The notes beneath the pieces were generated by a model. It had not been told where the DNA came from, made no database searches, and saw only the letters and a list, made by a program, of their open reading frames with translations. DNA of 54,573 nt from Chloroflexota bacterium (lineage in GTDB: Bacteria; Chloroflexota; Dormibacteria; Dormibacterales; Dormibacteraceae): assembly GCA_005881825.1 (NCBI GenBank), contig VBEO01000059.1, forward strand, positions 1-54,573. Direction: 5' to 3'. The translations under genes and the position numbers were made by a program. This document shows, piece by piece, positions 1 through 54,573 of this stretch; positions within the stretch are counted from its first letter, which is position 1; every line of letters starts with the position of its first letter.

Positions 1-83
1 CGGCGGGACCACCCGCGGGCGGAACTCAGCCTGTTAAGGGGGCGGTAGAATCGGTTGGCGCCGCGAGGCGCCCGGCGCACCGC

Positions 84-160
<77 letters not shown>

Positions 161-183
161 GCCACGTCCCAAAACATCGGGAT

Positions 184-213
184 TTGTCTTTCCGCTGACG
201 CTCGCCCTACGAT
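184..213 (+). promoter_or_regulatory. possible promoter of the M28-like peptidase gene
   Basis: TTGTCT (184-189) and TACGAT (208-213) are separated by 18 bases and lie between the tRNA and the peptidase gene. A purine-rich Shine-Dalgarno stretch follows at about 250-259, six bases before the ATG. Only the spacing and partial matches to the -35/-10 consensus support this. Confidence 0.3.
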
Positions 214-265
214 TAGCCAACGCTCCGAGATTTGGCGTAGGCCGACACTGGGAAGGGGGTTAGAC

Positions 266-1933
266 ATGGCTCGACGTTGGTTGTCGCGGCAGCTCTACGC
301 GCGGGCGGCCGCGGTCGGCGTAGCCGCGCTGGCGCTGTTTCCAGCGGGCAGCATCAATGCCAGCGCCTCGAACAAACCGCCCAGTTCGGCGCAATGTCTC
401 TCGCGCGTTAACGACACGCCGAGCAAGCTCGTGGAGTGCGTGCGGACCGACGACCTGTGGAACCACATGAAACAGTTCGAGGCCATCGCGAAAGCGAATC
501 CCAGCCCTGCCGATGGGCACCCTTCGCGCAACTCGGGTGAACCCGGCTACAAGGCGTCGGTCGACTACGTCGCCGCGGTGATGAATGCGGCCGGATACGA
601 CGTCACGATCCAGACCTACACCTTCACGTACTACGCGTTCACCGGTATTCCAAAGTGGAGCGAAGCGTCACCCGTCGCCCAGACTTTTGCCCTCACCACC
701 GACTGGAATCCCGGACAGAGCATCGGCTCAGCCACCAATGCGACGCTGCAGCCGGCGGGCGGCATCATCATCCCCTCGCCCGGGGGCTCGACGAGCGGCT
801 GCAGCTCCAGTGATTTCGCGGGCTTCGTGCCCGGCCGCATCGCTTTGATCCAGCGCGGGACCTGCTTCTTCGGCGTCAAGGTTCTGAATGCCCAGGCAGC
901 CGGGGCTTCCGGTGTCGTCATCTTCAACGAAGGCAACACCGCGGCACGCAGCGGCGTTCTGTCGGGCAGCCTCGAGGACGCCAACGGCAACCCGATCATT
1001 CCGACGATTCCGGTCGCATTCACGTCCTTCGCGATCGGCCAGACGCTATACAACGCCTACAACGGCGGCACCAAGCCGGTCATGAGCCTGAGCATTCCGG
1101 CGATCACCAAGGAAAACGCGCCCGACTACAACGTGATCGCGGAATCAAAGGGTGGCGACCCCAATCACGTCCTGGTGATCGATGCCCACCTCAATGCGAT
1201 TTACGGCGAGGGCATGCTCGACGACGCATCCGGTTCGGCGACCATCCTCGACATCGCGCAGGAGATGAAGAACGTAGATCCGACCAACAAGCTGCGCTTC
1301 ATCTGGTTCGGCGGTGAGGAGCTGGGAGAGCTGGGCTCGCACTACTACGTGAGCCATTTGAGCTCCACGGACTTGAGCCACATCGGTTATGACCTCGACG
1401 CCGACGTCACCGCGACGCCAAACTACGTGGTCGGAGTGCTCGATCCCGCCGGGCCTGACCTCTTCACACGCACGCCCTCGGAGCAATTTCCGAATCGCGT
1501 CTACAAGGCGTCGACCATCGCCGAAAACGAAGCGAACGCCTACTTCGAGTCCATCGGCCTGAACCATGAACCGTTCTCACCGGTCGGGACAGACGCCGAA
1601 CAGTTCAACCTGGCCGGAATTCCAGCCAGCGGCGTGCTGACGGGACAGGACTGCTGCAAGACGCAGGACGATGTGAACCTGTTCGGCGGCACCACGGGCA
1701 ATTTCGAAGGCATCGGCATCTCGCCCAGTGGCTGCGTCGACAATCCCTTCCTCTGGTGCGACAACCTCAGCAACAACGATCCGAACGTGCTGACGTTCAT
1801 GTCGAAGGGATTCGCGGTCATGGTGGCCAACATGGCGTTCGACACCAAAGTGATGTCCGCCAGCAACAACGCCGTCTACAGCAAGAAGCTGCCCATCACG
1901 AGCGAGGTGGGCCGCCACTACTTCGTCTCCTAA
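266..1933 (+). CDS. secreted PA-domain M28-family (zinc aminopeptidase-like) protein
   Basis: 555 residues. An N-terminal signal peptide (about 1-35, ending near ASAS) indicates export. Residues about 135-275 form a protease-associated (PA) insert, and the M28 peptidase fold follows from about 285. Conserved elements seen are DAHLN (H308), LDDASGS (D319/D320), GGEELGELGS (E351/E352) and DLDAD (D378). Family members normally have H-x-D at the first site and S-D-H before the GIP loop. Here these read H-L-N (N310) and T-D-A-E-Q (442-446), so one zinc ligand and the Asp beside the catalytic base look replaced. The C-terminal GGTTGNFEG and CDNLSN segments match the secreted aminopeptidase branch. 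The ATG has a good Shine-Dalgarno. A role in extracellular peptide degradation follows from the family, but activity is doubtful. A strong hairpin follows the stop. Confidence 0.85.
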   Translation: MARRWLSRQLYARAAAVGVAALALFPAGSINASASNKPPSSAQCLSRVNDTPSKLVECVRTDDLWNHMKQFEAIAKANPSPADGHPSRNSGEPGYKASVDYVAAVMNAAGYDVTIQTYTFTYYAFTGIPKWSEASPVAQTFALTTDWNPGQSIGSATNATLQPAGGIIIPSPGGSTSGCSSSDFAGFVPGRIALIQRGTCFFGVKVLNAQAAGASGVVIFNEGNTAARSGVLSGSLEDANGNPIIPTIPVAFTSFAIGQTLYNAYNGGTKPVMSLSIPAITKENAPDYNVIAESKGGDPNHVLVIDAHLNAIYGEGMLDDASGSATILDIAQEMKNVDPTNKLRFIWFGGEELGELGSHYYVSHLSSTDLSHIGYDLDADVTATPNYVVGVLDPAGPDLFTRTPSEQFPNRVYKASTIAENEANAYFESIGLNHEPFSPVGTDAEQFNLAGIPASGVLTGQDCCKTQDDVNLFGGTTGNFEGIGISPSGCVDNPFLWCDNLSNNDPNVLTFMSKGFAVMVANMAFDTKVMSASNNAVYSKKLPITSEVGRHYFVS

Positions 1934-1946
1934 AGTTCACTTGTCG

Positions 1947-1976
1947 GCAGGGGTCGGGCGTGCACCCGACCCCTGC
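1947..1976. terminator. convergent hairpin terminator
   Basis: A perfect 12-bp stem (1947-1958 with 1965-1976, arms GCAGGGGTCGGG and its complement) with a 6-base loop sits between the stop of the peptidase gene and the stop of the opposing small gene (1979). There is no long U-run (TCTT follows on the plus strand), so it may be bidirectional and only partly intrinsic. Confidence 0.7.
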
Positions 1977-1978
1977 TC

Positions 1979-2356
1979 TTAGCGGCAGTCGTCGATCACC
2001 ACGATCGTCTGGCCATCGTCGAACACGGCGTGATAGCGGACCACCACCGCGTCTCCCGGATGGAACGGACACGGCCCGCGTTTCGGCCTTTGATCGGGGT
2101 CGGCGAGACTGAAGTAGCGCGTCGGTTGACCGCTGCCCGTACCTTCGGCAAGCCAGCCGCCGGCCCCCACGTACCCCCGCGCGCACCCTCGATCTCCCGG
2201 GGCGACATCTCCCACCTGTTTGGCGGTCCACCAGAAGCAACCAGGAGCCACGTGCCGCAGCGGAGTCAGAGCGACAAAAACCCCGACGGCGCCCGCCAGG
2301 ATCGCGATACCCGCGATGACCAGGAGCAGTGACCGCGAGCCGTTGATCAGACGCAC
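1979..2356 (-). CDS. small membrane-anchored hypothetical protein
   Basis: 125 residues. An N-terminal hydrophobic helix (about 9-30: LLLVIAGIAILAGAVGVFVAL) would anchor it in or export it across the membrane. The rest carries four cysteines, two in C-F-W-W and DRGCARG and two nearer the C-terminus (GPCPFHPGD and the final DDCR), which could form disulfides outside the cell. I recognise no family. Codon use resembles that of the neighbours and the stop abuts the shared terminator, which supports a real gene. It is divergent from the manganese riboswitch operon. Confidence 0.6.
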   Translation of the reverse strand: MRLINGSRSLLLVIAGIAILAGAVGVFVALTPLRHVAPGCFWWTAKQVGDVAPGDRGCARGYVGAGGWLAEGTGSGQPTRYFSLADPDQRPKRGPCPFHPGDAVVVRYHAVFDDGQTIVVIDDCR

Positions 2357-2417
2357 TCGAATCTAATGCGGGACTCTTAAGGCCGGTCGCAAACCGCGGC
2401 TATACTGGCGGCTAACC

Positions 2418-2510
2418 CGCGAGGGGAGTAGCCACCTCGCCTTTCCCGTCAGGACGGCCGCCAGGCCCGGGAAGGCGGCGGAGAGATCCGCGGCAAGACC
2501 TCTGCTCAAA
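2418..2510 (+). promoter_or_regulatory. yybP-ykoY (manganese) riboswitch
   Basis: The 170-base leader of the TerC-like gene contains both signature elements of the yybP-ykoY family: AGGGGAGTAGCC (2422-2433) and GGCAAGACCTCTGC (2492-2505). GAGG (2421-2424) pairs with CCTC (2499-2502) to form P1. The internal CCCGTCAGGAC (about 2446-2456) occupies the place of the family's GTCGTCA segment, with two GC-rich helices between. Family knowledge: this RNA binds Mn2+ and activates genes for Mn2+ export or tolerance, including TerC proteins. The TerC-like gene directly downstream fits. A TATACT (2401-2406) could be the -10 box of the leader transcript. The translation start is 22 bases beyond the last conserved base, with its Shine-Dalgarno (AGGAGG, 2517-2522) just outside P1. 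Confidence 0.85.
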
Positions 2511-2527
2511 CCGAGTAGGAGGTCACC

Positions 2528-2809
2528 GTGATCCGCAGCATTCTGGTCTCGATCGTCTTGATCGCGTTCACCGACGTGGCGCTGCAGCTCGACAACGCGA
2601 TCGCCATCTCCAGCGTCGCCGCCGGCGTCCCGGCCGGCCAGCGCTTCGCAGTGCTGGCGGGGGGCGTTCTCCTCGCCGCCTGCTGCCTGCTGGCGTTCAC
2701 GCTCGTCGGCTCGATCCTGATCGTCCGCTTCTGGTGGGTGAAGCCGCTGGCCGGCTTGGCGCTGATCTTCATCGGCGGCAGGCTCGTTCTGGATCTGCTA
2801 CCCCGATGA
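2528..2809 (+). CDS. half-length TerC/YjbE-like membrane protein
   Basis: 93 residues with three predicted membrane helices (about 3-20, 36-60, 66-90). The first helix carries TDVALQLDNAIAIS, the D-x5-DNA motif of the TerC family (D16, D22, N23), which is thought to bind a divalent metal. Full TerC/YjbE proteins have about 200 or more residues and two such repeats. Here only the first repeat is present and the stop overlaps the next gene (ATGA), so it might act as a homodimer. Position directly behind a manganese riboswitch suggests Mn2+ efflux or protection. The GTG start is chosen because of AGGAGG six bases upstream. It could also be a degraded remnant, but the frame is intact and the overlap with the downstream gene is tidy. 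Confidence 0.75.
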   Translation: MIRSILVSIVLIAFTDVALQLDNAIAISSVAAGVPAGQRFAVLAGGVLLAACCLLAFTLVGSILIVRFWWVKPLAGLALIFIGGRLVLDLLPR

Positions 2810-3990
2810 GCAGGCGGCGCCGGCTGACCCTGATCGGGATCGCCCTCGTCGTGGTGGCTGCCGGCGGGGCGGCGGTCGTCTGGCTGGGAGACGTCTCTCT
2901 TCCGAGTGCCGCTGCGCTCAAAGGCCAGGGCTACCTGGGCGCGCTCCTCCTGCTCTACGTAGAGGAATCGGGCATCCCGCTGCTGGTGCCGGGCGACGCT
3001 TTCGTCCTCTACGTCGGGCACCGCCTGCCCGACTCTCTGCTGCCCTGGATCGCCGCCTGGCTGGCCCTGATCGCCGCCGTCACGCTGGGCGCGACCAACC
3101 TGTACCTGATCTCCCGGACGCTCGGGCGTCGTCTGCTCGAGCACCCGCTGGCGCGCTTCCTGCACCTCTCGCAAGCTCGCCTCGACGCTGCCGAGCAGCG
3201 CTTCCGCCGCTGGGGCCCCTGGGCGATCTTGATCGGACGTCACGTACCTGGCATGCGCGTCCCGATCACCGTGGCCTGTGGGCTGCTGGGAATGCGGTAC
3301 CGCATGTTCGCCCCCTGCGTCGCCCTGTCGACCGCGGTCTGGGCGGCCTTGTTCCTGGGGTTGGGCGCCACCTTCGGCGAGGAAGCCGGCCGGCTGCTGG
3401 GCCAGCCGCCCGCGCGCGTCATCGTCGTCTCCGCCGGAGTCGCGGCCGCGGGAGCCTTCCTTCTGATGCGCTTGCCCGGTGGCGACCAGGCACTGGCCCG
3501 GCGGCCGCTGGCCTGGGCCGCCTTGCTGGCCGCGCAAGGCCTGCTGCTCGCAGCCGACCTCGGGGCTGGTTCCAGGGCCGCCCTCGGCGTGCTGGCTGTG
3601 ATCGCGCTTCTTCCCGCCGGCTGGCTCCTCGCCGGCTGGCGGTCGGCCCTGGTGTTGATCGCGTTCGTGTGTGCGCGGCTGGTGGACTACGGTCTGGGCG
3701 GCAACACGGCGCTGACGGTGGTGGCCGAGCTCTTCGCCGGCGCCGCCACCATGCTCGCGGCCCGCGCGGCCATGAGCGCCGGCTGGAGCGCGCGTGCTCG
3801 ACTGGCCCGAGAAGCGGCCCACGATCTGCGCACCCCGCTGACCGTCCTCCACGGATACATCTCGATGCTGGAAGACGGTTCGTTCCCGCGCGAGCGCACG
3901 CACCAGGTGGTGACGTTGCTCTCCGGCAAGACGCGCGAGCTCAACGAAAAGATCGACGCCATGCTCGAGCGGATGCGCGTCAGCGCATGA
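2806..3990 (+). CDS. DedA-family membrane protein fused to an orphan HisKA dimerisation domain
   Basis: 394 residues. Residues about 1-225 are a DedA/VTT membrane domain: ESGIPLLVPGD (54-64), a helix with ATNLYLISRTLGRR, and the F-x-RWGPWAILIGRHVPGMR block (133-151) typical of this transporter/lipid-scramblase family. Four or five more hydrophobic segments follow (about 235-325). Residues 331-394 are a histidine-kinase dimerisation/phosphoacceptor helix pair with the H-box AHDLRTPLTVLHGYISML (H339). The protein stops right after the second helix, so no HATPase domain (N, G1, G2 boxes) is present here or in the next gene. It starts with ATGA overlapping the TerC-like stop, so it shares the Mn riboswitch transcript. 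The H-box could dimerise or accept phosphate from another kinase. A truncated kinase is the alternative. Confidence 0.8.
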   Translation: MSRRRRLTLIGIALVVVAAGGAAVVWLGDVSLPSAAALKGQGYLGALLLLYVEESGIPLLVPGDAFVLYVGHRLPDSLLPWIAAWLALIAAVTLGATNLYLISRTLGRRLLEHPLARFLHLSQARLDAAEQRFRRWGPWAILIGRHVPGMRVPITVACGLLGMRYRMFAPCVALSTAVWAALFLGLGATFGEEAGRLLGQPPARVIVVSAGVAAAGAFLLMRLPGGDQALARRPLAWAALLAAQGLLLAADLGAGSRAALGVLAVIALLPAGWLLAGWRSALVLIAFVCARLVDYGLGGNTALTVVAELFAGAATMLAARAAMSAGWSARARLAREAAHDLRTPLTVLHGYISMLEDGSFPRERTHQVVTLLSGKTRELNEKIDAMLERMRVSA

Positions 3991-4043
3991 GCGGCTCCTA
4001 CGCGTTGCCGACTTTTTGGCGCCGGCGATGGTAGCGGTTAGGC

Positions 4044-5225
4044 GTGCGCTTCGTGGTCGTCGGCCTGACTCTGAGCTCGGCCTGGGGCAACGGCCACGCC
4101 ACCACCTGGCGAGGCTTGCTCCGAGCTCTCGCCCTGGCGGGCCACAGCTCCGTCTTCTTCGAGCGCGATGTCGCCTACTACGCCGACCACCGCGACCTGC
4201 CCGATCCGCCCTGGTGCGACCTGGTGCTCTACAGGGAATGGACCGAGGTGGCAGCCCGCCTGCGCCGGGAGCTGGCGCAAGCGGATGTCGCCATCGTCAG
4301 CTCCTACTGTCCGGACGGCCTGGCCGCGATCGGCGCGCTGCGCCGGGCGCGGACGCCCTGCGCCGCCTTCTACGACATCGATACGCCGGTCACGGTCGCA
4401 GACCTGCGTGCACACGGACTCGCCGCGGCCAGGGGCGTCCGCTACCTCTCCGCGGAGCTGGTCAGGCACTTCGACCTCTATCTGAGCTTTACCGGCGGCC
4501 CCCTCCTGCGCGAGCTCGAGGACCGCTGGGGCGCCCGCCGGGCGGCACCGCTCTACTGCTCCGTTGATCCCGAGCTGCACCGGCCCGTGCCCCCCGACCC
4601 CGACCTGGCCTGCGACCTCGCCTACCTGGGCACTTACTCGGCCGACCGGCAGCCCGCGCTCGAGTCACTGCTGCTGGAGACAGCGCGACGCCACCCGGAC
4701 CGGGGATTCCTGGTGGCGGGACCGCAGTATCCCGAGAGCCTCGACTGGCCCCCCAATGTGCGGCGGTTGGAGCACGTGCCCCCCTCGCGTCACGCCGCCC
4801 TCTACTCCAGCGCCCGGCTCAACCTCAACCTCACACGCGCTGCGATGGTGGCGGCCGGCTGGTCGCCGTCGGTGCGGCTCTTCGAGGCGGCCGCCTGCGG
4901 GGCGGCGCTGGTCAGCGACCGCTGGTCGGGGCTCGAGCAGCTCCTGGAGCCGGACCGCGAGATCCTGCTCGCCACCCGGCCGCAAGATGTCGGGGCTTAC
5001 CTGAAGATGGATGACGCGGCGCTGCGCGCGCTGGGCGCGGCCGCGCGTCGGCGCGTCATCCGGGAGCACAGTGCGAGCGTCCGCGCGCAGCAGCTCGTGG
5101 AGCTGTGCACGGAAGTCATCAGCGCGCGTATCGGCGCGTCATCCGCGCGCAGAAGTCCGCGAAGAGCTCCACGTCCTGAGGCGGGCTCGCGTAGTGCGGC
5201 CGCAGCCCCAGGTGCTCGGGCGTGA
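4044..5225 (+). CDS. CgeB-like glycosyltransferase
   Basis: 393 residues, predicted GT-B fold of the CgeB/YkvP type. The N-terminal Rossmann half has LTLSSAWGNGHATTWRGLLRAL and a FFERDVAYYADHRDLPDPPW segment. The middle has DIDTPVTVADL, and the C-terminal half has DLAYLGTYSADRQ, NLTRAAMVAAGWSPSVRLFEAAACGA (nucleotide-sugar binding region) and an EQLLEPDREILL segment. The same architecture recurs in the genes at 11224 and 12336. The GTG start is the first of the frame. The last 50 residues are low-complexity Arg/Ala, and the 3' 107 bases overlap the convergent glycosidase gene. Likely adds a sugar to a surface or secreted product; donor and acceptor are unknown. Confidence 0.75.
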   Translation: MRFVVVGLTLSSAWGNGHATTWRGLLRALALAGHSSVFFERDVAYYADHRDLPDPPWCDLVLYREWTEVAARLRRELAQADVAIVSSYCPDGLAAIGALRRARTPCAAFYDIDTPVTVADLRAHGLAAARGVRYLSAELVRHFDLYLSFTGGPLLRELEDRWGARRAAPLYCSVDPELHRPVPPDPDLACDLAYLGTYSADRQPALESLLLETARRHPDRGFLVAGPQYPESLDWPPNVRRLEHVPPSRHAALYSSARLNLNLTRAAMVAAGWSPSVRLFEAAACGAALVSDRWSGLEQLLEPDREILLATRPQDVGAYLKMDDAALRALGAAARRRVIREHSASVRAQQLVELCTEVISARIGASSARRSPRRAPRPEAGSRSAAAAPGARA

Positions 5226-6006
5226 AGCAAAAAGTGAGAGTCACGTCGAAGGCGTCCAGCGCCCGCATCTGGCGGTCGAACCAGCTCTCCCAACCGGGGC
5301 GGTAGCAGTCGGCCCAGCTCAGGCCGGTGCGCAGGTGACGCACACCCAGCCGGCGCAGCATGCTCACGGCCGCGTCGAGCCTCTCGTCCTCGAAGTGGAA
5401 CCACTGGCAGATGCCGAGCGCCGGGGCGTGGCAGGCAAAGTCGGCCAGGGCCAGCTTGGGAGTGCCGTCCTCCCTCAGCAGTCCCATGTGGAAATGGCGG
5501 TAGTAGGAGGAGCCCTCGGCCTCCCGGTGCCGGGTGGTGGCCGGCCACGCCCGCGGCAGGTCGAACAGGCTGTACCAGTGCACCCGCGGCGCCCGCCCCA
5601 CCAGGAGCTCGGCGGTGCGGCCGAGGCCCCACCGCTGCACCTCTTCGGCGCCGAACGTGGAAACGCCGACCTCGGTCACCCATACCGGCTTGGTAGTCAC
5701 CGCCTGGATCTCGCACAGGCGCTGCGGCCACTCGTCGATGGGCCAGTGGTTCCAGTCCAGCGGAAAGCCGTGAACCGCTACCGCGTCGACCTGGTCGAGG
5801 ACGCCCTGGCCGGCGAGGTTCGCCATGAACAGCGGATCGATCGGCGAGATGCCACCCAGCACGCGCACCACGTCGGAGCTCTCGCAGCGCACCGCCTGCG
5901 CCGCCCGCACGGCCATGGAGGCGAAGATCCGCCAGTCGGGGTCGGCTTCGAAATCCCAGTGGGACAGGTTGTTGGGCTCGTTCCAAAGCATCACTGCCTC
6001 GACCAC
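5119..6006 (-). CDS. clan GH-A glycoside hydrolase (beta-xylosidase-like), circularly permuted
   Basis: 295 residues. The protein opens at VMLWNEPNN (E10), the motif that lies at the end of barrel strand 4 and holds the acid/base Glu in clan GH-A. Then come strand 5 (RVLGGISPIDP), strand 6 (VDAVAVHGFPLDW), strand 7 with the nucleophile (PVWVTEVGVSTFG, E112) and strand 8 (RVHWYSLFDLP). Only after a linker (about 181-197) come LGICQWFHFEDERL, VRHLRTGLSWAD and FDVTLTFCFTPEHLG, which look like strands 1-3. So the order is 4-5-6-7-8-1-2-3. A TAA lies in frame directly before the GTG start, and no separate copy of strands 1-3 is present. Both catalytic Glu residues remain, so it may be active on a glycan made by the flanking cluster. 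No signal peptide is seen, so it probably acts in the cytoplasm. Confidence 0.75.
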   Translation of the reverse strand: MVEAVMLWNEPNNLSHWDFEADPDWRIFASMAVRAAQAVRCESSDVVRVLGGISPIDPLFMANLAGQGVLDQVDAVAVHGFPLDWNHWPIDEWPQRLCEIQAVTTKPVWVTEVGVSTFGAEEVQRWGLGRTAELLVGRAPRVHWYSLFDLPRAWPATTRHREAEGSSYYRHFHMGLLREDGTPKLALADFACHAPALGICQWFHFEDERLDAAVSMLRRLGVRHLRTGLSWADCYRPGWESWFDRQMRALDAFDVTLTFCFTPEHLGLRPHYASPPQDVELFADFCARMTRRYAR

Positions 6007-6029
6007 TTAAGCGCACAACTCCAACTGCT

Positions 6030-6035
6030 GATAAT
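6030..6035 (+). promoter_or_regulatory. possible -10 box of the sugar-cluster operon
   Basis: GATAAT (6030-6035) preceded by TGCT lies in the 104-base divergent gap between the glycosidase and the epimerase operon. The -35 region (TTAAGC, 6007-6012) is poor, so this would be an extended -10 type. The downstream leader contains a repeated GTTGCAG (about 6058 and 6070). This is only a pattern match. Confidence 0.25.
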
Positions 6036-6110
6036 GCGCTGTCACCCCGGGAGCACTTGTTGCAGCGGAAGTTGCAGAAGGTGAAGTAGCGTCAGTCCGC
6101 AAAAGCCCAG

Positions 6111-7166
6111 ATGGGGGATGTTGGAAAGCTACTGATCACGGGCGCCGCGGGCTTCATCGGCACCAACGCGGCCGCTCATTTCGCCTCCCGCGGCTGGCAG
6201 GTCACGGGCCTCGACAACCTCGCCCGGCCCGGATCGGAGCGCAACCTGGAATGGCTCCGCCAGGCCCATCCCGGGGTTCGCGTGGTGCGGGCCGACGTGA
6301 CCGACGCCGAGGGGGTGGCCGAGCTGGTCGCCGGCCACGACGCCGTGCTCCACCTGGCCGCGCAGGTCGCCGTGACCACCTCGCTCCTCGACCCGCGGGC
6401 CGACTTCGAGGTCAACGCCAAGGGGACGCTGAATGTGCTGGAGGCGGTGCGCCGGCGAGCCCCCGGCGCCATCCTCCTCTACGCCTCGACCAACAAGGTC
6501 TACGGCGCGATGGAAGGGTGGTCGCTGGTGCGGCGCGGCGCCCGCTGGGAGCCGGTGGCGGGGCCCCGCGGAGTCACGGAATCGGAGCCGCTCGATCTCC
6601 ACAGCCCCTACGGCTGCTCCAAGGGCGCCGCCGACCAGTACGTCCATGACTACGGCCGGTGCTACGGCCTGCGCACTTTCGTGTTCCGGCAATCGTGCAT
6701 CTACGGCCGCCACCAGCGAGGCACCGAGGACCAGGGCTGGGTGGCGCACTTCGCCCTCCGCTTGCTGTCCGACCGGCCCGTGACCGTCTACGGCGACGGC
6801 GCGCAGGTGCGCGACTTGCTCGATGTGCGCGACCTCTGCGCAATGTATGAGTCGGCCCTGGACGCCCGCGTGGCCGGCCGCATCTACAACGTGGGCGGCG
6901 GGCCTGGCAGCGCGCGTTCGGTGCTCGAGGTCCTGGCCGCGCTGGAGAGGCTCTCCGGCCGCCGCGCCCGCGTCGAGTTCGCCGATTGGCGGCAGGGCGA
7001 CCAGCGCTGGTACGTGAGCGACCTGGGCCGGGTGCAGCGGGAGCTGCGCTGGCAGCCCGACATCGACTTCGAGCGCGGCCTGCGGGAGCTGGTGGAGTGG
7101 CTGCGCGGCGATCTCGCCGCAGACCGGCGGCCTCGCGTCGCGGATCTGGAGGCTGCCAGCGCCTGA
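6111..7166 (+). CDS. NAD-dependent sugar epimerase, CDP-paratose 2-epimerase-like
   Basis: 351 residues, extended short-chain dehydrogenase. The NAD-binding GAAGFIG glycine motif is at about 10-16, followed by DNLARPGSERNLEWL, LHLAAQVAV, the STNKVYG block and the catalytic SPYGCSK (Tyr-x3-Lys). The segment FRQSCIYGRHQRGTEDQGWVAHF matches the CDP-paratose/CDP-tyvelose epimerase branch, where an EDQGW motif is typical. It probably epimerises a nucleotide-linked sugar for the nearby glycosyltransferases. It is the first gene of a tightly overlapping operon to 14248; the next gene starts within its stop (TGATG). The ATG is the first good start, with no strong Shine-Dalgarno. Confidence 0.8.
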   Translation: MGDVGKLLITGAAGFIGTNAAAHFASRGWQVTGLDNLARPGSERNLEWLRQAHPGVRVVRADVTDAEGVAELVAGHDAVLHLAAQVAVTTSLLDPRADFEVNAKGTLNVLEAVRRRAPGAILLYASTNKVYGAMEGWSLVRRGARWEPVAGPRGVTESEPLDLHSPYGCSKGAADQYVHDYGRCYGLRTFVFRQSCIYGRHQRGTEDQGWVAHFALRLLSDRPVTVYGDGAQVRDLLDVRDLCAMYESALDARVAGRIYNVGGGPGSARSVLEVLAALERLSGRRARVEFADWRQGDQRWYVSDLGRVQRELRWQPDIDFERGLRELVEWLRGDLAADRRPRVADLEAASA

Positions 7167-8284
7167 TGCCGAAGCAGGTCCTCATCACCGGCGGCGCGGG
7201 CTTCATCGGCTCGCACCTGGCCGACCTCCTGCTCCGCCACGGCCACCGCGTGCGGGTTCTGGACTGCCTGCTGCCCCAGGTGCACGGCCCCGACTGCACG
7301 CGGCCGGGCTACCTGGACCCGGACGTCGAGCTGATCTGCGATGACGTGCGCAGCGCGGGCGCGGTGCGCCGCGCCCTCAAGGACGTGGACGCCGTCTTCC
7401 ATCTGGCCGCCATGGTGGGCGTCGGCCAGAGCATGTACGAGCTCGGCGCCTACACCAGCGTCAACAACCTGGGCACGGCCACCCTGCTCGAGGCGCTGGT
7501 GGAGCGGCCGGTGGAGCGGCTGGTGGTGGCCAGCAGCATGAGCGTCTACGGCGAAGGCCTCTACCGCGACGCCGACGGTGCCGAGGTGCCGGCCGTCGAG
7601 CGCACCCCCGAGCAGCTGCGCCGTCACGAGTGGGAGCCGCGAGACCTGGACGGGCATGTGCTGTGCCCCGTGCCGACGCCCGAGCACAAGCTGCCCAGCC
7701 TGGCCTCCGTTTACGCGCTCTCCAAGTACGACCAGGAGAAGATGTGCCTGCTGGTCGGCGCAGCGTATGGGATCCCGACCTGCGCGCTTCGCTTCTTCAA
7801 CGTCTACGGCACCCGGCAGGCTCTGTCCAACCCCTACACGGGGGTGCTCGCGATATTCGCCTCCCGGATCCTGAACGGGGCGCGCCCGCGGATCTTCGAG
7901 GACGGCCTCCAGCGCCGCGACTTCGTGAGCGTCCACGACGCCGCCGAGGCGTGCCGGCTGGCCATGACCGCGCCGGCGGCGCCGGGCGGGGTGTTCAACG
8001 TGGGCAGCGGAGCGGCCGTCAGCGTGCTCGAGATCGCCCATCGGGTGGCGGCGGCCCTGGGGCGTCCGGACCTGGCGCCCGAGATCAGCGGCCGCTACCG
8101 CGTTGGGGACATCCGCCATTGCTTCGCCGACATCACCCGGGCCCAGCGCGAGCTCGCCTACGAGCCGCGGCAGGACTTCCAGGCAGGCATCGCCGACCTG
8201 GCCGAGTGGGTGGCCGGGCAGGCCGCCGAGGACCGCGTCGAGGAGGCAACCCGCGAGCTGGCGGCACGCGGCCTCACAGCCTGA
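7166..8284 (+). CDS. NAD-dependent epimerase/dehydratase
   Basis: 372 residues, extended SDR family. GGAGFIGSHLADLLL (about 8-22) binds NAD, DDVRSAGAVRRAL and FHLAAMVGVGQSM follow, the Ser/Tyr/Lys triad is in VASSMSVYGEG and SVYALSKYDQEKM, and RRDFVSVHDAA marks the C-terminal substrate domain. An insert around 130-170 (ERTPEQLRRHEWEP) is like that of dTDP-L-rhamnose 4-epimerase-like proteins. Likely makes a second nucleotide-sugar for the cluster. The ATG overlaps the previous stop (TGATG), which fixes the start and implies translational coupling. The exact sugar cannot be read from the sequence. Confidence 0.8.
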   Translation: MPKQVLITGGAGFIGSHLADLLLRHGHRVRVLDCLLPQVHGPDCTRPGYLDPDVELICDDVRSAGAVRRALKDVDAVFHLAAMVGVGQSMYELGAYTSVNNLGTATLLEALVERPVERLVVASSMSVYGEGLYRDADGAEVPAVERTPEQLRRHEWEPRDLDGHVLCPVPTPEHKLPSLASVYALSKYDQEKMCLLVGAAYGIPTCALRFFNVYGTRQALSNPYTGVLAIFASRILNGARPRIFEDGLQRRDFVSVHDAAEACRLAMTAPAAPGGVFNVGSGAAVSVLEIAHRVAAALGRPDLAPEISGRYRVGDIRHCFADITRAQRELAYEPRQDFQAGIADLAEWVAGQAAEDRVEEATRELAARGLTA

Positions 8285-8313
8285 CCGTGCTGCAGCCGGA
8301 GGCAGTCGCGGCC

Positions 8314-9282
8314 ATGACCGCCCGCCGTAACGTCAGAGCCCGCCTGGTGGCGCCGCGCCGGTTCGAGCTGGCGGACCGGCCGGTAGGCCGTGTCCGGGAG
8401 GGCGGGGCCCTGGTCCGCATCCTGGGCTGCGGAGTCTGCGCTTCGAGCCTGCCCCTGTGGGAGGGCCGCCCCTGGTTCGACTACCCGCGCCCGGCCGGCG
8501 AGCCCGGCCACGAAGGCTGGGGAATCGTGGAGGCTGTTGCCCCCGACGTGACGGAGCTGAGCCCGGGCGACCTGGTGGCCACGCTGGGTCTCGATGCCCT
8601 CGCCCAATACCTGGTCTGCCCGGCCACCGAGTGCGTGCGCCTGCCGCACCGGCTGGCCGGCCGTCCGTTTCCCGGCGAGGCCTTGGGCTGCGGTTTCAAC
8701 GTGGTCCGGCGCGCCGGCCTCGAGCCTGCGCAGCGCATCGCCGTGGTGGGGGGCGGGTTCCTCGGCTTGCTGGTGGGGGCGATCGCCCACCACCTGGGCG
8801 CAGTCGTGGTGGTGGCCTCGCGACGCGCGCAGGCCCGGCAACTAGCCGAGCAGCTGGGCGCCGCAGCGACGATCGATTCCAACGACCCGGAGACGGCGCT
8901 CGCCCGCGCCCGCCGCCTGGCACCCAAGGGCTGGGACTGCGTGATCGAGTGCACCGGGCTGCAGGCGCCGCTGGACCTCGCCTCGGAGCTGGTGCGGGAG
9001 CGCGGCCGGCTGGTGATCGCGGGCTACCACCAGGACGGCCGCCGGCAGGTCGACATGCAGAGCTGGAACTGGCGCGGGATCGACGTGGTCAACGCCCACG
9101 AGCGGGACCCTGCCCGCTACCGGCAGGGCATCCAGGAGGCGGCGCGGGCCGCTGCCGAGGGCTGGCTGCGTCCCGAGCAGCTGGTGAGCCACAGCTTCCC
9201 CCTCGAGGAGGTCGGCGCGGCCTTCGAGCTGGTCGGCCGGGCGCCCGACGGCTTGACCAAGGCCGTCTTGAGGATGGATTGA
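8314..9282 (+). CDS. MDR-family (zinc alcohol dehydrogenase-like) oxidoreductase
   Basis: 322 residues. The N-terminal GroES-like domain has GCGVCASSLPLW and GEPGHEGWGIV, the places of the catalytic zinc Cys and His-Glu. The structural-zinc Cys4 lobe of classical alcohol dehydrogenases is absent. The NAD(P) Rossmann domain has IAVVGGGFLGLLVGAIAHHLGA (about 143-164) and WDCVIECTGLQAPLDLA. It resembles threonine/sorbitol-type dehydrogenases and sits between an epimerase and a Gfo/Idh/MocA enzyme, so a sugar alcohol or keto-sugar substrate is likely. ATG 8314 was chosen for GGAGG 11 bases upstream; GTG 8287 in the same frame is the alternative. Confidence 0.75.
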   Translation: MTARRNVRARLVAPRRFELADRPVGRVREGGALVRILGCGVCASSLPLWEGRPWFDYPRPAGEPGHEGWGIVEAVAPDVTELSPGDLVATLGLDALAQYLVCPATECVRLPHRLAGRPFPGEALGCGFNVVRRAGLEPAQRIAVVGGGFLGLLVGAIAHHLGAVVVVASRRAQARQLAEQLGAAATIDSNDPETALARARRLAPKGWDCVIECTGLQAPLDLASELVRERGRLVIAGYHQDGRRQVDMQSWNWRGIDVVNAHERDPARYRQGIQEAARAAAEGWLRPEQLVSHSFPLEEVGAAFELVGRAPDGLTKAVLRMD

Positions 9283-10286
9283 GCGCCGCCACCCCGGCCC
9301 TGCTGACGCCGCGCCTCGGCTTCCTGGGCACCGGCTGGATCGGCCGCAACCGGCTGCGCGCTCTGCGCGCCAGCGGCGCGGCCACGATCGGCCTGCTCTG
9401 CGACCCCGACGCCGGCGCCCTGTCGGCAGCCGCCGCCGAGGCGCCTGACGCCGTCCTGGCCGGCTCCCTGCAGGACCTCCTGTCCGCCGGGCCGGACGGC
9501 ATCGTGATCGCCACGCCCAACGCCCTCCACGCCGAGCAGGCGATCGCCGCGCTGGAGAGCGGCGTGGCGGTCTTCTGCCAGAAGCCGCTCGGGCGCACGG
9601 CGGGCGAGGTGGAGCGGATCTTGAAGGCGGCGCGAAAAGCCGATCTCCTGCTCGGGGTCGACCTCTCCTACCGGCACACGGCCGCCGCCGCGGCGCTAAA
9701 ACGCGCCTATGACAGCGGTGAGCTGGGCACGGTGTTCGCCGCGGAGCTCGAGTTCCACAACGCTTACGGACCCGACAAGGCCTGGTTCCGCGATCCCGCT
9801 CAGGCCGGCGGTGGCTGCGTGCTGGACCTGGGCGTGCACCTGGTCGACCTCGCGCTCTGGATGCTCGACTTCCCGGGCGTCAGGCATGTCGCGTGCGCGC
9901 GCTATGCAGGGGGTCACCGCATCCCGGACACGCAGGCCGCCGCCGAAGACTACGCCGAGATCCGGCTGGACCTCGAGACCGGCGCGATGGTCCGAATCGC
10001 CTGCTCCTGGGACCTGCACGCCGGCGCCGACGCGGTGATCCGGGCCGCGTTCTTCGGCACCCGAGGCGGGGCGCGGCTGGAGAACGTGGCCGGGTCCTTC
10101 TATGACTTCCGGGCCGAGCTGACCAGGTCCACCAGCTCCCGTCTGCTGAGCTCACCGCCCGACGACTGGGGCGGCCGGGCGCTCGTCGCCTGGGCGCTGC
10201 AGCTGGCGGCGGGCGGCGGCTACGACCCCGAGGCCGACCGGCTCCTCACCCTCCACCAGGTGCTGGACCGCTGCTGCGGACGATGA
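9279..10286 (+). CDS. Gfo/Idh/MocA-family oxidoreductase
   Basis: 335 residues. The NAD(P)-binding LGFLGTGWIGRNRLRAL is near the N-terminus. The family's conserved E-K-P appears as FCQKPLGR (about 98-105), and the C-terminal alpha/beta domain has the FRDPAQAGGGCVLDLGVHLVDLAL signature with the conserved Asp and His. Such enzymes oxidise, reduce or epimerise sugars or inositols. The TTG start overlaps the preceding stop (TTGA), and the next gene starts in its own stop (ATGA), so it is translated in the operon. E to Q in E-K-P is mild and found elsewhere in the family; the Lys that acts in catalysis is retained. Confidence 0.8.
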   Translation: MSAATPALLTPRLGFLGTGWIGRNRLRALRASGAATIGLLCDPDAGALSAAAAEAPDAVLAGSLQDLLSAGPDGIVIATPNALHAEQAIAALESGVAVFCQKPLGRTAGEVERILKAARKADLLLGVDLSYRHTAAAAALKRAYDSGELGTVFAAELEFHNAYGPDKAWFRDPAQAGGGCVLDLGVHLVDLALWMLDFPGVRHVACARYAGGHRIPDTQAAAEDYAEIRLDLETGAMVRIACSWDLHAGADAVIRAAFFGTRGGARLENVAGSFYDFRAELTRSTSSRLLSSPPDDWGGRALVAWALQLAAGGGYDPEADRLLTLHQVLDRCCGR

Positions 10287-11219
10287 AGCTGCTGCTGACA
10301 ACGGATGCCGTCGGCGGGGCCTGGACCTTCGCCCTCGAGCTGGGCGCGCAGCTGGCGGCCGGCGGGCACAGCGTGACGCTGGCCGTGCTGGGGCCCGACG
10401 CCCCGCCCGGCCGCCTCGCGGAGCTGCGGCGGGTGCCCGGCGTCCGGGTCCTCCAACACCGCTGCGCGCTTGAGTGGATGCCCGAGCCCTGGGCGGAGGT
10501 GGAGAGCTCCGGTCGCTGGCTGCTGGAGGTGGCCGCGCGCGAGCGCCCCGATGTCGTTCACCTGGGCGGCTATGCGCACGCCGCACTGCCCTTCGAGGCG
10601 CCGGTAGTGGTGACCGCCCACTCCTGCGTGCTCAGCTGGTGGCGCGCGGTCCACGGCACCGGCGCTCCCCCGCAATGGCGGCGCTATGCGGCCGCGCTGC
10701 GTGAGGGCCTCCAGCGCGCGCGGCTGGTGGTGGCCCCCACCGGCGCCATGTTGCGAGCGCTGGAGGCGGAGCACGGCCGCCTCGGCGCCAGCGCCGTGAT
10801 CCCGAACGGCCGGCGCCCCGAGCTATTCCCGCCCCTGGTCAAAGCCGAGCTGGTGCTCTGCGCCGGTCGCCTTTGGGACCCGGCCAAGAACCTGGCCGCG
10901 CTGGAGGCGGCCGCGCGTCACTGCAGCTGGCCCGTCGCCTGCGCGGGCCCCGGGGGATCGGGCGGCGCGGTGCGCCCGCTGGGCGAGTTGACGACCACCC
11001 AGCTGGCCCGCTGGCTAGGACGCGGCCGTGTTCGTCGACCCGCGCCGGCCAGATCTGCTGGCCGGCGTCCTCAACCGGCTGGCCGCGGCGCCGGCGGCTC
11101 GCTCGGAGCTGGCCGGGGCGGCCCGGCGCCGAGCCCTGGAGCTGAGCCCGCAGCGCATGGCCGCCGGCTACCTGAAGGCTTACGCCGGCGTGCTCAGCCA
11201 CCCCTACAAGGCGGCCTGA
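10283..11219 (+). pseudogene. GT4-type glycosyltransferase broken by an internal deletion
   Basis: The first frame (10283 to about 11018) gives a GT-B N-terminal half and the start of the donor domain: MKLLLTTDAVGGAWTFALEL, VVVTAHSCVLSWW, PNGRRPELFPP, LVLCAGRLWDPAKNLAAL, TTTQLARWLG. The reading then becomes nonsense. The family-like C-terminus (DAAVFVDPRRPDLLAGVLNR up to YLKAYAGVL) continues from about 11019 in another frame and ends at 11219. About 45-50 residues expected between LARWLG and DAAVFVDP are missing. They would carry the E-x7-E donor-sugar motif. A deletion of non-triplet length at 11018-11021 explains both. ATGA overlap with the upstream stop shows it was an operon member. A sequencing error alone would not explain the missing block. 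Confidence 0.7.
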
Positions 11220-11223
11220 ACGC

Positions 11224-12339
11224 GTGCGCGTCGCCCTCTTCTACCACTCGCTGGTGTCGGACTGGAACCACGGCAACGCCCACTTCCTGCGCGGCTTTGC
11301 CACCGAGCTCAAGGCGCGCGGGCATGAGGTCCGCACCTACGAGCCCCGCAGCTCCTGGAGCCGGCTGCACCTGGTCCGCCAGCAGGGCCAGGCGCCCCTG
11401 GAGGCCTTCCGCAGCGCCTATCCGGGCATGCGGAGTGAGGCCTACACGCTGTCCCGGCTGAACCTGGATGCGGCGCTGGAAGGGGTCGACCTGGCGCTGG
11501 TGCACGAGTGGAACGACGGTCGCCTGGTCCGCCGGCTGGGAGAGTACCGGGCCCGCTCACCGCGCCTGCGACTGCTTTTTCACGACACCCACCACCGCTC
11601 GGTCACGGCCCCGCGCCAGGTGCCGGCGCAGGACCTGCGCGACTACGACGGCGTGCTCGCCTTCGGAGCCGTGATCCGGGACCTCTATCTCCAACGCGGC
11701 TGGACGCAGCGCGCCTGGACCTGGCACGAGGCGGCCGACGTGCGCGTCTTCCGGCCGCCGCCAAGCCCCCAGCCGCCGGCGGCGGAGCTGGTCTGGATCG
11801 GCAACTGGGGCGACGAGGAGCGATCCCGCGAGCTGCGCCGATTCCTGATCGAACCGGTCGGCGAGCTCGGCCTGCGCGCGACCGTACACGGGGTGCGCTA
11901 CCCGGCCCGAGCCCGCGCCGAGCTGGCTGCCGCGGGCCTCGATTACCGGGGCTGGATCGCCAATTTCGAAGTGCCCTCGGTCTTCGCCAAGCATCTGGTC
12001 ACCGTCCACGTGCCGAGGCGGGTGTACGCCGACCGCCTGCCGGGTATCCCCACCATCCGGCCGTTCGAGGCGATGGCCTGCGGGATCCCGCTGGTGTCCG
12101 CGCCATGGGACGACAGCGAAGGCCTGTTCCGTCCGGGCACCGACCACCTGGTGGTGCGCTCCAAGGCCGAGATGAAGCGCCGGCTCAGGGAGCTGGTGGC
12201 CGACCCCGCCCAGCGCGCTCAGCTGGCCGCGGAGGGCCTGCGCACGATTCGCGCCCGCCACACCTGCGGCCACCGCGTCGACCAGCTGCTGGCGATCGCC
12301 GCCGAGCTGGGGGCCGGCGGCCTGGAGGCCGTGGCATGA
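11224..12339 (+). CDS. CgeB-like glycosyltransferase (second copy)
   Basis: 371 residues. It starts RVALFYHSLVSDWNHGNAHFLRGFATEL, followed by VHEWNDGRLVRRLGEY and a FHDTHHRSVT segment, and has the donor-domain blocks LVWIGNWGDEERS, GIPTIRPFEAMACGIPLVSAPWDD and FRPGTDHLVVRS. These match the CgeB/GT-B pattern of the genes at 4044 and 12336, though the central block differs (an HDTHHR loop instead of D-x-D-x-P). Start GTG follows four bases after the stop of the broken GT4. Probably transfers a sugar in the same glycan pathway. Specificity is unknown. Confidence 0.7.
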   Translation: MRVALFYHSLVSDWNHGNAHFLRGFATELKARGHEVRTYEPRSSWSRLHLVRQQGQAPLEAFRSAYPGMRSEAYTLSRLNLDAALEGVDLALVHEWNDGRLVRRLGEYRARSPRLRLLFHDTHHRSVTAPRQVPAQDLRDYDGVLAFGAVIRDLYLQRGWTQRAWTWHEAADVRVFRPPPSPQPPAAELVWIGNWGDEERSRELRRFLIEPVGELGLRATVHGVRYPARARAELAAAGLDYRGWIANFEVPSVFAKHLVTVHVPRRVYADRLPGIPTIRPFEAMACGIPLVSAPWDDSEGLFRPGTDHLVVRSKAEMKRRLRELVADPAQRAQLAAEGLRTIRARHTCGHRVDQLLAIAAELGAGGLEAVA

Positions 12340-13439
12340 GCGGCGCCGGCCTGCGCATCGCGTTCTTCGGCTCCAGCCTGGTCTCGGCCTACTGGAACGG
12401 GGCGGCCACCTACTACCGCGGGATCATCAAGGCTTTGCACGCTCGCGGCCACCGGGTCACCTTCTTCGAGCCCGACGCCTACCAGCGCCAGCAGCACCGC
12501 GACCTTGCCGCGCCCGATTGGGCGAGCTCGGTCGTTTACGACCCCACCGAGGCTGCCGCCCTGGCCTGCCTGGAACGGGCGGCGCGCTTCGACGTGGTGA
12601 TCAAGGCCAGCGGCGTGGGCGTGCTCGACGACCTCCTGGAGCGGGAGGTCGCGCGGCTCTCCGGATCCGGTCGCCAGGTCGTCTACTGGGATGTCGACGC
12701 GCCGGCCACCCTCGAGCGGATGCAGGGAGATCTCGCCGACCCGCTGCGCGCCCTGGTCCCGGCCTTCGACATTGTGCTGACGTACGGCGGCGGACCTCCG
12801 GTGGTAGAGGCCTACCAGGCGCTGGGCGCCCGGGACTGCGTCCCCGTCTACAACGGCCTGGACCCCGAGAGCCACCGCCCCGCCCGACCGGAGTCCCATT
12901 GGCAGGCGGACCTGAGCTTCCTGGGCAACCGGCTTCCGGACCGCGAGGCGCGCGTCGAGGAATTCTTCCTGGGCGCCGCCCGGCGTCTACCCGAGCGCGC
13001 CTTCCTGCTGGGCGGCAGCGGCTGGGAGGACAAGCCTCTGCCGGCCAACGTCCGCTACGCCGGGCACGTGTACACGGGCGACCACAACGCCTTCAACTGC
13101 ACGCCGCTGGCGGTGCTTAACGTGAGCCGGGAGGGCATGGCGCGCTTCGGCTTCTCGCCGGCCACGCGGGTCTTCGAGGCGGCGGGCGCCGGCGCCTGCA
13201 TCATCAGCGACGCCTGGGCCGGCATGGACCTCTTCTTCGAACCGGCGAAAGAGATCCTGGCCGCGGCCGACGGTGAGGAGGTGGCCTCGGTCCTGGCCGG
13301 CCTCGACCGCGGTCGCGCCCGACAGATCGGCGAGATGGCCCGGCGACGGGCGCTCGCCCATCACACCTACCAGCGCCGGGCTCAGCTGGTCGAGGCGGTG
13401 CTCACCGGGAGCGGGTCGCCGGGCAGCGCCGCGGCATGA
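12336..13439 (+). CDS. CgeB-like glycosyltransferase (third copy)
   Basis: 367 residues. N-terminal FFGSSLVSAYWNGAATYYRGIIKALHARGH, central VYWDVDAPATLERMQ (the D-x-D-x-P loop also seen in the 4044 protein), TYGGGPPVVEAY, PVYNGLDPESHRP, the donor half DLSFLGNRLPDREARVEEFF, VLNVSREGMARFGFSPATRVFEAAGAGA, and a FFEPAKEILAA loop. It is most like the 4044 gene product, suggesting duplication within the cluster. ATG overlaps the previous stop (ATGA), and the following methyltransferase does the same. Role as in the 4044 entry. Confidence 0.75.
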   Translation: MSGAGLRIAFFGSSLVSAYWNGAATYYRGIIKALHARGHRVTFFEPDAYQRQQHRDLAAPDWASSVVYDPTEAAALACLERAARFDVVIKASGVGVLDDLLEREVARLSGSGRQVVYWDVDAPATLERMQGDLADPLRALVPAFDIVLTYGGGPPVVEAYQALGARDCVPVYNGLDPESHRPARPESHWQADLSFLGNRLPDREARVEEFFLGAARRLPERAFLLGGSGWEDKPLPANVRYAGHVYTGDHNAFNCTPLAVLNVSREGMARFGFSPATRVFEAAGAGACIISDAWAGMDLFFEPAKEILAAADGEEVASVLAGLDRGRARQIGEMARRRALAHHTYQRRAQLVEAVLTGSGSPGSAAA

Positions 13440-14248
13440 GCGGACCGCTCGAGGCTCTGGGCCCCTGGTTCCACAACCTGCACCTGCCCGACGGCACCCA
13501 GACCGCCCCCGAGCATCCTCTGGGCGACTACCCCAGCTACAAGTGGCAGCTGCTGGCGCCGGCCCTGCCCGCCGACCTCGACGGCTGGACCGCCCTCGAC
13601 ATCGGCTGCAACGCCGGCTTCTACAGCTTCGAGCTGGCCCGCCGGGGAGCGCAGGTCACGGCGATCGACTCGGATGAGCGCTACCTGGCCCAGGCCCGCT
13701 GGGCGGCCGCCGAGTACGGGCTGGAGGACCAGATCCGGTGGCGGCAGATGCAGGTCTACGAGCTGGCGGGCAGCGATCGCCGCTACGACCTGGTGCTCTT
13801 CCTCGGCGTCTTCTACCATCTGCGCTACCCGCTTCTGGGGTTGGACATCGTGTCCCAGAAGGTGGGCCGGCTGCTGGCCTTCCAAACCATGACACTGCCT
13901 GGCGACGAGGTGGCCGAGGTGCCTGTGGACGGCCACGTGCTGGACCGCGATCCCATGCTCCAGCCGGGCTGGCCGCGGATGGCCTTCATCGAGAAGAGCT
14001 GGGCGGGCGACCCCACGAACTGGTGGGTCCCCAACCGCGCGGCGGTCGAAGCCGTGCTGCGCTCCAGCGGCCTGTGCGTGCGGGCTCGCCCGGCAGATGA
14101 GATGTACGTGTGCGAACCAGATCCCGAGCATCCCTCCTGCGTCACCACCTGGGACGCGGCCGAGTTCCTGGCCGCCACCGGCCGTGACAGCTCAGGCGGG
14201 CAGGTGAAAAGGCACGCTGGTCACCACCACGCCGCGGAGCGGACGTAG
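13436..14248 (+). CDS. SAM-dependent methyltransferase, TIGR04290-like
   Basis: 270 residues. The opening block PWFHNLHLPDGTQTAPEHPLGDYPSYKW, then ALDIGCNAGFYSFELARRGA (SAM-binding motif I, about 59-78), AIDSDERYLAQARWAAAEYGL and VLFLGVFYHLRYPLLGLD, are the hallmarks I associate with the TIGR04290 (Rta_06860) methyltransferase family. That family occurs in similar glycosyltransferase/epimerase clusters. The name is recalled, not searched. Last gene of the plus-strand operon. Its 3' 57 bases overlap the convergent permease gene, and the last 15 residues are probably read-through. Likely O-methylates a sugar in the product. Confidence 0.75.
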   Translation: MSGPLEALGPWFHNLHLPDGTQTAPEHPLGDYPSYKWQLLAPALPADLDGWTALDIGCNAGFYSFELARRGAQVTAIDSDERYLAQARWAAAEYGLEDQIRWRQMQVYELAGSDRRYDLVLFLGVFYHLRYPLLGLDIVSQKVGRLLAFQTMTLPGDEVAEVPVDGHVLDRDPMLQPGWPRMAFIEKSWAGDPTNWWVPNRAAVEAVLRSSGLCVRARPADEMYVCEPDPEHPSCVTTWDAAEFLAATGRDSSGGQVKRHAGHHHAAERT

Positions 14249-16378
14249 CGCTCGGCGCAGCCGGGCCGCCACGTTGGCGTGCAGCAGCCGGTGCCAGGCC
14301 CGGCGCACCACCAGCTCCGGGAGCACGATCGTCAGGGTCACGTCCGGCGCCTGCCGGTGCAGCTCGATCAGGTAGTTGACCAGCGGGGCCAGCAGCGCGC
14401 GGTAGGGCGCCAGCACGATGGCCAGCGGGACGTGGTCGCCCCACTCGCCCCACTCGTACTCGAAGCGGTCGGCCTGCTCCTGCTGGGGGCTGATGTGCAC
14501 GGCCAGCACCGGCATGCCGAGCGAGCAGGCGTAGGCCAGGGCCCGCAGGTTGGCGAGGTCGAGCCGGGAGACGGGGACCACCGCCAGGTGCCGGATCTCG
14601 CCCGGCGACTGCTCCACCTCCTCGTGTGCCGCGGCGGGCGTCACGTGCGAGGCGGCGCGCGGCTGAACCGTGAGCTCCGGTTGGCCCGGCACGGGCGGCC
14701 GCAGGCGGACGGCCTCCGCCACCCGGTCGTAGTGGGCGCGGATGCGGGTGGCCAGCCAGATCAGCAGCGGGATCGCGATCACCAGCAGCCAGGCGCCCTC
14801 CAGGAACTTGCCCGCGGCCGCGGTGACCAGGACCAGGCTGCTCATCAGCGCGCCCATCGCGTTCAGTGCCAGGCTGCGCCGCCAGCCCGCGCCGCGCTGC
14901 CTCCACCAGTGCACGACCATGCCGAGCTGAGAGAGGGTGAAGGCCAGGAAGACGCCGACCGCGAACAGTGGAATCAGAGCCTGCAGGTTGCCGCGAAAGC
15001 CCAGGTAGACGGCGAAGCTGGTGGCGGTCAGCGCCACGACCCCGTTGTTGAAGGCGAGCCGGTCGCCCAGGCGGAGGAAGGCCCGGGGCGCGTGGTGGTC
15101 GCGCGCCAGCGTGAAGAGCAGGCGCGGCAGCCCGTGGTAGGAGGTGTTGGCGCCGAAGAGCAGCATCAGCAGCGTGGCCGCCTGCACGTAGCCGTAGAGG
15201 GGACCGTTCCCAAAGGCGTGATGGGCCAGCTGGGACAGTAGGGACTCGTCCGGACGCGGCGCGATGCCCTCCAGGTGCAGCGTCAGCATCACCCCGCTGA
15301 AGGTGAGCACCAGCAGCACCACCATCCAGGTGAGCGTGGTGCGCCCGTTGCGCCACTCGGGCGGCCGAAAGGCGGGCACCGAGTTGGATACGGCTTCGAT
15401 GCCGGTCATGGCGGTCGCGCCAGACGCGAAGGCGCGCAGGACCAGTAGGACGCCCAGCGGCTCCAGCGCTCGCACCGGCGAGGCCGGCACCGGCGCCATT
15501 CCGCGACCCGCGGCGTGCCAGAGCCCGGCCCCGATCAGCAGGGCCATCGCGGCCAGGAACACGTAGGTCGGCCACGCGAAGGCCGCCCCGGACTGGCGCA
15601 CGCCGCGCAGGTTCCCGACCAGCAGGATCGCGAACATGGCCGCGCCCAGCCAGAGCCCGGACCCCCTCAGGGGCGGCAGCGCCGAGGTCACCGCGGCCAC
15701 GCCCGTGGAGATGGAGACGGCGACGTTCAGCACGTAGTCGCCGACCAGGCCGGCCGCGGCCGTCAGGCCCGGCAGCACCCCCAGGTTCTCGCGGGCGACG
15801 GTGTAGGAGCCGGCCCCCGAGGGATATGCCCGGACCGTCTGCCGGTAGGAGAGGCCGACGGTGACCATCAGCGCCACCAGGGCGGCGGCCAGCAATGGCG
15901 CCAGGCCGAGGGCGACGCTGCCCCCCAGCGCCAGCACTCCCAGCAGGGCCTCCGGGCCGTAGGCGACCGAGGCCATCAGGTCGGCGCCGACCACCGGCAG
16001 GGCCACCAGCTTGCGCATGCGCTCCTCGACCAGGGCCGAGCTGAGCAGAGGGCGGCCGATCAGCAGGCGCCGCAGCAGCCGGCCCCAGCGGCTGACCTCG
16101 GCCAGCTCCGGGTCGGCCGGCTCCAGCACGGTGGGCTCGCCGTCCCGCAGCGCCTCCACCTCGACCACCCGGCCCCAACCGGTCGGGCGCACCCGCCCCG
16201 GAAAGCTGATCGCGCTGGGGTCGACGGGCAGCGCCCCACCCCAGGCCTGGCGGTCCTCCATGGCGTCGGCCCAGCGGCTGCCGATCTCGCGCACGAGCCG
16301 GAGCTCCGCGCCGCTGAGGGGCGGCAGGTCATCGGCGGCTGGGCTGGTCGCGGTGCGTTTGGGCCGGGCCGCACTCAC
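14192..16378 (-). CDS. APC-superfamily permease, KimA-like potassium importer
   Basis: About 728 residues from GTG 16378 (GTG 16414 in the same frame would add 12 unlikely residues). An extended soluble N-terminus of about 130 residues precedes GADLMASVAYGPEALLGVLALGG, the first membrane helix motif of KimA/YdaO-like transporters, and there are about 12 hydrophobic helices. Further landmarks are GSYTVARENLG, TGIEAVSNSVPAF and TSYHGLPRLLFTLARDHHAP. The cytoplasmic tail has HLAVVPVSRLDLANLRALAYACSLGMPVLAVHIS, a universal-stress-like fold that in KimA relatives binds nucleotide such as c-di-AMP. Most likely K+ uptake with nucleotide control; amino-acid transport is the alternative. Its 3' end overlaps the methyltransferase gene. 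Confidence 0.75.
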   Translation of the reverse strand: MSAARPKRTATSPAADDLPPLSGAELRLVREIGSRWADAMEDRQAWGGALPVDPSAISFPGRVRPTGWGRVVEVEALRDGEPTVLEPADPELAEVSRWGRLLRRLLIGRPLLSSALVEERMRKLVALPVVGADLMASVAYGPEALLGVLALGGSVALGLAPLLAAALVALMVTVGLSYRQTVRAYPSGAGSYTVARENLGVLPGLTAAAGLVGDYVLNVAVSISTGVAAVTSALPPLRGSGLWLGAAMFAILLVGNLRGVRQSGAAFAWPTYVFLAAMALLIGAGLWHAAGRGMAPVPASPVRALEPLGVLLVLRAFASGATAMTGIEAVSNSVPAFRPPEWRNGRTTLTWMVVLLVLTFSGVMLTLHLEGIAPRPDESLLSQLAHHAFGNGPLYGYVQAATLLMLLFGANTSYHGLPRLLFTLARDHHAPRAFLRLGDRLAFNNGVVALTATSFAVYLGFRGNLQALIPLFAVGVFLAFTLSQLGMVVHWWRQRGAGWRRSLALNAMGALMSSLVLVTAAAGKFLEGAWLLVIAIPLLIWLATRIRAHYDRVAEAVRLRPPVPGQPELTVQPRAASHVTPAAAHEEVEQSPGEIRHLAVVPVSRLDLANLRALAYACSLGMPVLAVHISPQQEQADRFEYEWGEWGDHVPLAIVLAPYRALLAPLVNYLIELHRQAPDVTLTIVLPELVVRRAWHRLLHANVAARLRRALRPLRGVVVTSVPFHLPA

Positions 16379-16449
16379 AGATCGTGTGATTACACAGCGC
16401 TCCGCAAAAGCCACAGCAACGGCGTCCGGTTGGGTAACGTTCAGGGGGA

Positions 16450-17436
16450 GTGCAGGGGGTGCAGAAGCTCCCGCAGCGGCGCGCAGTGCGCGCCCAACGC
16501 GGAGCCGACAGCGAGCTGATCAGCGAGCTGCTGGCGCGCATCGACGAACTTCAGCGGGAGGTGCAGAGCGCGCGCCAGGCGGGCGCCGAGACCGGCCGCA
16601 GCATGCGCGCGCTGCTGGAGGCCGGAGAGGAGGCGCGGGTGCTGACCAACCCTGCCGGCGACGTCCTGGCGGCCGGCGAGGCCACCGGCGTCCTGCTGGG
16701 CGCGGACAGCCGCACCCTGCCGGGAGAGAACCTGTGGAGCCTGCTGGGGCTGGCGGCGCCCTGGTCGCCCACGGCCGGCCGCCGGGGGGTGAGCGGCCTG
16801 GCGATGCTGGCGGGGCCGGGCTCGGGCAGGCCCGTGCTGGTGGAGATGGCAAACGAGCCCGATCCCGGATCCACAGGCATCTACTGCTGGACCCTGACCG
16901 ACTTTTCCCGGCCTCTGCTGCCCGGCGAGTCGCGCCCGGTGACCGACCCGGCTCAGGCCCGCACCTGGTTACGCGCATATGCGGCGCTGATCGAGGTCAA
17001 CCAGGTCCTCGTCTCCGCCAGCGCCGACGAGCTGGAGCGGGCTCTGGAGCGAGTCCCCAACCGCGAGTCGGAGTCGGTGCTGCTGGACGTGCAGCTGGCG
17101 CGCCTGGTCTATCGGCGCCGGATCTGGCGGGGGATCCACGCACGCCTTACCGGGCTAACGGTCGATCGCAAGCAGGGGCTGCTGCGCAATGGGGGCCTGG
17201 ACACACGCATCAGCAGCCGCGAAGCGCAGCTGCTGGCGTTCCTGCTCGACCATCCCGGCGTGACCTTCAGCGCCGAGGCGCTGGTGACGCGAGCCTGGCA
17301 CTCGAACTACCTGGTCGCCGAGCAGCTGCGCACCTACGTCGTCCGCTGTCGCACGCGCCTATGCGAGGTCGACGCGCACTGCGAGATCGTGAACGTGCGC
17401 GGTCGCGGCTACCGGCTCGACTTCGAAGCGGCCTGA
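16450..17436 (+). CDS. PAS-like sensor with OmpR-type winged-helix DNA-binding domain
   Basis: 328 residues. A coiled-coil-like helix (about 20-60: SELISELLARIDELQREVQ) is followed by a PAS-like domain (about 63-150: VLTNPAGDVLAAGEATGVLLG). A linker helix follows, then a C-terminal Trans_reg_C winged helix (about 238-325) with ISSREAQLLAFLLDHPGVTFS, VAEQLRTYVVRCRTRL and VNVRGRGYRLDF. No receiver Asp is present, so it is not a response regulator but a one-component sensor. It is divergent from the KimA-like gene with about 70 bases between, so it is a candidate regulator of it. Start GTG 16450 has AGGGGG around it; GTG 16459 is an alternative. Confidence 0.75.
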   Translation: MQGVQKLPQRRAVRAQRGADSELISELLARIDELQREVQSARQAGAETGRSMRALLEAGEEARVLTNPAGDVLAAGEATGVLLGADSRTLPGENLWSLLGLAAPWSPTAGRRGVSGLAMLAGPGSGRPVLVEMANEPDPGSTGIYCWTLTDFSRPLLPGESRPVTDPAQARTWLRAYAALIEVNQVLVSASADELERALERVPNRESESVLLDVQLARLVYRRRIWRGIHARLTGLTVDRKQGLLRNGGLDTRISSREAQLLAFLLDHPGVTFSAEALVTRAWHSNYLVAEQLRTYVVRCRTRLCEVDAHCEIVNVRGRGYRLDFEAA

Positions 17437-17443
17437 GCAGGGT

Positions 17444-17467
17444 GGGGCGGGGCTCATGCCCGCCCCC
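17444..17467. terminator. convergent hairpin between regulator and BNR gene
   Basis: GGGGCGGGGC (17444-17453) pairs with GCCCGCCCCC (17458-17467) across a TCAT loop, allowing one bulged G. It lies in the 47-base gap between two stop codons and has no U-run, so it is a likely but non-classical terminator for both strands. Confidence 0.5.
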
Positions 17468-17483
17468 GGTTGCCGGCCGGCGG

Positions 17484-18524
17484 CTACGACAGAAAAGCGC
17501 TGAAGACGTCGGTCGGGTTGGTGTTGCTGGTCGGGTTGGTGTTGCTGCTCGCCGGGGCGCACAGAGGCTTTTTCGACCGGTACGGCGCGTCGCAGTTGGT
17601 CTTGACGAAGACGGCCAGGAATCCGCTGCCGCTGGGCTGCAGGCCCTCATAGTCGCCCAGGAAGAACCCCCGCGCCACCGAGGCCGTCGAGAGGTCGAAA
17701 GAGCCCGCGATGTGCTGCTCGCCGCCCCAGGTCACGCCAGCGTCGGTCGAGTACTCGACCCAGTAGTCGGTCGGCCAGTTGGCCGTCTGTCCGGCCTGCA
17801 GGTTGCGGCTGTCGTAGTAGGTCACGGCGACGCGGCCGCCGTTGACGGCCACGGTCGGAGTGAATGTCGGCAGCCCGCCGGCGGTGTGGATGTCCTGGGG
17901 GCCCGTCCAGGTCGCGCCACCGTCGCTGGACGTGACCAGCAGGATCGCGGGATCCATGGCGACCTCTTCTAGCCCGTCGCCCACACGCGCGGGCTTGCCG
18001 GTGTTGGGGTCGACCACCCCCAGGCTGTTGAAGGGCGCGATCACGTGCGGCTGCGTCCAGGTGGAGCCGCCGTCGGTCGACTTGACGAACGCCAGCTGCG
18101 CGTTGCTATGCGTGCCCTGGAAGGGGGTGTTGGGCTGAACGATCAGGTCGGTGAAGTCGTAGAGGTCGTCGTTGCGGGTGTCGACGACGATGATGTTTCC
18201 AATCGTCTGCGTCCGGTTGGCGGTGTTGATGATGACCTTGGCCTGGCTCCAGGTCTGTCCGCCGTCGATGGTCTTGGAGAAGTAGGCGGGGCCGGTGTAG
18301 GCCGCCGTGTGCGGGTTGTCGTCAGGGTTGTCCGTGGGCAGGATCAGCGTGTCCCAGACGGTATAGGCGGTCTGGTCGTTGATCGGGTCGGCGGTGGTCG
18401 CGTTCTTGTCGGTGCTCTGGTCAGCGGTCTGGAAGAAGGCTCCCGGGATCGGCTGGATGTGGTTCCAGGTCGCGCTGCCGTCGGTCGAGCTCGCCGCGAC
18501 GACCGCGTGCTGCGCCCGCTGCAC
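17484..18524 (-). pseudogene. BNR/sialidase-fold protein, 5'-truncated
   Basis: 347 residues in frame, with Asp-box repeats STDGSATW, TIDGGQTW, STDGGSTW, SSDGGATW and STDAGVTW spaced 50-80 residues apart, as in six-bladed BNR/sialidase-like propellers. The C-terminus ends in a low-complexity SNTNPTSNTNPTD tail. The N-terminus begins abruptly inside the first blade (AQHAVVAASSTDG) with no signal peptide, and a TGA stands in frame a few codons upstream. Immediately beyond lies the C-terminal stub of a TetR gene. I infer that a deletion removed the 5' ends of both genes. If GTG 18524 is used, a leaderless cytoplasmic fragment would be made; function is unlikely. Confidence 0.6.
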
Positions 18525-18532
18525 GCCGCAGG

Positions 18533-18701
18533 ATCACTCCGCGCCGGACTCGACTTCGACGAGGCGCTGGCGACCTTTTGCGCGCTGGCCAGCCCCGAAA
18601 GCTACTGGCTACTGACCGATGAGTTCGGCTGGTCGGCCGCCCGCTGGGAACGCTGGCTCGCCGGCTGCGGCGTCCGCCTGTTCGTCGAGGGTGGGCCATA
18701 A
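18533..18701 (+). pseudogene. C-terminal remnant of a TetR-family regulator
   Basis: The frame ending at 18701 reads LRAGLDFDEALATFCALASP followed by a YWLLTDEFGWSAARWERWLAG segment, which resembles the last ligand-domain helices of TetR/AcrR regulators. There is no DNA-binding domain and no start codon nearby; upstream, the same frame is antisense to the BNR gene. The remnant is about 55 residues and is not expected to be functional. It abuts the truncated 5' end of the BNR gene at about 18525-18535. Confidence 0.55.
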
Positions 18702-18709
18702 TCCCACCC
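18689..18709 (+). terminator. small hairpin over the TetR-remnant stop codon
   Basis: GGGTGGG (18689-18695) pairs with CCCACCC (18703-18709) with a 7-base loop that contains the TAA stop. It lies 5 bases before the next start codon, so it could equally influence initiation at 18714. Confidence 0.35.
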
Positions 18710-18713
18710 GGAT

Positions 18714-19403
18714 TTGGCGACCGAGATCCCGCCGGCGGCTAGAGATCCGGAATCGGCGTCCAGGCTGCAGATCCTGGCCACCGAGCACTGGAGCCTGCTG
18801 GCCACCCGCTCCCTGACCTACACCGAATCACTGGCCCGCGTGAACATTTTTCTGGCCGTCCTCTCGGGCGCCGTGATCGCGCTGGCGCTGGTGGCCCAGG
18901 TCGACCGCTTCGGCACCGCCTTCACCACGATCGCGATACCGGTGCTGTTCATCGTCCTCTTCACCGGCATCGTCACCATCTCCCGCCTGATGGACCTCAA
19001 CCGCGACGACTACCGGTGGATCATTGCCATGAACCGGCTCCGCCACGGGTACCTGGACCTGCACCCTGAGCTGGCGCCCAACTTCATGACCAGCCCCTAC
19101 GACGACATCCAGGGCGCGCTGCGGACTCTGGGCATCGAACGCCAGGCCAGCCGCGGCACGCTGGCCTCGATCTTCCATCTGCCCCAGACCCTGCCCGGCC
19201 TGCTGGGCGTGATCGTCGCCGCGGTGGGCGCGGCCATCGCCGCCCTGGCCGTCCGCACGGCGGCCAGCTCGGCCCCGGCCATGGGCCTGGCCGCGGCCCT
19301 CGGCTTCGTGCTGGTCCTGGCCTGGATGACGATTTGGAACCGGCGCTCGTTCAAAGGCCCCTACCCCAGCCTGGAACCCCACTTCCCGACCCCGGTGGAC
19401 TGA
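18714..19403 (+). CDS. four-helix membrane protein of unknown function
   Basis: 229 residues from a TTG start. Hydrophobic helices are at about 43-62 (VNIFLAVLSGAVIALALVAQ), 69-91 (TTIAIPVLFIVLFTGIVTI), 160-182 and 189-210. Between helices 2 and 3 lies a soluble loop of about 70 residues (NRDDYRWIIAMNRLRHGYLD, TSPYDDIQGALRTLGI). A short acidic N-terminus precedes the conserved-looking EHWSLLATRSLTYTESLARVN. I recognise no named family. It directly precedes the lipid-kinase-like gene with no gap, so it may belong to the same operon. Confidence 0.65.
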   Translation: MATEIPPAARDPESASRLQILATEHWSLLATRSLTYTESLARVNIFLAVLSGAVIALALVAQVDRFGTAFTTIAIPVLFIVLFTGIVTISRLMDLNRDDYRWIIAMNRLRHGYLDLHPELAPNFMTSPYDDIQGALRTLGIERQASRGTLASIFHLPQTLPGLLGVIVAAVGAAIAALAVRTAASSAPAMGLAAALGFVLVLAWMTIWNRRSFKGPYPSLEPHFPTPVD

Positions 19404-19415
19404 ACGGCCGGAACG

Positions 19416-20264
19416 CTGCTCGTCGGCAACCGCAGCGCCGGCACCGGCCTGGGCGAGGACCTGCTGCAGGAGCTGGCCGGGATCCTTGCGGCCGAGCTGA
19501 TATTGGTTGCCAACCATGTAGATGTAAGGCAGGCAACCAATGGCTGGCTGGCCACCAATCCACAGGGCTCGGTGGTGCTTGCGGCCGGCGGCGGCGGCAC
19601 CCTCCGAGCAGTGGTCGAGGGCGTGCTCGGGCACTCCGAACCGGTGCGCATCGGCGGCCTCCGCCTGGGCTCCGGCAACGTCATCCCCCGCCGCTACGGA
19701 ATTCCCCGAGACCCGCGGGCGGCGGCGCGCGCGATGCGGGCGAGCATCGACGCCCACCGCACCCGCCCTTGCGCGGTGATCCGCTGCGAGTTCGGGGGCC
19801 AGGAGACCCCGCGCCACGGCATCACGATGTGCGGGCTCGGCCACTTCGGGCGCACCTCCGGCGACCTGGTGCGCTTCCACGCTCGGGCCGGCGAGCTGCG
19901 CCGGGCGGCCGCCCGGCTGATCCCGCTGGAACGGCTGAACGATGCCGAATACGTGTCATCCTTTCTCGCCCGCATGGCTGTGGCCGCCCTGGTTCCTTCC
20001 TCGTGCGAACTGGTCCGCTGCCGCGGCCACAGCTTCCGGCTGCTGGCGGGAGTGGTGCTCACGACCAGGGACCGGGCCGACCTCCGCTACCACCTGGTCC
20101 CCCGCTACGGCCGGCCCCTCAGCGGGCGCCTGCAGCCCGGCGAGCAGCTCAGCCTCGAGCTCGCCGACCGCCGCCAGACCGAGTTCTTCCTCGATGAGGA
20201 CCCCGAGCTGGCGACCGGCGCGATCAGGATCACCGCCGCCGGCACCCTTGACTTCGTGGCGTGA
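19416..20264 (+). CDS. diacylglycerol kinase-like protein with altered catalytic motif
   Basis: About 282 residues. The N-terminus LLVGNRSAGTG is the NP-x-(S/A)G-x-G strand-loop of the DAGK/lipid-kinase fold. GSVVLAAGGGGTLRAVVEGV stands where the family has GGDGT, so the Asp of that motif is Gly here. IGGLRLGSGNVIPRRYGIPRDP takes the place of the usual PLGTxND-A block. The C-terminal part is a beta-sandwich-like domain. The first canonical start (TTG 19503) would remove the glycine-rich strand. The frame is open back to a TGA at 19401, so initiation is probably at CTG 19416 or another near-cognate codon. It may bind rather than phosphorylate a lipid. GTGA overlap couples it to the next gene. 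Confidence 0.6.
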   Translation: MLVGNRSAGTGLGEDLLQELAGILAAELILVANHVDVRQATNGWLATNPQGSVVLAAGGGGTLRAVVEGVLGHSEPVRIGGLRLGSGNVIPRRYGIPRDPRAAARAMRASIDAHRTRPCAVIRCEFGGQETPRHGITMCGLGHFGRTSGDLVRFHARAGELRRAAARLIPLERLNDAEYVSSFLARMAVAALVPSSCELVRCRGHSFRLLAGVVLTTRDRADLRYHLVPRYGRPLSGRLQPGEQLSLELADRRQTEFFLDEDPELATGAIRITAAGTLDFVA

Positions 20265-21970
20265 CTCTCACGGTCGCCGTGCTCGGCATCGACGGCAGCG
20301 GCAAGAGCTCGCTGGCCCAGGCCTTGCCCGTGGTCCTGGCCGCCGAGCTGGAGATCGCGGCCGGAGCAGCCGGCGACGACTACTGGGTCTACGGCCCCGA
20401 CCAGGACCACCTGGCGCCGCACTTCCACCCCCGGGGGATGCCGCTGGCCGCCCGACTGAGCCGGCTGACCCGGCGCTGGGCCAAGAGGAGCGCCGGCAAC
20501 CCGCGTCTCTATCCCTATCTGAAGCTCGCCCAGATGCTCTTCCAGGACGACGCCGCGGTCGCCATCGGCCGCAGGTACCGGACCGCCGCCATGGTCTGCG
20601 ACGGCAACCTGCTCCTTTCCGCCACCGGCCGGGCGGGCAACTACCGCACGCGCCGGGAGCGTGCCACGCCGGCGGACATCGCAGCCGCCTACCGGCACCT
20701 TCTCAGCAGCAGCCCCCTCGACGTCGAGGCCGCCTCGCGGCTGCCGGCGCTGGGCACCGCTGCCACCGTCTCGCGCTGGCTGCGCCGGATCGGGTTCGAC
20801 GGCGTCTGGCTGCCGGACGCGGTGATCTTCCTGGACCTGCCGCCCACGATCGCGCTGCAGCGCATCGGCCACCGCGGCCAGCACGTCGACGCGCACGAGA
20901 ACCTGGCCGACATGACGCACGCACGCGAGAGCTATGTCAAGGCGGTGGCCGCTTATACGCAGATCACCGGCCGCCAGGCCTGCGTCATCGACGCCGAGGG
21001 CAAGACACCGGGCGAGATCCTCCGCATCGCCTTCGCCTACCTGCAGCCGCAGCTGGCCAGAGCGTCTGAGGCCGCCCGCCAGCGGGTCCTCGGCACCAGC
21101 CCGGACGCCGGTCTGAAGACCGCGCTCAACCCCGGCTACGTCTTCCGCTACCTGCTGCCGCGCTTCTTCAGCGGCGCCTGGCGGGAGCTGACCTTCCCGC
21201 TCTCGGGCACCGGCCGGCAGCTGCTCGCCGAGGGCTACTCGGCCGGCGTCATGCGCGTCATCTACGACCACGACCGGCAAGCCCAGGGCATCCTGGACCG
21301 CGTCTTCTTCGGCTATCCGCTGCATCGCGCGGTCTACGACCGGCTCCAGATCCTCGTCGATCGCCTGCGGCCGGAGCTGGAGGCTCGCCTGCGCCGCCGG
21401 GGGCGGCTGCGCATCTTCAGCGCGCCCAGCGGCTTCGCCTACGACCTCATCCGGCCCCTGGAAGCGATCATCGCCGCCGATCCCGGGGCGGCCCGGCGCA
21501 TCGAGCTGGTGGCCGCCGACCTCGATCCCCACGGCGTGCTGGCGCCGGAGCTCAAGGCTCGCGCCGACCGGCTGGGCGTCAAGTTCAGGATGATCCTGGG
21601 CGACATCACCGCCGAAGCCACCCGTGCTGAGATCGCCAGCGGCGGTCCCTACCAGGTGGCGCTCTTCGTCGGCCTCTCCAGCTGGCTGCCCAAGCCTCTC
21701 ACGGTCGCCCACCTGACCTGGCTGCGCGGGCAGCTCGCGCCCGACGCAGTCCTGGTCACCGACTGCTTCTCCGCGGACACTTACGCCGAGGGCGGGCGCT
21801 ATGCCGGCTATCGCGCCAGCTACTACTCGCCGGCCGCCTACCAGGCGCTCCTGGAGTGGTGCGGTTACGCCGGGCTGGAGGCGGTCGCGACCTCAGGCCG
21901 GGACCGCATCAACCACGTCTTCCTCAGCCGAGCTCGGGCCGGACGGCGGGAGCCCGCCAGAACCGGCTAG
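20261..21970 (+). CDS. P-loop nucleotide kinase-like domain fused to a class I methyltransferase-like domain
   Basis: 569 residues. Residues 1-255 look like a thymidylate-kinase-type P-loop protein: VAVLGIDGSGKSSLAQALP (Walker A, about 5-23), a DGNLLLSATG segment, and VIFLDLPPTIALQRIGHRG, where the DLPP strand and Arg-rich lid are typical. Residues about 285-560 resemble an uncommon methyltransferase (PF12147-like): FSGAWRELTFPLSGTGRQLLAEGYSAGVMRVIYDHD, then LRIFSAPSGFAYDLIRPLEAI in place of motif I, ELVAADLDPHGVLAPELKARAD, and FVGLSSWLPKPL. GTG overlaps the DAGK-like stop, so the pair probably acts together on a phosphorylated, methylated metabolite. That is inference. The 3' 47 bases overlap the convergent DoxX gene. 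Confidence 0.65.
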   Translation: MTLTVAVLGIDGSGKSSLAQALPVVLAAELEIAAGAAGDDYWVYGPDQDHLAPHFHPRGMPLAARLSRLTRRWAKRSAGNPRLYPYLKLAQMLFQDDAAVAIGRRYRTAAMVCDGNLLLSATGRAGNYRTRRERATPADIAAAYRHLLSSSPLDVEAASRLPALGTAATVSRWLRRIGFDGVWLPDAVIFLDLPPTIALQRIGHRGQHVDAHENLADMTHARESYVKAVAAYTQITGRQACVIDAEGKTPGEILRIAFAYLQPQLARASEAARQRVLGTSPDAGLKTALNPGYVFRYLLPRFFSGAWRELTFPLSGTGRQLLAEGYSAGVMRVIYDHDRQAQGILDRVFFGYPLHRAVYDRLQILVDRLRPELEARLRRRGRLRIFSAPSGFAYDLIRPLEAIIAADPGAARRIELVAADLDPHGVLAPELKARADRLGVKFRMILGDITAEATRAEIASGGPYQVALFVGLSSWLPKPLTVAHLTWLRGQLAPDAVLVTDCFSADTYAEGGRYAGYRASYYSPAAYQALLEWCGYAGLEAVATSGRDRINHVFLSRARAGRREPARTG

Positions 21971-22436
21971 CCAGCGCGCTCCCGGCGCCCAGCACCACCA
22001 GCACAAGCCCCACCAAGACGGTCAGCGGCTCCGGCATCCGGAAGCCGAGCAGCTGATCGATGGCCACCAGGCCGGGTCCGGCCAGGCCCATCGCCAGCAT
22101 CGAGCCGAGCATCACGAACGGGAACTCGAAGCCGCCCTTGCTGTTGAAGAAGCCTTTGGACCAGTGCACGGTCGCGATCGCCACCAGCATGGAGCCGATC
22201 CCCAGCAGCGGCCCCGCCGGCCAGAGCAGGCCCAGCGCGATCAGCAGCCCGCCGGCGAGCTCCGACAAGCCCGCGACCCAGGCCCAGGCGCGCGCCGGCT
22301 TGATGCCCATCGAGCCCAAGCCCTTCGCGAAACCCTCGATGCGCGGGCCACCGAACCAGCCCAGCACCTTCTGGGCACCGTGCGCGGCGAGCGTCAGTCC
22401 GACGACGATGCGCAGGATGAGCAACGCGATGTCCAT
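21924..22436 (-). CDS. DoxX-family membrane protein
   Basis: 170 residues with four predicted helices. The N-terminal LLILRIVVGLTLAAHGAQKVLGWFGG is the DoxX signature (R-x-x-x-G, HG-x-QK), followed by GLSELAGGLLIALGL and an HWSKGFFNSKGGFEFPF loop. DoxX proteins accompany redox and detoxification systems in many bacteria; partner unknown here. The ATG (22434-22436 on the minus strand) shares the tetranucleotide CATG with the ATG of the divergent aminotransferase gene. Confidence 0.85.
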   Translation of the reverse strand: MDIALLILRIVVGLTLAAHGAQKVLGWFGGPRIEGFAKGLGSMGIKPARAWAWVAGLSELAGGLLIALGLLWPAGPLLGIGSMLVAIATVHWSKGFFNSKGGFEFPFVMLGSMLAMGLAGPGLVAIDQLLGFRMPEPLTVLVGLVLVVLGAGSALASRFWRAPAVRPELG

Positions 22437-23607
22437 GACTCCAACCTACCCCCTACCGGTTGAATCTATTCGCGAGCAGCTGCCCAGCACCCGAGCTGCG
22501 GCCTACCTCAACACCGGCACCGCCGGCCCCATCCCGGCGTTATCCGCGGCCGCCATGGCCGAGGAGGCGCGGGCCGAGCTGGAGACCGGCCGCATCCATC
22601 CCACCGGTTTCGGGCTTCTGCGGGAGCGCATCAGCGCCCTGCGCGCCGAGCTGGCCGCGCTGGTCGGGGCCGAGCCCGCGGCGGCCGCGCTGACTCAGGG
22701 CACCACCGCGGGCATGAACATCGCCGTCGCCGGTCTGGACTGGAAGCCCGGTGACGAGGTCGTCACCACCACCCAGGAGCACGGCGGCGCCTTGCTGCCG
22801 CTTTACGTCCTGCACCGGCGGCACGGCGTCAAGGTCAGCTTCGCCGACGTCGGCAACGGCGAGGCGGGTCGCGCGCTGGAAGCGCTGGGCCGGGCGATCC
22901 GGCCGGGCGTCAAGGCCGTCGTCCTCTCTCACGTCCTGTACACGACCGGCGCCACGCTGCCCCTGAAGGAAATCAGCGACCTGGCGCACGCCGCCGGCTG
23001 CCTGGTGATCGTCGACGGCGCCCAGTCGGTGGGAGCCATCCCGGTCGACGCTCCGAGCCTGGGCGCAGACGCCTACGCCTTTTCCGGCCAGAAGTGGCTA
23101 TGCGGTCCGGAGTCGACCGGCGGCCTGTACATCGCGCCGCAGGCCCTGGAGCGCTTCGAGCCCACCTTCATCAGCTTCATGGGCGTCGACCACGACCGCT
23201 ACCGCTGGGACGATCCCTCCGTGCTGCCGGTCAGCCCGGGGGCTGCGCGCTTCGAGTTCGCGCTTCCCTACCGCCCCAGCGTGGCCGGGCTGCTGGCCTC
23301 GTTGACGTGGGTGCGCGACCAGGTCGGGCGCGACGGCGCCCTGCGCCAGATCGGCGAGAACGCGCACTACTGCTGGGAGCGCGCGCAGGAGGTGCCCGGG
23401 GCCGAAGTGCTCACCCCGGGCGGCCAGCTCTCAGGCCTGATCGCGGTCAGGGTGGCGGGCCAGGACCCGGTGAAGACCGTCGAGAGGCTCGCCGCCGAGG
23501 GGGTGCTGATCCGCATGATCCCCGAGAATGGCGCGCTCCGGATCTCGACCGGCTTCTACAACACGCCGGAGGAGATCGACCGGACTCTGCAGATGATCGG
23601 GTCGTAA
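22435..23607 (+). CDS. PLP-dependent class V aminotransferase-like enzyme
   Basis: 390 residues. AAYLNTGTAGPIPALSAAAM opens the fold as in cysteine desulfurase/isopenicillin epimerase relatives. LTQGTTAGMNIAVAGLDWKPGDEVVTT binds the cofactor phosphate, HVLYTTGATLPLKEI and VDGAQSVGAIPV carry the Asp that contacts the pyridine N, and AYAFSGQKWLCGPESTGGLYI holds the Schiff-base Lys. A C-terminal domain (ERLAAEGVLIRMIPENGALRIS) is complete. No active-site Cys loop typical of a true desulfurase is obvious. Likely an aminotransferase, epimerase or kynureninase-type enzyme. ATG 22435 fits the conserved N-terminus. Confidence 0.8.
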   Translation: MTPTYPLPVESIREQLPSTRAAAYLNTGTAGPIPALSAAAMAEEARAELETGRIHPTGFGLLRERISALRAELAALVGAEPAAAALTQGTTAGMNIAVAGLDWKPGDEVVTTTQEHGGALLPLYVLHRRHGVKVSFADVGNGEAGRALEALGRAIRPGVKAVVLSHVLYTTGATLPLKEISDLAHAAGCLVIVDGAQSVGAIPVDAPSLGADAYAFSGQKWLCGPESTGGLYIAPQALERFEPTFISFMGVDHDRYRWDDPSVLPVSPGAARFEFALPYRPSVAGLLASLTWVRDQVGRDGALRQIGENAHYCWERAQEVPGAEVLTPGGQLSGLIAVRVAGQDPVKTVERLAAEGVLIRMIPENGALRISTGFYNTPEEIDRTLQMIGS

Positions 23608-23619
23608 CGTGCCGACTCA

Positions 23620-24096
23620 GTGAACCTGATGCGCGACGCCGGTCGCGGCCTGCTGGCCGGGACCATGGCCACGGTCGGGATGAGCGCGCTGATGCTGGCC
23701 GGGCGGCGGGCGGGGCTCTTGGGCAAGATGCCGCCCGAGAAGATCACCGCCCATCTGCTCGACCGCCTGGGACTCCGCCACGACCGCGAAACCCAGGATC
23801 TGCTCGCCACGCTGCTGCACGTCGGTTTCGGCGCCCTCGCGGGCGCCGGCTTCGAGGTCGCCCGCCGGCGCCTGCGGCCGCCCCTGCCGCGCCTGCTACA
23901 GGGTCTCGCCTTCGGCACCGCGGTTTGGACCGTGAGCTACGCGGGCTGGGTGCCCGCGCTCGGAATCATGGCGCCGCCGAATCGCGACCGGCCCGGCCGG
24001 CCGGCCGTGATGCTGGCGGCGCACTGGGTCTACGGCGCGCTGCTGGCGCTGCTCAGCGGCCCCCAGAACCCAGCAGCTCGACGCCGAGGTCGATAG
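23620..24096 (+). CDS. small membrane protein (DUF1440/YagU-like)
   Basis: 158 residues, GTG start 12 bases after the aminotransferase stop. Glycine-rich helices at about 9-27 (LLAGTMATVGMSALMLAGR), 64-82, 93-111 and 127-147. The pattern AGTMATVGMSALM and LGKMPPEKITAHLL resembles DUF1440-type proteins, but I am not certain. The stop lies 44 bases inside the convergent pncC gene, and the last 10 residues (Pro/Arg-rich) are read-through. Function unknown. Confidence 0.6.
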   Translation: MNLMRDAGRGLLAGTMATVGMSALMLAGRRAGLLGKMPPEKITAHLLDRLGLRHDRETQDLLATLLHVGFGALAGAGFEVARRRLRPPLPRLLQGLAFGTAVWTVSYAGWVPALGIMAPPNRDRPGRPAVMLAAHWVYGALLALLSGPQNPAARRRGR

Positions 24097-24550
24097 CCGC
24101 TTCCACGGCGGCCACCCGGTTGCTGGCGCGGCCCCCGCCGAAGCGATGCTCGCGCACCTCGGTGCGGCCCGCCACGGCCGCGCCCACGTAGATCAGGCCC
24201 ACCGGCTTGCCCTCCTGCCCGTCGGGCCCGGCCACCCCGGTGACCGAGAGGCCGAGCGTGGTGCCGAACCGTTCGCGGGCAGCTTCAGCCATCAGCGCGG
24301 CCACCTCCGGGCTGACCGCGCCCTTCTCCTCGAGCAGGGCGCGCGGGATGCTCAGCAGCCGCTCCTTGGCGTCATAGGTGTAGGTCAGAAAGCCACCCTC
24401 GAACACCTCGGAGGCGCCCGGAAGGTCGGTGAGCGTGGCGCCCAGTAGGCCGCCGGTGCAGGACTCGGCCACCGAGACGGTGCCCTGCACCGCCTTCAGG
24501 CGCTCGCCCAAAGGCGCCATCAAGGGCGCGAACGAGGACCCTTCGACCAA
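24053..24550 (-). CDS. pncC: CinA C-terminal family nicotinamide-nucleotide amidase
   Basis: 165 residues, the normal size for a stand-alone PncC. VSVAESCTGGLLGATLTDLPGAS contains the catalytic Ser and the TGG loop, FEGGFLTYTYDAKERLL follows, and LGLSVTGVAGPDGQEGKPVGLIYVG is the family's most conserved block. It deamidates nicotinamide mononucleotide to nicotinate mononucleotide in pyridine-nucleotide recycling, in the cytoplasm. The start follows nine bases after the downstream end of the yihY-like gene on the same strand, so the two may be co-transcribed. Confidence 0.9.
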   Translation of the reverse strand: MVEGSSFAPLMAPLGERLKAVQGTVSVAESCTGGLLGATLTDLPGASEVFEGGFLTYTYDAKERLLSIPRALLEEKGAVSPEVAALMAEAARERFGTTLGLSVTGVAGPDGQEGKPVGLIYVGAAVAGRTEVREHRFGGGRASNRVAAVEAAIDLGVELLGSGGR

Positions 24551-24559
24551 GCTCCGCCG

Positions 24560-25579
24560 CTAGCTCAAGTCGCGCCGGCGGCTGAAGGCGAAGACGCCGA
24601 TGGCGGCGGCCACCACGGCAAACGCGGCTCCCCGGACAGCGCCGCGGACCGAGCGCCGGGGCCGCTCTTCGCGCTGGCGGGCGGGCGCCCGCTTGCCGCG
24701 GCTGGGACCGGGCACGTTGGCGGTGGCCGGCTCAATGGGCACCGGGTAGAGCACCGCGTTCAGCTCCACGCCCAGCATTGTCACCAGCCCAAGGAAGTAG
24801 AAGAAGTTCATGACGATGAAGAGGAAGGCGAAGCTGGCGCCGTACTGGTTGAGGCCCTTGTTGAAGGAGAGGTAGAGCGGGAAGAGTAGCGTCAGCGCAT
24901 AGAAGGCGACGCCTGCCAGCAGGGCCCCAGGCCAGACCTCGGTGATCCGCTGCTTGCGGTTGGGCACGACGAAGTACAGCGAGCCGAACAGGAGCACGCC
25001 GGAAAGCACGCCGATGATGGGCTGGAGCACGTACACGCTGGCGCTCTGGGTCCAGGACACCGGCACCACGGGAATCAGCTTCAGCAGGGGCAGCAGGGCC
25101 GAGGTGCCGACCGCGATCCCGGCCAGCAGCGTGAAGAGCAGCATCATCAGGAAGCCCATCAGCTTCTGCCGGATGAAGTTGCGCTGGGGGCAGTGGAAGA
25201 TCACGTCGAAGGACTGCTCCATGGCCCCGAACAGGGAGGAGCCGCTCCAGATGAAGCCGCCCAGGCCGATCAGGAAGAAGAGGCCGCTCTGGCGCTTGAG
25301 CGACTCGAGGCCGGAGAGCGCCTGGGCGCGGCCCTTGTCGTCGGGCACGATGGCGAGCACGGTCTGGTAGACGGCGTCGGCCTTGACGCCGGCGTGAGTG
25401 AGGATCAGGCCCAGGACGGCCGCCATCGCGAGCGCGATCGGGAAGATCGAGAAGAGGACGTTCCAGGCGATCAGGATGGCCTGGTTGGGCCCGTTGTCGG
25501 CCGCGAACTTGCGGATCACCCGCCCCGGCAGGCTGTTCAGGCCCCGGTCCGCAAGCGCACGGGCCCGGCGCAAATCCAT
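24560..25579 (-). CDS. YihY/BrkB-family inner membrane protein
   Basis: 339 residues with six hydrophobic helices. The LIAWNVLFSIFPIALAMAAVLGLIL block and QSGLFFLIGLGGFIWSGSSLFGAMEQSFDVIF are characteristic, as is AGVAFYALTLLFPLYL near the end. The basic C-terminus (RKRAPARQREERPRR-like) is cytoplasmic, followed by a last helix. Function of this family is unsettled (once called ribonuclease BN in error). ATG 25579 has no Shine-Dalgarno. A second, divergent copy of the family is at 34950. Confidence 0.85.
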   Translation of the reverse strand: MDLRRARALADRGLNSLPGRVIRKFAADNGPNQAILIAWNVLFSIFPIALAMAAVLGLILTHAGVKADAVYQTVLAIVPDDKGRAQALSGLESLKRQSGLFFLIGLGGFIWSGSSLFGAMEQSFDVIFHCPQRNFIRQKLMGFLMMLLFTLLAGIAVGTSALLPLLKLIPVVPVSWTQSASVYVLQPIIGVLSGVLLFGSLYFVVPNRKQRITEVWPGALLAGVAFYALTLLFPLYLSFNKGLNQYGASFAFLFIVMNFFYFLGLVTMLGVELNAVLYPVPIEPATANVPGPSRGKRAPARQREERPRRSVRGAVRGAAFAVVAAAIGVFAFSRRRDLS

Positions 25580-25707
25580 ACATGTTGTTTATCACGTTTT
25601 GTAGGCGTGCTCATTTGACAAAGTAGGGGGCCGACTCGGTAGGGTCGAAAGCAGCGGGCGGCCGGGCTACCGCCGTCGCGCCCAAAACAGGACCCCTCCC
25701 CCCTCCC

Positions 25708-25737
25708 GTGAAGGGCTCCCGCAAGGGGGCCCTTCAC
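25708..25737. repeat. 13-bp hairpin with GCAA tetraloop
   Basis: GTGAAGGGCTCCC (25708-25720) pairs completely, with one G-T wobble, with GGGGGCCCTTCAC (25725-25737), closed by the very stable GNRA tetraloop GCAA. It lies in the 216-base gap between the yihY-like and metallo-hydrolase genes, both on the minus strand. It may end transcription of the latter, although no U-run follows. Confidence 0.6.
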
Positions 25738-25790
25738 CCCTCCTCCCCATTCATGGGGAAGTGCCGAGCAAAGCGAGGCGGAGGGGGTTG
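25738..25790. repeat. GC-rich intergenic element next to the hairpin
   Basis: CCCTCCTCCCCATTCATGGGG followed by GTGCCGAGCAAAGCGAGGCGGAGGGG has C-rich and G-rich ends (CCCCTCCTCCCC/GGCGGAGGGG) and an inner CCCCATTCATGGGG dyad. It resembles the dispersed extragenic palindromes common in GC-rich genomes. Only one copy of this particular form is in the window, so its repetitive nature is inferred. Confidence 0.35.
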
Positions 25791-25795
25791 AGTGG

Positions 25796-26596
25796 TCAGC
25801 CCGAAGTGAGCTGCTCCAGGTACCGGTCGGCTGACCGGTTGACGGCCTCTTTGGCCCCGGCCGGCACCACCTTGTCCCACCAGGCCGAGTAGATCCGGTC
25901 GTACTCGAGCGGCGCCAGAGCTTTCACGATCCCGCGCAGCGCCCGAGGCCCCAGCGGCAGCAGGTTGGGGTAGCTGCGCATGAAGCTCACCCAGCGCGGG
26001 TCGGCGGCCACCGAAACCGTGTCTCCGGTGAAGAGCGCGCCGCGGCCTTCGGCGCCCTCCGGCCAGAGCAGCACCGCGTTGCCGTCGAAGTGCCCTCCAC
26101 ACTGCACCAGGCGCAGCCCCGGCAGCGGCTTCGCGGCGCCCTCCCACTCCTGGATCCGCGCGTCCGACCGCATCCGCCACTCGGCATCGGCGCGGGGCAG
26201 CCAGACCGGCACCTCGAACTGCCGCGACCATTCCACGAACGTCGAGTAGAAGTGCGGGTGGGAGACGGCGATCGCCGCCACCCCGCCCAGCGCGTCGAGA
26301 GCCGAGGGGTCCAGCAGAGGCACGCAGTCCCAGAGCAGGTTGCCGGCCGGCGTGCGCACCAGCAGCGCCCGCTGGCCGATCCCGAAGGGCGGGTCGAGGC
26401 CGATCCCGTGCAACCCCGGCTCCAGCTCGCGGATCTCGAAGCGGCGCTCGGCGCGTAGGGCGTCGAGGTGAGTCCAGCGCTGCCCGCCCGCCCTGACGTA
26501 CTGCCGGAAGTCGAGGCAGATCTTGCAGCCCGACGGCTCGGCGTCCGAGGGCGCGTACTGGACCCCACAGGTCTCGCAGATGTAGGCGGTGCTCAA
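25796..26596 (-). CDS. metallo-beta-lactamase-fold protein with N-terminal zinc ribbon
   Basis: 266 residues. The N-terminus YICETCGVQYAPSDAEPSGC and the following K-I-C form a C-x2-C/C-x2-C rubredoxin-like knuckle (about 6-30). The MBL core has GNLLWDCVPLLDPSAL, AVSHPHFYSTFVEW (where HxHxDH is normal, here H-P-H-F-Y-S), GGHFDGNAVLLWP (third His) and ALFTGDTVSV (bridging Asp), ending with a PLEYDRIYSAWWDKVV block. Two of the usual metal ligands in HxHxDH are replaced, so it may bind one metal. TTG overlaps the stop of the exporter gene upstream (TTTGA), so both are one operon. Substrate unknown. Confidence 0.7.
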   Translation of the reverse strand: MSTAYICETCGVQYAPSDAEPSGCKICLDFRQYVRAGGQRWTHLDALRAERRFEIRELEPGLHGIGLDPPFGIGQRALLVRTPAGNLLWDCVPLLDPSALDALGGVAAIAVSHPHFYSTFVEWSRQFEVPVWLPRADAEWRMRSDARIQEWEGAAKPLPGLRLVQCGGHFDGNAVLLWPEGAEGRGALFTGDTVSVAADPRWVSFMRSYPNLLPLGPRALRGIVKALAPLEYDRIYSAWWDKVVPAGAKEAVNRSADRYLEQLTSG

Positions 26597-28158
26597 AGCA
26601 ATTCGAACCCGAGCACGATTGAGAGCGCCAGGCCCAGCATCCCGAAGACGCTCAGAGCCACGGCCAGCCGGCGCAGGGGGGCGGCCAGTGCCGGATGCGC
26701 CGAACCGGGACCGCCGGGCAGGGGCCGGCGCAGGAGCATGGTCGCGCCCAGCGCCACCATCGACATCCCGCCGGTCACCAAAAGGGCCTCGTCGAAACCG
26801 CGGGCGATCGCGCCTTTGACGCCCTCGTGAAAGATGGGGTGCGCGAGCTGCGCCGCCACCCGGTCCGCAGTGATGGTCGCGATCACGGCGATCCCGAGCG
26901 ACGAGGCCATGCGCTGGGCCGTGTTGGCGAGAGCCGTGGCCCGCGAGATCAGGCGTGGCTCGATGGTCACATAGGCCGCGCTGAAGGCCGGCATCATTGA
27001 GAACCCCACCGCTACGCCCCGCCCCGCAAGCAGCAGCGCCCACTCGCCTCCAGAGGTGTCCGGCCCCACCGTCGCCATCAGGAAGGACACCGCGACCAGC
27101 AGGCAGATGCCGGCCAGGACCATGGTCCGGGCCCCATAGCGGTCGGTGAGCCAGCCCGACACCGGCAGCGCCACCACGGAACCGAAGCCCTGGGCGGCCA
27201 GCACGATGCCGGCGTTCATCGCGCTGTAGCCCTGGACCTGCTGCAGGAAGACGGGCACGATGAACGTAGCGCCGAACATGCCGCCGGCCAGCAGCACGCC
27301 GACCAGCATCGACGCCGAGAAGGCCGCGTCCCGGAAGACGCGCAGCTCCAACAGCGGCTGCGTCTGGCGCACCTCCCAGGCCACGAAGAGCCCAGTGAGC
27401 GCAACGCCTATCGCCATCGGCACCAGAGCCGCGCTGGAACCCCAACCGTTTTGGGCGGCGCGGGTGACGCCGTAGATGAAGACGGTGACCCCGGGCGTGC
27501 AGAGCAGGAGGCCGACCACGTCGAGCGGACCGGGATCGTGCCGGGGCGAATCCCTGAGCCAGAACCAGGCCAGCACGATGGCGATCAGCCCGAAGGGGAT
27601 GTTGATCCAGAAGATGTACTCCCAGCTGAAGTTCTGGATCAGCCAGCCGGCCACGGTCGGCCCCAGCGCCGGCGCCAGCAGCATGGGCACGCCGATGGTG
27701 CCCATCATCCGGCCCCGCTCGTGGGGGGGCGTGATGTGCATCAGCATCGACATCCCGACCGGCATCACCATCCCCCCGGCCAGCCCCTGCAGCACCCGGA
27801 AGGCGATCTCCGTTTGCACGCTGCGAGCGAATCCACACAGCAGAGAGGTGACCACGAAGACGGTGAGCGTGACGAGGTAGACGCGCTTGGTCCCGAAGCG
27901 GTCGGACACCCACCCGCTGACGGGGATCACCGCGGCCAGCCCCAGCAGGTAGCCGGTGGCCACCCACTGCACGTCGGTCAGTCCGGCGTTGAAGACCTTC
28001 TCCAGGGTGGGCACCGCCACGTTTACCGCGGTGCTGGAGAGGATCGAGGCCACCGAGCCCAGGGCGATGATCCCGGAGGCAGCCCAGCGGTAGCGTGCGG
28101 AAACGTCGGAGGGGACCGGTGCGGCCGCCTCGGCGGACCGCGCCGCCGTGGCGCTCAT
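26593..28158 (-). CDS. MFS multidrug exporter, DHA2 (EmrB/QacA) family
   Basis: 521 residues, 14 predicted helices. SSTAVNVAVPTLEKVF (motif D1 equivalent), WVATGYLLGLAAVIPVSGWVSDRFGTKRVYL (motif A), FRVLQGLAGGMVMPVG (motif B) and MLLAPALGPTVAGWLIQNFSWEYIFWINIPFG (motif C plus the EmrB block) are all present. It pumps drugs or toxic metabolites out using the proton gradient. Its ATG lies within an 11-base overlap with the start of the divergent E1-alpha gene. The downstream MBL gene is translationally coupled. Confidence 0.9.
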   Translation of the reverse strand: MSATAARSAEAAAPVPSDVSARYRWAASGIIALGSVASILSSTAVNVAVPTLEKVFNAGLTDVQWVATGYLLGLAAVIPVSGWVSDRFGTKRVYLVTLTVFVVTSLLCGFARSVQTEIAFRVLQGLAGGMVMPVGMSMLMHITPPHERGRMMGTIGVPMLLAPALGPTVAGWLIQNFSWEYIFWINIPFGLIAIVLAWFWLRDSPRHDPGPLDVVGLLLCTPGVTVFIYGVTRAAQNGWGSSAALVPMAIGVALTGLFVAWEVRQTQPLLELRVFRDAAFSASMLVGVLLAGGMFGATFIVPVFLQQVQGYSAMNAGIVLAAQGFGSVVALPVSGWLTDRYGARTMVLAGICLLVAVSFLMATVGPDTSGGEWALLLAGRGVAVGFSMMPAFSAAYVTIEPRLISRATALANTAQRMASSLGIAVIATITADRVAAQLAHPIFHEGVKGAIARGFDEALLVTGGMSMVALGATMLLRRPLPGGPGSAHPALAAPLRRLAVALSVFGMLGLALSIVLGFELL

Positions 28159-29149
28159 CCCTTTGAATGTAGCGGTGCCGAGTCTCCGGCCGGACCAGCT
28201 AAAGGAGCTCTACCGGCTGATGGCGTTCACCCGGCGGGTCGACCAGGAGGCGGTCGCCCTGCAGCGCCAGGGCGAGCTCACGGCGTTCCCGCCGCTGACG
28301 GGGCAAGAGGCCGCGCAGGTGGGCAGCGCCTATGCCCTCCAGCGGCAGGACTTCGCCTTCCCCTCCTACCGCGAGATGGGCGTGGCAATCGTGCGCGGTG
28401 TTGACCTGGTCGAGTACCTGCGCGCCTACCGAGGCGATTGGAACGGCGGCCTCTATGACCTTTACGCGCACAACTTCGGGCCGATCGCCTCCTCGGTGGG
28501 CAGCCACGCCCTGCACGCGGTGGGCTGGGCCATGGGGGCGGCGCTGGACGGCGGCGGCAAGGCCGCCATCGTCTATTTCGGCGAGGGCGCCACCTCCGAG
28601 GGCGACGTGCACGAGGCCATGAACTTCGCGGGCATCTTCCGGGCGCCGGTCGTCTTCTTCGTGCAGAACAACCAGTGGGCGATCTCGGTGCCGGTCGCCC
28701 GCCAGACCGCGGCGCCCATCCACCGCAAGGCCGAGGCCTATGGCTTTCCGGGCCTGCGCATCGACGGCAACGATGTGCTGGCGGTCCATGCCGCCACCGC
28801 CGAAGCGCTGGAGCGCGCCCGGGCCGGCGGCGGTCCGACCCTGATCGAGGCCCTGACCTACCGCCTGGGCGCTCACTCCACCGCCGACGACCCCACTCGC
28901 TACCGGCAGGCGGCCGAGGTCGAGCCCTGGCGCGCGCAGGACCCGCTCCTCCGTCTGGCCGCTCAGATCGATGACGAAGACTTCACGCGCCAGGTCGTTG
29001 AGGAGGTTGAGGAACGGGTTCGCGACCTGCGGACGCGGCTGCTCAGCGCCCCCCGCGCCGAGCCCGAGGAGATGTTCGAGTTCGTCTACGCCGAGCCCCC
29101 GGCCACCCTGGCCGCCCAACGCGAGGAGCTCCGGCAGTGGCACAGCTGA
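28148..29149 (+). CDS. 2-oxoacid (pyruvate/branched-chain) dehydrogenase E1 alpha subunit
   Basis: 333 residues. LKELYRLMAFTRRVDQEAVALQRQGEL is the typical opening. GPIASSVGSHALHAVGWAMGAAL and YFGEGATSEGDVHEAMNFAG through VFFVQNNQWAIS form the thiamine-diphosphate site; the first Asp of the GDG motif is Glu here (GEG), with the N-N ligand end intact. The phosphorylation-loop region AHSTADDPTRY is present. With E1 beta it decarboxylates a 2-oxoacid and passes the acyl group to the lipoyl domain. The substrate cannot be fixed; features lean to the branched-chain type. The GTG start overlaps the divergent exporter gene. Confidence 0.85.
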   Translation: MALIPLNVAVPSLRPDQLKELYRLMAFTRRVDQEAVALQRQGELTAFPPLTGQEAAQVGSAYALQRQDFAFPSYREMGVAIVRGVDLVEYLRAYRGDWNGGLYDLYAHNFGPIASSVGSHALHAVGWAMGAALDGGGKAAIVYFGEGATSEGDVHEAMNFAGIFRAPVVFFVQNNQWAISVPVARQTAAPIHRKAEAYGFPGLRIDGNDVLAVHAATAEALERARAGGGPTLIEALTYRLGAHSTADDPTRYRQAAEVEPWRAQDPLLRLAAQIDDEDFTRQVVEEVEERVRDLRTRLLSAPRAEPEEMFEFVYAEPPATLAAQREELRQWHS

Positions 29150-30108
29150 CCCTGGTCCAGGCGCTCAACGAGGCCCTGCGGCATGAGCTGCGGGAGGACC
29201 CGCGCACGCTGGTCTTCGGGGAGGACGTGGGCCGCCTGGGCGGCGTCTTCCGGGTCACCGACGGCCTCCAGGAGGAGTTCGGCGAGCGCCGCGTCTTCGA
29301 CACACCGCTGGCCGAGTCCGCGATCGTGGGCAGCGCCATCGGCCTGGCCCTGGCCGGCTGGCGGCCGGTCTGCGAGATCCAGTTCGACGGCTTCAGCTAC
29401 CCGGCGCTGGACCAGGTCATCACCAACCTGGCCAAGTACCGCGGCCGCACCCGCGGCCGGGCGGCGCTGCCGGTCACCATCCGCATCCCCAGCGGCGGCG
29501 GCATCGGCGGGCCCGAGCACCACGGCGAGAGTCCCGAGACCTACTACGCGCACACCGCCGGGCTCAAGGTGGTGGCGCCCAGCGGCCCGGCAGAGGGCTA
29601 CCAGCTGCTGCGCGCGGCCATCCGCGACCCCGATCCGGTGATCTTCCTGGAGCCCAAGTCGCGCTACTGGACCAAGGAGGAGGTCGATGCAGCCGCGGCC
29701 GGGCGGCTGGGCCAGGCGCGCATCGTGCGTGAGGGCACGCACGCCACGCTCATCGCCTGGGGCGCCATGACGGCTCGCTGCCTGCAGGCGGCCGAGGCGG
29801 CCGCCGAGGACGGCGTGGAGCTGGAGGTCGTCGACTGCCGCTCCCTGGTGCCGCTGGATGTCGACACCCTGTCCGCCTCGGTGCGCAAGACCGGCCGGGC
29901 GGTGGTCGTGCACGAGGCGCCGCTGACCGCCGGCTTCGGCGCCGAGATCAGCGCCCGCCTCATGGAAACGATCTTCAGGGACCTCAAAGCGCCCGTGTTG
30001 CGCGTCACCGGCTACGACATCCCCTACCCCGCGGCGGCGGTGGAGGCCGCCTACCTTCCCGATCTCGACCGGATCCTGACCGCGGTCCAGAAGGTCCTCG
30101 ACTATTGA
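29137..30108 (+). CDS. 2-oxoacid dehydrogenase E1 beta subunit
   Basis: 323 residues, complete. LTLVQALNEALRHELREDPRTLVFGEDVG is the standard start, then GLQEEFGERRVFDTPLAESAIVGSAIGLALAG, EIQFDGFSYPALDQVITNLAKY, VTIRIPSGGGIGGPEHHGESPE (catalytic His) and VEAAYLPDLDRI at the end. Starts at GTG 13 bases before the E1 alpha stop, so the subunits are translationally coupled, as expected for an alpha2beta2 enzyme. Confidence 0.9.
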   Translation: MAQLTLVQALNEALRHELREDPRTLVFGEDVGRLGGVFRVTDGLQEEFGERRVFDTPLAESAIVGSAIGLALAGWRPVCEIQFDGFSYPALDQVITNLAKYRGRTRGRAALPVTIRIPSGGGIGGPEHHGESPETYYAHTAGLKVVAPSGPAEGYQLLRAAIRDPDPVIFLEPKSRYWTKEEVDAAAAGRLGQARIVREGTHATLIAWGAMTARCLQAAEAAAEDGVELEVVDCRSLVPLDVDTLSASVRKTGRAVVVHEAPLTAGFGAEISARLMETIFRDLKAPVLRVTGYDIPYPAAAVEAAYLPDLDRILTAVQKVLDY

Positions 30109-30111
30109 CCA

Positions 30112-30138
30112 CCCCACAAAATCTGCGATTTTGCGGGG
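30112..30138. repeat. hairpin between E1 beta and lipoyl-protein genes
   Basis: CCCCACAAAATC (30112-30123) pairs with GATTTTGCGGGG (30127-30138) apart from one A-C mismatch, loop TGC. Its AT-rich inner stem is striking in this GC-rich sequence. It sits 3 bases past the E1 beta stop and 8 bases before the TTG start of the lipoyl protein, so it could attenuate transcription or shape differential expression. Confidence 0.55.
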
Positions 30139-30145
30139 ACCCCGG

Positions 30146-30469
30146 TTGACCGAGTTCGTCTTCCGGCTGCCCGACCTGGCCGAAGGCCTGGAGGATGCCG
30201 AGATCGTGGAGTGGCGCGTCAAAGAGGGCGATCGGGTCGAGCTCAACCAGCTGCTGGGCGAAGTCCAGACCAGCAAGGCCGCTGTTGAGATCCCCTCGCC
30301 CCGCCGAGGCCTGGTCAAAACGCTCCACGCGCTGCCCGGCGACCTGGTGCGCGTCGGGGAGCCCCTGGTCACCTTCGAGGTCGAGGACTCCCAGCCGGGG
30401 GTGGTGGGCAGGGTGCCTCAGGAGGCGAAACCCGCCCGGCGCGTCCATCTCAGGATCAGGCGGGACTAG
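30146..30469 (+). CDS. stand-alone lipoyl-domain protein (truncated E2-like)
   Basis: 107 residues from TTG 30146 (TTG 30131 is possible but lies in the hairpin). Residues 3-80 are a lipoyl domain: FRLPDLAEGLEDAEIVEWRV, GDRVELNQLLGEVQTSKAAVEIPSP with the lipoylated Lys at about 44, and LPGDLVRVGEPLVTFEV. A normal E2 continues with an E3-binding domain and a 230-residue acyltransferase core. Here the protein ends after QPGVVGRVPQEAKPARRVHLRIRRD-like residues. Either the E2 core has been deleted or the lipoyl domain serves a separate E2. The lipoate ligase-like gene at 37924 could modify it. Confidence 0.7.
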   Translation: MTEFVFRLPDLAEGLEDAEIVEWRVKEGDRVELNQLLGEVQTSKAAVEIPSPRRGLVKTLHALPGDLVRVGEPLVTFEVEDSQPGVVGRVPQEAKPARRVHLRIRRD

Positions 30470-30512
30470 CCGGCGACCGTTCGACAGCGGTCAGGAGTTC
30501 TGCTATCTATAC

Positions 30513-30899
30513 ATGGCCTTGCCCCTGACGCAGTGCAGCGTCCTGCTCGTCGATGACGAGCCTCTCATCCTCGACCTCTATGCGGCGGCCTTGCGGCAGC
30601 GCGGCTTCACGGTCCACCTGGCCACCGACGCGGCCACCGCGCGCGCCATCAACGAGCGCGCGCGGCCGAACGTCACCTGCATCGACGGCTGCATGATCAA
30701 CGAGTCCGGCGCCAACCTGGCGCGCCGCCTGATCGACGCCGGCGCCCGGGTCGTGCTCTTCACCAACGACCAGGCGCTTTACGACCACCCGCCCGCCGGT
30801 CTGGCCGGCCGCCTGATCAAGGTCAACACGCGGCCCGCCGAGCTGGCCGACCGCCTGCTGGAGATCCTGGCCGGCGTGGAGACCAGCCGAAGAAAGTAG
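30513..30899 (+). CDS. single-domain response regulator (receiver)
   Basis: 128 residues, one receiver domain only. SVLLVDDEPLILDLY gives the acidic pair D14/D15, VTCIDGCMINES the phospho-Asp D58, VLFTND T84, and RLIKVNTRP the Lys K103, so all phosphorylation residues are present. There is no output domain. It could be a phosphate shuttle or act by protein contact. No histidine kinase is adjacent; the only H-box in the window is in the DedA fusion at 2806. TCGACA (30481-30486) and TATCTA, 17 bases apart, would place transcription start at or near the ATG, that is, leaderless mRNA. Confidence 0.8.
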   Translation: MALPLTQCSVLLVDDEPLILDLYAAALRQRGFTVHLATDAATARAINERARPNVTCIDGCMINESGANLARRLIDAGARVVLFTNDQALYDHPPAGLAGRLIKVNTRPAELADRLLEILAGVETSRRK

Positions 30900-30917
30900 C
30901 CGGGTCGGCGAGCCCCG

Positions 30918-31673
30918 CTACGACAGATAGCGCTCGAAGGTCAGCCGGCGCACCGCCACGGTCAGCGCCAGCGCGCCGGCCAGCAGCAGCAGCGCGGCCA
31001 GCACCGGCACTTTGACGGCCGGCGGCAGCACCAGCAGCACCGCGTTGACGAGGATCAGGATCGGCATCAGCAGGAACCCGTTGATCTGCTGCGAGGTCCG
31101 GAAGTCGCGCGCCAGCAGCGCCAGCACGAACGAGACGCAGATCGAGCAGGCGATCGCACAGCCCAGCAGCAGCAACTCCCCCGCCACCCAGCCCGGACCG
31201 GCCGCGCCCAGCACCAGCGCCCCCACGGCCTGGACCGTGATCAGGGGCAGCATCACGGCGAGCGCGATCAGGAGGGTGGCCGCCAGCTTGGCGTAGATGA
31301 TGTCCGTGAGGCGCACCGGCAGCGCCACCAGCAGCTCCACGGTCTTACGCTCGCGCTCCTGGACGATCGTGTAGATCGCGGTCACCGAGGGCATGAGCAC
31401 CCCGGCCAGCGCCGTGAACATGGGGACGAGGTAGTAGGTCACGACGCCGATCGGCTTGAGCCCGGTCAGGCCCGGCGGCGACACCCCGGAGAGGGTGCCT
31501 CCGCCACGGCCGGCGCGGGACCCGGTGCCGAAGCTGAAGTACTCGAGCGCCGGCACCACCACCAGGAAGAGCACGGGCAGGATCAGGGAGGTCGTGAGCG
31601 CGCCCCGGCTGCGCAGCAGCTGCCGGATCTCCTTGCCGACCAGCACGCGGACCTCGGGCGTGAGCACGCTCAC
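30918..31673 (-). CDS. ABC-2 type transporter permease
   Basis: 251 residues from GTG 31673, which overlaps the ATPase stop (GTGA). VLVGKEIRQLLRSRGALTTSLILPVLFLVV is the cytoplasmic lead and first helix; about six helices in all. The block VQERERKTVELLVALPVRLTDIIYAKLAATLLIAL is the conserved ABC-2 (NatB-like) E-R-x-x-x-T motif. Works with the ATPase at 31670 as an exporter of drug, lipid or Na+; substrate unknown. An upstream extension in the same frame would translate the GC-rich repeat and is rejected. Confidence 0.85.
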   Translation of the reverse strand: MSVLTPEVRVLVGKEIRQLLRSRGALTTSLILPVLFLVVVPALEYFSFGTGSRAGRGGGTLSGVSPPGLTGLKPIGVVTYYLVPMFTALAGVLMPSVTAIYTIVQERERKTVELLVALPVRLTDIIYAKLAATLLIALAVMLPLITVQAVGALVLGAAGPGWVAGELLLLGCAIACSICVSFVLALLARDFRTSQQINGFLLMPILILVNAVLLVLPPAVKVPVLAALLLLAGALALTVAVRRLTFERYLS

Positions 31674-32611
31674 GCAGAGACCCGCTCCCCTCGGGGGAGG
31701 GCAGGGGTGGGGCGCGCCCCCACGGCTTCCAGGAACATGGTCTCCAGCGAGGCCTCCAGCGGTGTGCACTCGTAGACGTCGAGCCCGTCGGCGAGCAGGG
31801 CGCGGAGCAGCGCCGGCGCCTGGCCCCGCGCGTCCTCCGCGGCCAGCACCACGGCATCGCCGTCCGCCTCGGCGCTGAGGCCGCGACTCTGAAGCGCTGC
31901 CAGCATCGCCTGGCTGCCCTGTCGTGCGGCCAGGCGCAGGCGCGGCCGCGACTCCCGGCGCAAGTCGGCCAGGCTGCGGTGCACCAGCACCTTGCCGGCG
32001 TTCAGGATCACGACCTCGTCGCAGAGCTTCTCGGCCTCGGCCAGGTTGTGGGTGCAGAGCAGCGTCGTGCGCTCACGCATCACTGTCGCCAGGTAGTCGT
32101 GCACGTCGCGGGTGGCGACCGGGTCCAGGCCCACGGTGGGCTCGTCGAGCAGCAGCAGCTCGGGCTCGCCCAGCAGGGCGGCGGCCAGGGTAAGGCGGCG
32201 CTGGAAGCCTCCCGACAGCTGCGCCATGCGCGTGGCCAGCTGGTCGCCCAGGCCGAAGACCTCGACCACCGCCGCCAGGTCCCCGCGCCCGTACAACCGG
32301 CGCACGTAGCCCAGGTACTCGCCGGCCGTGAGATCCGGGTACATGCCGGGCCCCTGCGGCACCACCCCCGTGCGCCGCCGGGCCTCCAGGTACCAGGGCG
32401 TCCCCACCTCCTCGCCCAGCAGCCAGACGCGGCCGGCGCTCGGCGCCAGGGCGCCCTCCAGCAGCCGGATGGCGGTGCTCTTGCCGGCGCCGTTGGGGCC
32501 CAGCAGGCAGGCGCGGGCGCCGGGCTCCACCGCGAAGCTGATGCCGTCCAGGGCCAGCTTGCCGTTGCGGTAACGCTTGGAGGTCTCCGCGAAAGCGAGT
32601 GCCGAGGGCAT
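31670..32611 (-). CDS. ABC transporter ATP-binding protein (ABC-2 exporter)
   Basis: 313 residues. Walker A GPNGAGKST, Q-loop region GVVPQGPGMYPDLTAGEYL, signature LSGGFQRRL, Walker B LLLLDEPTVGLDP and the H-loop TLLCTHNL are complete. A C-terminal domain of about 100 residues is typical of drug and Na+ exporters (CcmA/NatA type). The last residues, VGARPTPALPRGERVSA, are translated from a GC-rich palindromic repeat that appears to have been recruited as the 3' end of the gene. First gene of a two-gene operon. Confidence 0.9.
   Translation of the reverse strand: MPSALAFAETSKRYRNGKLALDGISFAVEPGARACLLGPNGAGKSTAIRLLEGALAPSAGRVWLLGEEVGTPWYLEARRRTGVVPQGPGMYPDLTAGEYLGYVRRLYGRGDLAAVVEVFGLGDQLATRMAQLSGGFQRRLTLAAALLGEPELLLLDEPTVGLDPVATRDVHDYLATVMRERTTLLCTHNLAEAEKLCDEVVILNAGKVLVHRSLADLRRESRPRLRLAARQGSQAMLAALQSRGLSAEADGDAVVLAAEDARGQAPALLRALLADGLDVYECTPLEASLETMFLEAVGARPTPALPRGERVSA
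31675..31712. repeat. GC-rich palindromic repeat, copy 1 (inside coding sequence)
   Basis: GCTCCCCTCGGGGGAGGG followed by CAGGGGTGGGG lies at the junction of the ABC ATPase and permease genes. It shares the pattern CCCTCCCC-GG-GGGAGGG-(T)CAGGGGTGGG with the intergenic copy at about 34511. On the minus strand it encodes the PTPALPRGE tail of the ATPase. Confidence 0.5.
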
Positions 32612-32629
32612 TCACGGAAACTTACCTGC

Positions 32630-33484
32630 ATGCGAATCGGGACTCTGCAAACGGACTCCGGCCTGCGCACGGTGGCGGTGCGCGACGGCCGCCTGGTCGA
32701 GCTGGCCGCCGACCTCGGCCAGCTCCTGGCGGGCGGTCGCGAGGCTCAGCAGCGCGCGCTGGACGCCGGCCGCGCCGAGCATCCCCTGGACGAATCGCGC
32801 CTGGCGCCGGCGGTCCCCAATCCCGGGAAGATCCTCTGCGTCGGCCGCAACTACGCCGACCACGCCGCCGAGACCGGCCACGCGGTCAGCGAGAAGCCCG
32901 AGATCTTCCTGCGCGCGCGCACCAGCCTGCTGGCGCCGTTGGCCCCGGTGGTCCGCCCGCGGGTCAGCGAGCAGCTCGACTTCGAGGTCGAGCTGGCGGT
33001 GGTGATCGGGCGCGGCGGCCGCTACATCCCCGCCGCCCAAGCGCTCGAGCATGTCGGCGGCTACGCCGTCTTCAACGACTTCTCGATCCGCGACTACCAA
33101 ACCCGCAACAGCCAGTGGATCCCGGGCAAGAACTTCGACGGCTCAGGGCCGCTCGGACCCTTCGTGGTGACCCCCGACGAGATCCCTGATCCCTTCGATC
33201 TCGACCTGACCCTGAAGGTCCAGACCGCCGGCGGTGACCAGGAAACCATGCAAAGCAGCAACACTCGCTTGATGGTCCACCGGATCCCCGACGTGATCGC
33301 ATTTTGTTCGGAGTGGACGACCCTCGAGCCGGGGGACGTTATCGCCACCGGAACCCCCTCGGGGGTTGGTTTGGGCCGCAAGCCGCCGCGCTGGCTGCAG
33401 CCCGGAGAAACCGTTTTTACGACCGTCGAAGGGGTCGGCACGCTGAAAAACCAAGTGTTGGAAGAAGCCAGGGAAGCGTCCTAG
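32630..33484 (+). CDS. fumarylacetoacetate hydrolase (FAH)-family enzyme
   Basis: 284 residues. A short N-terminal domain is followed by the FAH core: NPGKILCVGRNYADHAAETGH, EKPEIFLRARTSLLAPLAPV, LDFEVELAVVIGRGGR (metal-binding Glu residues), GYAVFNDFSIRDYQ (metal Asp), WIPGKNFDGSGPLGPFVV and GDVIATGTPSGVGLGRKPP. Matches the bacterial 2-hydroxyhepta-2,4-diene-1,7-dioate isomerase/acylpyruvase group acting in aromatic or oxoacid breakdown. ATG is 18 bases from the start of the divergent ABC ATPase. Confidence 0.85.
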   Translation: MRIGTLQTDSGLRTVAVRDGRLVELAADLGQLLAGGREAQQRALDAGRAEHPLDESRLAPAVPNPGKILCVGRNYADHAAETGHAVSEKPEIFLRARTSLLAPLAPVVRPRVSEQLDFEVELAVVIGRGGRYIPAAQALEHVGGYAVFNDFSIRDYQTRNSQWIPGKNFDGSGPLGPFVVTPDEIPDPFDLDLTLKVQTAGGDQETMQSSNTRLMVHRIPDVIAFCSEWTTLEPGDVIATGTPSGVGLGRKPPRWLQPGETVFTTVEGVGTLKNQVLEEAREAS

Positions 33485-33495
33485 AATTACCCGCC

Positions 33496-33837
33496 GTGAC
33501 CGCCCCAGGCATCGACTACAGCGCGCCCTTTCAGCGGGCCATAGAGCTGATCGGGAAGCGCTGGACGGGGGCGGTGGTACGGGCCCTGATGGCCCGCCCG
33601 GCACGGTTCAACCAGCTCCTGGCGGGCATTCCCGGCATCTCCGACCGGGTCCTCACCGAACGCCTGCGGGAGCTCGAGGTCGAGGGCATCCTGGAGCGCC
33701 TGGTCGATCCCGGACCCCCGGTGCGGGTGTCCTACAGGCTCACCGCGCGGGGCCGCGCACTCGACCCCGTGGTGAACGCCGTCGACGGCTGGGCGGCGGC
33801 CTGGATCAGCAGTCACCAGGCCTCCGCAGCGGTATAG
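33496..33837 (+). CDS. HxlR-family transcriptional regulator
   Basis: 113 residues, one winged helix-turn-helix. AIELIGKRWTGAVVRALMARPARFNQLLAGIPGISDRVLTERLREL and the wing-ending VSYRLTARGRAL are the HxlR pattern. The Cys just before the first helix that senses electrophiles in many HxlR proteins is absent (APFQRAIEL instead). Start GTG lies 11 bases after the FAH stop, so it may regulate its own operon. Confidence 0.85.
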   Translation: MTAPGIDYSAPFQRAIELIGKRWTGAVVRALMARPARFNQLLAGIPGISDRVLTERLRELEVEGILERLVDPGPPVRVSYRLTARGRALDPVVNAVDGWAAAWISSHQASAAV

Positions 33838-33895
33838 ACAGCTCCCAGCGTCTAACTCGGTTGGAGTTCAGAAGGTCACTGCTAACCTAGCCTCC

Positions 33896-34504
33896 GTGCC
33901 CGCCCTTGGCGACCTCCTCCGCCGGCGGCCCGAGGCGACGAAGTGTCCAGCTTGCGGTAACGCGCTGCCCGCCGGGTCGGTCTTCTGTCCAAGCTGCGGG
34001 ATCCGGGCCGACGAGCCCGACGCCCAGCCGCTGCACATCGTCGACAGGGTCACCGGGCTGTTCAACGACCGCTTCATCCGGCCGGTGCTGGAGGACGAGC
34101 TGGCCCGCGCCCACCGCTACGGGCGGCCGGTCGGAGTGCTGCTGATCGAGGCCCGGATGCCCGACGGCGAGCCGCCGGTCGATGACGTGGCCGCCGACGA
34201 GGAGACGCTCAAGCAGATGGCGGCCGCGGTGGCCGGGACGCTGCGCGACGTCGACACCCCGGGGGTTCTGGCCAGGCGGCCGCCGCAGCTGCTGGCGATC
34301 CTGCCCGACACCGACATCTCGGGCACCGCCCACGCCGCCAACCGCGTGGTGCACTCGGTCAACCAATCGGTGACCGGCATCGGCCGCAAGGCCGCGGTCG
34401 GGCTGGTCTGCGTGCACCACGGCAGCCGCCTGCGGGCCGGAGCGGTGATCGAGGCCGCGGGCCGCAGCCTGCGCAGCGGCCGCCCGGAACTGCTGGGACG
34501 CTAA
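33896..34504 (+). CDS. zinc ribbon fused to a degenerate GGDEF-like domain
   Basis: 202 residues. CPACGNALPAGSVFCPSCG gives a C-x2-C/C-x2-C zinc ribbon (C17, C20, C31, C34). From about 45 the fold follows a GGDEF domain: VDRVTGLFNDRFIRPVLEDELARAHRYG, GVLLIEA, LKQMAAAVAGTLRDVDTPGVLARRPPQLLAILPDTD, then AANRVVHSV. Where the catalytic G-G-(D/E)-E-F should be, the sequence is R-R-P-P-Q (127-131), so cyclase activity is not expected. It may be a nucleotide-binding or protein-interaction module. GTG start. Confidence 0.65.
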   Translation: MPALGDLLRRRPEATKCPACGNALPAGSVFCPSCGIRADEPDAQPLHIVDRVTGLFNDRFIRPVLEDELARAHRYGRPVGVLLIEARMPDGEPPVDDVAADEETLKQMAAAVAGTLRDVDTPGVLARRPPQLLAILPDTDISGTAHAANRVVHSVNQSVTGIGRKAAVGLVCVHHGSRLRAGAVIEAAGRSLRSGRPELLGR

Positions 34505-34510
34505 AGGCCA

Positions 34511-34544
34511 AGACCCCCTCCCCGGCGGGGAGGGTCAGGGGTGG
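34511..34544. repeat. GC-rich palindromic repeat, copy 2 (intergenic)
   Basis: ACCCCCTCCCCGGCGGGGAGG followed by GTCAGGGGTGGG fills the 40-base gap between the zinc ribbon gene and the phosphatase gene. CCTCCCC/GGGGAGG forms a 7-bp hairpin. It supplies the Shine-Dalgarno-like purines and the GTG start of the phosphatase. Compare the copy at 31675. Confidence 0.5.
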
Positions 34545-35117
34545 GTGACGCTAAACCTCTACTTAGCCCGGCACGGCGAGACCGAATGGTCGAAGTCGGG
34601 CCGCCACACCGGACGCACCGACATCCCGTTGACCCCCGAAGGCGAATCCCGCGCCCGCCAGCTCGGCAACCGCCTGCGCGGCATCGAGTTCATGCGCGTC
34701 TACACCAGCCCCTTGCAGAGGGCCCGGCGCACGGCCGCCCTCGCCGGCTTCCCCGAGGCCGCGCCGACCGACCTTCTGCTGGAGTACGACTACGGCCAGT
34801 ACGAGGGCGTCACCACGCACGAGATCCGCGAGACCCGGCCGGGTTGGGAGCTGTACCGCGACGGCTGCCCCGGAGGTGAGACGCCGGCCCACATCTACGA
34901 GCGCGCCCAGGGCTTCATCGCGGAGGCGCAGCGCGACGGAGGCCGGGTGCTAGCGTTCGCGCACGGCCACATCCTGCGGGCCGTCGGGGCCGCCTTCCTC
35001 GAGGAGCCGGTCGAGTTTGCGATCCGCCTCAACTTGGACACGGCGGCGCTGTCCATGCTGCAGGACGGCGCCCACGGGCGCGTGCTCGGTTTCTGGAACC
35101 TCGCCCCCGGCCAGTAG
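34545..35117 (+). CDS. histidine phosphatase superfamily protein
   Basis: 190 residues. LYLARHGETEWSKSGRHTGRTDIPLTPEG is the phosphohistidine RHG motif; VYTSPLQRARRTA, the acid residue in YDYGQYEG, and VLAFAHGHILRAVGAAFL (second catalytic His) complete the phosphoglycerate-mutase-like fold. Cobalamin/sugar-phosphate phosphatases of this length are the nearest group; substrate unknown. Its natural end, GRVLGFWNLAPGQ, lies 168 bases inside the convergent YihY-like gene. Confidence 0.85.
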   Translation: MTLNLYLARHGETEWSKSGRHTGRTDIPLTPEGESRARQLGNRLRGIEFMRVYTSPLQRARRTAALAGFPEAAPTDLLLEYDYGQYEGVTTHEIRETRPGWELYRDGCPGGETPAHIYERAQGFIAEAQRDGGRVLAFAHGHILRAVGAAFLEEPVEFAIRLNLDTAALSMLQDGAHGRVLGFWNLAPGQ

Positions 35118-35870
35118 CCGGTTCACGAGCGCGCCGACGAGGATCAGCGAGCTCAGCAGATACAGCCACGTCGTGAGCAGGAAGACGAAGGAAAAGGCAC
35201 GCGCGTAGGTGGTGAAGCGGACGGTGAGAAGTGCGATCAGCGGAAAGGCCAGCGTGATCACCTCCATCAGCGCGCCCGCCAGCAGCGCGCCCGGCAGCAC
35301 GTCGCCCAGGGGAAGGGCCCGGGCCGGCGTCAGCCGGTAGATCGCCAGCAGCAGGGCGGCGATCACCAACCAGCCCGCCAGCACGTTGAGGAAGGGCAGG
35401 GCGACCAGGCTGACCGCGCTGTTGAGCCCCACCATCAGCACCACCGCCAGCACGAAGACGACCAGCAGGCGCAGGCCGTCCAACCGCATGCGAAAGGGGT
35501 TGCGGCCGCGGAAGCCGTAGACCCGGTTCATCGCGAACTCCAGGCTTCCGAAGAGCCCGGTGCCGCTCCAGAGCAGCGCGAACAGGGAGACCAGCCCCAG
35601 GGTGCCCGCGTGCTGGCCGGCGGCGTCCAGGGTGCTCCGGATCTGCGCCTGGGCGTCGGCAGGGAAAGCGTTGAGGAGCACGTACTGCATCTGGAAGTAG
35701 AGCCAGCTGCCGCGGAAGAAGAGTCCGACCAGGGCGACCAGCCCGAGCACGATCGGGAACATGGTCAGGAACGCGTTGAAGGCCAGCCCCGAGGCGTAGT
35801 TGGGCATGCCCTCGTTGACGTAGCTCTCCAGCACCCGGCCCAGGAAGCTGCGCCGCGCGCGTCCGATCAT
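34950..35870 (-). CDS. YihY/BrkB-family membrane protein (second copy)
   Basis: 306 residues from ATG 35870, which overlaps the cupin stop (ATGA). Family blocks: ESYVNEGMPNYASGLAFNAFLTMFPIVLGLVAL, LGLVSLFALLWSGTGLFGSLEFAMNRVYG, and ALLAGALMEVITLAFPLIALL. Six helices. The family core ends near LILVGALVNRLL; the last 60 polar residues (PETEHAPVGAVLQHGQ onwards) are read antisense through the phosphatase gene and are probably recent read-through. Function of the family is unknown. Confidence 0.8.
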   Translation of the reverse strand: MIGRARRSFLGRVLESYVNEGMPNYASGLAFNAFLTMFPIVLGLVALVGLFFRGSWLYFQMQYVLLNAFPADAQAQIRSTLDAAGQHAGTLGLVSLFALLWSGTGLFGSLEFAMNRVYGFRGRNPFRMRLDGLRLLVVFVLAVVLMVGLNSAVSLVALPFLNVLAGWLVIAALLLAIYRLTPARALPLGDVLPGALLAGALMEVITLAFPLIALLTVRFTTYARAFSFVFLLTTWLYLLSSLILVGALVNRLLAGGEVPETEHAPVGAVLQHGQRRRVQVEADRKLDRLLEEGGPDGPQDVAVRER

Positions 35871-36181
35871 CTTTTGCGCAAAGTCCAGGGCCGCGCCCTC
35901 ACGCCCGGTAGGCCCGCGTAAACGAGGTAGGCCGCGGTCTCCACCTCCGACCAATAGGAGTGGCGCTCGCCGGGGTCCACCAGCACCAGCTCCCCCGCAT
36001 GCGCCGTCTGTGCCGCCCCGGCTCCTTCGCTGAAACACAGCTCGCCCTCAGTGACGATGACGGCGACCGGTATCGCATTCCGGTGCTCGGGCACGCGCTG
36101 ACCCGGGCGCAGGCGCAGGCCCACGACCCGCATGGCGCCGCAGTCGGCGAGCTGTTCCCAGCCGAGCGGAGAATGCTCCAC
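35867..36181 (-). CDS. small cupin-domain protein
   Basis: 104 residues, GTG start. A single cupin barrel: VVGLRLRPGQRVPEHRNAIPVAVIVTEGEL (motif 1 region), then AHAGELVLVDPGERHSYWSEVETAAYLVYAG (motif 2 with G-x5-P-x-x-x-H). Metal-binding His residues are partly present. Stops within the start of the yihY-like gene, so the two are coupled. Possibly a small sensor or enzyme; role unknown. Confidence 0.7.
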   Translation of the reverse strand: MEHSPLGWEQLADCGAMRVVGLRLRPGQRVPEHRNAIPVAVIVTEGELCFSEGAGAAQTAHAGELVLVDPGERHSYWSEVETAAYLVYAGLPGVRARPWTLRKR

Positions 36182-36210
36182 TGGCGGCGAATTATCATTC
36201 GCGGCCCAAC

Positions 36211-36894
36211 GTGGAGGTCGTGCACGCCGCCGGCATCGAGGGGGCCCGCGGCGAGCGCGCCGCCGTGGTCGTGATCGACGTCATCCGCGCCTTTACGGTG
36301 GCCGCCTGGGCGTTCGCGCGGGGCGCGATCGAGTGCCGGTTGACGGACACCGTGGCCGAGGCCGTCGCACTGGCGGCCAGCATCCCCGGGTCGGTCCTCT
36401 CCGCTGAGGAGGACGGCCTGCCGGTGGCGGGCATCGCCCTCAGCAACTCGCCCAGCCAGGTGCGCGCACTCGACCTGAAGGGGCGCGTGCTGGTCATGCG
36501 TTCCAGCGCCGGCACCCGGGGCGCGGTGGCAGCCCGCGACGCGCAGGTCCTGCTGGGCGCCGCGCTGGTCAACGCTTCGGCCACGGCGCGCTTCCTGCGC
36601 CGCCTGGAGCCGCCGCGGGTGACCCTGCTCTCCACCGGCGCCCTCGACGGGCATCCCGAGGACCGGGCCTGCGCCGACTTCATCGAGGCGCTGCTGCGGG
36701 AGCGCCCGCCGCCGCCGATCGACCGCCTGCTGGCGCCGCTGCGGGTCACCGGCCGCTACCGGCGGCTTCTGCAGGGTCGCCAGCCGGGGTTCCCGGCCGA
36801 AGACCTCGAGCTGTGCCTGGCGGTCGACGCCTTTGACTTCGCCATGCGCGCGGCCGGTGGCAGACTGTTCCGCGTGGACCCGGATGCCGGCTGA
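36211..36894 (+). CDS. ComB-family 2-phosphosulfolactate phosphatase-like protein
   Basis: 227 residues. AAVVVIDVIRAFTVAAWAFARGA, the GLPVAGIALSNSPSQV loop, RVLVMRSSAGTRGAV and GHPEDRACADFIEALL match the ComB family, which in methanogens dephosphorylates phosphosulfolactate on the way to coenzyme M. Many bacteria without coenzyme M carry it, so the substrate here is open. A TATCAT (36195-36200) 16 bases upstream of the GTG start could be a -10 box in the 29-base divergent gap with the cupin gene. Confidence 0.8.
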   Translation: MEVVHAAGIEGARGERAAVVVIDVIRAFTVAAWAFARGAIECRLTDTVAEAVALAASIPGSVLSAEEDGLPVAGIALSNSPSQVRALDLKGRVLVMRSSAGTRGAVAARDAQVLLGAALVNASATARFLRRLEPPRVTLLSTGALDGHPEDRACADFIEALLRERPPPPIDRLLAPLRVTGRYRRLLQGRQPGFPAEDLELCLAVDAFDFAMRAAGGRLFRVDPDAG

Positions 36895-37468
36895 GTTCGT
36901 CCACATCAAGGAGCCCGGCACCGGCACCCCGCTGCTCCTGCTCCACGGCACCGGCGCCGACGAGACTCAGCTGCTGGGGTTGGGCCGCCTGCTTTCGCCG
37001 GGCGCGCCGCTCCTGAGCCCGCGCGGCAGGGTGCTGGAGAACGGGATGCCGCGCTACTTCAGGCGCCTGGCCGAGGGAGTCTTCGATCAGGAGGACCTGC
37101 GGGCGCGGGCGCTGGAGCTGGCCGCCTGGGTCGACGCCAACGCCGACGACCCGCCGCTGGCGGTCGGCTTCTCCAACGGCGCCAACATCGCCAGCGCCAT
37201 GCTCCTGCTCAGCCCGCACACGCTGAGTGGGGCGCTCCTGATCCGGCCCATGGTGCCGTTCGAGCCCGACCCTCTGCCCGAGCTGCGCGGGAAGCGGGTG
37301 CTGCTGCTGTCCGGACGCGCGGATCCCATGGTCGCGGCCGGCCAGCCCGAGCGGCTGGCCGACCTGCTGCGGAGGGCGGGGGCCCAGGTCGAGCTGTCCT
37401 GGCAGAACGCGGGCCACGAGCTGGGCGCGGGGGACGTGGCCGAGGCCCGGGCCTGGCTGCAAAGGTGA
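36884..37468 (+). CDS. alpha/beta hydrolase (carboxylesterase/phospholipase-like)
   Basis: 194 residues, starting 11 bases before the ComB-like stop. PLLLLHGTGADETQL supplies the oxyanion loop, AVGFSNGANIASAMLLLSP the nucleophile Ser in G-x-S-x-G, VLLLSGRADPMV the Asp, and NAGHELGAGDVAEA the His. Compact like the YpfH/carboxylesterase 2 family. Cytoplasmic (no signal peptide). Substrate unknown. Confidence 0.85.
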   Translation: MPAEFVHIKEPGTGTPLLLLHGTGADETQLLGLGRLLSPGAPLLSPRGRVLENGMPRYFRRLAEGVFDQEDLRARALELAAWVDANADDPPLAVGFSNGANIASAMLLLSPHTLSGALLIRPMVPFEPDPLPELRGKRVLLLSGRADPMVAAGQPERLADLLRRAGAQVELSWQNAGHELGAGDVAEARAWLQR

Positions 37469-37508
37469 CAGGGGGTAGGCGGGGGGAAGGGCTTCGCCCG
37501 GCCCGCCG

Positions 37509-37525
37509 CAGGGGGAGTCCCCCTG
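37509..37525 (+). terminator. hairpin after the hydrolase gene
   Basis: CAGGGGG (37509-37515) pairs with CCCCCTG (37519-37525), loop AGT, 41 bases past the hydrolase stop and within the 198-base gap before the cold-shock gene. It probably ends the upstream operon; no U-run. Confidence 0.45.
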
Positions 37526-37611
37526 GCTAAGAGACTGGACTAAGGGAGGGTCCATCTGGGTAGACTCTGAGCAGCGTCCGCAGCGGGCGCGCTTCGCCGT
37601 GGCGTCCCTCT

Positions 37612-37654
37612 TTCTCGAACGGGCCCCGCGAGAGTCAGGTCATCCGTTCGAGAA
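37612..37654 (+). promoter_or_regulatory. structured 5' leader of the cold-shock gene
   Basis: TTCTCGAACGG (37612-37622) pairs perfectly with CCGTTCGAGAA (37644-37654), enclosing 21 bases that include GAGAGTCAGG. The stem ends one base before the Shine-Dalgarno AGGAG (37656-37660) of the cold-shock gene. Such a helix placed against the ribosome site is a candidate temperature- or CspA-responsive element. That role is inference. The promoter could use TAGACT (37561-37566) as its -10 box. Confidence 0.55.
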
Positions 37655-37666
37655 CAGGAGCGTTTT

Positions 37667-37867
37667 ATGCAGTCCGGAACTATCAAGAAGCTCGTCTCCG
37701 ACCGCGGCTTCGGCTTTATCGCAGCCGAGGACGGCAAGGAGTACTTCTTCCACCGCAGCGGCACGGAGGGCGACTTCGACCGCCTGGTCGGCGGCGAGCA
37801 GGTGACCTTCGAGATCGAGCAGAGCCAGAAGGGCCCCCGGGCCAACAAGGTTCGCCTGGCCAGCTAG
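37667..37867 (+). CDS. cold-shock domain protein (CspA family)
   Basis: 66 residues, a single OB-fold cold-shock domain. MQSGTIKKLVSDRGFGFIAAEDG has RNP1 (GFGFI), EYFFHRSG gives an RNP2 variant (FFH), and QVTFEIEQSQKGPRANKVRL is the usual end. Binds single-stranded RNA/DNA and melts RNA structure. Strong Shine-Dalgarno and a perfect intrinsic terminator flank it, so it is a monocistronic, probably highly expressed gene. Confidence 0.95.
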   Translation: MQSGTIKKLVSDRGFGFIAAEDGKEYFFHRSGTEGDFDRLVGGEQVTFEIEQSQKGPRANKVRLAS

Positions 37868-37880
37868 CTAAAAAAGAGCG

Positions 37881-37911
37881 CCCCCGCCCCTCTGGGCGGG
37901 GGTCTTTTTTT
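37881..37911 (+). terminator. intrinsic terminator of the cold-shock gene
   Basis: CCCCCGCCC (37881-37889), loop CTCT, GGGCGGGGG (37894-37902), then TCTTTTTTT. This is the one textbook rho-independent terminator in the window. The A-run before the stem (37869-37875) makes it usable in reverse for the opposing lipoate ligase-like gene. Confidence 0.95.
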
Positions 37912-37923
37912 GTTCGGGCGCTT

Positions 37924-38610
37924 TTAGGGGAAGCGGCTGACCCACTCCGGAGTCGAGTACTTGCCTTTTGCCAGATCCCGTGCCGCGTCCAGCTCTGAGC
38001 GGCTGATCTCGGCCGCAGGCCCGCCGGCGGCGCTCGCCAAGGCCGCCTCCACCTCCTCCAGCGCCAGGGATGTGAACAGCGTCAGCGGCGTCACCACCTT
38101 CTCGGCCGAGCGCGGACCGCGCGCCTCCAGGGTGGGCCGCCCGATCCGGATCAGCCGGGGCACGATCGCGGGGTCGATCGCATAGGCCATCGTCGTGTGG
38201 TGGAGCACCGCCCCGCGCCGCCGGGCCTGCGCGGCGCCGGCGATCTTCCCGGCCGGCGAGACGATGTCGTTGATCGGGCGGTAGGAGGCCGGCACCCCGA
38301 GCCCGCCCAGAGCCGCCACCGCCCAGGCGTCGAGCGCCCGGAACGACTCCACGAAGGAGAGCCCCCGCACCATCCCCTCGGGCAGGTAGAGCGAGTAGGT
38401 GAGGGTGCCGCCCGGCTCGCAGACCATGGTCCCCCCGCCGCTCATCCGCCGCACGACGCGGAACCCCAATGCGAAGCACGCCTCGGCGTCGACCTCGTTG
38501 CGCACCGACTGGTGCGACCCGAGCACCAGCGCCCGCTCTGTCCAGCGCCAGAAGCGCAGGCACGGCCCCCGCGCACCGGCGGCCACCGCGTCCAGTAAGA
38601 CCTCGTCCAA
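37924..38610 (-). CDS. lipoate-protein ligase A family protein
   Basis: 228 residues from TTG 38610. WRWTERALVLGSHQSVRNEVDAEAC, VVRRMSGGGTMVCEPGGTLTYSL (the RR-x-x-GGG-x-V motif; the usual His is Cys or absent) and INDIVSPAGKIAGAAQARRRGAVLHHTTMAY (catalytic Lys in G-K-I-A-G) match LplA/LipM-like enzymes. The family N-terminus usually reads N-x-A-L-D-E; here EHLALDE is encoded from upstream of the TTG, so CTG 38625 may be the true start. Transfers lipoyl or octanoyl groups to E2 or H proteins; the lipoyl protein at 30146 is a candidate target. Confidence 0.75.
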   Translation of the reverse strand: MDEVLLDAVAAGARGPCLRFWRWTERALVLGSHQSVRNEVDAEACFALGFRVVRRMSGGGTMVCEPGGTLTYSLYLPEGMVRGLSFVESFRALDAWAVAALGGLGVPASYRPINDIVSPAGKIAGAAQARRRGAVLHHTTMAYAIDPAIVPRLIRIGRPTLEARGPRSAEKVVTPLTLFTSLALEEVEAALASAAGGPAAEISRSELDAARDLAKGKYSTPEWVSRFP

Positions 38611-38637
38611 CGCGAGGTGCTCCAGGGCCGGGAGCGG

Positions 38638-38663
38638 GAGGGTGGGCAGGATCGCCCACCCTC
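38638..38663 (-). terminator. hairpin terminating the betaine transporter operon
   Basis: GAGGGTGGGC (38638-38647) pairs perfectly with GCCCACCCTC (38654-38663), loop of 6, located 16 bases beyond the binding-protein stop on the minus strand. No U-run. It also overlaps the upstream region of the lipoate ligase-like gene. Confidence 0.6.
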
Positions 38664-38679
38664 TCAGCTCAAGCAGCTG

Positions 38680-39636
38680 TCAGCCGTTCTTGGCCAGGTC
38701 GGAGAGGTTGACCAGGTGCCACTTGTTCGCGGTTTCCTTGGTCACCGCGAAGGCGTTCTGGTCCTGTGCAGCCGAAGGGTCGAGAGCGATCAGGCCCTTG
38801 GCCTGCAGGTACCCGTTCAGCAGCTTGACGGTGGCTGCGGGGTCGGGCGTGGCCTCCCCCTTGGCCTTGTTGATGAACTCCAGCTCGGTCGCCGCGTAGC
38901 CGGGGTAGAGGTCGATGTCGCCCTTCTCGAGGGCGGGCTCGACGACCTCACGGTTGCCGAGGTTGAGCTTGTAGGAGACGTCGTAGCCGATCCCCTTCAA
39001 GGCCTGGCCGTAGATCTGGGCCAGGATGCTGGATTCAGAGAAGTTGAAGCCGGCGACCGTGATCTTGCCCTTGCCCGAACCGCCGCCGCTGGTCGACACC
39101 CCGATCTTCTTCAGGTAGTCGGAAGCGATCTGGGCCGGATCCTGCTTGTCGATGTCGGCGGACTTGTTCATGCCCGCCAGGTCGGCGGTCGTGATCTTGG
39201 CGTCGATCTGGTTGAGCAGGGACTGGGCATCCGTCTTGAGCGCCGCCGAGCGCCCGACGGGCAGCACGTTGTCCGCGTTCTGCAGGTGCTTGTCGTCGTT
39301 GAGCACGACGTAGCCCTTGGCCGCGATCGAGCCGTCGCTGGAGAACAGCAGGCCGATCTGGATGTCGCCGCGGTCGAGCGCCGCCTTGGTCAGCGGACCG
39401 CCGGCGTCGAGCGGCTTGAAGTCCTTGAAGGTGAGCCCGTACTTGTCCATCAGGCCCTTCTCGCAGAAGGGCCGGGTCGGGCATTCCGGCGGCCCGCCCA
39501 GGATCATCTGGGAGGCTATCGGCTTGCCGGAAGACCCCGCCGACGGACTGCCGCCGCCTGACGAGCCACAGGCGCTCGCCAGCAGTGATAGCCCGAGCAC
39601 CCCCGAGAGGATGGCTCGGAAACCCCAATCTCTCAT
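38680..39636 (-). CDS. glycine betaine/choline ABC transporter binding lipoprotein, circularly permuted
   Basis: 318 residues from ATG 39636. Signal peptide with lipobox LASAC (Cys23), then a Gly/Ser linker. OpuC/ProX-type proteins of the OpuAC family run: GKITVGS-x-NF-E (lobe start), then LNLG...DLYP, then LSDLA, then LGGPPE...FK-x-LD-GG...SSDG-IA...LDD. Here the second half comes first, with LGGPPECPTRPFCEKGL (46-62), FKPLDAGGPLTKAALDRGDIQIG (73-95), FSSDGSIAAKGYVVLNDDKH and ending DIDKQDPAQIASDYLKKIG (161-179). A linker STSGGGSGKG follows, and then the first half, KITVAGFNFSESSILAQIYGQAL (191-213) to VNLSDLAKNG (309-318). It is a circular permutation with all segments once. Periplasm-side lipoprotein delivering betaine, choline or carnitine to the permeases upstream. 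Confidence 0.8.
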   Translation of the reverse strand: MRDWGFRAILSGVLGLSLLASACGSSGGGSPSAGSSGKPIASQMILGGPPECPTRPFCEKGLMDKYGLTFKDFKPLDAGGPLTKAALDRGDIQIGLLFSSDGSIAAKGYVVLNDDKHLQNADNVLPVGRSAALKTDAQSLLNQIDAKITTADLAGMNKSADIDKQDPAQIASDYLKKIGVSTSGGGSGKGKITVAGFNFSESSILAQIYGQALKGIGYDVSYKLNLGNREVVEPALEKGDIDLYPGYAATELEFINKAKGEATPDPAATVKLLNGYLQAKGLIALDPSAAQDQNAFAVTKETANKWHLVNLSDLAKNG

Positions 39637-39641
39637 CGCCG

Positions 39642-40361
39642 TCAGCCTCCTTGCAAAACCAGTTCGTCCGTGCGTCCCGGACGACTGAACCAGCGCATCG
39701 ACGCGCGCATGGGGCGCGGCGTCGCCAGCCACTGCAGCCCGGCCAGCGCCAGCTCGGCGACCATGGCCAGGGCGGCCACCAGTATCGCGCCCGCGAAGAT
39801 CTGCACGTCGTCGCGCTGCGCGAAGCCGTCGACGATGAAGCGGCCGAGGCCGCCCCAGGCCACCACGGCGGCCAGCGTCGCGGTGGCCACGACCTGAACC
39901 CCGTCGGTGCGGATGCCGGCCATGATGACCGGCAGCGCGACAGGCATCTCCACCCTCAATAGCGCGACGTGCTCGCGCATTCCCAGGCCGCGGGCCGCCT
40001 CTTTCAGCTCGGGATCGACGTCGCGCATGCCCACGTAGGAGTTGGTCACGATTGGCGGGATCGCCAGCGCCACCAAAGCGATGAAGGCCGGCGCCGCGCC
40101 GATGCCGAAGAGCGGCACCGCCAGCACCAGGATGCCGAATGAGGGAAGCGCCCGGCCCACGTTGGAGACGTTGATGGCGAGGTTGCCGAAGCGCCCGTAG
40201 TGGCCGAGCAGCACGCCCACCGGCAGGGCCAGCACGGCCGCGGTCAAAGTCGCCAGAAACGACATCTGGACGTGCTCCCAGAGCCGGTTGGGGATCCCGA
40301 AAGTCCCATCCCAGTGCGCCGGATCCAGAAACCAGCGCACCACCTCCTCGAAAATGCTCAC
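39642..40361 (-). CDS. glycine betaine/choline ABC permease (second subunit)
   Basis: 239 residues from GTG 40361 (GTGA overlap with the first permease). FLATLTAAVLALPVGVLLGHYGRFGNLAINVSNVGRALPSFGIL and the EAA loop DPELKEAARGLGMREHVALLRVEMPVALPVIMAGIRTDGVQVVATATLAAVVAWGGLG are typical of OpuBB/OpuBD-type permeases. About five or six helices. The C-terminus is basic. Binding-protein gene follows after 5 bases. Confidence 0.9.
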   Translation of the reverse strand: MSIFEEVVRWFLDPAHWDGTFGIPNRLWEHVQMSFLATLTAAVLALPVGVLLGHYGRFGNLAINVSNVGRALPSFGILVLAVPLFGIGAAPAFIALVALAIPPIVTNSYVGMRDVDPELKEAARGLGMREHVALLRVEMPVALPVIMAGIRTDGVQVVATATLAAVVAWGGLGRFIVDGFAQRDDVQIFAGAILVAALAMVAELALAGLQWLATPRPMRASMRWFSRPGRTDELVLQGG

Positions 40362-41029
40362 CGCGAAGACCGCCAGGGCGTGGCCAGCCGCTGGGCGCCC
40401 GCCAGCAGCAGGTCGGCCGCCACGGCCAGCACCACCGAGCCCGCCAAGCCCACCACCAGTGGCGTCTTGAAGTCCTGGATCAGGCCGGCCAGGATCAGCT
40501 GGCCCAACCCGCCCTCGCCCAGCAGGGCGGTCACCGTGACCAGCCCGATCGTGGTCACGGTGGCCAGCCGGACACCGGCGACGATCACCGGCAGCGCCAG
40601 CGGGATGTCGATCGTGAGCAGGCGCTTGGCCGGCCGGTAGCCCATGCCGGTGGCTGCCTCCCGGATCTCGGCCGGCACGCCGTCCAGGCCGACCACGATG
40701 TTGCGGACCAGGATCAGGATGGTGTAGCTGACCAGGCCGATCTCGGCGGTGACCACGGTCAGTCCGGTGAAGGGGACCAGCAGGGCGAACAGCGCCAGCG
40801 AGGGGATCGTGTACAGGATCCCCGCCACCGATAGCACCGGGTTGCGCAGCGCCCGCCAGCGCCACACGAGCAGGCCGACCGGGGTGGCGATGGCGAGACC
40901 GCCCAGGACTGCGATGCCGGTCAGTTGGATGTGCTGGACCAGCGCCTGCCAGATCACATCGGTGTGGTGGCCCAACCAATCCCAGCGGATCCAGGGATCG
41001 GTGGCGTCCAGCCGGAGCACTGATCTCAC
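40358..41029 (-). CDS. glycine betaine/choline ABC permease (first subunit)
   Basis: 223 residues, GTG start. LTGIAVLGGLAIATPVGLLVWRWRALRNPVLSVAGILYTIPSLALFALLV and the EAA loop VPAEIREAATGMGYRPAKRLLTIDIPLALPVIVAGVRLATVTTIGLVTVTALLGEGGLG define an OpuB-type permease. Pairs with the 39642 product in the membrane. Its start is only 7 bases from the start of the divergent ATPase gene. Confidence 0.9.
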   Translation of the reverse strand: MRSVLRLDATDPWIRWDWLGHHTDVIWQALVQHIQLTGIAVLGGLAIATPVGLLVWRWRALRNPVLSVAGILYTIPSLALFALLVPFTGLTVVTAEIGLVSYTILILVRNIVVGLDGVPAEIREAATGMGYRPAKRLLTIDIPLALPVIVAGVRLATVTTIGLVTVTALLGEGGLGQLILAGLIQDFKTPLVVGLAGSVVLAVAADLLLAGAQRLATPWRSSR

Positions 41030-41036
41030 CCTATCG

Positions 41037-42005
41037 TTGGAAGGCTTGATCCGCCTCGATCACGTTCGCAAGGAGTATCCCGGCGGCCAGATGGCCGTGC
41101 ATGACCTCAGCCTGGAGATCGCCGACGGCGAGACCGCGATGCTGGTGGGGCCGTCGGGCTGCGGCAAGACCACCAGCCTCAAGATGATCAACCGGCTCAT
41201 CGAGCCCAGCTCCGGCCACATCTACGTGGACGGCCACGACGTGTTAGGCGAGGACCCCGTGCGGCTGCGCCTGCGCATGGGCTACGTGATCCAGCAGACA
41301 GGCCTGTTTCCACACATGACGATCGGCGACAACGTGGCCACGGTGCCGCGCATCCTGGGCTGGGACCGCCAACGCACCCGGCGACGCGTGGACGAGCTCC
41401 TGGAGCTGGTCGGCCTCGACCCCAAGCGCTACGCTCGCCGCTATCCGGCGCAGCTCTCTGGCGGTCAGCGCCAGCGAGTGGGCGTGGCCCGGGCATTGGG
41501 CGCCGACCCCCCGATCCTGCTCATGGACGAGCCTTTCGGCGCCGTCGACCGGGTGACCCGCGACCGCCTGCAGGACGAGTTCCTGCGCATCCAGCGTGAG
41601 ACGCGCAAGACCATCGTCTTCGTCACCCACGACATCGACGAGGCGATCAAGCTGGGGGACCGGATCGCGCTCCTGCGCGAGGGTGGCTACCTGGAGCAGT
41701 ACGACACGCCCGCGCGCCTCTTGGGCCGGCCGGCCACGCCTTTCGTCGAGCAGTTCCTGGGCCCCGACCGCGCTGAGAAGCGCCTGGCCGTCCTGCGCAT
41801 CGATCTCGCGCGGCTGGAGCCGCAGGACGGTGGCGGGCCCGTGGTGCCCGGGGATGCCACGCTGTCGCAGGCGCTCTCCGCCATGCTGCTCGCCGACACG
41901 GATCGAGTCCGGGTGGTTGACGGGGACGGCAGGTTCCTGGGTCAGCTGTCGGTGACGGCGATCTTCAGGTCGGCCGCGGAATCACGACGGGAGGAACGAG
42001 TCTGA
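41037..42005 (+). CDS. glycine betaine/choline ABC transporter ATP-binding protein with CBS region
   Basis: 322 residues from TTG 41037 (TTG 41046 also fits). Walker A VGPSGCGKTT, Q-loop YVIQQTGLFPHMTIGDNVA, signature LSGGQRQRVGVARAL, Walker B ILLMDEPFGAVD and the H-loop VFVTHDIDEA are intact. Residues about 230-320 include one partial CBS-like repeat (LLADTDRVRVVDGDGRFLGQLSVTAIF), which in OpuA relatives senses ionic strength or c-di-AMP. Encoded divergently from its permeases and binding protein. That is unusual, since these are normally one operon, but the four products form a complete importer. Confidence 0.9.
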   Translation: MEGLIRLDHVRKEYPGGQMAVHDLSLEIADGETAMLVGPSGCGKTTSLKMINRLIEPSSGHIYVDGHDVLGEDPVRLRLRMGYVIQQTGLFPHMTIGDNVATVPRILGWDRQRTRRRVDELLELVGLDPKRYARRYPAQLSGGQRQRVGVARALGADPPILLMDEPFGAVDRVTRDRLQDEFLRIQRETRKTIVFVTHDIDEAIKLGDRIALLREGGYLEQYDTPARLLGRPATPFVEQFLGPDRAEKRLAVLRIDLARLEPQDGGGPVVPGDATLSQALSAMLLADTDRVRVVDGDGRFLGQLSVTAIFRSAAESRREERV

Positions 42006-42629
42006 AGCCGGCACCATCTCCCCGGCTAGGACCGCCACCGGCAGCCGGTTCTCCGGCGGCGCCAGTGGACACGCCCAGCGCACGTCGTAAACGCAGGACG
42101 GGTTGTAGGCGAAATTGAAATCCAGCACCACGCGATCGGACCCGACAGCGAACACCAGCGAGTGGCCGTCGGTGTTCTTCACCGTGTCCACGAGGTACCG
42201 CCCCGCGCCATAGGTTTCGTGCCGGGAAGTCAGGTCGGCGAAGGGCACGAACAACCCACCGCCGTAGCCGAGCTGCCGGAACACAGTCAGCCGCAAGCCG
42301 TCCACGCCGGCCAGCGCAAACGACAGCACCCCGGCCCGCCGGTAAACCACGACGCCGTCCTCGCCGCCGGTGTCGATCTCCAACCGTGAACCGTCCCCCT
42401 CGGACCACGCGGCGTCCACCCGATATGCCGCGTCATAAGGAAACCAGCGCAGCCCGGTGAATGACGCACGCTCGTCAACCGGTATGGGGGACTGTGGGTG
42501 TTCTCGAAAAAGCAGGTCGCGGGCCGCGCGCCACTCCTCATAGCCCGGAAGGCGGTACAGGTCACCGACCCGCCGCCGCCAGTCGACCAAATCGAGCTCG
42601 TCCGGCACCGTGAAATCATCCACGACCAT
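41982..42629 (-). CDS. DUF1684-family protein
   Basis: 215 residues from ATG 42629. LVDWRRRVGDLYRLPGYEEWRAARDLLFREHPQSPI, TGLRWFPYDAAYRVDA, FVPFADLTSRHETYGAGRYLVDTVKN and LDFNFAYNPSCVYDVRWACPLAPPENRLPVAVLAGE are the DUF1684 pattern; the final block (F-N-x-A-Y-N-P-x-C, C-P-L-x-P-x-E-N) is its most conserved part. Biochemical role unknown. The start codon shares CATG with the divergent exporter's ATG, and its stop lies 24 bases inside the convergent ATPase gene. Confidence 0.85.
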   Translation of the reverse strand: MVVDDFTVPDELDLVDWRRRVGDLYRLPGYEEWRAARDLLFREHPQSPIPVDERASFTGLRWFPYDAAYRVDAAWSEGDGSRLEIDTGGEDGVVVYRRAGVLSFALAGVDGLRLTVFRQLGYGGGLFVPFADLTSRHETYGAGRYLVDTVKNTDGHSLVFAVGSDRVVLDFNFAYNPSCVYDVRWACPLAPPENRLPVAVLAGEMVPASDSFLPS

Positions 42630-44136
42630 GGCCGCGGCGAACCGACCGTGGACTCTGGTGGCCGTCGTGCTCGGCAGCGCCTCCGTTTTCCTCGACTCGA
42701 CCGTAGTCAACGTGGCGCTGCCCCGCATCGGGCGCGACCTGCCCACGACCTATGTCGGCGTGCTGGAGGGCCAGTCCTACGTCTACAACGCCTACCTGCT
42801 CACCCTCTCCTCCCTCCTGATCCCGGCCGGCGCTCTCGGGGACCACTACGGGCGGCGCAAGGTCTTCGCGCTGGGCCTGGCCGGCTTCGCCCTGACCAGC
42901 CTGTTCTGCGGAGTCGCGCCCAGCATGGAGGCGCTGATCGTGGCCCGCGTCCTCCAGGGCGCCGCGGGAGCACTGCTGGTGCCGGAGTCCCTGGCCCTGA
43001 TCCGGGCCAACTTCGCCGGCGAGGAGCAGGGGCGCGCGATCGGCACCTGGGCCGCGGCCAGCTCGGCCACCACGCTGCTCGGCCCGCTGGTGGCGGGACT
43101 GCTGGTCGACACCCTCTCCTGGCGGGTCGCCTTCCTGATCAACCTGCCCCTGCTGGCCTTCGCGGCCTGGGCGCTGCTCAACCACACGCCCGAGAGCCGC
43201 GACGACGACCCCAAGGGCCACCTGGACTGGTTGGGCGCGGCCATCGCGGGCCTGGCCGTGGGCGGCCTCAGCTTCGGGGCGATCTACGGCCAGCAGCGAG
43301 CTTGGCACGGCGCCGCCGAGTACGTCGCGCTGGCACTCGGGGCCGCCGCGCTGATCGCGCTGCCCTTCGAGCTCGCGCGCAGCCGCACGCCGCTGGTGCC
43401 CCTGCGCCTGTTCCGGTCGCGCGACTTCACGGTCGTCAACCTGGTCACATTCGTGGTCTACGGCGCGCTCTACGTGTCCGGCTACTACCAGACCCTCTTC
43501 CTGCAGGGCGTGCTCGGTTACACCGCGGCCGCCGCCGGGCTGGCCATGTTGCCGGGCTCCCTGCTGGTGGCGCTGTTCTCGCGCCGCATAGGTGAGATGT
43601 CCGTGCGCTACGGGGTCCGCCTGTTCCTGGCCGGCGGGGCGGCCGTGATGGCCGCCGGCATCTTCTGGCTGGCGCGCGCTCCGGTCGGCAGCAGCGCCTG
43701 GCACCTGCAGCCCGGCCGGCCGGGCAGCTGGGTCCCGCCATCCGGCTACCTGGTGGACATCCTTCCCGCGTCCCTGCTCTTCGGCGTGGGGCTGGCCCTG
43801 CTGGTGGCGCCGCTCACCAGCGCGCTGATGGCCAGCGCGCCGGCGGTCAACGCGGGTGTGGCGTCCGCCGTCAACAACGCCATCTCCCGGGTCGGTCCTC
43901 AGCTGGGCGGCGCGCTGGTCTTCATCGGGGTCACGGCGCTGTTCCGCGCGCGTGTGGGCGACCTCCGCGCCAGCCCCCTCAACCCGCCGCCGAGCGGCCT
44001 CTCCAAAGCCCTCGTCAACTCAGCTTCCACGGACGCCTTTCACCTGGCGGCGGTCGTGTGCGCGGTGCTCCTGCTCAGCGGCGCGGTGATGGCCTGGGCC
44101 GGCCTTCGCGCCCGCCCCCGACCCGCCGCCGCATGA
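42628..44136 (+). CDS. MFS multidrug exporter, DHA2 family
   Basis: 502 residues, about 14 helices. FLDSTVVNVALPRIGRDL, YVYNAYLLTLSSLLIPAGALGDHYGRRKVF (motif A), ARVLQGAAGALLVPESLALI (motif B) and TLLGPLVAGLLVDTLSWRVAFLINLPLL (motif C) are clear. Proton-driven export of drugs or metabolites. ATG 42628 gives MAAANRPWTLVAVVLG; GTG 42610 is possible but runs over the DUF1684 start. The next exporter gene begins in its stop (ATGA). Confidence 0.9.
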   Translation: MAAANRPWTLVAVVLGSASVFLDSTVVNVALPRIGRDLPTTYVGVLEGQSYVYNAYLLTLSSLLIPAGALGDHYGRRKVFALGLAGFALTSLFCGVAPSMEALIVARVLQGAAGALLVPESLALIRANFAGEEQGRAIGTWAAASSATTLLGPLVAGLLVDTLSWRVAFLINLPLLAFAAWALLNHTPESRDDDPKGHLDWLGAAIAGLAVGGLSFGAIYGQQRAWHGAAEYVALALGAAALIALPFELARSRTPLVPLRLFRSRDFTVVNLVTFVVYGALYVSGYYQTLFLQGVLGYTAAAAGLAMLPGSLLVALFSRRIGEMSVRYGVRLFLAGGAAVMAAGIFWLARAPVGSSAWHLQPGRPGSWVPPSGYLVDILPASLLFGVGLALLVAPLTSALMASAPAVNAGVASAVNNAISRVGPQLGGALVFIGVTALFRARVGDLRASPLNPPPSGLSKALVNSASTDAFHLAAVVCAVLLLSGAVMAWAGLRARPRPAAA

Positions 44137-45293
44137 GGCAGGGAACCTGGACGCTGCTCGTCGGCAACACCCTGGTGATGATCGGGGTCGGCTTCTTCCT
44201 GCCCATCCTGCCGCTGTTCATCGGCCACCGGCAGGGCACGGCGCTGGTCGTGGGCGCCGTCTTCGCCTCCGGCCTGCTGGCCATCGCCGTCGCCCAGTAC
44301 CCGGCCGGCGCGCTGGCCGACCGCTTTGGGCGGCGGCCGGTGATGGTCTGGTCAATGGGTCTCTATGCCCTGGTCTTCCTGGCCTACCTGCTGCCGATCC
44401 CGGTCTGGGGCCTGGTGGGCATCCGCTTCGCGCAGGGCTTGCTGGGCGGCAGCTACGCGGTCGCCGCCACCGCCCTGGTCGCCGACCTCAGCGATCCCGA
44501 ACGGCGCGGCCGGGCCTTCGGCATGCTGCGGACCTCGGACTGGGCCGGCCTGGTCCTGGGCCCCGCCATCGGCGGGCTGGTGGCCAGCCTGCGCCTGGAT
44601 GCGGTCTTCGCAGCCGGCGCGCTGATCTGCGCCGGCGCCACCGCCCTGCTGACCCTCCTGCCCCGCGTCACCCGCCGCTCAGGCCCGGCCCCGGAGCCAC
44701 CTCGCCGGCCGCTGGCCATCCTCCGTTCCCTGCTGCCCTTCATCGTGCTGGGCTCGGCCATGGGCTACACGATCGGCGCCTACGACACGATCTGGAGCCT
44801 CTACCTGACCCGCAACGGCGCCACACCGGCGGTGGTGGGTCTCAGCTTCACGCTCTTCTCGGTCCCGTTGGTCCTGCTGGGGACCAGCGGCGGCGCCTGG
44901 GCCGACCGCATCGGGCACTGGCGGGCGGCCACCTTCACGGCGCTGATGTACGGCGTCTTCGGCGCCGCCTATGCCTTCATCAGCAACGTGCCCGCGCTGG
45001 TCGTGCTGAGCGTGCTCGAGGGCGCGCTGGTGGTGGCGGGCAACCCCGCCCTGACGGCGCTGGTCTCCCGCAGCGCGCCCGCCACCGAGCAGGGTCGCGC
45101 GCAGGGCGTGTTCCGGATCGGCATCACCGCCTCGCAGGTCGTGGGCGCGCTCCTCGGCGGCGGCCTCTTCGGGATCGCTCCCGCCTTCTCCTTCCTCAGC
45201 ATCGCCGCCTTCTCGTTGCTGGCCGTCGCCGCCAGCCGTCTGTTTCAGCCGGCGGCCGTGGTGCGCAGCGCCCCTGTGTCCGCCCAGCCGTAG
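44133..45293 (+). CDS. MFS exporter, 12-helix DHA1 type
   Basis: 386 residues from ATG 44133. MIGVGFFLPILPLFI, QYPAGALADRFGRRPVMVWSMGLYALVFLAYLL (motif A), RFAQGLLGGSYAVAATALVADLSDPERRGRAFGMLRTSDWAGLVLGPAIGG (motifs B and C) and 12 helices. Translationally coupled to the DHA2 exporter, so two different pumps are co-expressed. The 3' end overlaps the GNAT gene by 49 bases. Confidence 0.9.
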   Translation: MRQGTWTLLVGNTLVMIGVGFFLPILPLFIGHRQGTALVVGAVFASGLLAIAVAQYPAGALADRFGRRPVMVWSMGLYALVFLAYLLPIPVWGLVGIRFAQGLLGGSYAVAATALVADLSDPERRGRAFGMLRTSDWAGLVLGPAIGGLVASLRLDAVFAAGALICAGATALLTLLPRVTRRSGPAPEPPRRPLAILRSLLPFIVLGSAMGYTIGAYDTIWSLYLTRNGATPAVVGLSFTLFSVPLVLLGTSGGAWADRIGHWRAATFTALMYGVFGAAYAFISNVPALVVLSVLEGALVVAGNPALTALVSRSAPATEQGRAQGVFRIGITASQVVGALLGGGLFGIAPAFSFLSIAAFSLLAVAASRLFQPAAVVRSAPVSAQP

Positions 45294-45766
45294 GCGACCT
45301 CGACGGCGTCGGTGCCCCGCCAGCCCAGCGGCTTCTCCCGCAGGTAGACGCCGCCCAGGGTTTCGTAGAAGCGGCGTGCGGGCAGGTTCTCCCGCAGCAC
45401 CCAGACCAGCATCGACTTCAGGTCCGCCGCCGCCAGACGCTCCGCCGCCGCGGCCACCAGCAGCCGGCCGCCGCCTTGCCGCCGGCGCTCCGGCAGCAGG
45501 TAGATCGCGTAGAGCTCGCCGCGGTGCTCGGCATCGCCCTCGCGCTCCGGCCCGGAGTAGGCGTAGCCGGCCACCGGGTCGTCCCAGACCACCACCGCCT
45601 GGGGCGCCCGCGCCGGCAGCCGCTCCCGCCACCGGGGCAGGGTGCGCTCGTAGTTGAAGCCGGCGATCACCGGCTCCGGCAGCAGCCCCGCGTAGGTGGC
45701 CCGCCAGGAGGCGGCGTGGACGCGCGCGATGGCCTCGGCGTCTTCGGCGGTGGCGTCCCTCACCAT
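45245..45766 (-). CDS. GNAT-family N-acetyltransferase
   Basis: 173 residues from ATG 45766. VRDATAEDAEAIARVHAASWRATYAGLLPEPVIAGFNYERTLPRW is a common GNAT opening; GELYAIYLLPERRRQGGGRLLVAAAAERL holds the acetyl-CoA motif (R-R-R-Q-G-G-G, usual Q/R-x-x-G-x-G/A), and LRENLPARRFYETLGG is motif B. Substrate unknown. A longer version upstream would run into the divergent propeller gene and is not favoured. Confidence 0.85.
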   Translation of the reverse strand: MVRDATAEDAEAIARVHAASWRATYAGLLPEPVIAGFNYERTLPRWRERLPARAPQAVVVWDDPVAGYAYSGPEREGDAEHRGELYAIYLLPERRRQGGGRLLVAAAAERLAAADLKSMLVWVLRENLPARRFYETLGGVYLREKPLGWRGTDAVEVAYGWADTGALRTTAAG

Positions 45767-45785
45767 CACGCCATAGGATCGCGAT

Positions 45786-46835
45786 GTGGGCGCGCATACG
45801 GCGGCGTTGGCCCGCCTGGCGGTCGCCGTGTCCGTGATCGCGGCGGCCTCACTGGCCTGGCTCCAGCCCTGGAACCGCCCGCCCGTGCCGCCGGCGGAGA
45901 TCAAGAGCGTGCAGGTGCTGTCCGCGACCACAGCGGTGGTGCTGACCCAGGCCCGGCCGGACCCGCCGGACAGCTATCTCGGTTACGAGACCGGCGACGG
46001 CGGCCGCAGCTGGCGTCGGTTCAGGGTGGCGCCACAGGCCGAGGTCCACTTCGTGGATGCCGGGCATGGCTTCGCGAGCACCGAGTTCGAGCTCTTCGCC
46101 ACCGCCGACGGCGGCCGGACCTGGCAGTCCCGGCCGCTGCCGCCCGACCAGCACTTCGCTCCCGCGGCCTGGTTCCTGGACGCGGACCGCGGCTGGTACC
46201 TGAACCTGGACGTGCTCAGCGGCACCGGCCTACCCCGCGACCTCTACCGGACCGTCGACGGCGGCCGCAGCTGGCAGCACCTCTGGCACGGCACCTCCGG
46301 CCTGGCCCAAACGCCGGTCTTCGCCGACCCCGAGCACGGATGGATGGCGGCAGACTTTTCGGTTCTCGCCACTTCCGACGGGGGCGTGACCTGGACGCCA
46401 CTCAAGGCGCCGCTGATCGCCGACCGGGCGGGCGTTCAGCTGGCTGCCGGCGCCCTCATCGAGTACAGCTCGGAGCTGAATGCAGCAGGCGACGTGGTCT
46501 GGCGGGCCGCCGCCAGCACCGACGGCGGCGCCAGCTGGGGTCCGGCGCAGCAGAGCCCGGGCTCGGGCATCGTGGACGTCGCCTTCGCCGACGCCAGCCA
46601 CTGGCGGGCGATCACGCGTTCACACGTCTGGCGCACCGACGACGGCGGGGCGAACTGGACGCCCGTCAGCACCAGACTGCCCACGGGTGACTGGCTGAAC
46701 AGCACCCGCTACCTCGACGCCGAACGGGGCTGGGCCCTGGCGGGCAGTCCGCCGGCCGCCTTCCCGACCCGGCTCCTGCGCACCGCCGACGGCGGCGGCA
46801 GCTGGAGCGAAGTGGCGCTGCCCAGCCTTGGTTGA
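45786..46835 (+). CDS. membrane-anchored BNR/YCF48-like beta-propeller protein (first)
   Basis: 349 residues. N-terminal hydrophobic anchor (about 6-28: ALARLAVAVSVIAAASLAWLQ). Six or more Asp-box/BNR repeats: GDGGRSW, TADGGRTWQ, TVDGGRSWQ, TSDGGVTWT, STDGGASWG, TDDGGANWT, TADGGGSWS, at 40-70 residue spacing. These form a propeller of the YCF48/sialidase-like type, likely outside the cell. The sialidase catalytic Arg triad and F/YRIP motif are not seen, so an enzyme role is unlikely. Ends inside the start of its paralogue. GTG 45786 start. Confidence 0.75.
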   Translation: MGAHTAALARLAVAVSVIAAASLAWLQPWNRPPVPPAEIKSVQVLSATTAVVLTQARPDPPDSYLGYETGDGGRSWRRFRVAPQAEVHFVDAGHGFASTEFELFATADGGRTWQSRPLPPDQHFAPAAWFLDADRGWYLNLDVLSGTGLPRDLYRTVDGGRSWQHLWHGTSGLAQTPVFADPEHGWMAADFSVLATSDGGVTWTPLKAPLIADRAGVQLAAGALIEYSSELNAAGDVVWRAAASTDGGASWGPAQQSPGSGIVDVAFADASHWRAITRSHVWRTDDGGANWTPVSTRLPTGDWLNSTRYLDAERGWALAGSPPAAFPTRLLRTADGGGSWSEVALPSLG

Positions 46836-48021
46836 CGAGCTGCGGCTGGTGCGCCGCCGCGAGCTGCGGGGGGCGGCGGTGATCGGCGCCGCCCTGGTGG
46901 CGGTGGCGCTGATCGCCATCTCCTATCTGCGCCCGGTGCCGCGGCCGCCGTACATCGCACCGCCTCCGGCGCAGATCGCGATCCAGTCCTGGCATTTCGC
47001 CGACTCCCGGACCGGCTGGGTGGCGGTGCGACGCCAGGACATCGCGGCCGGCCGCTCGGCGCTCTTCGCCACCCGGGACGGCGGCGCCACCTGGGTGCGG
47101 CTCTCGCTGCCTGTGCCGAGCGCCTACGCGGTGTGGGTGCGGGTCTTCGACGCCGCACACGGGATGGTCCAGATCGCGCGCGACCAGGCCGACGGCCGCG
47201 GCTCGCTGCTGGGCACCGACGACGGCGGCGCCACCTGGCAAGACCTCCACCTGCCCGACCAGCCCGCAGTGGGGAACACCACCTTCTTCGACCGTCAGCA
47301 CGGATGGTTCCTCACGCAAAGCGCGTCCGGCAGCCCGATCGGGTCCGCGCTGAGCCGCACCAGCGACGGCGGCCGCACCTGGCAGCTGCTCTGGCGCATG
47401 ACCCCGGAGGATCCCACCGGCGGCCGCGGCCTGCCCTGGTCCGGGGCCAAAGGCTCACTCAGCTTCGTGACGGCCGAAAGGGGGTTCCTGGAGGTGGCCG
47501 GCGTGGACGGAGCGCTGCAGCTGTACGCGACCCAGGACGGCGGCGCGTCCTGGGCTCCGGCGTCACTGCCCGCGCAGACCGCGCCGGCCGAGGGCGAGCT
47601 CCGCGCCTTCTCGAACACGGACCTGGCTTTCGCCAGCGTGCGCCTAGGCGAGCCGGCTCGAATCCAGCCCCTGGGCTGGGTTTACCGCTCCACCGACGGG
47701 GGCGCCAGCTGGCAGGCCTCGCCGCTGCCGCCGCCGGCCGGCCGCTTCCGGGTTCAGCCGGCCGCAGTGCTGGGTCCCATGAGCTGGTGGGAGGCAGACG
47801 GCCGCCAGCTGTGGTCGACGGCGGACGGCGGCCGGCACTGGGACGTCCGCGACGCCGACCTGCCGGGCCGGGCCATCCTGGGCTCGCTGCAGGTGACCGG
47901 TCCCGGCCAGGCCTGGTCGGCCGGGTGGGCCTCGCCGGAGCCCGGCGCCGGCGCCCTCCTGCTGCGCACCGGCGACGGCGGCGCCCACTGGTCGGCGGTC
48001 CGCCTCCCGCGCCTGGGCTAG
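46828..48021 (+). CDS. membrane-anchored BNR/YCF48-like beta-propeller protein (second)
   Basis: 397 residues from TTG 46828 (GTG 46849 also possible). A cytoplasmic basic stretch, one helix (about 15-33: GAAVIGAALVAVALIAISYL), a Pro-rich spacer (RPVPRPPYIAPPPAQ) and then repeats TRDGGATWV, TDDGGATWQ, TSDGGRTWQ, TQDGGASWA, STDGGASWQ, TADGGRHWD, TGDGGAHWS. Same design as the preceding gene, with an 8-base overlap, so the pair probably arose by duplication and works as a complex on the outer face. Ligand unknown. Confidence 0.75.
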   Translation: MVDELRLVRRRELRGAAVIGAALVAVALIAISYLRPVPRPPYIAPPPAQIAIQSWHFADSRTGWVAVRRQDIAAGRSALFATRDGGATWVRLSLPVPSAYAVWVRVFDAAHGMVQIARDQADGRGSLLGTDDGGATWQDLHLPDQPAVGNTTFFDRQHGWFLTQSASGSPIGSALSRTSDGGRTWQLLWRMTPEDPTGGRGLPWSGAKGSLSFVTAERGFLEVAGVDGALQLYATQDGGASWAPASLPAQTAPAEGELRAFSNTDLAFASVRLGEPARIQPLGWVYRSTDGGASWQASPLPPPAGRFRVQPAAVLGPMSWWEADGRQLWSTADGGRHWDVRDADLPGRAILGSLQVTGPGQAWSAGWASPEPGAGALLLRTGDGGAHWSAVRLPRLG

Positions 48022-48395
48022 CTGCGGGTCTTCACGAAGAACATCACGGCCCGGCCTTCGGCGACCACGGTGCCGTCGTCCTGCTGGATGGTGGCCTGGC
48101 AGTAGGCCAGCCGGTTGGTCCGGTGCCGCGCTTCGGCCCGCGCCAGCAGGCGGCCCGGGCGGCCCGGGCGGTAGAAGTCGACGCTGAGCGAGGAGGTGGT
48201 GGGCACCTCTCCCCCGGCCGCCAGGGTGGCGGCGGCGCTGGCCAGAGCGCAGTCGGCGAAGGCCGCCAGGGCGCCGCCGTGGACGATCGGCCCCTGGGCG
48301 GTGGGGAAGCCGTGGTCTTCCACGGTCAGCCGGGCTTCCAGCACCACCTTCCCAGGCTCGGACGAGAGCACGCGGCTGCCCAGGTTGCGCCACAT
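48018..48395 (-). CDS. PaaI-like hotdog-fold thioesterase
   Basis: 125 residues. FPTAQGPIVHGGALAAFADCALASAAATLAAGG is the PaaI/YbgC hotdog helix with the HGG motif and the acid residue (D) in ADCAL; TTSSLSVDFYRPGRPGRLLARAEARHRTNRLAYCQATIQQDDGTVVAEGRAVMFF completes the sheet. Hydrolyses an acyl-CoA thioester, substrate unknown. Overlaps the propeller gene by four bases at the stops. Confidence 0.85.
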   Translation of the reverse strand: MWRNLGSRVLSSEPGKVVLEARLTVEDHGFPTAQGPIVHGGALAAFADCALASAAATLAAGGEVPTTSSLSVDFYRPGRPGRLLARAEARHRTNRLAYCQATIQQDDGTVVAEGRAVMFFVKTRS

Positions 48396-48427
48396 GCCGT
48401 CGGTCGGCCACAGCTCCGGACGAGCGG

Positions 48428-48742
48428 TCAGTCCGACTCTTCTTCCGCGCGCTCCCCGCGCTCCACGATGTCGCCGGGCTGGAAGAGGATGCCCTGCAGC
48501 GTCTCCCGCCAGCGCGGCTTGCGCCGGAGCAGGAACTCGAGGGCCATGCCGAAGTGCTTGAACTCCTCGTGCTGGGCGTTCTCCATGATCTCGCGAGCTT
48601 CGCGGTCCGTCTCCAGCGCCAGGCGCTGCTCGTACCAGCCGATAGCCTCCGACTCCTCGGTCAAGGACGTGATCACCCGGGCGAAGGTGCGCACATCGGC
48701 CCCGAGCTCCGACGGCGGCTCGTGGTACTGCTCGGTCGGCAT
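48428..48742 (-). CDS. EncFtn-like (encapsulated ferritin-type) small ferritin
   Basis: 104 residues, two helices. EESEAIGWYEQRLALETDREAREIMENAQHEEFKHFGMALEFLLRRKPRWRETLQGILF has the EncFtn layout: Glu residues 29-32 with W-Y in the first helix, then N-x-x-H-E-E-x-x-H (H58, E59/E60, H63), then the F/L-L-R-R-K-P-x-W/F link and L-x-x-x-L-F. Such proteins form a ferroxidase at a subunit interface and feed iron to encapsulin shells. The C-terminal tail is acidic (GERAEEESD) and lacks an encapsulin-targeting peptide, and no shell gene is in the window. Preceded by the GNAT gene on the same strand. Confidence 0.7.
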   Translation of the reverse strand: MPTEQYHEPPSELGADVRTFARVITSLTEESEAIGWYEQRLALETDREAREIMENAQHEEFKHFGMALEFLLRRKPRWRETLQGILFQPGDIVERGERAEEESD

Positions 48743-48751
48743 GGCCTCAAG

Positions 48752-49708
48752 CTACACGGCTTTGCGAAAGAGCAGCGCCTGCCTGACCGGCTCGTAGCCG
48801 AAGCTGCGGTTGATCCTCAGGATGGCCTCGTTCTCGGCGTCGTTTTCCGTGTAGAGGTGGTCCACGCCGGCGTCCAGCGCCTGGGCGATGGTCTGCAGCT
48901 TGAGCGCCCGCGCGATGCCCCGGCCCCGGTGGCTGCGCGCTACGCCCGTCAGCTCGGTGAAGACGTTGCCGGTGACCGGGTGATAGGCGAGGTAGGAGAG
49001 TCCGACCGGCCGGCCCTCGGCCAGCGCCACCCAGACCCGGTGCTCGCCGGTCCAGGGCTTGCGCATGCCGTCCACGAAGACCTCGAAGGTGTCGGACACG
49101 ATGGGGATGGTGTTGGGGATGTCCGACTCGGCCTCGACCATGACCTCGTAAAGGGCGGGGTGCGCGTCCGGCAGGCGGTCGAGGGTGGTCAGCTCGACCC
49201 CTGCTTCCCGCATGGAAGCCGCCGACTTCGCGGCCAGGGTCTGGAAGCGCTCGCGTTGGTCCCCGATGCGCAGGCCGCTGATGATTCCCGCTCGGTCGAG
49301 GAGGTAGCCGCGGGTGGCCACGTACTCACGCTGCACCGTCTCGTGGTCGAGGCAGCGAGTGGTCATCACCTCCGCGCCCAGCTCGCGGGCTCGATCCTCG
49401 GCGAGATCCCAGGCCGCGTCGCGGAGGTCGGCCCGCTCTTCACCTTCCAGAAAGCCGGCGGCCAGGTCGACGAAGCGGGGGCCGCCCCTGGCCGGCGGGG
49501 CGGTCCAGATCCTGAGGATGCCGACCGGGATTCCGCCTTCCAGGATCAGGCTGCGCTCGCGCTGCACGCCTGGTTGAGCCTTGTCCCAGCTGTCCCGGAC
49601 CTTGACCGGGTCCCAGGCCAGGCGAGGGTCGGTGGAGAGGACGCGACACCAGAAATCGACGTCGTCGGGTGCCGCCGGGCGCACGGAGAAGCCGGCAGGC
49701 AAAGGCAT
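48752..49708 (-). CDS. two-domain GNAT acetyltransferase
   Basis: 318 residues, twice the single GNAT length. The N-terminal half (PAAPDDVDFWCRVLSTDPRLAWDPVKV... VGILRIWTAPPARGG) looks like a degenerate GNAT domain without the glycine loop. The C-terminal half (about 165-318) has VWVALAEGRPVGLSYLAYHP, TELTGVARSHRGRGIARALKLQTI (acetyl-CoA loop R-G-R-G-I-A) and TENDAENEAILRINRSFGYEPVRQ (motif B). Mycothiol-synthase-like organisation but without its specific residues. Substrate unknown. Confidence 0.85.
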   Translation of the reverse strand: MPLPAGFSVRPAAPDDVDFWCRVLSTDPRLAWDPVKVRDSWDKAQPGVQRERSLILEGGIPVGILRIWTAPPARGGPRFVDLAAGFLEGEERADLRDAAWDLAEDRARELGAEVMTTRCLDHETVQREYVATRGYLLDRAGIISGLRIGDQRERFQTLAAKSAASMREAGVELTTLDRLPDAHPALYEVMVEAESDIPNTIPIVSDTFEVFVDGMRKPWTGEHRVWVALAEGRPVGLSYLAYHPVTGNVFTELTGVARSHRGRGIARALKLQTIAQALDAGVDHLYTENDAENEAILRINRSFGYEPVRQALLFRKAV

Positions 49709-49752
49709 CGGACTCTCAGCCTAGCCTTGGCGGACGGGAGGCCGGCGGGCTA

Positions 49753-49944
49753 TCAGCCCTTGACGGTCGTCTCGCGCCGGCGCTGCATCGCCATGTCCAG
49801 ACGGTCCATGAACCGCCAGTCGGCTTCGGCCTTCCAGACCGTGTCCAGGATGGCTTCGAACTGGCTTTGCAGATCGAGGCTGACCGCGGCCAGTGCTGCT
49901 TCCGGGGTGAGGCTACGGCGTGGGTAGGGGAGGTGCGGAGTCAT
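49753..49944 (-). CDS. very small protein upstream of a good promoter
   Basis: 63 residues: MTPHLPYPRRSLTPEAALAA... The central FEAILDTVWKAEADWRFMDR is probably helical and resembles LETVWKDAELRRAW in the small protein at 50641. No known family. Support for a real gene: AAGGAAG just before the ATG, and a -35/-10 pair upstream (49990-49963, minus strand). No membrane helix. Confidence 0.6.
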   Translation of the reverse strand: MTPHLPYPRRSLTPEAALAAVSLDLQSQFEAILDTVWKAEADWRFMDRLDMAMQRRRETTVKG

Positions 49945-49962
49945 CTTCCTTTCTTGAGTCCG

Positions 49963-49990
49963 ATGATATCACTTTTTGGTATGAATGCAA
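49963..49990 (-). promoter_or_regulatory. promoter of the 63-residue gene
   Basis: Read on the minus strand, TTGCAT (49990-49985), a 16-base AT-rich spacer and TATCAT (49968-49963) are followed about 18 bases later by the start codon with AAGGAAG. The 8-base palindrome TGATATCA (49964-49971) covers the -10 box and may be an operator. This is one of the few AT-rich stretches in the window. Confidence 0.6.
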
Positions 49991-50018
49991 GTAGGTTTAG
50001 CGACAGCGTCGGGTACCC

Positions 50019-50540
50019 CTAAATTCGACGGGCGCGCTGTCTAAAGCGGTTGACCTTGTTCCGGTTGCCGCAGGTCTTCATCGAGCACCAGGTGCGCTTG
50101 CCGTTCCGGCTTTCGTCCACGAAAGCCCAGCGGCAGCTGCTGTCCGCGCAAGCCTTGAGACGCTCCCAGCTGCCGTCCGCCATGGCTTCGTACACAGCGG
50201 CCACGAGTCGGCCGAGGACGGCGTCGAGGCCGGTCGCCGCCGGCTCCAGGCGGGGCCCGGCGCGGCCGAAGCGGGGCCGCAGCCCGGTCTCGGCGGCCGC
50301 CCGATTGAGCGTCGCCAGGTCGACCGGATAGAGGCTGCCGCCGTTGTTGGCGGCGGCCAGCCCGCGCAGCGCCTCGCGCAGGGCCAGCGTGCGCGCGTGA
50401 GCTGCCGCATCCACCGCCACCTCACCGAGGCCCTCGGCTTTGATCCAGCCGGCCAGCTGTCCTGGAGTGCCGACAGCGTCTGCAACCGTGTCGACCTCGA
50501 GCGTGTTTATGAAGCGTTCGAGCAGGGCCAGCTCGCTCAT
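50019..50540 (-). CDS. CGNR zinc-finger (ABATE-domain) transcriptional regulator
   Basis: 173 residues from ATG 50540 (ATG 50576 in frame would swallow the operator). FINTLEVDTVADAVGTPGQLAGWIKAEGL begins the ABATE stress-sensing domain, and LKACADSSCRWAFVDESRNGKRTWCSMKTCGNRNKVNRFRQR is the C-terminal zinc finger with the name-giving CGNR residues. Such proteins are stress-responsive regulators, mainly in actinobacteria. An 11-base-arm dyad directly upstream (50550-50591) is the likely autoregulatory site. Confidence 0.85.
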   Translation of the reverse strand: MSELALLERFINTLEVDTVADAVGTPGQLAGWIKAEGLGEVAVDAAAHARTLALREALRGLAAANNGGSLYPVDLATLNRAAAETGLRPRFGRAGPRLEPAATGLDAVLGRLVAAVYEAMADGSWERLKACADSSCRWAFVDESRNGKRTWCSMKTCGNRNKVNRFRQRARRI

Positions 50541-50549
50541 ACCGTGGAA

Positions 50550-50602
50550 CTTACCACCAAATGTAACCATCGACACATGGTTGGTGGTAAGATACCACCA
50601 TA
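50550..50602. promoter_or_regulatory. dyad operator between the CGNR gene and a small gene
   Basis: CTTACCACCAA (50550-50560) and its exact complement TTGGTGGTAAG (50581-50591) enclose 20 bases; a third half-site TACCACCA follows at 50593-50600. Inside, AACCAT (50565-50570) and ATGGTT (50577-50582) form another dyad, so the whole can be read as a 15-bp arm pair with a 6-base insertion. It lies between divergent starts at 50540 and 50641 and is AT-richer than its surroundings. A CATAAT (50599-50604) could be the -10 box of the plus-strand gene. Confidence 0.65.
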
Positions 50603-50640
50603 ATCATGATGCCGGTTACGCGAAGACAGAGGTTACCGAA

Positions 50641-50790
50641 ATGACCGAATACGAGCTGTTCCGCAGCGTCCGGGCACGCCTGGAAACCGTCTGGAAGGAC
50701 GCCGAGCTGCGGCGCGCCTGGCTGGCCAAGGTCCAGCTGGGACGCGACCCGGAGCTGGAATCTTCCCGGGAGGCGGGCGGCCGCTGCTAG
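50641..50790 (+). CDS. very small helical protein beside the CGNR regulator
   Basis: 49 residues: MTEYELFRSVRARLETVWKD..., mostly charged and helical. AGAGG lies 8 bases before the ATG, and the CGNR dyad lies just upstream, so co-regulation is likely. The LETVWKDAELRRAW stretch resembles ILDTVWKAEADWRF in the 63-residue protein on the other side of the CGNR gene. No known family; too short to be sure. Confidence 0.5.
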   Translation: MTEYELFRSVRARLETVWKDAELRRAWLAKVQLGRDPELESSREAGGRC

Positions 50791-50830
50791 CGGCCCCGCC
50801 CCGCTCCCGCGGGAGGATCACAATCGCGGG

Positions 50831-52132
50831 ATCGAAGAGTTCGACGTCGTCTGCCTGGGCGCCGGCCCCTGCGGTGAGTCCCTGGCCGACCGCCTGAAGG
50901 GCTCCGGCCTGAGCCTGGCGGTGGTCGAGAACCGGTTGGTCGGTGGCGAGTGCCCTTACTGGGGCTGCATCCCCTCCAAGACCATGATCCGCTCGGCCGA
51001 GACCCTGGCCGAGGCGGGTCGCGCGCGAAATCTGGCGGCCTCGCGCGTCGATTGGACCGTCGACTTCCCGAAGGTTTCTAAGCGCGTGCACTGGATGGCC
51101 CGCGACCTCGACGACGCCAACGCGGCCAAGGCGCTGGAGGGCAACGGCGCCCGCCTCTTTCGGGCCACCGCCGTCTATCGCGGCGACCGCCAGGTGGAGC
51201 TGGATTCGGGGGAGCGGCTGCGGGCGCGGCGTGCAGTGGTGATCGCCACCGGCACCAGGCCTGCCGTGCCGCCGCTGGCCGGGCTGGACCAGGTGGCACG
51301 CTGGACCAACCGGGAGGCCGTGCTCGCGGAGACACTGCCGGAATCGCTGGCGGTGGTGGGCGGGGGCGCCGTAGGGGTCGAGCTCGCGCAAGCTTTCGCC
51401 CGCCTGGGCAGCCGGGTGACCGTCCACCAGGCCATGGCGCGGCTGGTCCACCTGGAGGAGCCGGAGGCGGGGGACATCCTGGGCGAAGCCTTCGCCGCGG
51501 AAGGCATCCAGGTCCGCGCCAACGCCCATCTCGACAGGGCGCCGGAGGCCGAGGTGGTGCTGCTGGCCACCGGGCGCACGCCCAACACCGACGGCTTCGA
51601 GATCGCCAAAGACCAGCGGGGCTTCGTCACCGTCGACCGGAACACGTTGGAGGCGCCTGAGGCCGGCGTCTTCGCAGGCGGCGACGTGAACGGGATCTAC
51701 GGGTTCACCCACGTCAGCTGGTACCACGGGCAGGTCATCGGGAGGCGCCTGCGCGGGGAGTCCGTGCGGGCCGACCACGAGTCGATTCCCCGCGTCACCT
51801 TCACCGATCCGGAGATCGCTTCGGTCGGCCTCACCGAAGCCCAGGCGCGCGAGCGCGGGCTCGAGGTCAGGACCGCCGTGGCCGACGCCGCCCTGACCGG
51901 GCGCGGCTACATCCACGACTTGAAGAAGGGCCTGGTCAAGCTGGTCGCCGACCGCCGGGCGGGGGTGCTGGTGGGCGCCACCATCGTCAGCCCGCGTGCC
52001 GGCGAGATGCTGGGCGAGATGGCGCTGGCCATCAAGGCCCGCGTGCCGCTGAGCGTGCTAAATGACACCGTCCACGGCTTCCCAACCTTCTCGCGCGTGC
52101 TGCAGGGCTTGTTCGCGGAGCTGGTCGCATAG
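50831..52132 (+). CDS. FAD-dependent pyridine nucleotide-disulfide oxidoreductase
   Basis: About 433 residues. FDVVCLGAGPCGESLADRL is the FAD-binding strand-loop, VGGECPYWGCIPSKTMIRSAE holds the redox pair C-x4-C, LAVVGGGAVGVELAQAFARLGSRVTVH binds NAD(P)H, GVFAGGDVNGIYGFTHVSWYHGQVI is the second FAD motif, and TVHGFPTFSRVL is the interface. The catalytic His-Pro of lipoamide/glutathione reductases is Phe-Pro here, as in relatives of mercuric reductase type, so it is not the E3 of the keto-acid dehydrogenase. The FAD motif begins before the first canonical start (GTG 50921). The frame has no ATG/GTG/TTG back to a region preceded by GGGAGG (50811-50816), so ATC 50831 or another near-cognate codon may start it. 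Confidence 0.75.
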   Translation: MEEFDVVCLGAGPCGESLADRLKGSGLSLAVVENRLVGGECPYWGCIPSKTMIRSAETLAEAGRARNLAASRVDWTVDFPKVSKRVHWMARDLDDANAAKALEGNGARLFRATAVYRGDRQVELDSGERLRARRAVVIATGTRPAVPPLAGLDQVARWTNREAVLAETLPESLAVVGGGAVGVELAQAFARLGSRVTVHQAMARLVHLEEPEAGDILGEAFAAEGIQVRANAHLDRAPEAEVVLLATGRTPNTDGFEIAKDQRGFVTVDRNTLEAPEAGVFAGGDVNGIYGFTHVSWYHGQVIGRRLRGESVRADHESIPRVTFTDPEIASVGLTEAQARERGLEVRTAVADAALTGRGYIHDLKKGLVKLVADRRAGVLVGATIVSPRAGEMLGEMALAIKARVPLSVLNDTVHGFPTFSRVLQGLFAELVA

Positions 52133-52140
52133 GGGGAGTC

Positions 52141-53367
52141 CTTTGGAAGAGCCCGGACTTTCTCAAGTTCTGGGCCGGCCAGACCGTTTCCCTGTTCGGC
52201 GACCAGTTCAGCTACCTCGCCATCCCGCTGGTGGCGGCCCTCACACTGCGAGCCTCGCCCTTCGAGATGGGACTGCTGGGGGTGGCGCAGTTCCTGCCCG
52301 GTCCCCTGTTCGGACTGCTGGCCGGGGTCTGGCTGGACCGCACGCACAGGCTGCCGGTCGTGGTCGGGTCGCAGCTCGTGAACATGGCCGCGCTCGCCAC
52401 CATTCCGGCCGCGGCCCTGGCCCACGTGCTGACCCTTCCCCAGCTTTACCTGGTGGCTTTCCTGACCGGCACCGGCTACACGGTCGCCCGCATCTCCCAG
52501 GTCGCCTACATACCGACCCTGGCCGGGCGCGAGAACCTGGTGGAGGCCAATGCCAAATACCAGACCAGCCTCACGGTTGCCTCGCTGCTGGGGCCGGGGC
52601 TGGCCGGGCTCGCCGTCCAGGTGCTGACAGCACCAATCGCCCTGGCCTTCGACGCTTTTTCCTTCCTGGTGGGCGCGGTCACCGCGGCCTGGATCCGGCT
52701 GTCCGAGCCCGACCCAGCTCCCGCGGCCGACCGAGACGTGCTGGCCGAAGCCCGCGAGGGCCTTGTGTTCCTCTGGCAGCACCCGCTGGTGCGCTCGATC
52801 AGCCTGACGATCCTCGCCACCAACAGCTCCAGCCGGCTGAGCGCCGCGGTCTTTGTGCTGCTCTTCGTCGGCCGCCTGGGACTGACGCCGGCCCAGCTCG
52901 GCCTGACCTTCGCGGCCGCCAGCGTTAGCTCCCTGGCGGGCGCGCAGCTGGCCAAACCGCTGATCGACCGTTTAGGCGTGGGGCCGATCATGGTCTCGGG
53001 CACCGTGCTCCTCAGCGTGGGGCTCGCATTCAGCATCCCGGCCGCACTGGCGCCGCGACCCTGGGTCTTCCCGCTCCTGGTGGCGGGCTCGCTGGTGCTC
53101 GGCTTCGGGCTGATGACCTACAACGTCAACCAGCAGGCGATCCGCGGCGCCGTGATCCCGAATCAGATGCTCGGCCGCGTCTCGGCGGGCCTCTTCGTGC
53201 TGGTGGCGGTCGGCAACGTCGCCGGCGCCCTGGTGGGCGGGATTCTCGGCCAGAGCATCGGCCTCTTCGGAACGCTGGTCGTAGCCACCGTCTTGGGCGC
53301 GGCCGGGGCGCTCCCCGCGATCTTCTCCCCGCTGTCCCGCCTACGCGGGGTTCCGGCCCCGGAGTAG
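52141..53367 (+). CDS. MFS transporter (macrolide-efflux type)
   Basis: About 408 residues, 12 helices. LWKSPDFLKFWAGQTVSLFGDQFSYLAIPLVAALTL is the standard opening of this family, followed by LLGVAQFLPGPLFGLLAGVWLDRTHRLPVVVGSQL and GTGYTVARISQVAYIPTLAGRENLVEANA. The opening is encoded before the first canonical start (GTG 52231, which would remove helix 1). AGGGGGAG (52131-52138) is a good Shine-Dalgarno, but no ATG/GTG/TTG is in frame after it. ATA 52129, overlapping the upstream TAG as ATAG, or CTT 52141 are possible. Probably exports an antibiotic or metabolite; ends 27 bases inside the convergent methyltransferase gene. Confidence 0.75.
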   Translation, partial: LWKSPDFLKFWAGQTVSLFGDQFSYLAIPLVAALTLRASPFEMGLLGVAQFLPGPLFGLLAGVWLDRTHRLPVVVGSQLVNMAALATIPAAALAHVLTLPQLYLVAFLTGTGYTVARISQVAYIPTLAGRENLVEANAKYQTSLTVASLLGPGLAGLAVQVLTAPIALAFDAFSFLVGAVTAAWIRLSEPDPAPAADRDVLAEAREGLVFLWQHPLVRSISLTILATNSSSRLSAAVFVLLFVGRLGLTPAQLGLTFAAASVSSLAGAQLAKPLIDRLGVGPIMVSGTVLLSVGLAFSIPAALAPRPWVFPLLVAGSLVLGFGLMTYNVNQQAIRGAVIPNQMLGRVSAGLFVLVAVGNVAGALVGGILGQSIGLFGTLVVATVLGAAGALPAIFSPLSRLRGVPAPE

Positions 53368-54174
53368 GAGGGTCAGGCCGGGAAGCCGGTAGCCCTCGCC
53401 TTCACGGTAGGTCTCGAGCTCGACCTTGAGAGCATCTTCCAGGCTGGCGCGCTCGGTTTCGGAAAGCGCCCCCAGGATCGTCTGCGTGAGGGGCGAGCAT
53501 TGCAGGCCTTCGAGGGCGGTCTCCTGGGTGCGGGCGCGCACTTCGACGGGCACCTCTTCGACCTCGGCTTCCAGCCCCGCGGCCACCGCGGCTCGCGCCA
53601 GCCCGTCCCGGTCCGCCAGCCTGAAGGGTCCGATGATCTGCTCCTCGGGCACTTTCAGCAGCCCCTCCCGGCGCGCCACCCGGGTGGAGAGCGACAGAAA
53701 TGGATTGCGCTCGGGTGGACCCCAGACCAGCGCGCCCAACCGGCCGCCCGGCTTCAGCACGCGCCGGATTCCCCTCAGCGCCTCTGCGAGGTCGGTAACG
53801 AACATGAGCGAGAACCGGCCGATCACGGCGTCAAAATAGCCCGGCTCCAGGCTCTGGAGGGCGCCCGCGTCCTGGCGTTGGAACTCCACGTTGGTGACGC
53901 CGGCGGCTGTGCAGGATTCGGCGGCGGCCTCCAGCATGGCCGGCGACACGTCGGTGGCGAGCACCGACCCCCCTGGTCCCACACGCAGCGCGGCCAGCAC
54001 CGCGGTGTCGCCGGTGCCCGTCCCCAGGTCGAGCACCCGGGCGCCGGCCGTCACCCCGGCGGCGTCCAGCATTCGCTCGGTGGCCTGGCCGAGGTAGGCG
54101 GCACGCCGCTCGGCGTTGGCGCGCCAGCGTGCGACGGTGTCGGCGGAGTCGAAGATGTTCTCGGTCTCGGTCAT
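53341..54174 (-). CDS. class I SAM-dependent methyltransferase (UbiE/ArsM-like)
   Basis: 277 residues. VLDLGTGTGDTAVLAALRVG (motif I, about 46-65), VLATDVSPAMLEAAAESC (acidic loop), FDAVIGRFSLMFVTDLAEALRGIRRVLKPGGRLGALVWG (motifs II and III). A C-terminal extension of about 100 residues (FRLADRDGLARAAVAAGLEAEV... REGEGYRLPGL) shared with the next gene. Substrate unknown. ATG overlaps the stop of its paralogue (ATGA). Confidence 0.85.
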   Translation of the reverse strand: MTETENIFDSADTVARWRANAERRAAYLGQATERMLDAAGVTAGARVLDLGTGTGDTAVLAALRVGPGGSVLATDVSPAMLEAAAESCTAAGVTNVEFQRQDAGALQSLEPGYFDAVIGRFSLMFVTDLAEALRGIRRVLKPGGRLGALVWGPPERNPFLSLSTRVARREGLLKVPEEQIIGPFRLADRDGLARAAVAAGLEAEVEEVPVEVRARTQETALEGLQCSPLTQTILGALSETERASLEDALKVELETYREGEGYRLPGLTLLLRGRNPA

Positions 54175-54573
54175 GAGGTCGGAGCCGGCTTACGGCCCTG
54201 GAGTAGCAGGGCCAGGCCCCGGAAGCGATAGCCGTCGCGCTCCCGGAAAGTTTCCATCTCCGCCCTCATCGCGGCCTCCAGCCTGGTCTGTTCGGTTTCG
54301 GACAGCGCTCCCAGGATCAGCTGGGTGACGGAGGTCGCGCGCATGCCTTCCAGCGCGCTGTCCTGAGTGGGGGCCAGCACTTCGACCGGAATCTCCTGGA
54401 CCCCGGCCTCCATGCCGGCCGCGCGGCCTGCCTCCGCCAGCTTCTCCGAGTTGCCAAGCCGGAAGGGCCGTGTGACCTGGGCGTCGGGAACGCGCAAGAG
54501 CCCCTTCCGGCGGGCCACGCGCAGAGACATCGAGTTGTAGGCATTGCGCTCGGCAGGGCCCCAGACCAGCGCC
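54171..54573 (-). CDS. class I SAM-dependent methyltransferase, paralogue of the preceding gene, cut by the window edge
   Basis: Only the C-terminal ~134 residues are in the window. They run from ALVWGPAERNAYNSMSLRVARRKGLLRVPD through RPFRLGNSEKLAEAGRAAGMEAGVQEIPVEV to REREGYRF-like and LLLQGRKP ends, matching the 53341 protein residue by residue over most of its length. The SAM-binding half lies beyond 54573. The shared four-base overlap marks a tandem duplication in one operon. Confidence 0.8.
   Translation of the reverse strand, partial: ALVWGPAERNAYNSMSLRVARRKGLLRVPDAQVTRPFRLGNSEKLAEAGRAAGMEAGVQEIPVEVLAPTQDSALEGMRATSVTQLILGALSETEQTRLEAAMRAEMETFRERDGYRFRGLALLLQGRKPAPTS

Follow-up and report, generated by a model that had tools for sequence, protein, structure and literature searches.

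Background

PslG, presumably filed under GH39, is the closest solved relative by sequence of the glycoside hydrolase (GH) described here. Its entries (PDB 5bx9, 4zn2) have the canonical order of segments, and the protein is longer (416 residues in the entry) than ours. The regions of the catalytic glutamates of both proteins align in a rotated alignment. To our knowledge, few natural permutations of catalytic TIM barrels are well documented; the standard case is GH70, which belongs to clan GH-H. The GH70 glucansucrases represent a recognised case of a glycosidase TIM barrel circularly permuted in nature, which structures have confirmed (PMC8398850). They differ from the protein described here in clan, in being of alpha-amylase type and in being much larger, multidomain enzymes, and we claim no homology. 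By analogy with this precedent in clan GH-H, an unusual order alone would not exclude a protein from clan GH-A. MalS (GH13_19), described in PMC10223318 as a GH with circularly permutated domains, is a periplasmic alpha-amylase of GH13, unlike our protein. Among the open PMC papers covered (PMC4432964 and PMC13366581 included), those on circular permutation dealt with GH70, GH13_19, CE4 and others, and no report of a permuted GH-A enzyme was found.

The window analysed here is a contig of 54,573 nucleotides from a Chloroflexota bacterium (assembly GCA_005881825.1, contig VBEO01000059.1). We are fairly confident that one of its reverse-strand genes (Table 1) encodes a GH-A protein whose segments are swapped, as in every family member examined, and which is predicted to form a complete (beta/alpha)8 barrel and likely to be a retaining beta-glycosidase.

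Results

The reading frame and its ends

In the translated ORF the motifs WNEPNN (E10), VTEVG (E112), LGICQWFHFED, LRTGLSWAD and TLTFCFTPE each occur once and in that order, as a sequence-only reading of the window had stated. That reading had also noted a stop before the start and no room upstream for a further copy; the in-frame TAA indeed adjoins the GTG, which fixes the N-terminus and leaves no hidden N-terminal piece. The protein has a single match in its own genome at E ≤ 0.01. The downstream glycosyltransferase ORF overlaps the 3' end of the gene head-on by 107 bp (5119-5225), with the last residues encoded antisense to it. Within the window, GC content is 0.725 in the cluster versus 0.710 in the rest.

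Table 1. Features of the permuted gene and its cluster, in window positions. Locus counts refer to the best 80 loci of named genomes, some of whose contigs are cut short.
Feature	Position	Strand	Evidence and remarks
Permuted GH-A protein	5119-6006	-	295 aa, GTG start, TGA stop
In-frame TAA directly 5' of the GTG	6007-6009	-	read from sequence
Residues 1-194, equivalent to canonical strands 4-8 and helix 8	5425-6006	-	profile alignments, predicted strands
Residues 196-295, equivalent to canonical strands 1-3, ending MTRRYAR	5122-5421	-	PslG match, profile alignments, predicted strands
Glu10, predicted acid/base, codon GAG	5977-5979	-	E in 136/136 aligned members
Glu112, predicted nucleophile, codon GAG	5671-5673	-	E in 136/136 aligned members
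Glyco_trans_1_2 glycosyltransferase	4044-5225	+	PF13524, 1.8e-38; 66/80 loci
EpiA (our label), stand-alone NAD-dependent epimerase	6111-7166	+	PF01370; 41/80 loci, including epimerases of 25-29% identity
EpiB (our label), second NAD-dependent epimerase	7166-8284	+	PF01370; 35/80 loci
Zinc-type dehydrogenase	8314-9282	+	start chosen, name via annotated homologues; 24/80 loci
Gfo/Idh/MocA oxidoreductase	9285-10286	+	start approximate; PF01408, PF22725; 24/80 loci
GT4-type glycosyltransferase, apparently frameshifted	10283-11201	+	piece edges approximate; 42/80 loci
Glycosyltransferase cgeB_B (our label)	11224-12339	+	42/80 loci
Glycosyltransferase cgeB_C (our label)	12336-13439	+	38/80 loci
TIGR04290 family methyltransferase	13436-14248	+	332.6 bits, cut-off 300; 61/80 loci

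Order of segments

A phmmer search of the PDB sequences matched PslG twice and in swapped order, with query 198-293 on PslG 22-128 and query 3-42 on PslG 132-169, at an E-value (0.16) that is not significant alone. A family profile in native order (18 sequences) likewise matched PslG in swapped pieces, with a whole-protein E of 7.5e-10 (i-E 0.37 and 3.4e-5), and a rotated profile matched it in a single piece, 25-306, at E 2.1e-14; the two profiles differ in row number, the rotated one having nine. The native profile, run against 18 canonical GH-A proteins from the phylum of the host, gave swapped pieces in 14, the first piece being weak by itself, and a single piece in four, while the rotated profile spanned the join of the native ends in one piece in all 18. 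The native order scored 59.4 bits against these proteins, versus 81.5 bits when recut between strands 8 and 1. Stepwise rotation of one alignment gave the best scores for cuts at 160-205 (81.1-81.5 bits) and 32.9 bits for a cut at 45. In place of the canonical order 1 to 8, the profile alignment gives strands 4-8, then 1-3. The strand assignment, which the sequence-only reading had drawn from motif order, is borne out by this alignment and by the predicted strands, and its proposal of a circularly permuted GH-A barrel finds support, from sequence comparison and modelling, in the rotated-profile scores, the swapped pieces and eight predicted strands.

Predicted fold and catalytic residues

An AlphaFold2 model (pLDDT 84.1) has eight strands in one chain, at residues 2-7, 47-53, 75-80, 108-113, 142-144, 198-200, 224-230 and 254-260. 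Residues 198-290, for which a separate domain had been considered as the alternative, supply three of these eight strands. Two models were compared, built from alignments unequal in depth and diversity (46 close against 34 more diverse rows). TIM barrels found in a structure search with the permuted model align over residues 1-295. Among the 50 matches listed by each of Foldseek and VIA-align there was no PslG or GH39 protein, and VIA-align listed GH5 endoglucanases among unrelated barrels. Both programs are sequential aligners, so the missing rows are expected and are not counted against kinship. The Pfam profile for GH39 (PF01229) gave no match at E ≤ 1 with the native or the rotated sequence. 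PF11790 (Glyco_hydro_cc) scored 20.0 with the native and 23.4 with the rotated sequence, the curated cut-off being 21, and its precomputed annotation is present for only some of the listed relatives.

The 136 members of the family alignment are drawn from 46 proteins (the window's among them), 80 loci of named genomes and 10 more distant loci. Asn9, Glu10 and Glu112 are kept in all of them, with the predicted acid/base glutamate following an asparagine at strand 4 and the predicted nucleophile at strand 7, and so is the active-site set around both glutamates. In the alignment, equivalents of both are also glutamate in 33 of 33 sampled fusion proteins, described below, and in 20 of 20 other GH-A proteins. 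Residues 150-171 (window 5494-5559, the PRAWPATTRHREAEGSSYYRH region) form the loop that follows strand 8. Its conservation is strong, although its pLDDT in the model is below 50, and it is perhaps a substrate or partner site.

Size and distribution of the family

The sequence-only reading had left open whether the permutation is private to this gene or a property of a family. It is family-wide: each of the best 80 named loci has a single swapped pair, within one ORF. The match there begins at query residue 1 (77 loci) or 2 (three loci), with a stop 293-323 codons later in all 80. A second full set of strands in the homologues, named earlier as the finding that would speak against a permutation, is absent, each of the 80 loci having exactly two swapped pieces; a hidden set was likewise rejected, as no locus has a third piece.

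At least 8000 relatives were found at E ≤ 0.001 (all scored candidates passed), of which 120 were listed; for these, identity is 73-100%, coverage 96% or more and length 282-333 aa. Named genomes contain 567 stretches that encode a relative, and the best 80 of them, 68-76% identical, were kept. They come from Acidobacteria, Myxococcales, Anaeromyxobacter, Verrucomicrobia, Planctomycetota, Nitrospirae, Gemmatimonadales, several classes of Proteobacteria, Desulfarculales and Adhaeribacter, with many MAGs among them as well as complete-genome records (Anaeromyxobacter oryzae, Sorangium cellulosum, Minicystis rosea). In all 97 plasmid records among the matches listed, 80% or more of the query is covered by the match, and in whole-genome searches the two pieces are adjacent and swapped in 18 of 18 genomes.

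Within the host's phylum the permuted gene occurs in 11 of 400 genomes, at 12 loci, with 52-65% identity outside the host. The next matches reach at most 49 bits, far below these. In the rotated-profile search each of the two pieces scores at least 129 bits at all 12 loci, above the best canonical match (104 bits). In one genome (G327:C170:43309-48158) two permuted copies lie some 3 kb from each other and point in opposite directions; their identity to the window protein is 58% and 65%. No match was present in any of the 60 nearest relatives searched, so the window gene was probably acquired sideways.

Unpermuted counterparts fused to an epimerase

A domain in canonical order, matched by the rotated profile over positions 3-286 of 295, is present in Rhodospirillaceae SYSU D60014. 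It belongs to a 697-aa protein with an NAD-dependent epimerase as its second half. Relatives of this fusion (120 listed of 142 found) have an epimerase domain in all 120 listed; database names for fusions are NAD-dependent epimerase and CDP-paratose 2-epimerase. The rotated profile spans the join in one piece in 120 of the 120 listed fusions (median 202 bits), and the native profile matches in swapped order in 119. In 119 of 120 the epimerase half is nearer to EpiA than to EpiB (median identity 49%). What is one protein elsewhere is therefore two neighbouring genes here, one of them re-cut; their starts are 104 bp apart and divergent. An example from Rhizobium etli CFN 42 (p42b, RHE_RS22270) has the same domain, glutamate pair and type of gene cluster as the window. 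It differs in its canonical strand order and in being fused to the epimerase, which in the window is a separate gene. After rotation, the hydrolase halves of the 33 sampled fusions are 23-39% identical to the window protein. With the unpermuted counterpart identified, the case for a permutation is stronger than the sequence-only reading had held.

A careful tree was built from 33 domains each of the permuted and the fused form, together with 20 other GH-A domains. In it the permuted domains form a clade (support 100/98), the fused domains form another (97/95), and the two are joined at 99/96, with a long-branch warning for two outgroup rows (L132 and L133). A quick tree placed the permuted branch beside two fusions within the fusion group (support 87), where both a sister and a descendant position fit. 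The permuted form probably arose once, and its origin would probably be a stand-alone GH domain that was duplicated in tandem and then trimmed; an intermediate with such a duplication was not seen.

Clusters that hold both forms

At five of the 80 permuted loci (L037, L030, L056, L038, L073) a canonical GH-EpiA fusion is also present in the cluster; the L038 fusion runs off the end of its contig, and the one at L073 matches weakly (25.4 bits) and sits on a long branch. One or both catalytic glutamates are lost in all five of these canonical halves. Among 121 other canonical domains, namely the 120 listed, which are nearest to one fusion (SYSU D60014), and that of R. etli, the loss is found in one (P0173), the surroundings being known for a minority of the 121. 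P0173 is a canonical fusion with both catalytic glutamates replaced (Q/S). In the quick tree the five degenerate halves fall into two pairs and one long-branch row, for which at least two origins are needed. In SYSU D60014 a permuted gene and the fusion lie at separate loci and the fusion keeps both glutamates, so a takeover is not universal. We lean slightly towards a history in which this GH-A permutation, carried by a huge multi-phylum family, replaced the hydrolase half of the fusion functionally within one glycan pathway, and the unpermuted copy, where both share a cluster, became a pseudoenzyme.

Plasmid records among the matches listed include 50 with the canonical half and 97 with the permuted form, and no accession is in both. 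Mutual exclusion of the two forms is not claimed, the records being replicons rather than genomes and both forms being present in five clusters and one genome.

Gene neighbourhood

The genes around the permuted hydrolase recur at many of the 80 loci (Table 1). The TIGR04290 methyltransferase shares the strand of the hydrolase in 57 of its 61 loci. The label CgeB for Glyco_trans_1_2 proteins is our assumption, the profile evidence being PF13524. Homologues of the GT4-type gene switch frames: they align in one as far as about 11032 and in a second from about 11019 on, leaving roughly 37-50 of their residues unmatched in between, apparently owing to a frameshift or sequencing error.

Further genes that lie outside the window cluster recur among the 80 loci: a nucleotidyltransferase (54), an inositol-3-phosphate synthase-like gene (38), a histidine phosphatase (37), another GT4 (23), a PIG-L deacetylase (22) and a GNAT protein (17). 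The synthase-like gene (L035, L059, L010 and others) scores 527 bits with TIGR03450, below the cut-off of 638. The recurrence of this gene with the phosphatase, nucleotidyltransferase and deacetylase hints at an inositol- or aminocyclitol-containing glycan.

Similar clusters are present on R. etli CFN 42 p42b, with the fused form, and on S. meliloti pSymB, with the permuted form; both include the zinc-binding dehydrogenase. On pSymB of S. meliloti R11 (L152, 18001-21351) a polysaccharide pyruvyl transferase gene and an F420 hydrogenase-like gene, absent from the window cluster, adjoin the permuted hydrolase. The open literature on TIGR04290, on cgeB with beta-xylosidase and on p42b with lipopolysaccharide gave nothing useful.

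Discussion

By sequence the chain runs from the strand 4 segment to strand 8 and then through strands 1-3. In the predicted structure the barrel closes, with Glu10 (strand 4) as acid/base and Glu112 (strand 7) as nucleophile, and with Asn9, Arg226, His79 and Trp144 assisting. The cut would lie in the loop between helix 3 and strand 4. This loop would face away from the active site, so that moved ends there would leave catalysis intact. As there is no room for a signal peptide, the protein presumably works in the cytosol. It may trim or transfer a sugar on the glycan that its neighbours, namely the glycosyltransferases, the epimerases and the methyltransferase, assemble. In some clusters it may have taken over the step of the fusion's hydrolase half. 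Its intact GH-A catalytic set suggests that it is likely a retaining beta-glycosidase or transglycosidase in cytosolic glycan assembly.

The permuted barrel could instead lack hydrolase activity and serve as a binding or scaffold pseudoenzyme for the cluster's epimerase or glycosyltransferases. The related hydrolase half is fused to an epimerase in all 120 listed relatives of the SYSU D60014 protein, and certain fusion halves have lost catalytic glutamates. These losses lie, however, in canonical copies, whereas both glutamates and the active-site set are retained in all 136 permuted members, in which a non-catalytic domain could drift. We regard this explanation as unlikely.

Still less probable is a secreted or periplasmic beta-xylosidase that degrades polysaccharide, although many listed relatives bear that name from JGI or NCBI. 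Strand 4 begins at residue 2, where no signal peptide fits, and in 6 of the 80 loci, as in the window, an in-frame stop precedes the start within five codons (four or fewer open codons). The neighbours are glycan-building genes, and the GH39 profile of Pfam gives no match at E ≤ 1. The xylosidase name is a database label.

That the swapped order is an artefact (a chimeric assembly, a wrongly called gene or a piece of a tandem pair) has next to no probability and was rejected: the window is a draft contig and its neighbouring GT4 gene looks frameshifted, but the swapped pair, with consistent starts and stops, recurs at 80 of 80 named loci, complete-genome records included, as well as in the listed plasmid records and in all of the genomes searched whole.

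The preferred reading, a permuted and probably active GH-A enzyme, means that the same enzyme domain is present in nature in both chain orders, with five clusters holding both side by side. With at least 8000 relatives of the permuted form, whose sampled members make up one clade in the tree, this offers a clean test of the effects of segment order, which can be examined for folding, stability and partner fusion while the catalytic residues stay constant. Order-dependent searches see half of the protein at once, which suggests why the family is poorly annotated. As Sinorhizobium meliloti pSymB carries the permuted gene, its function is genetically testable.
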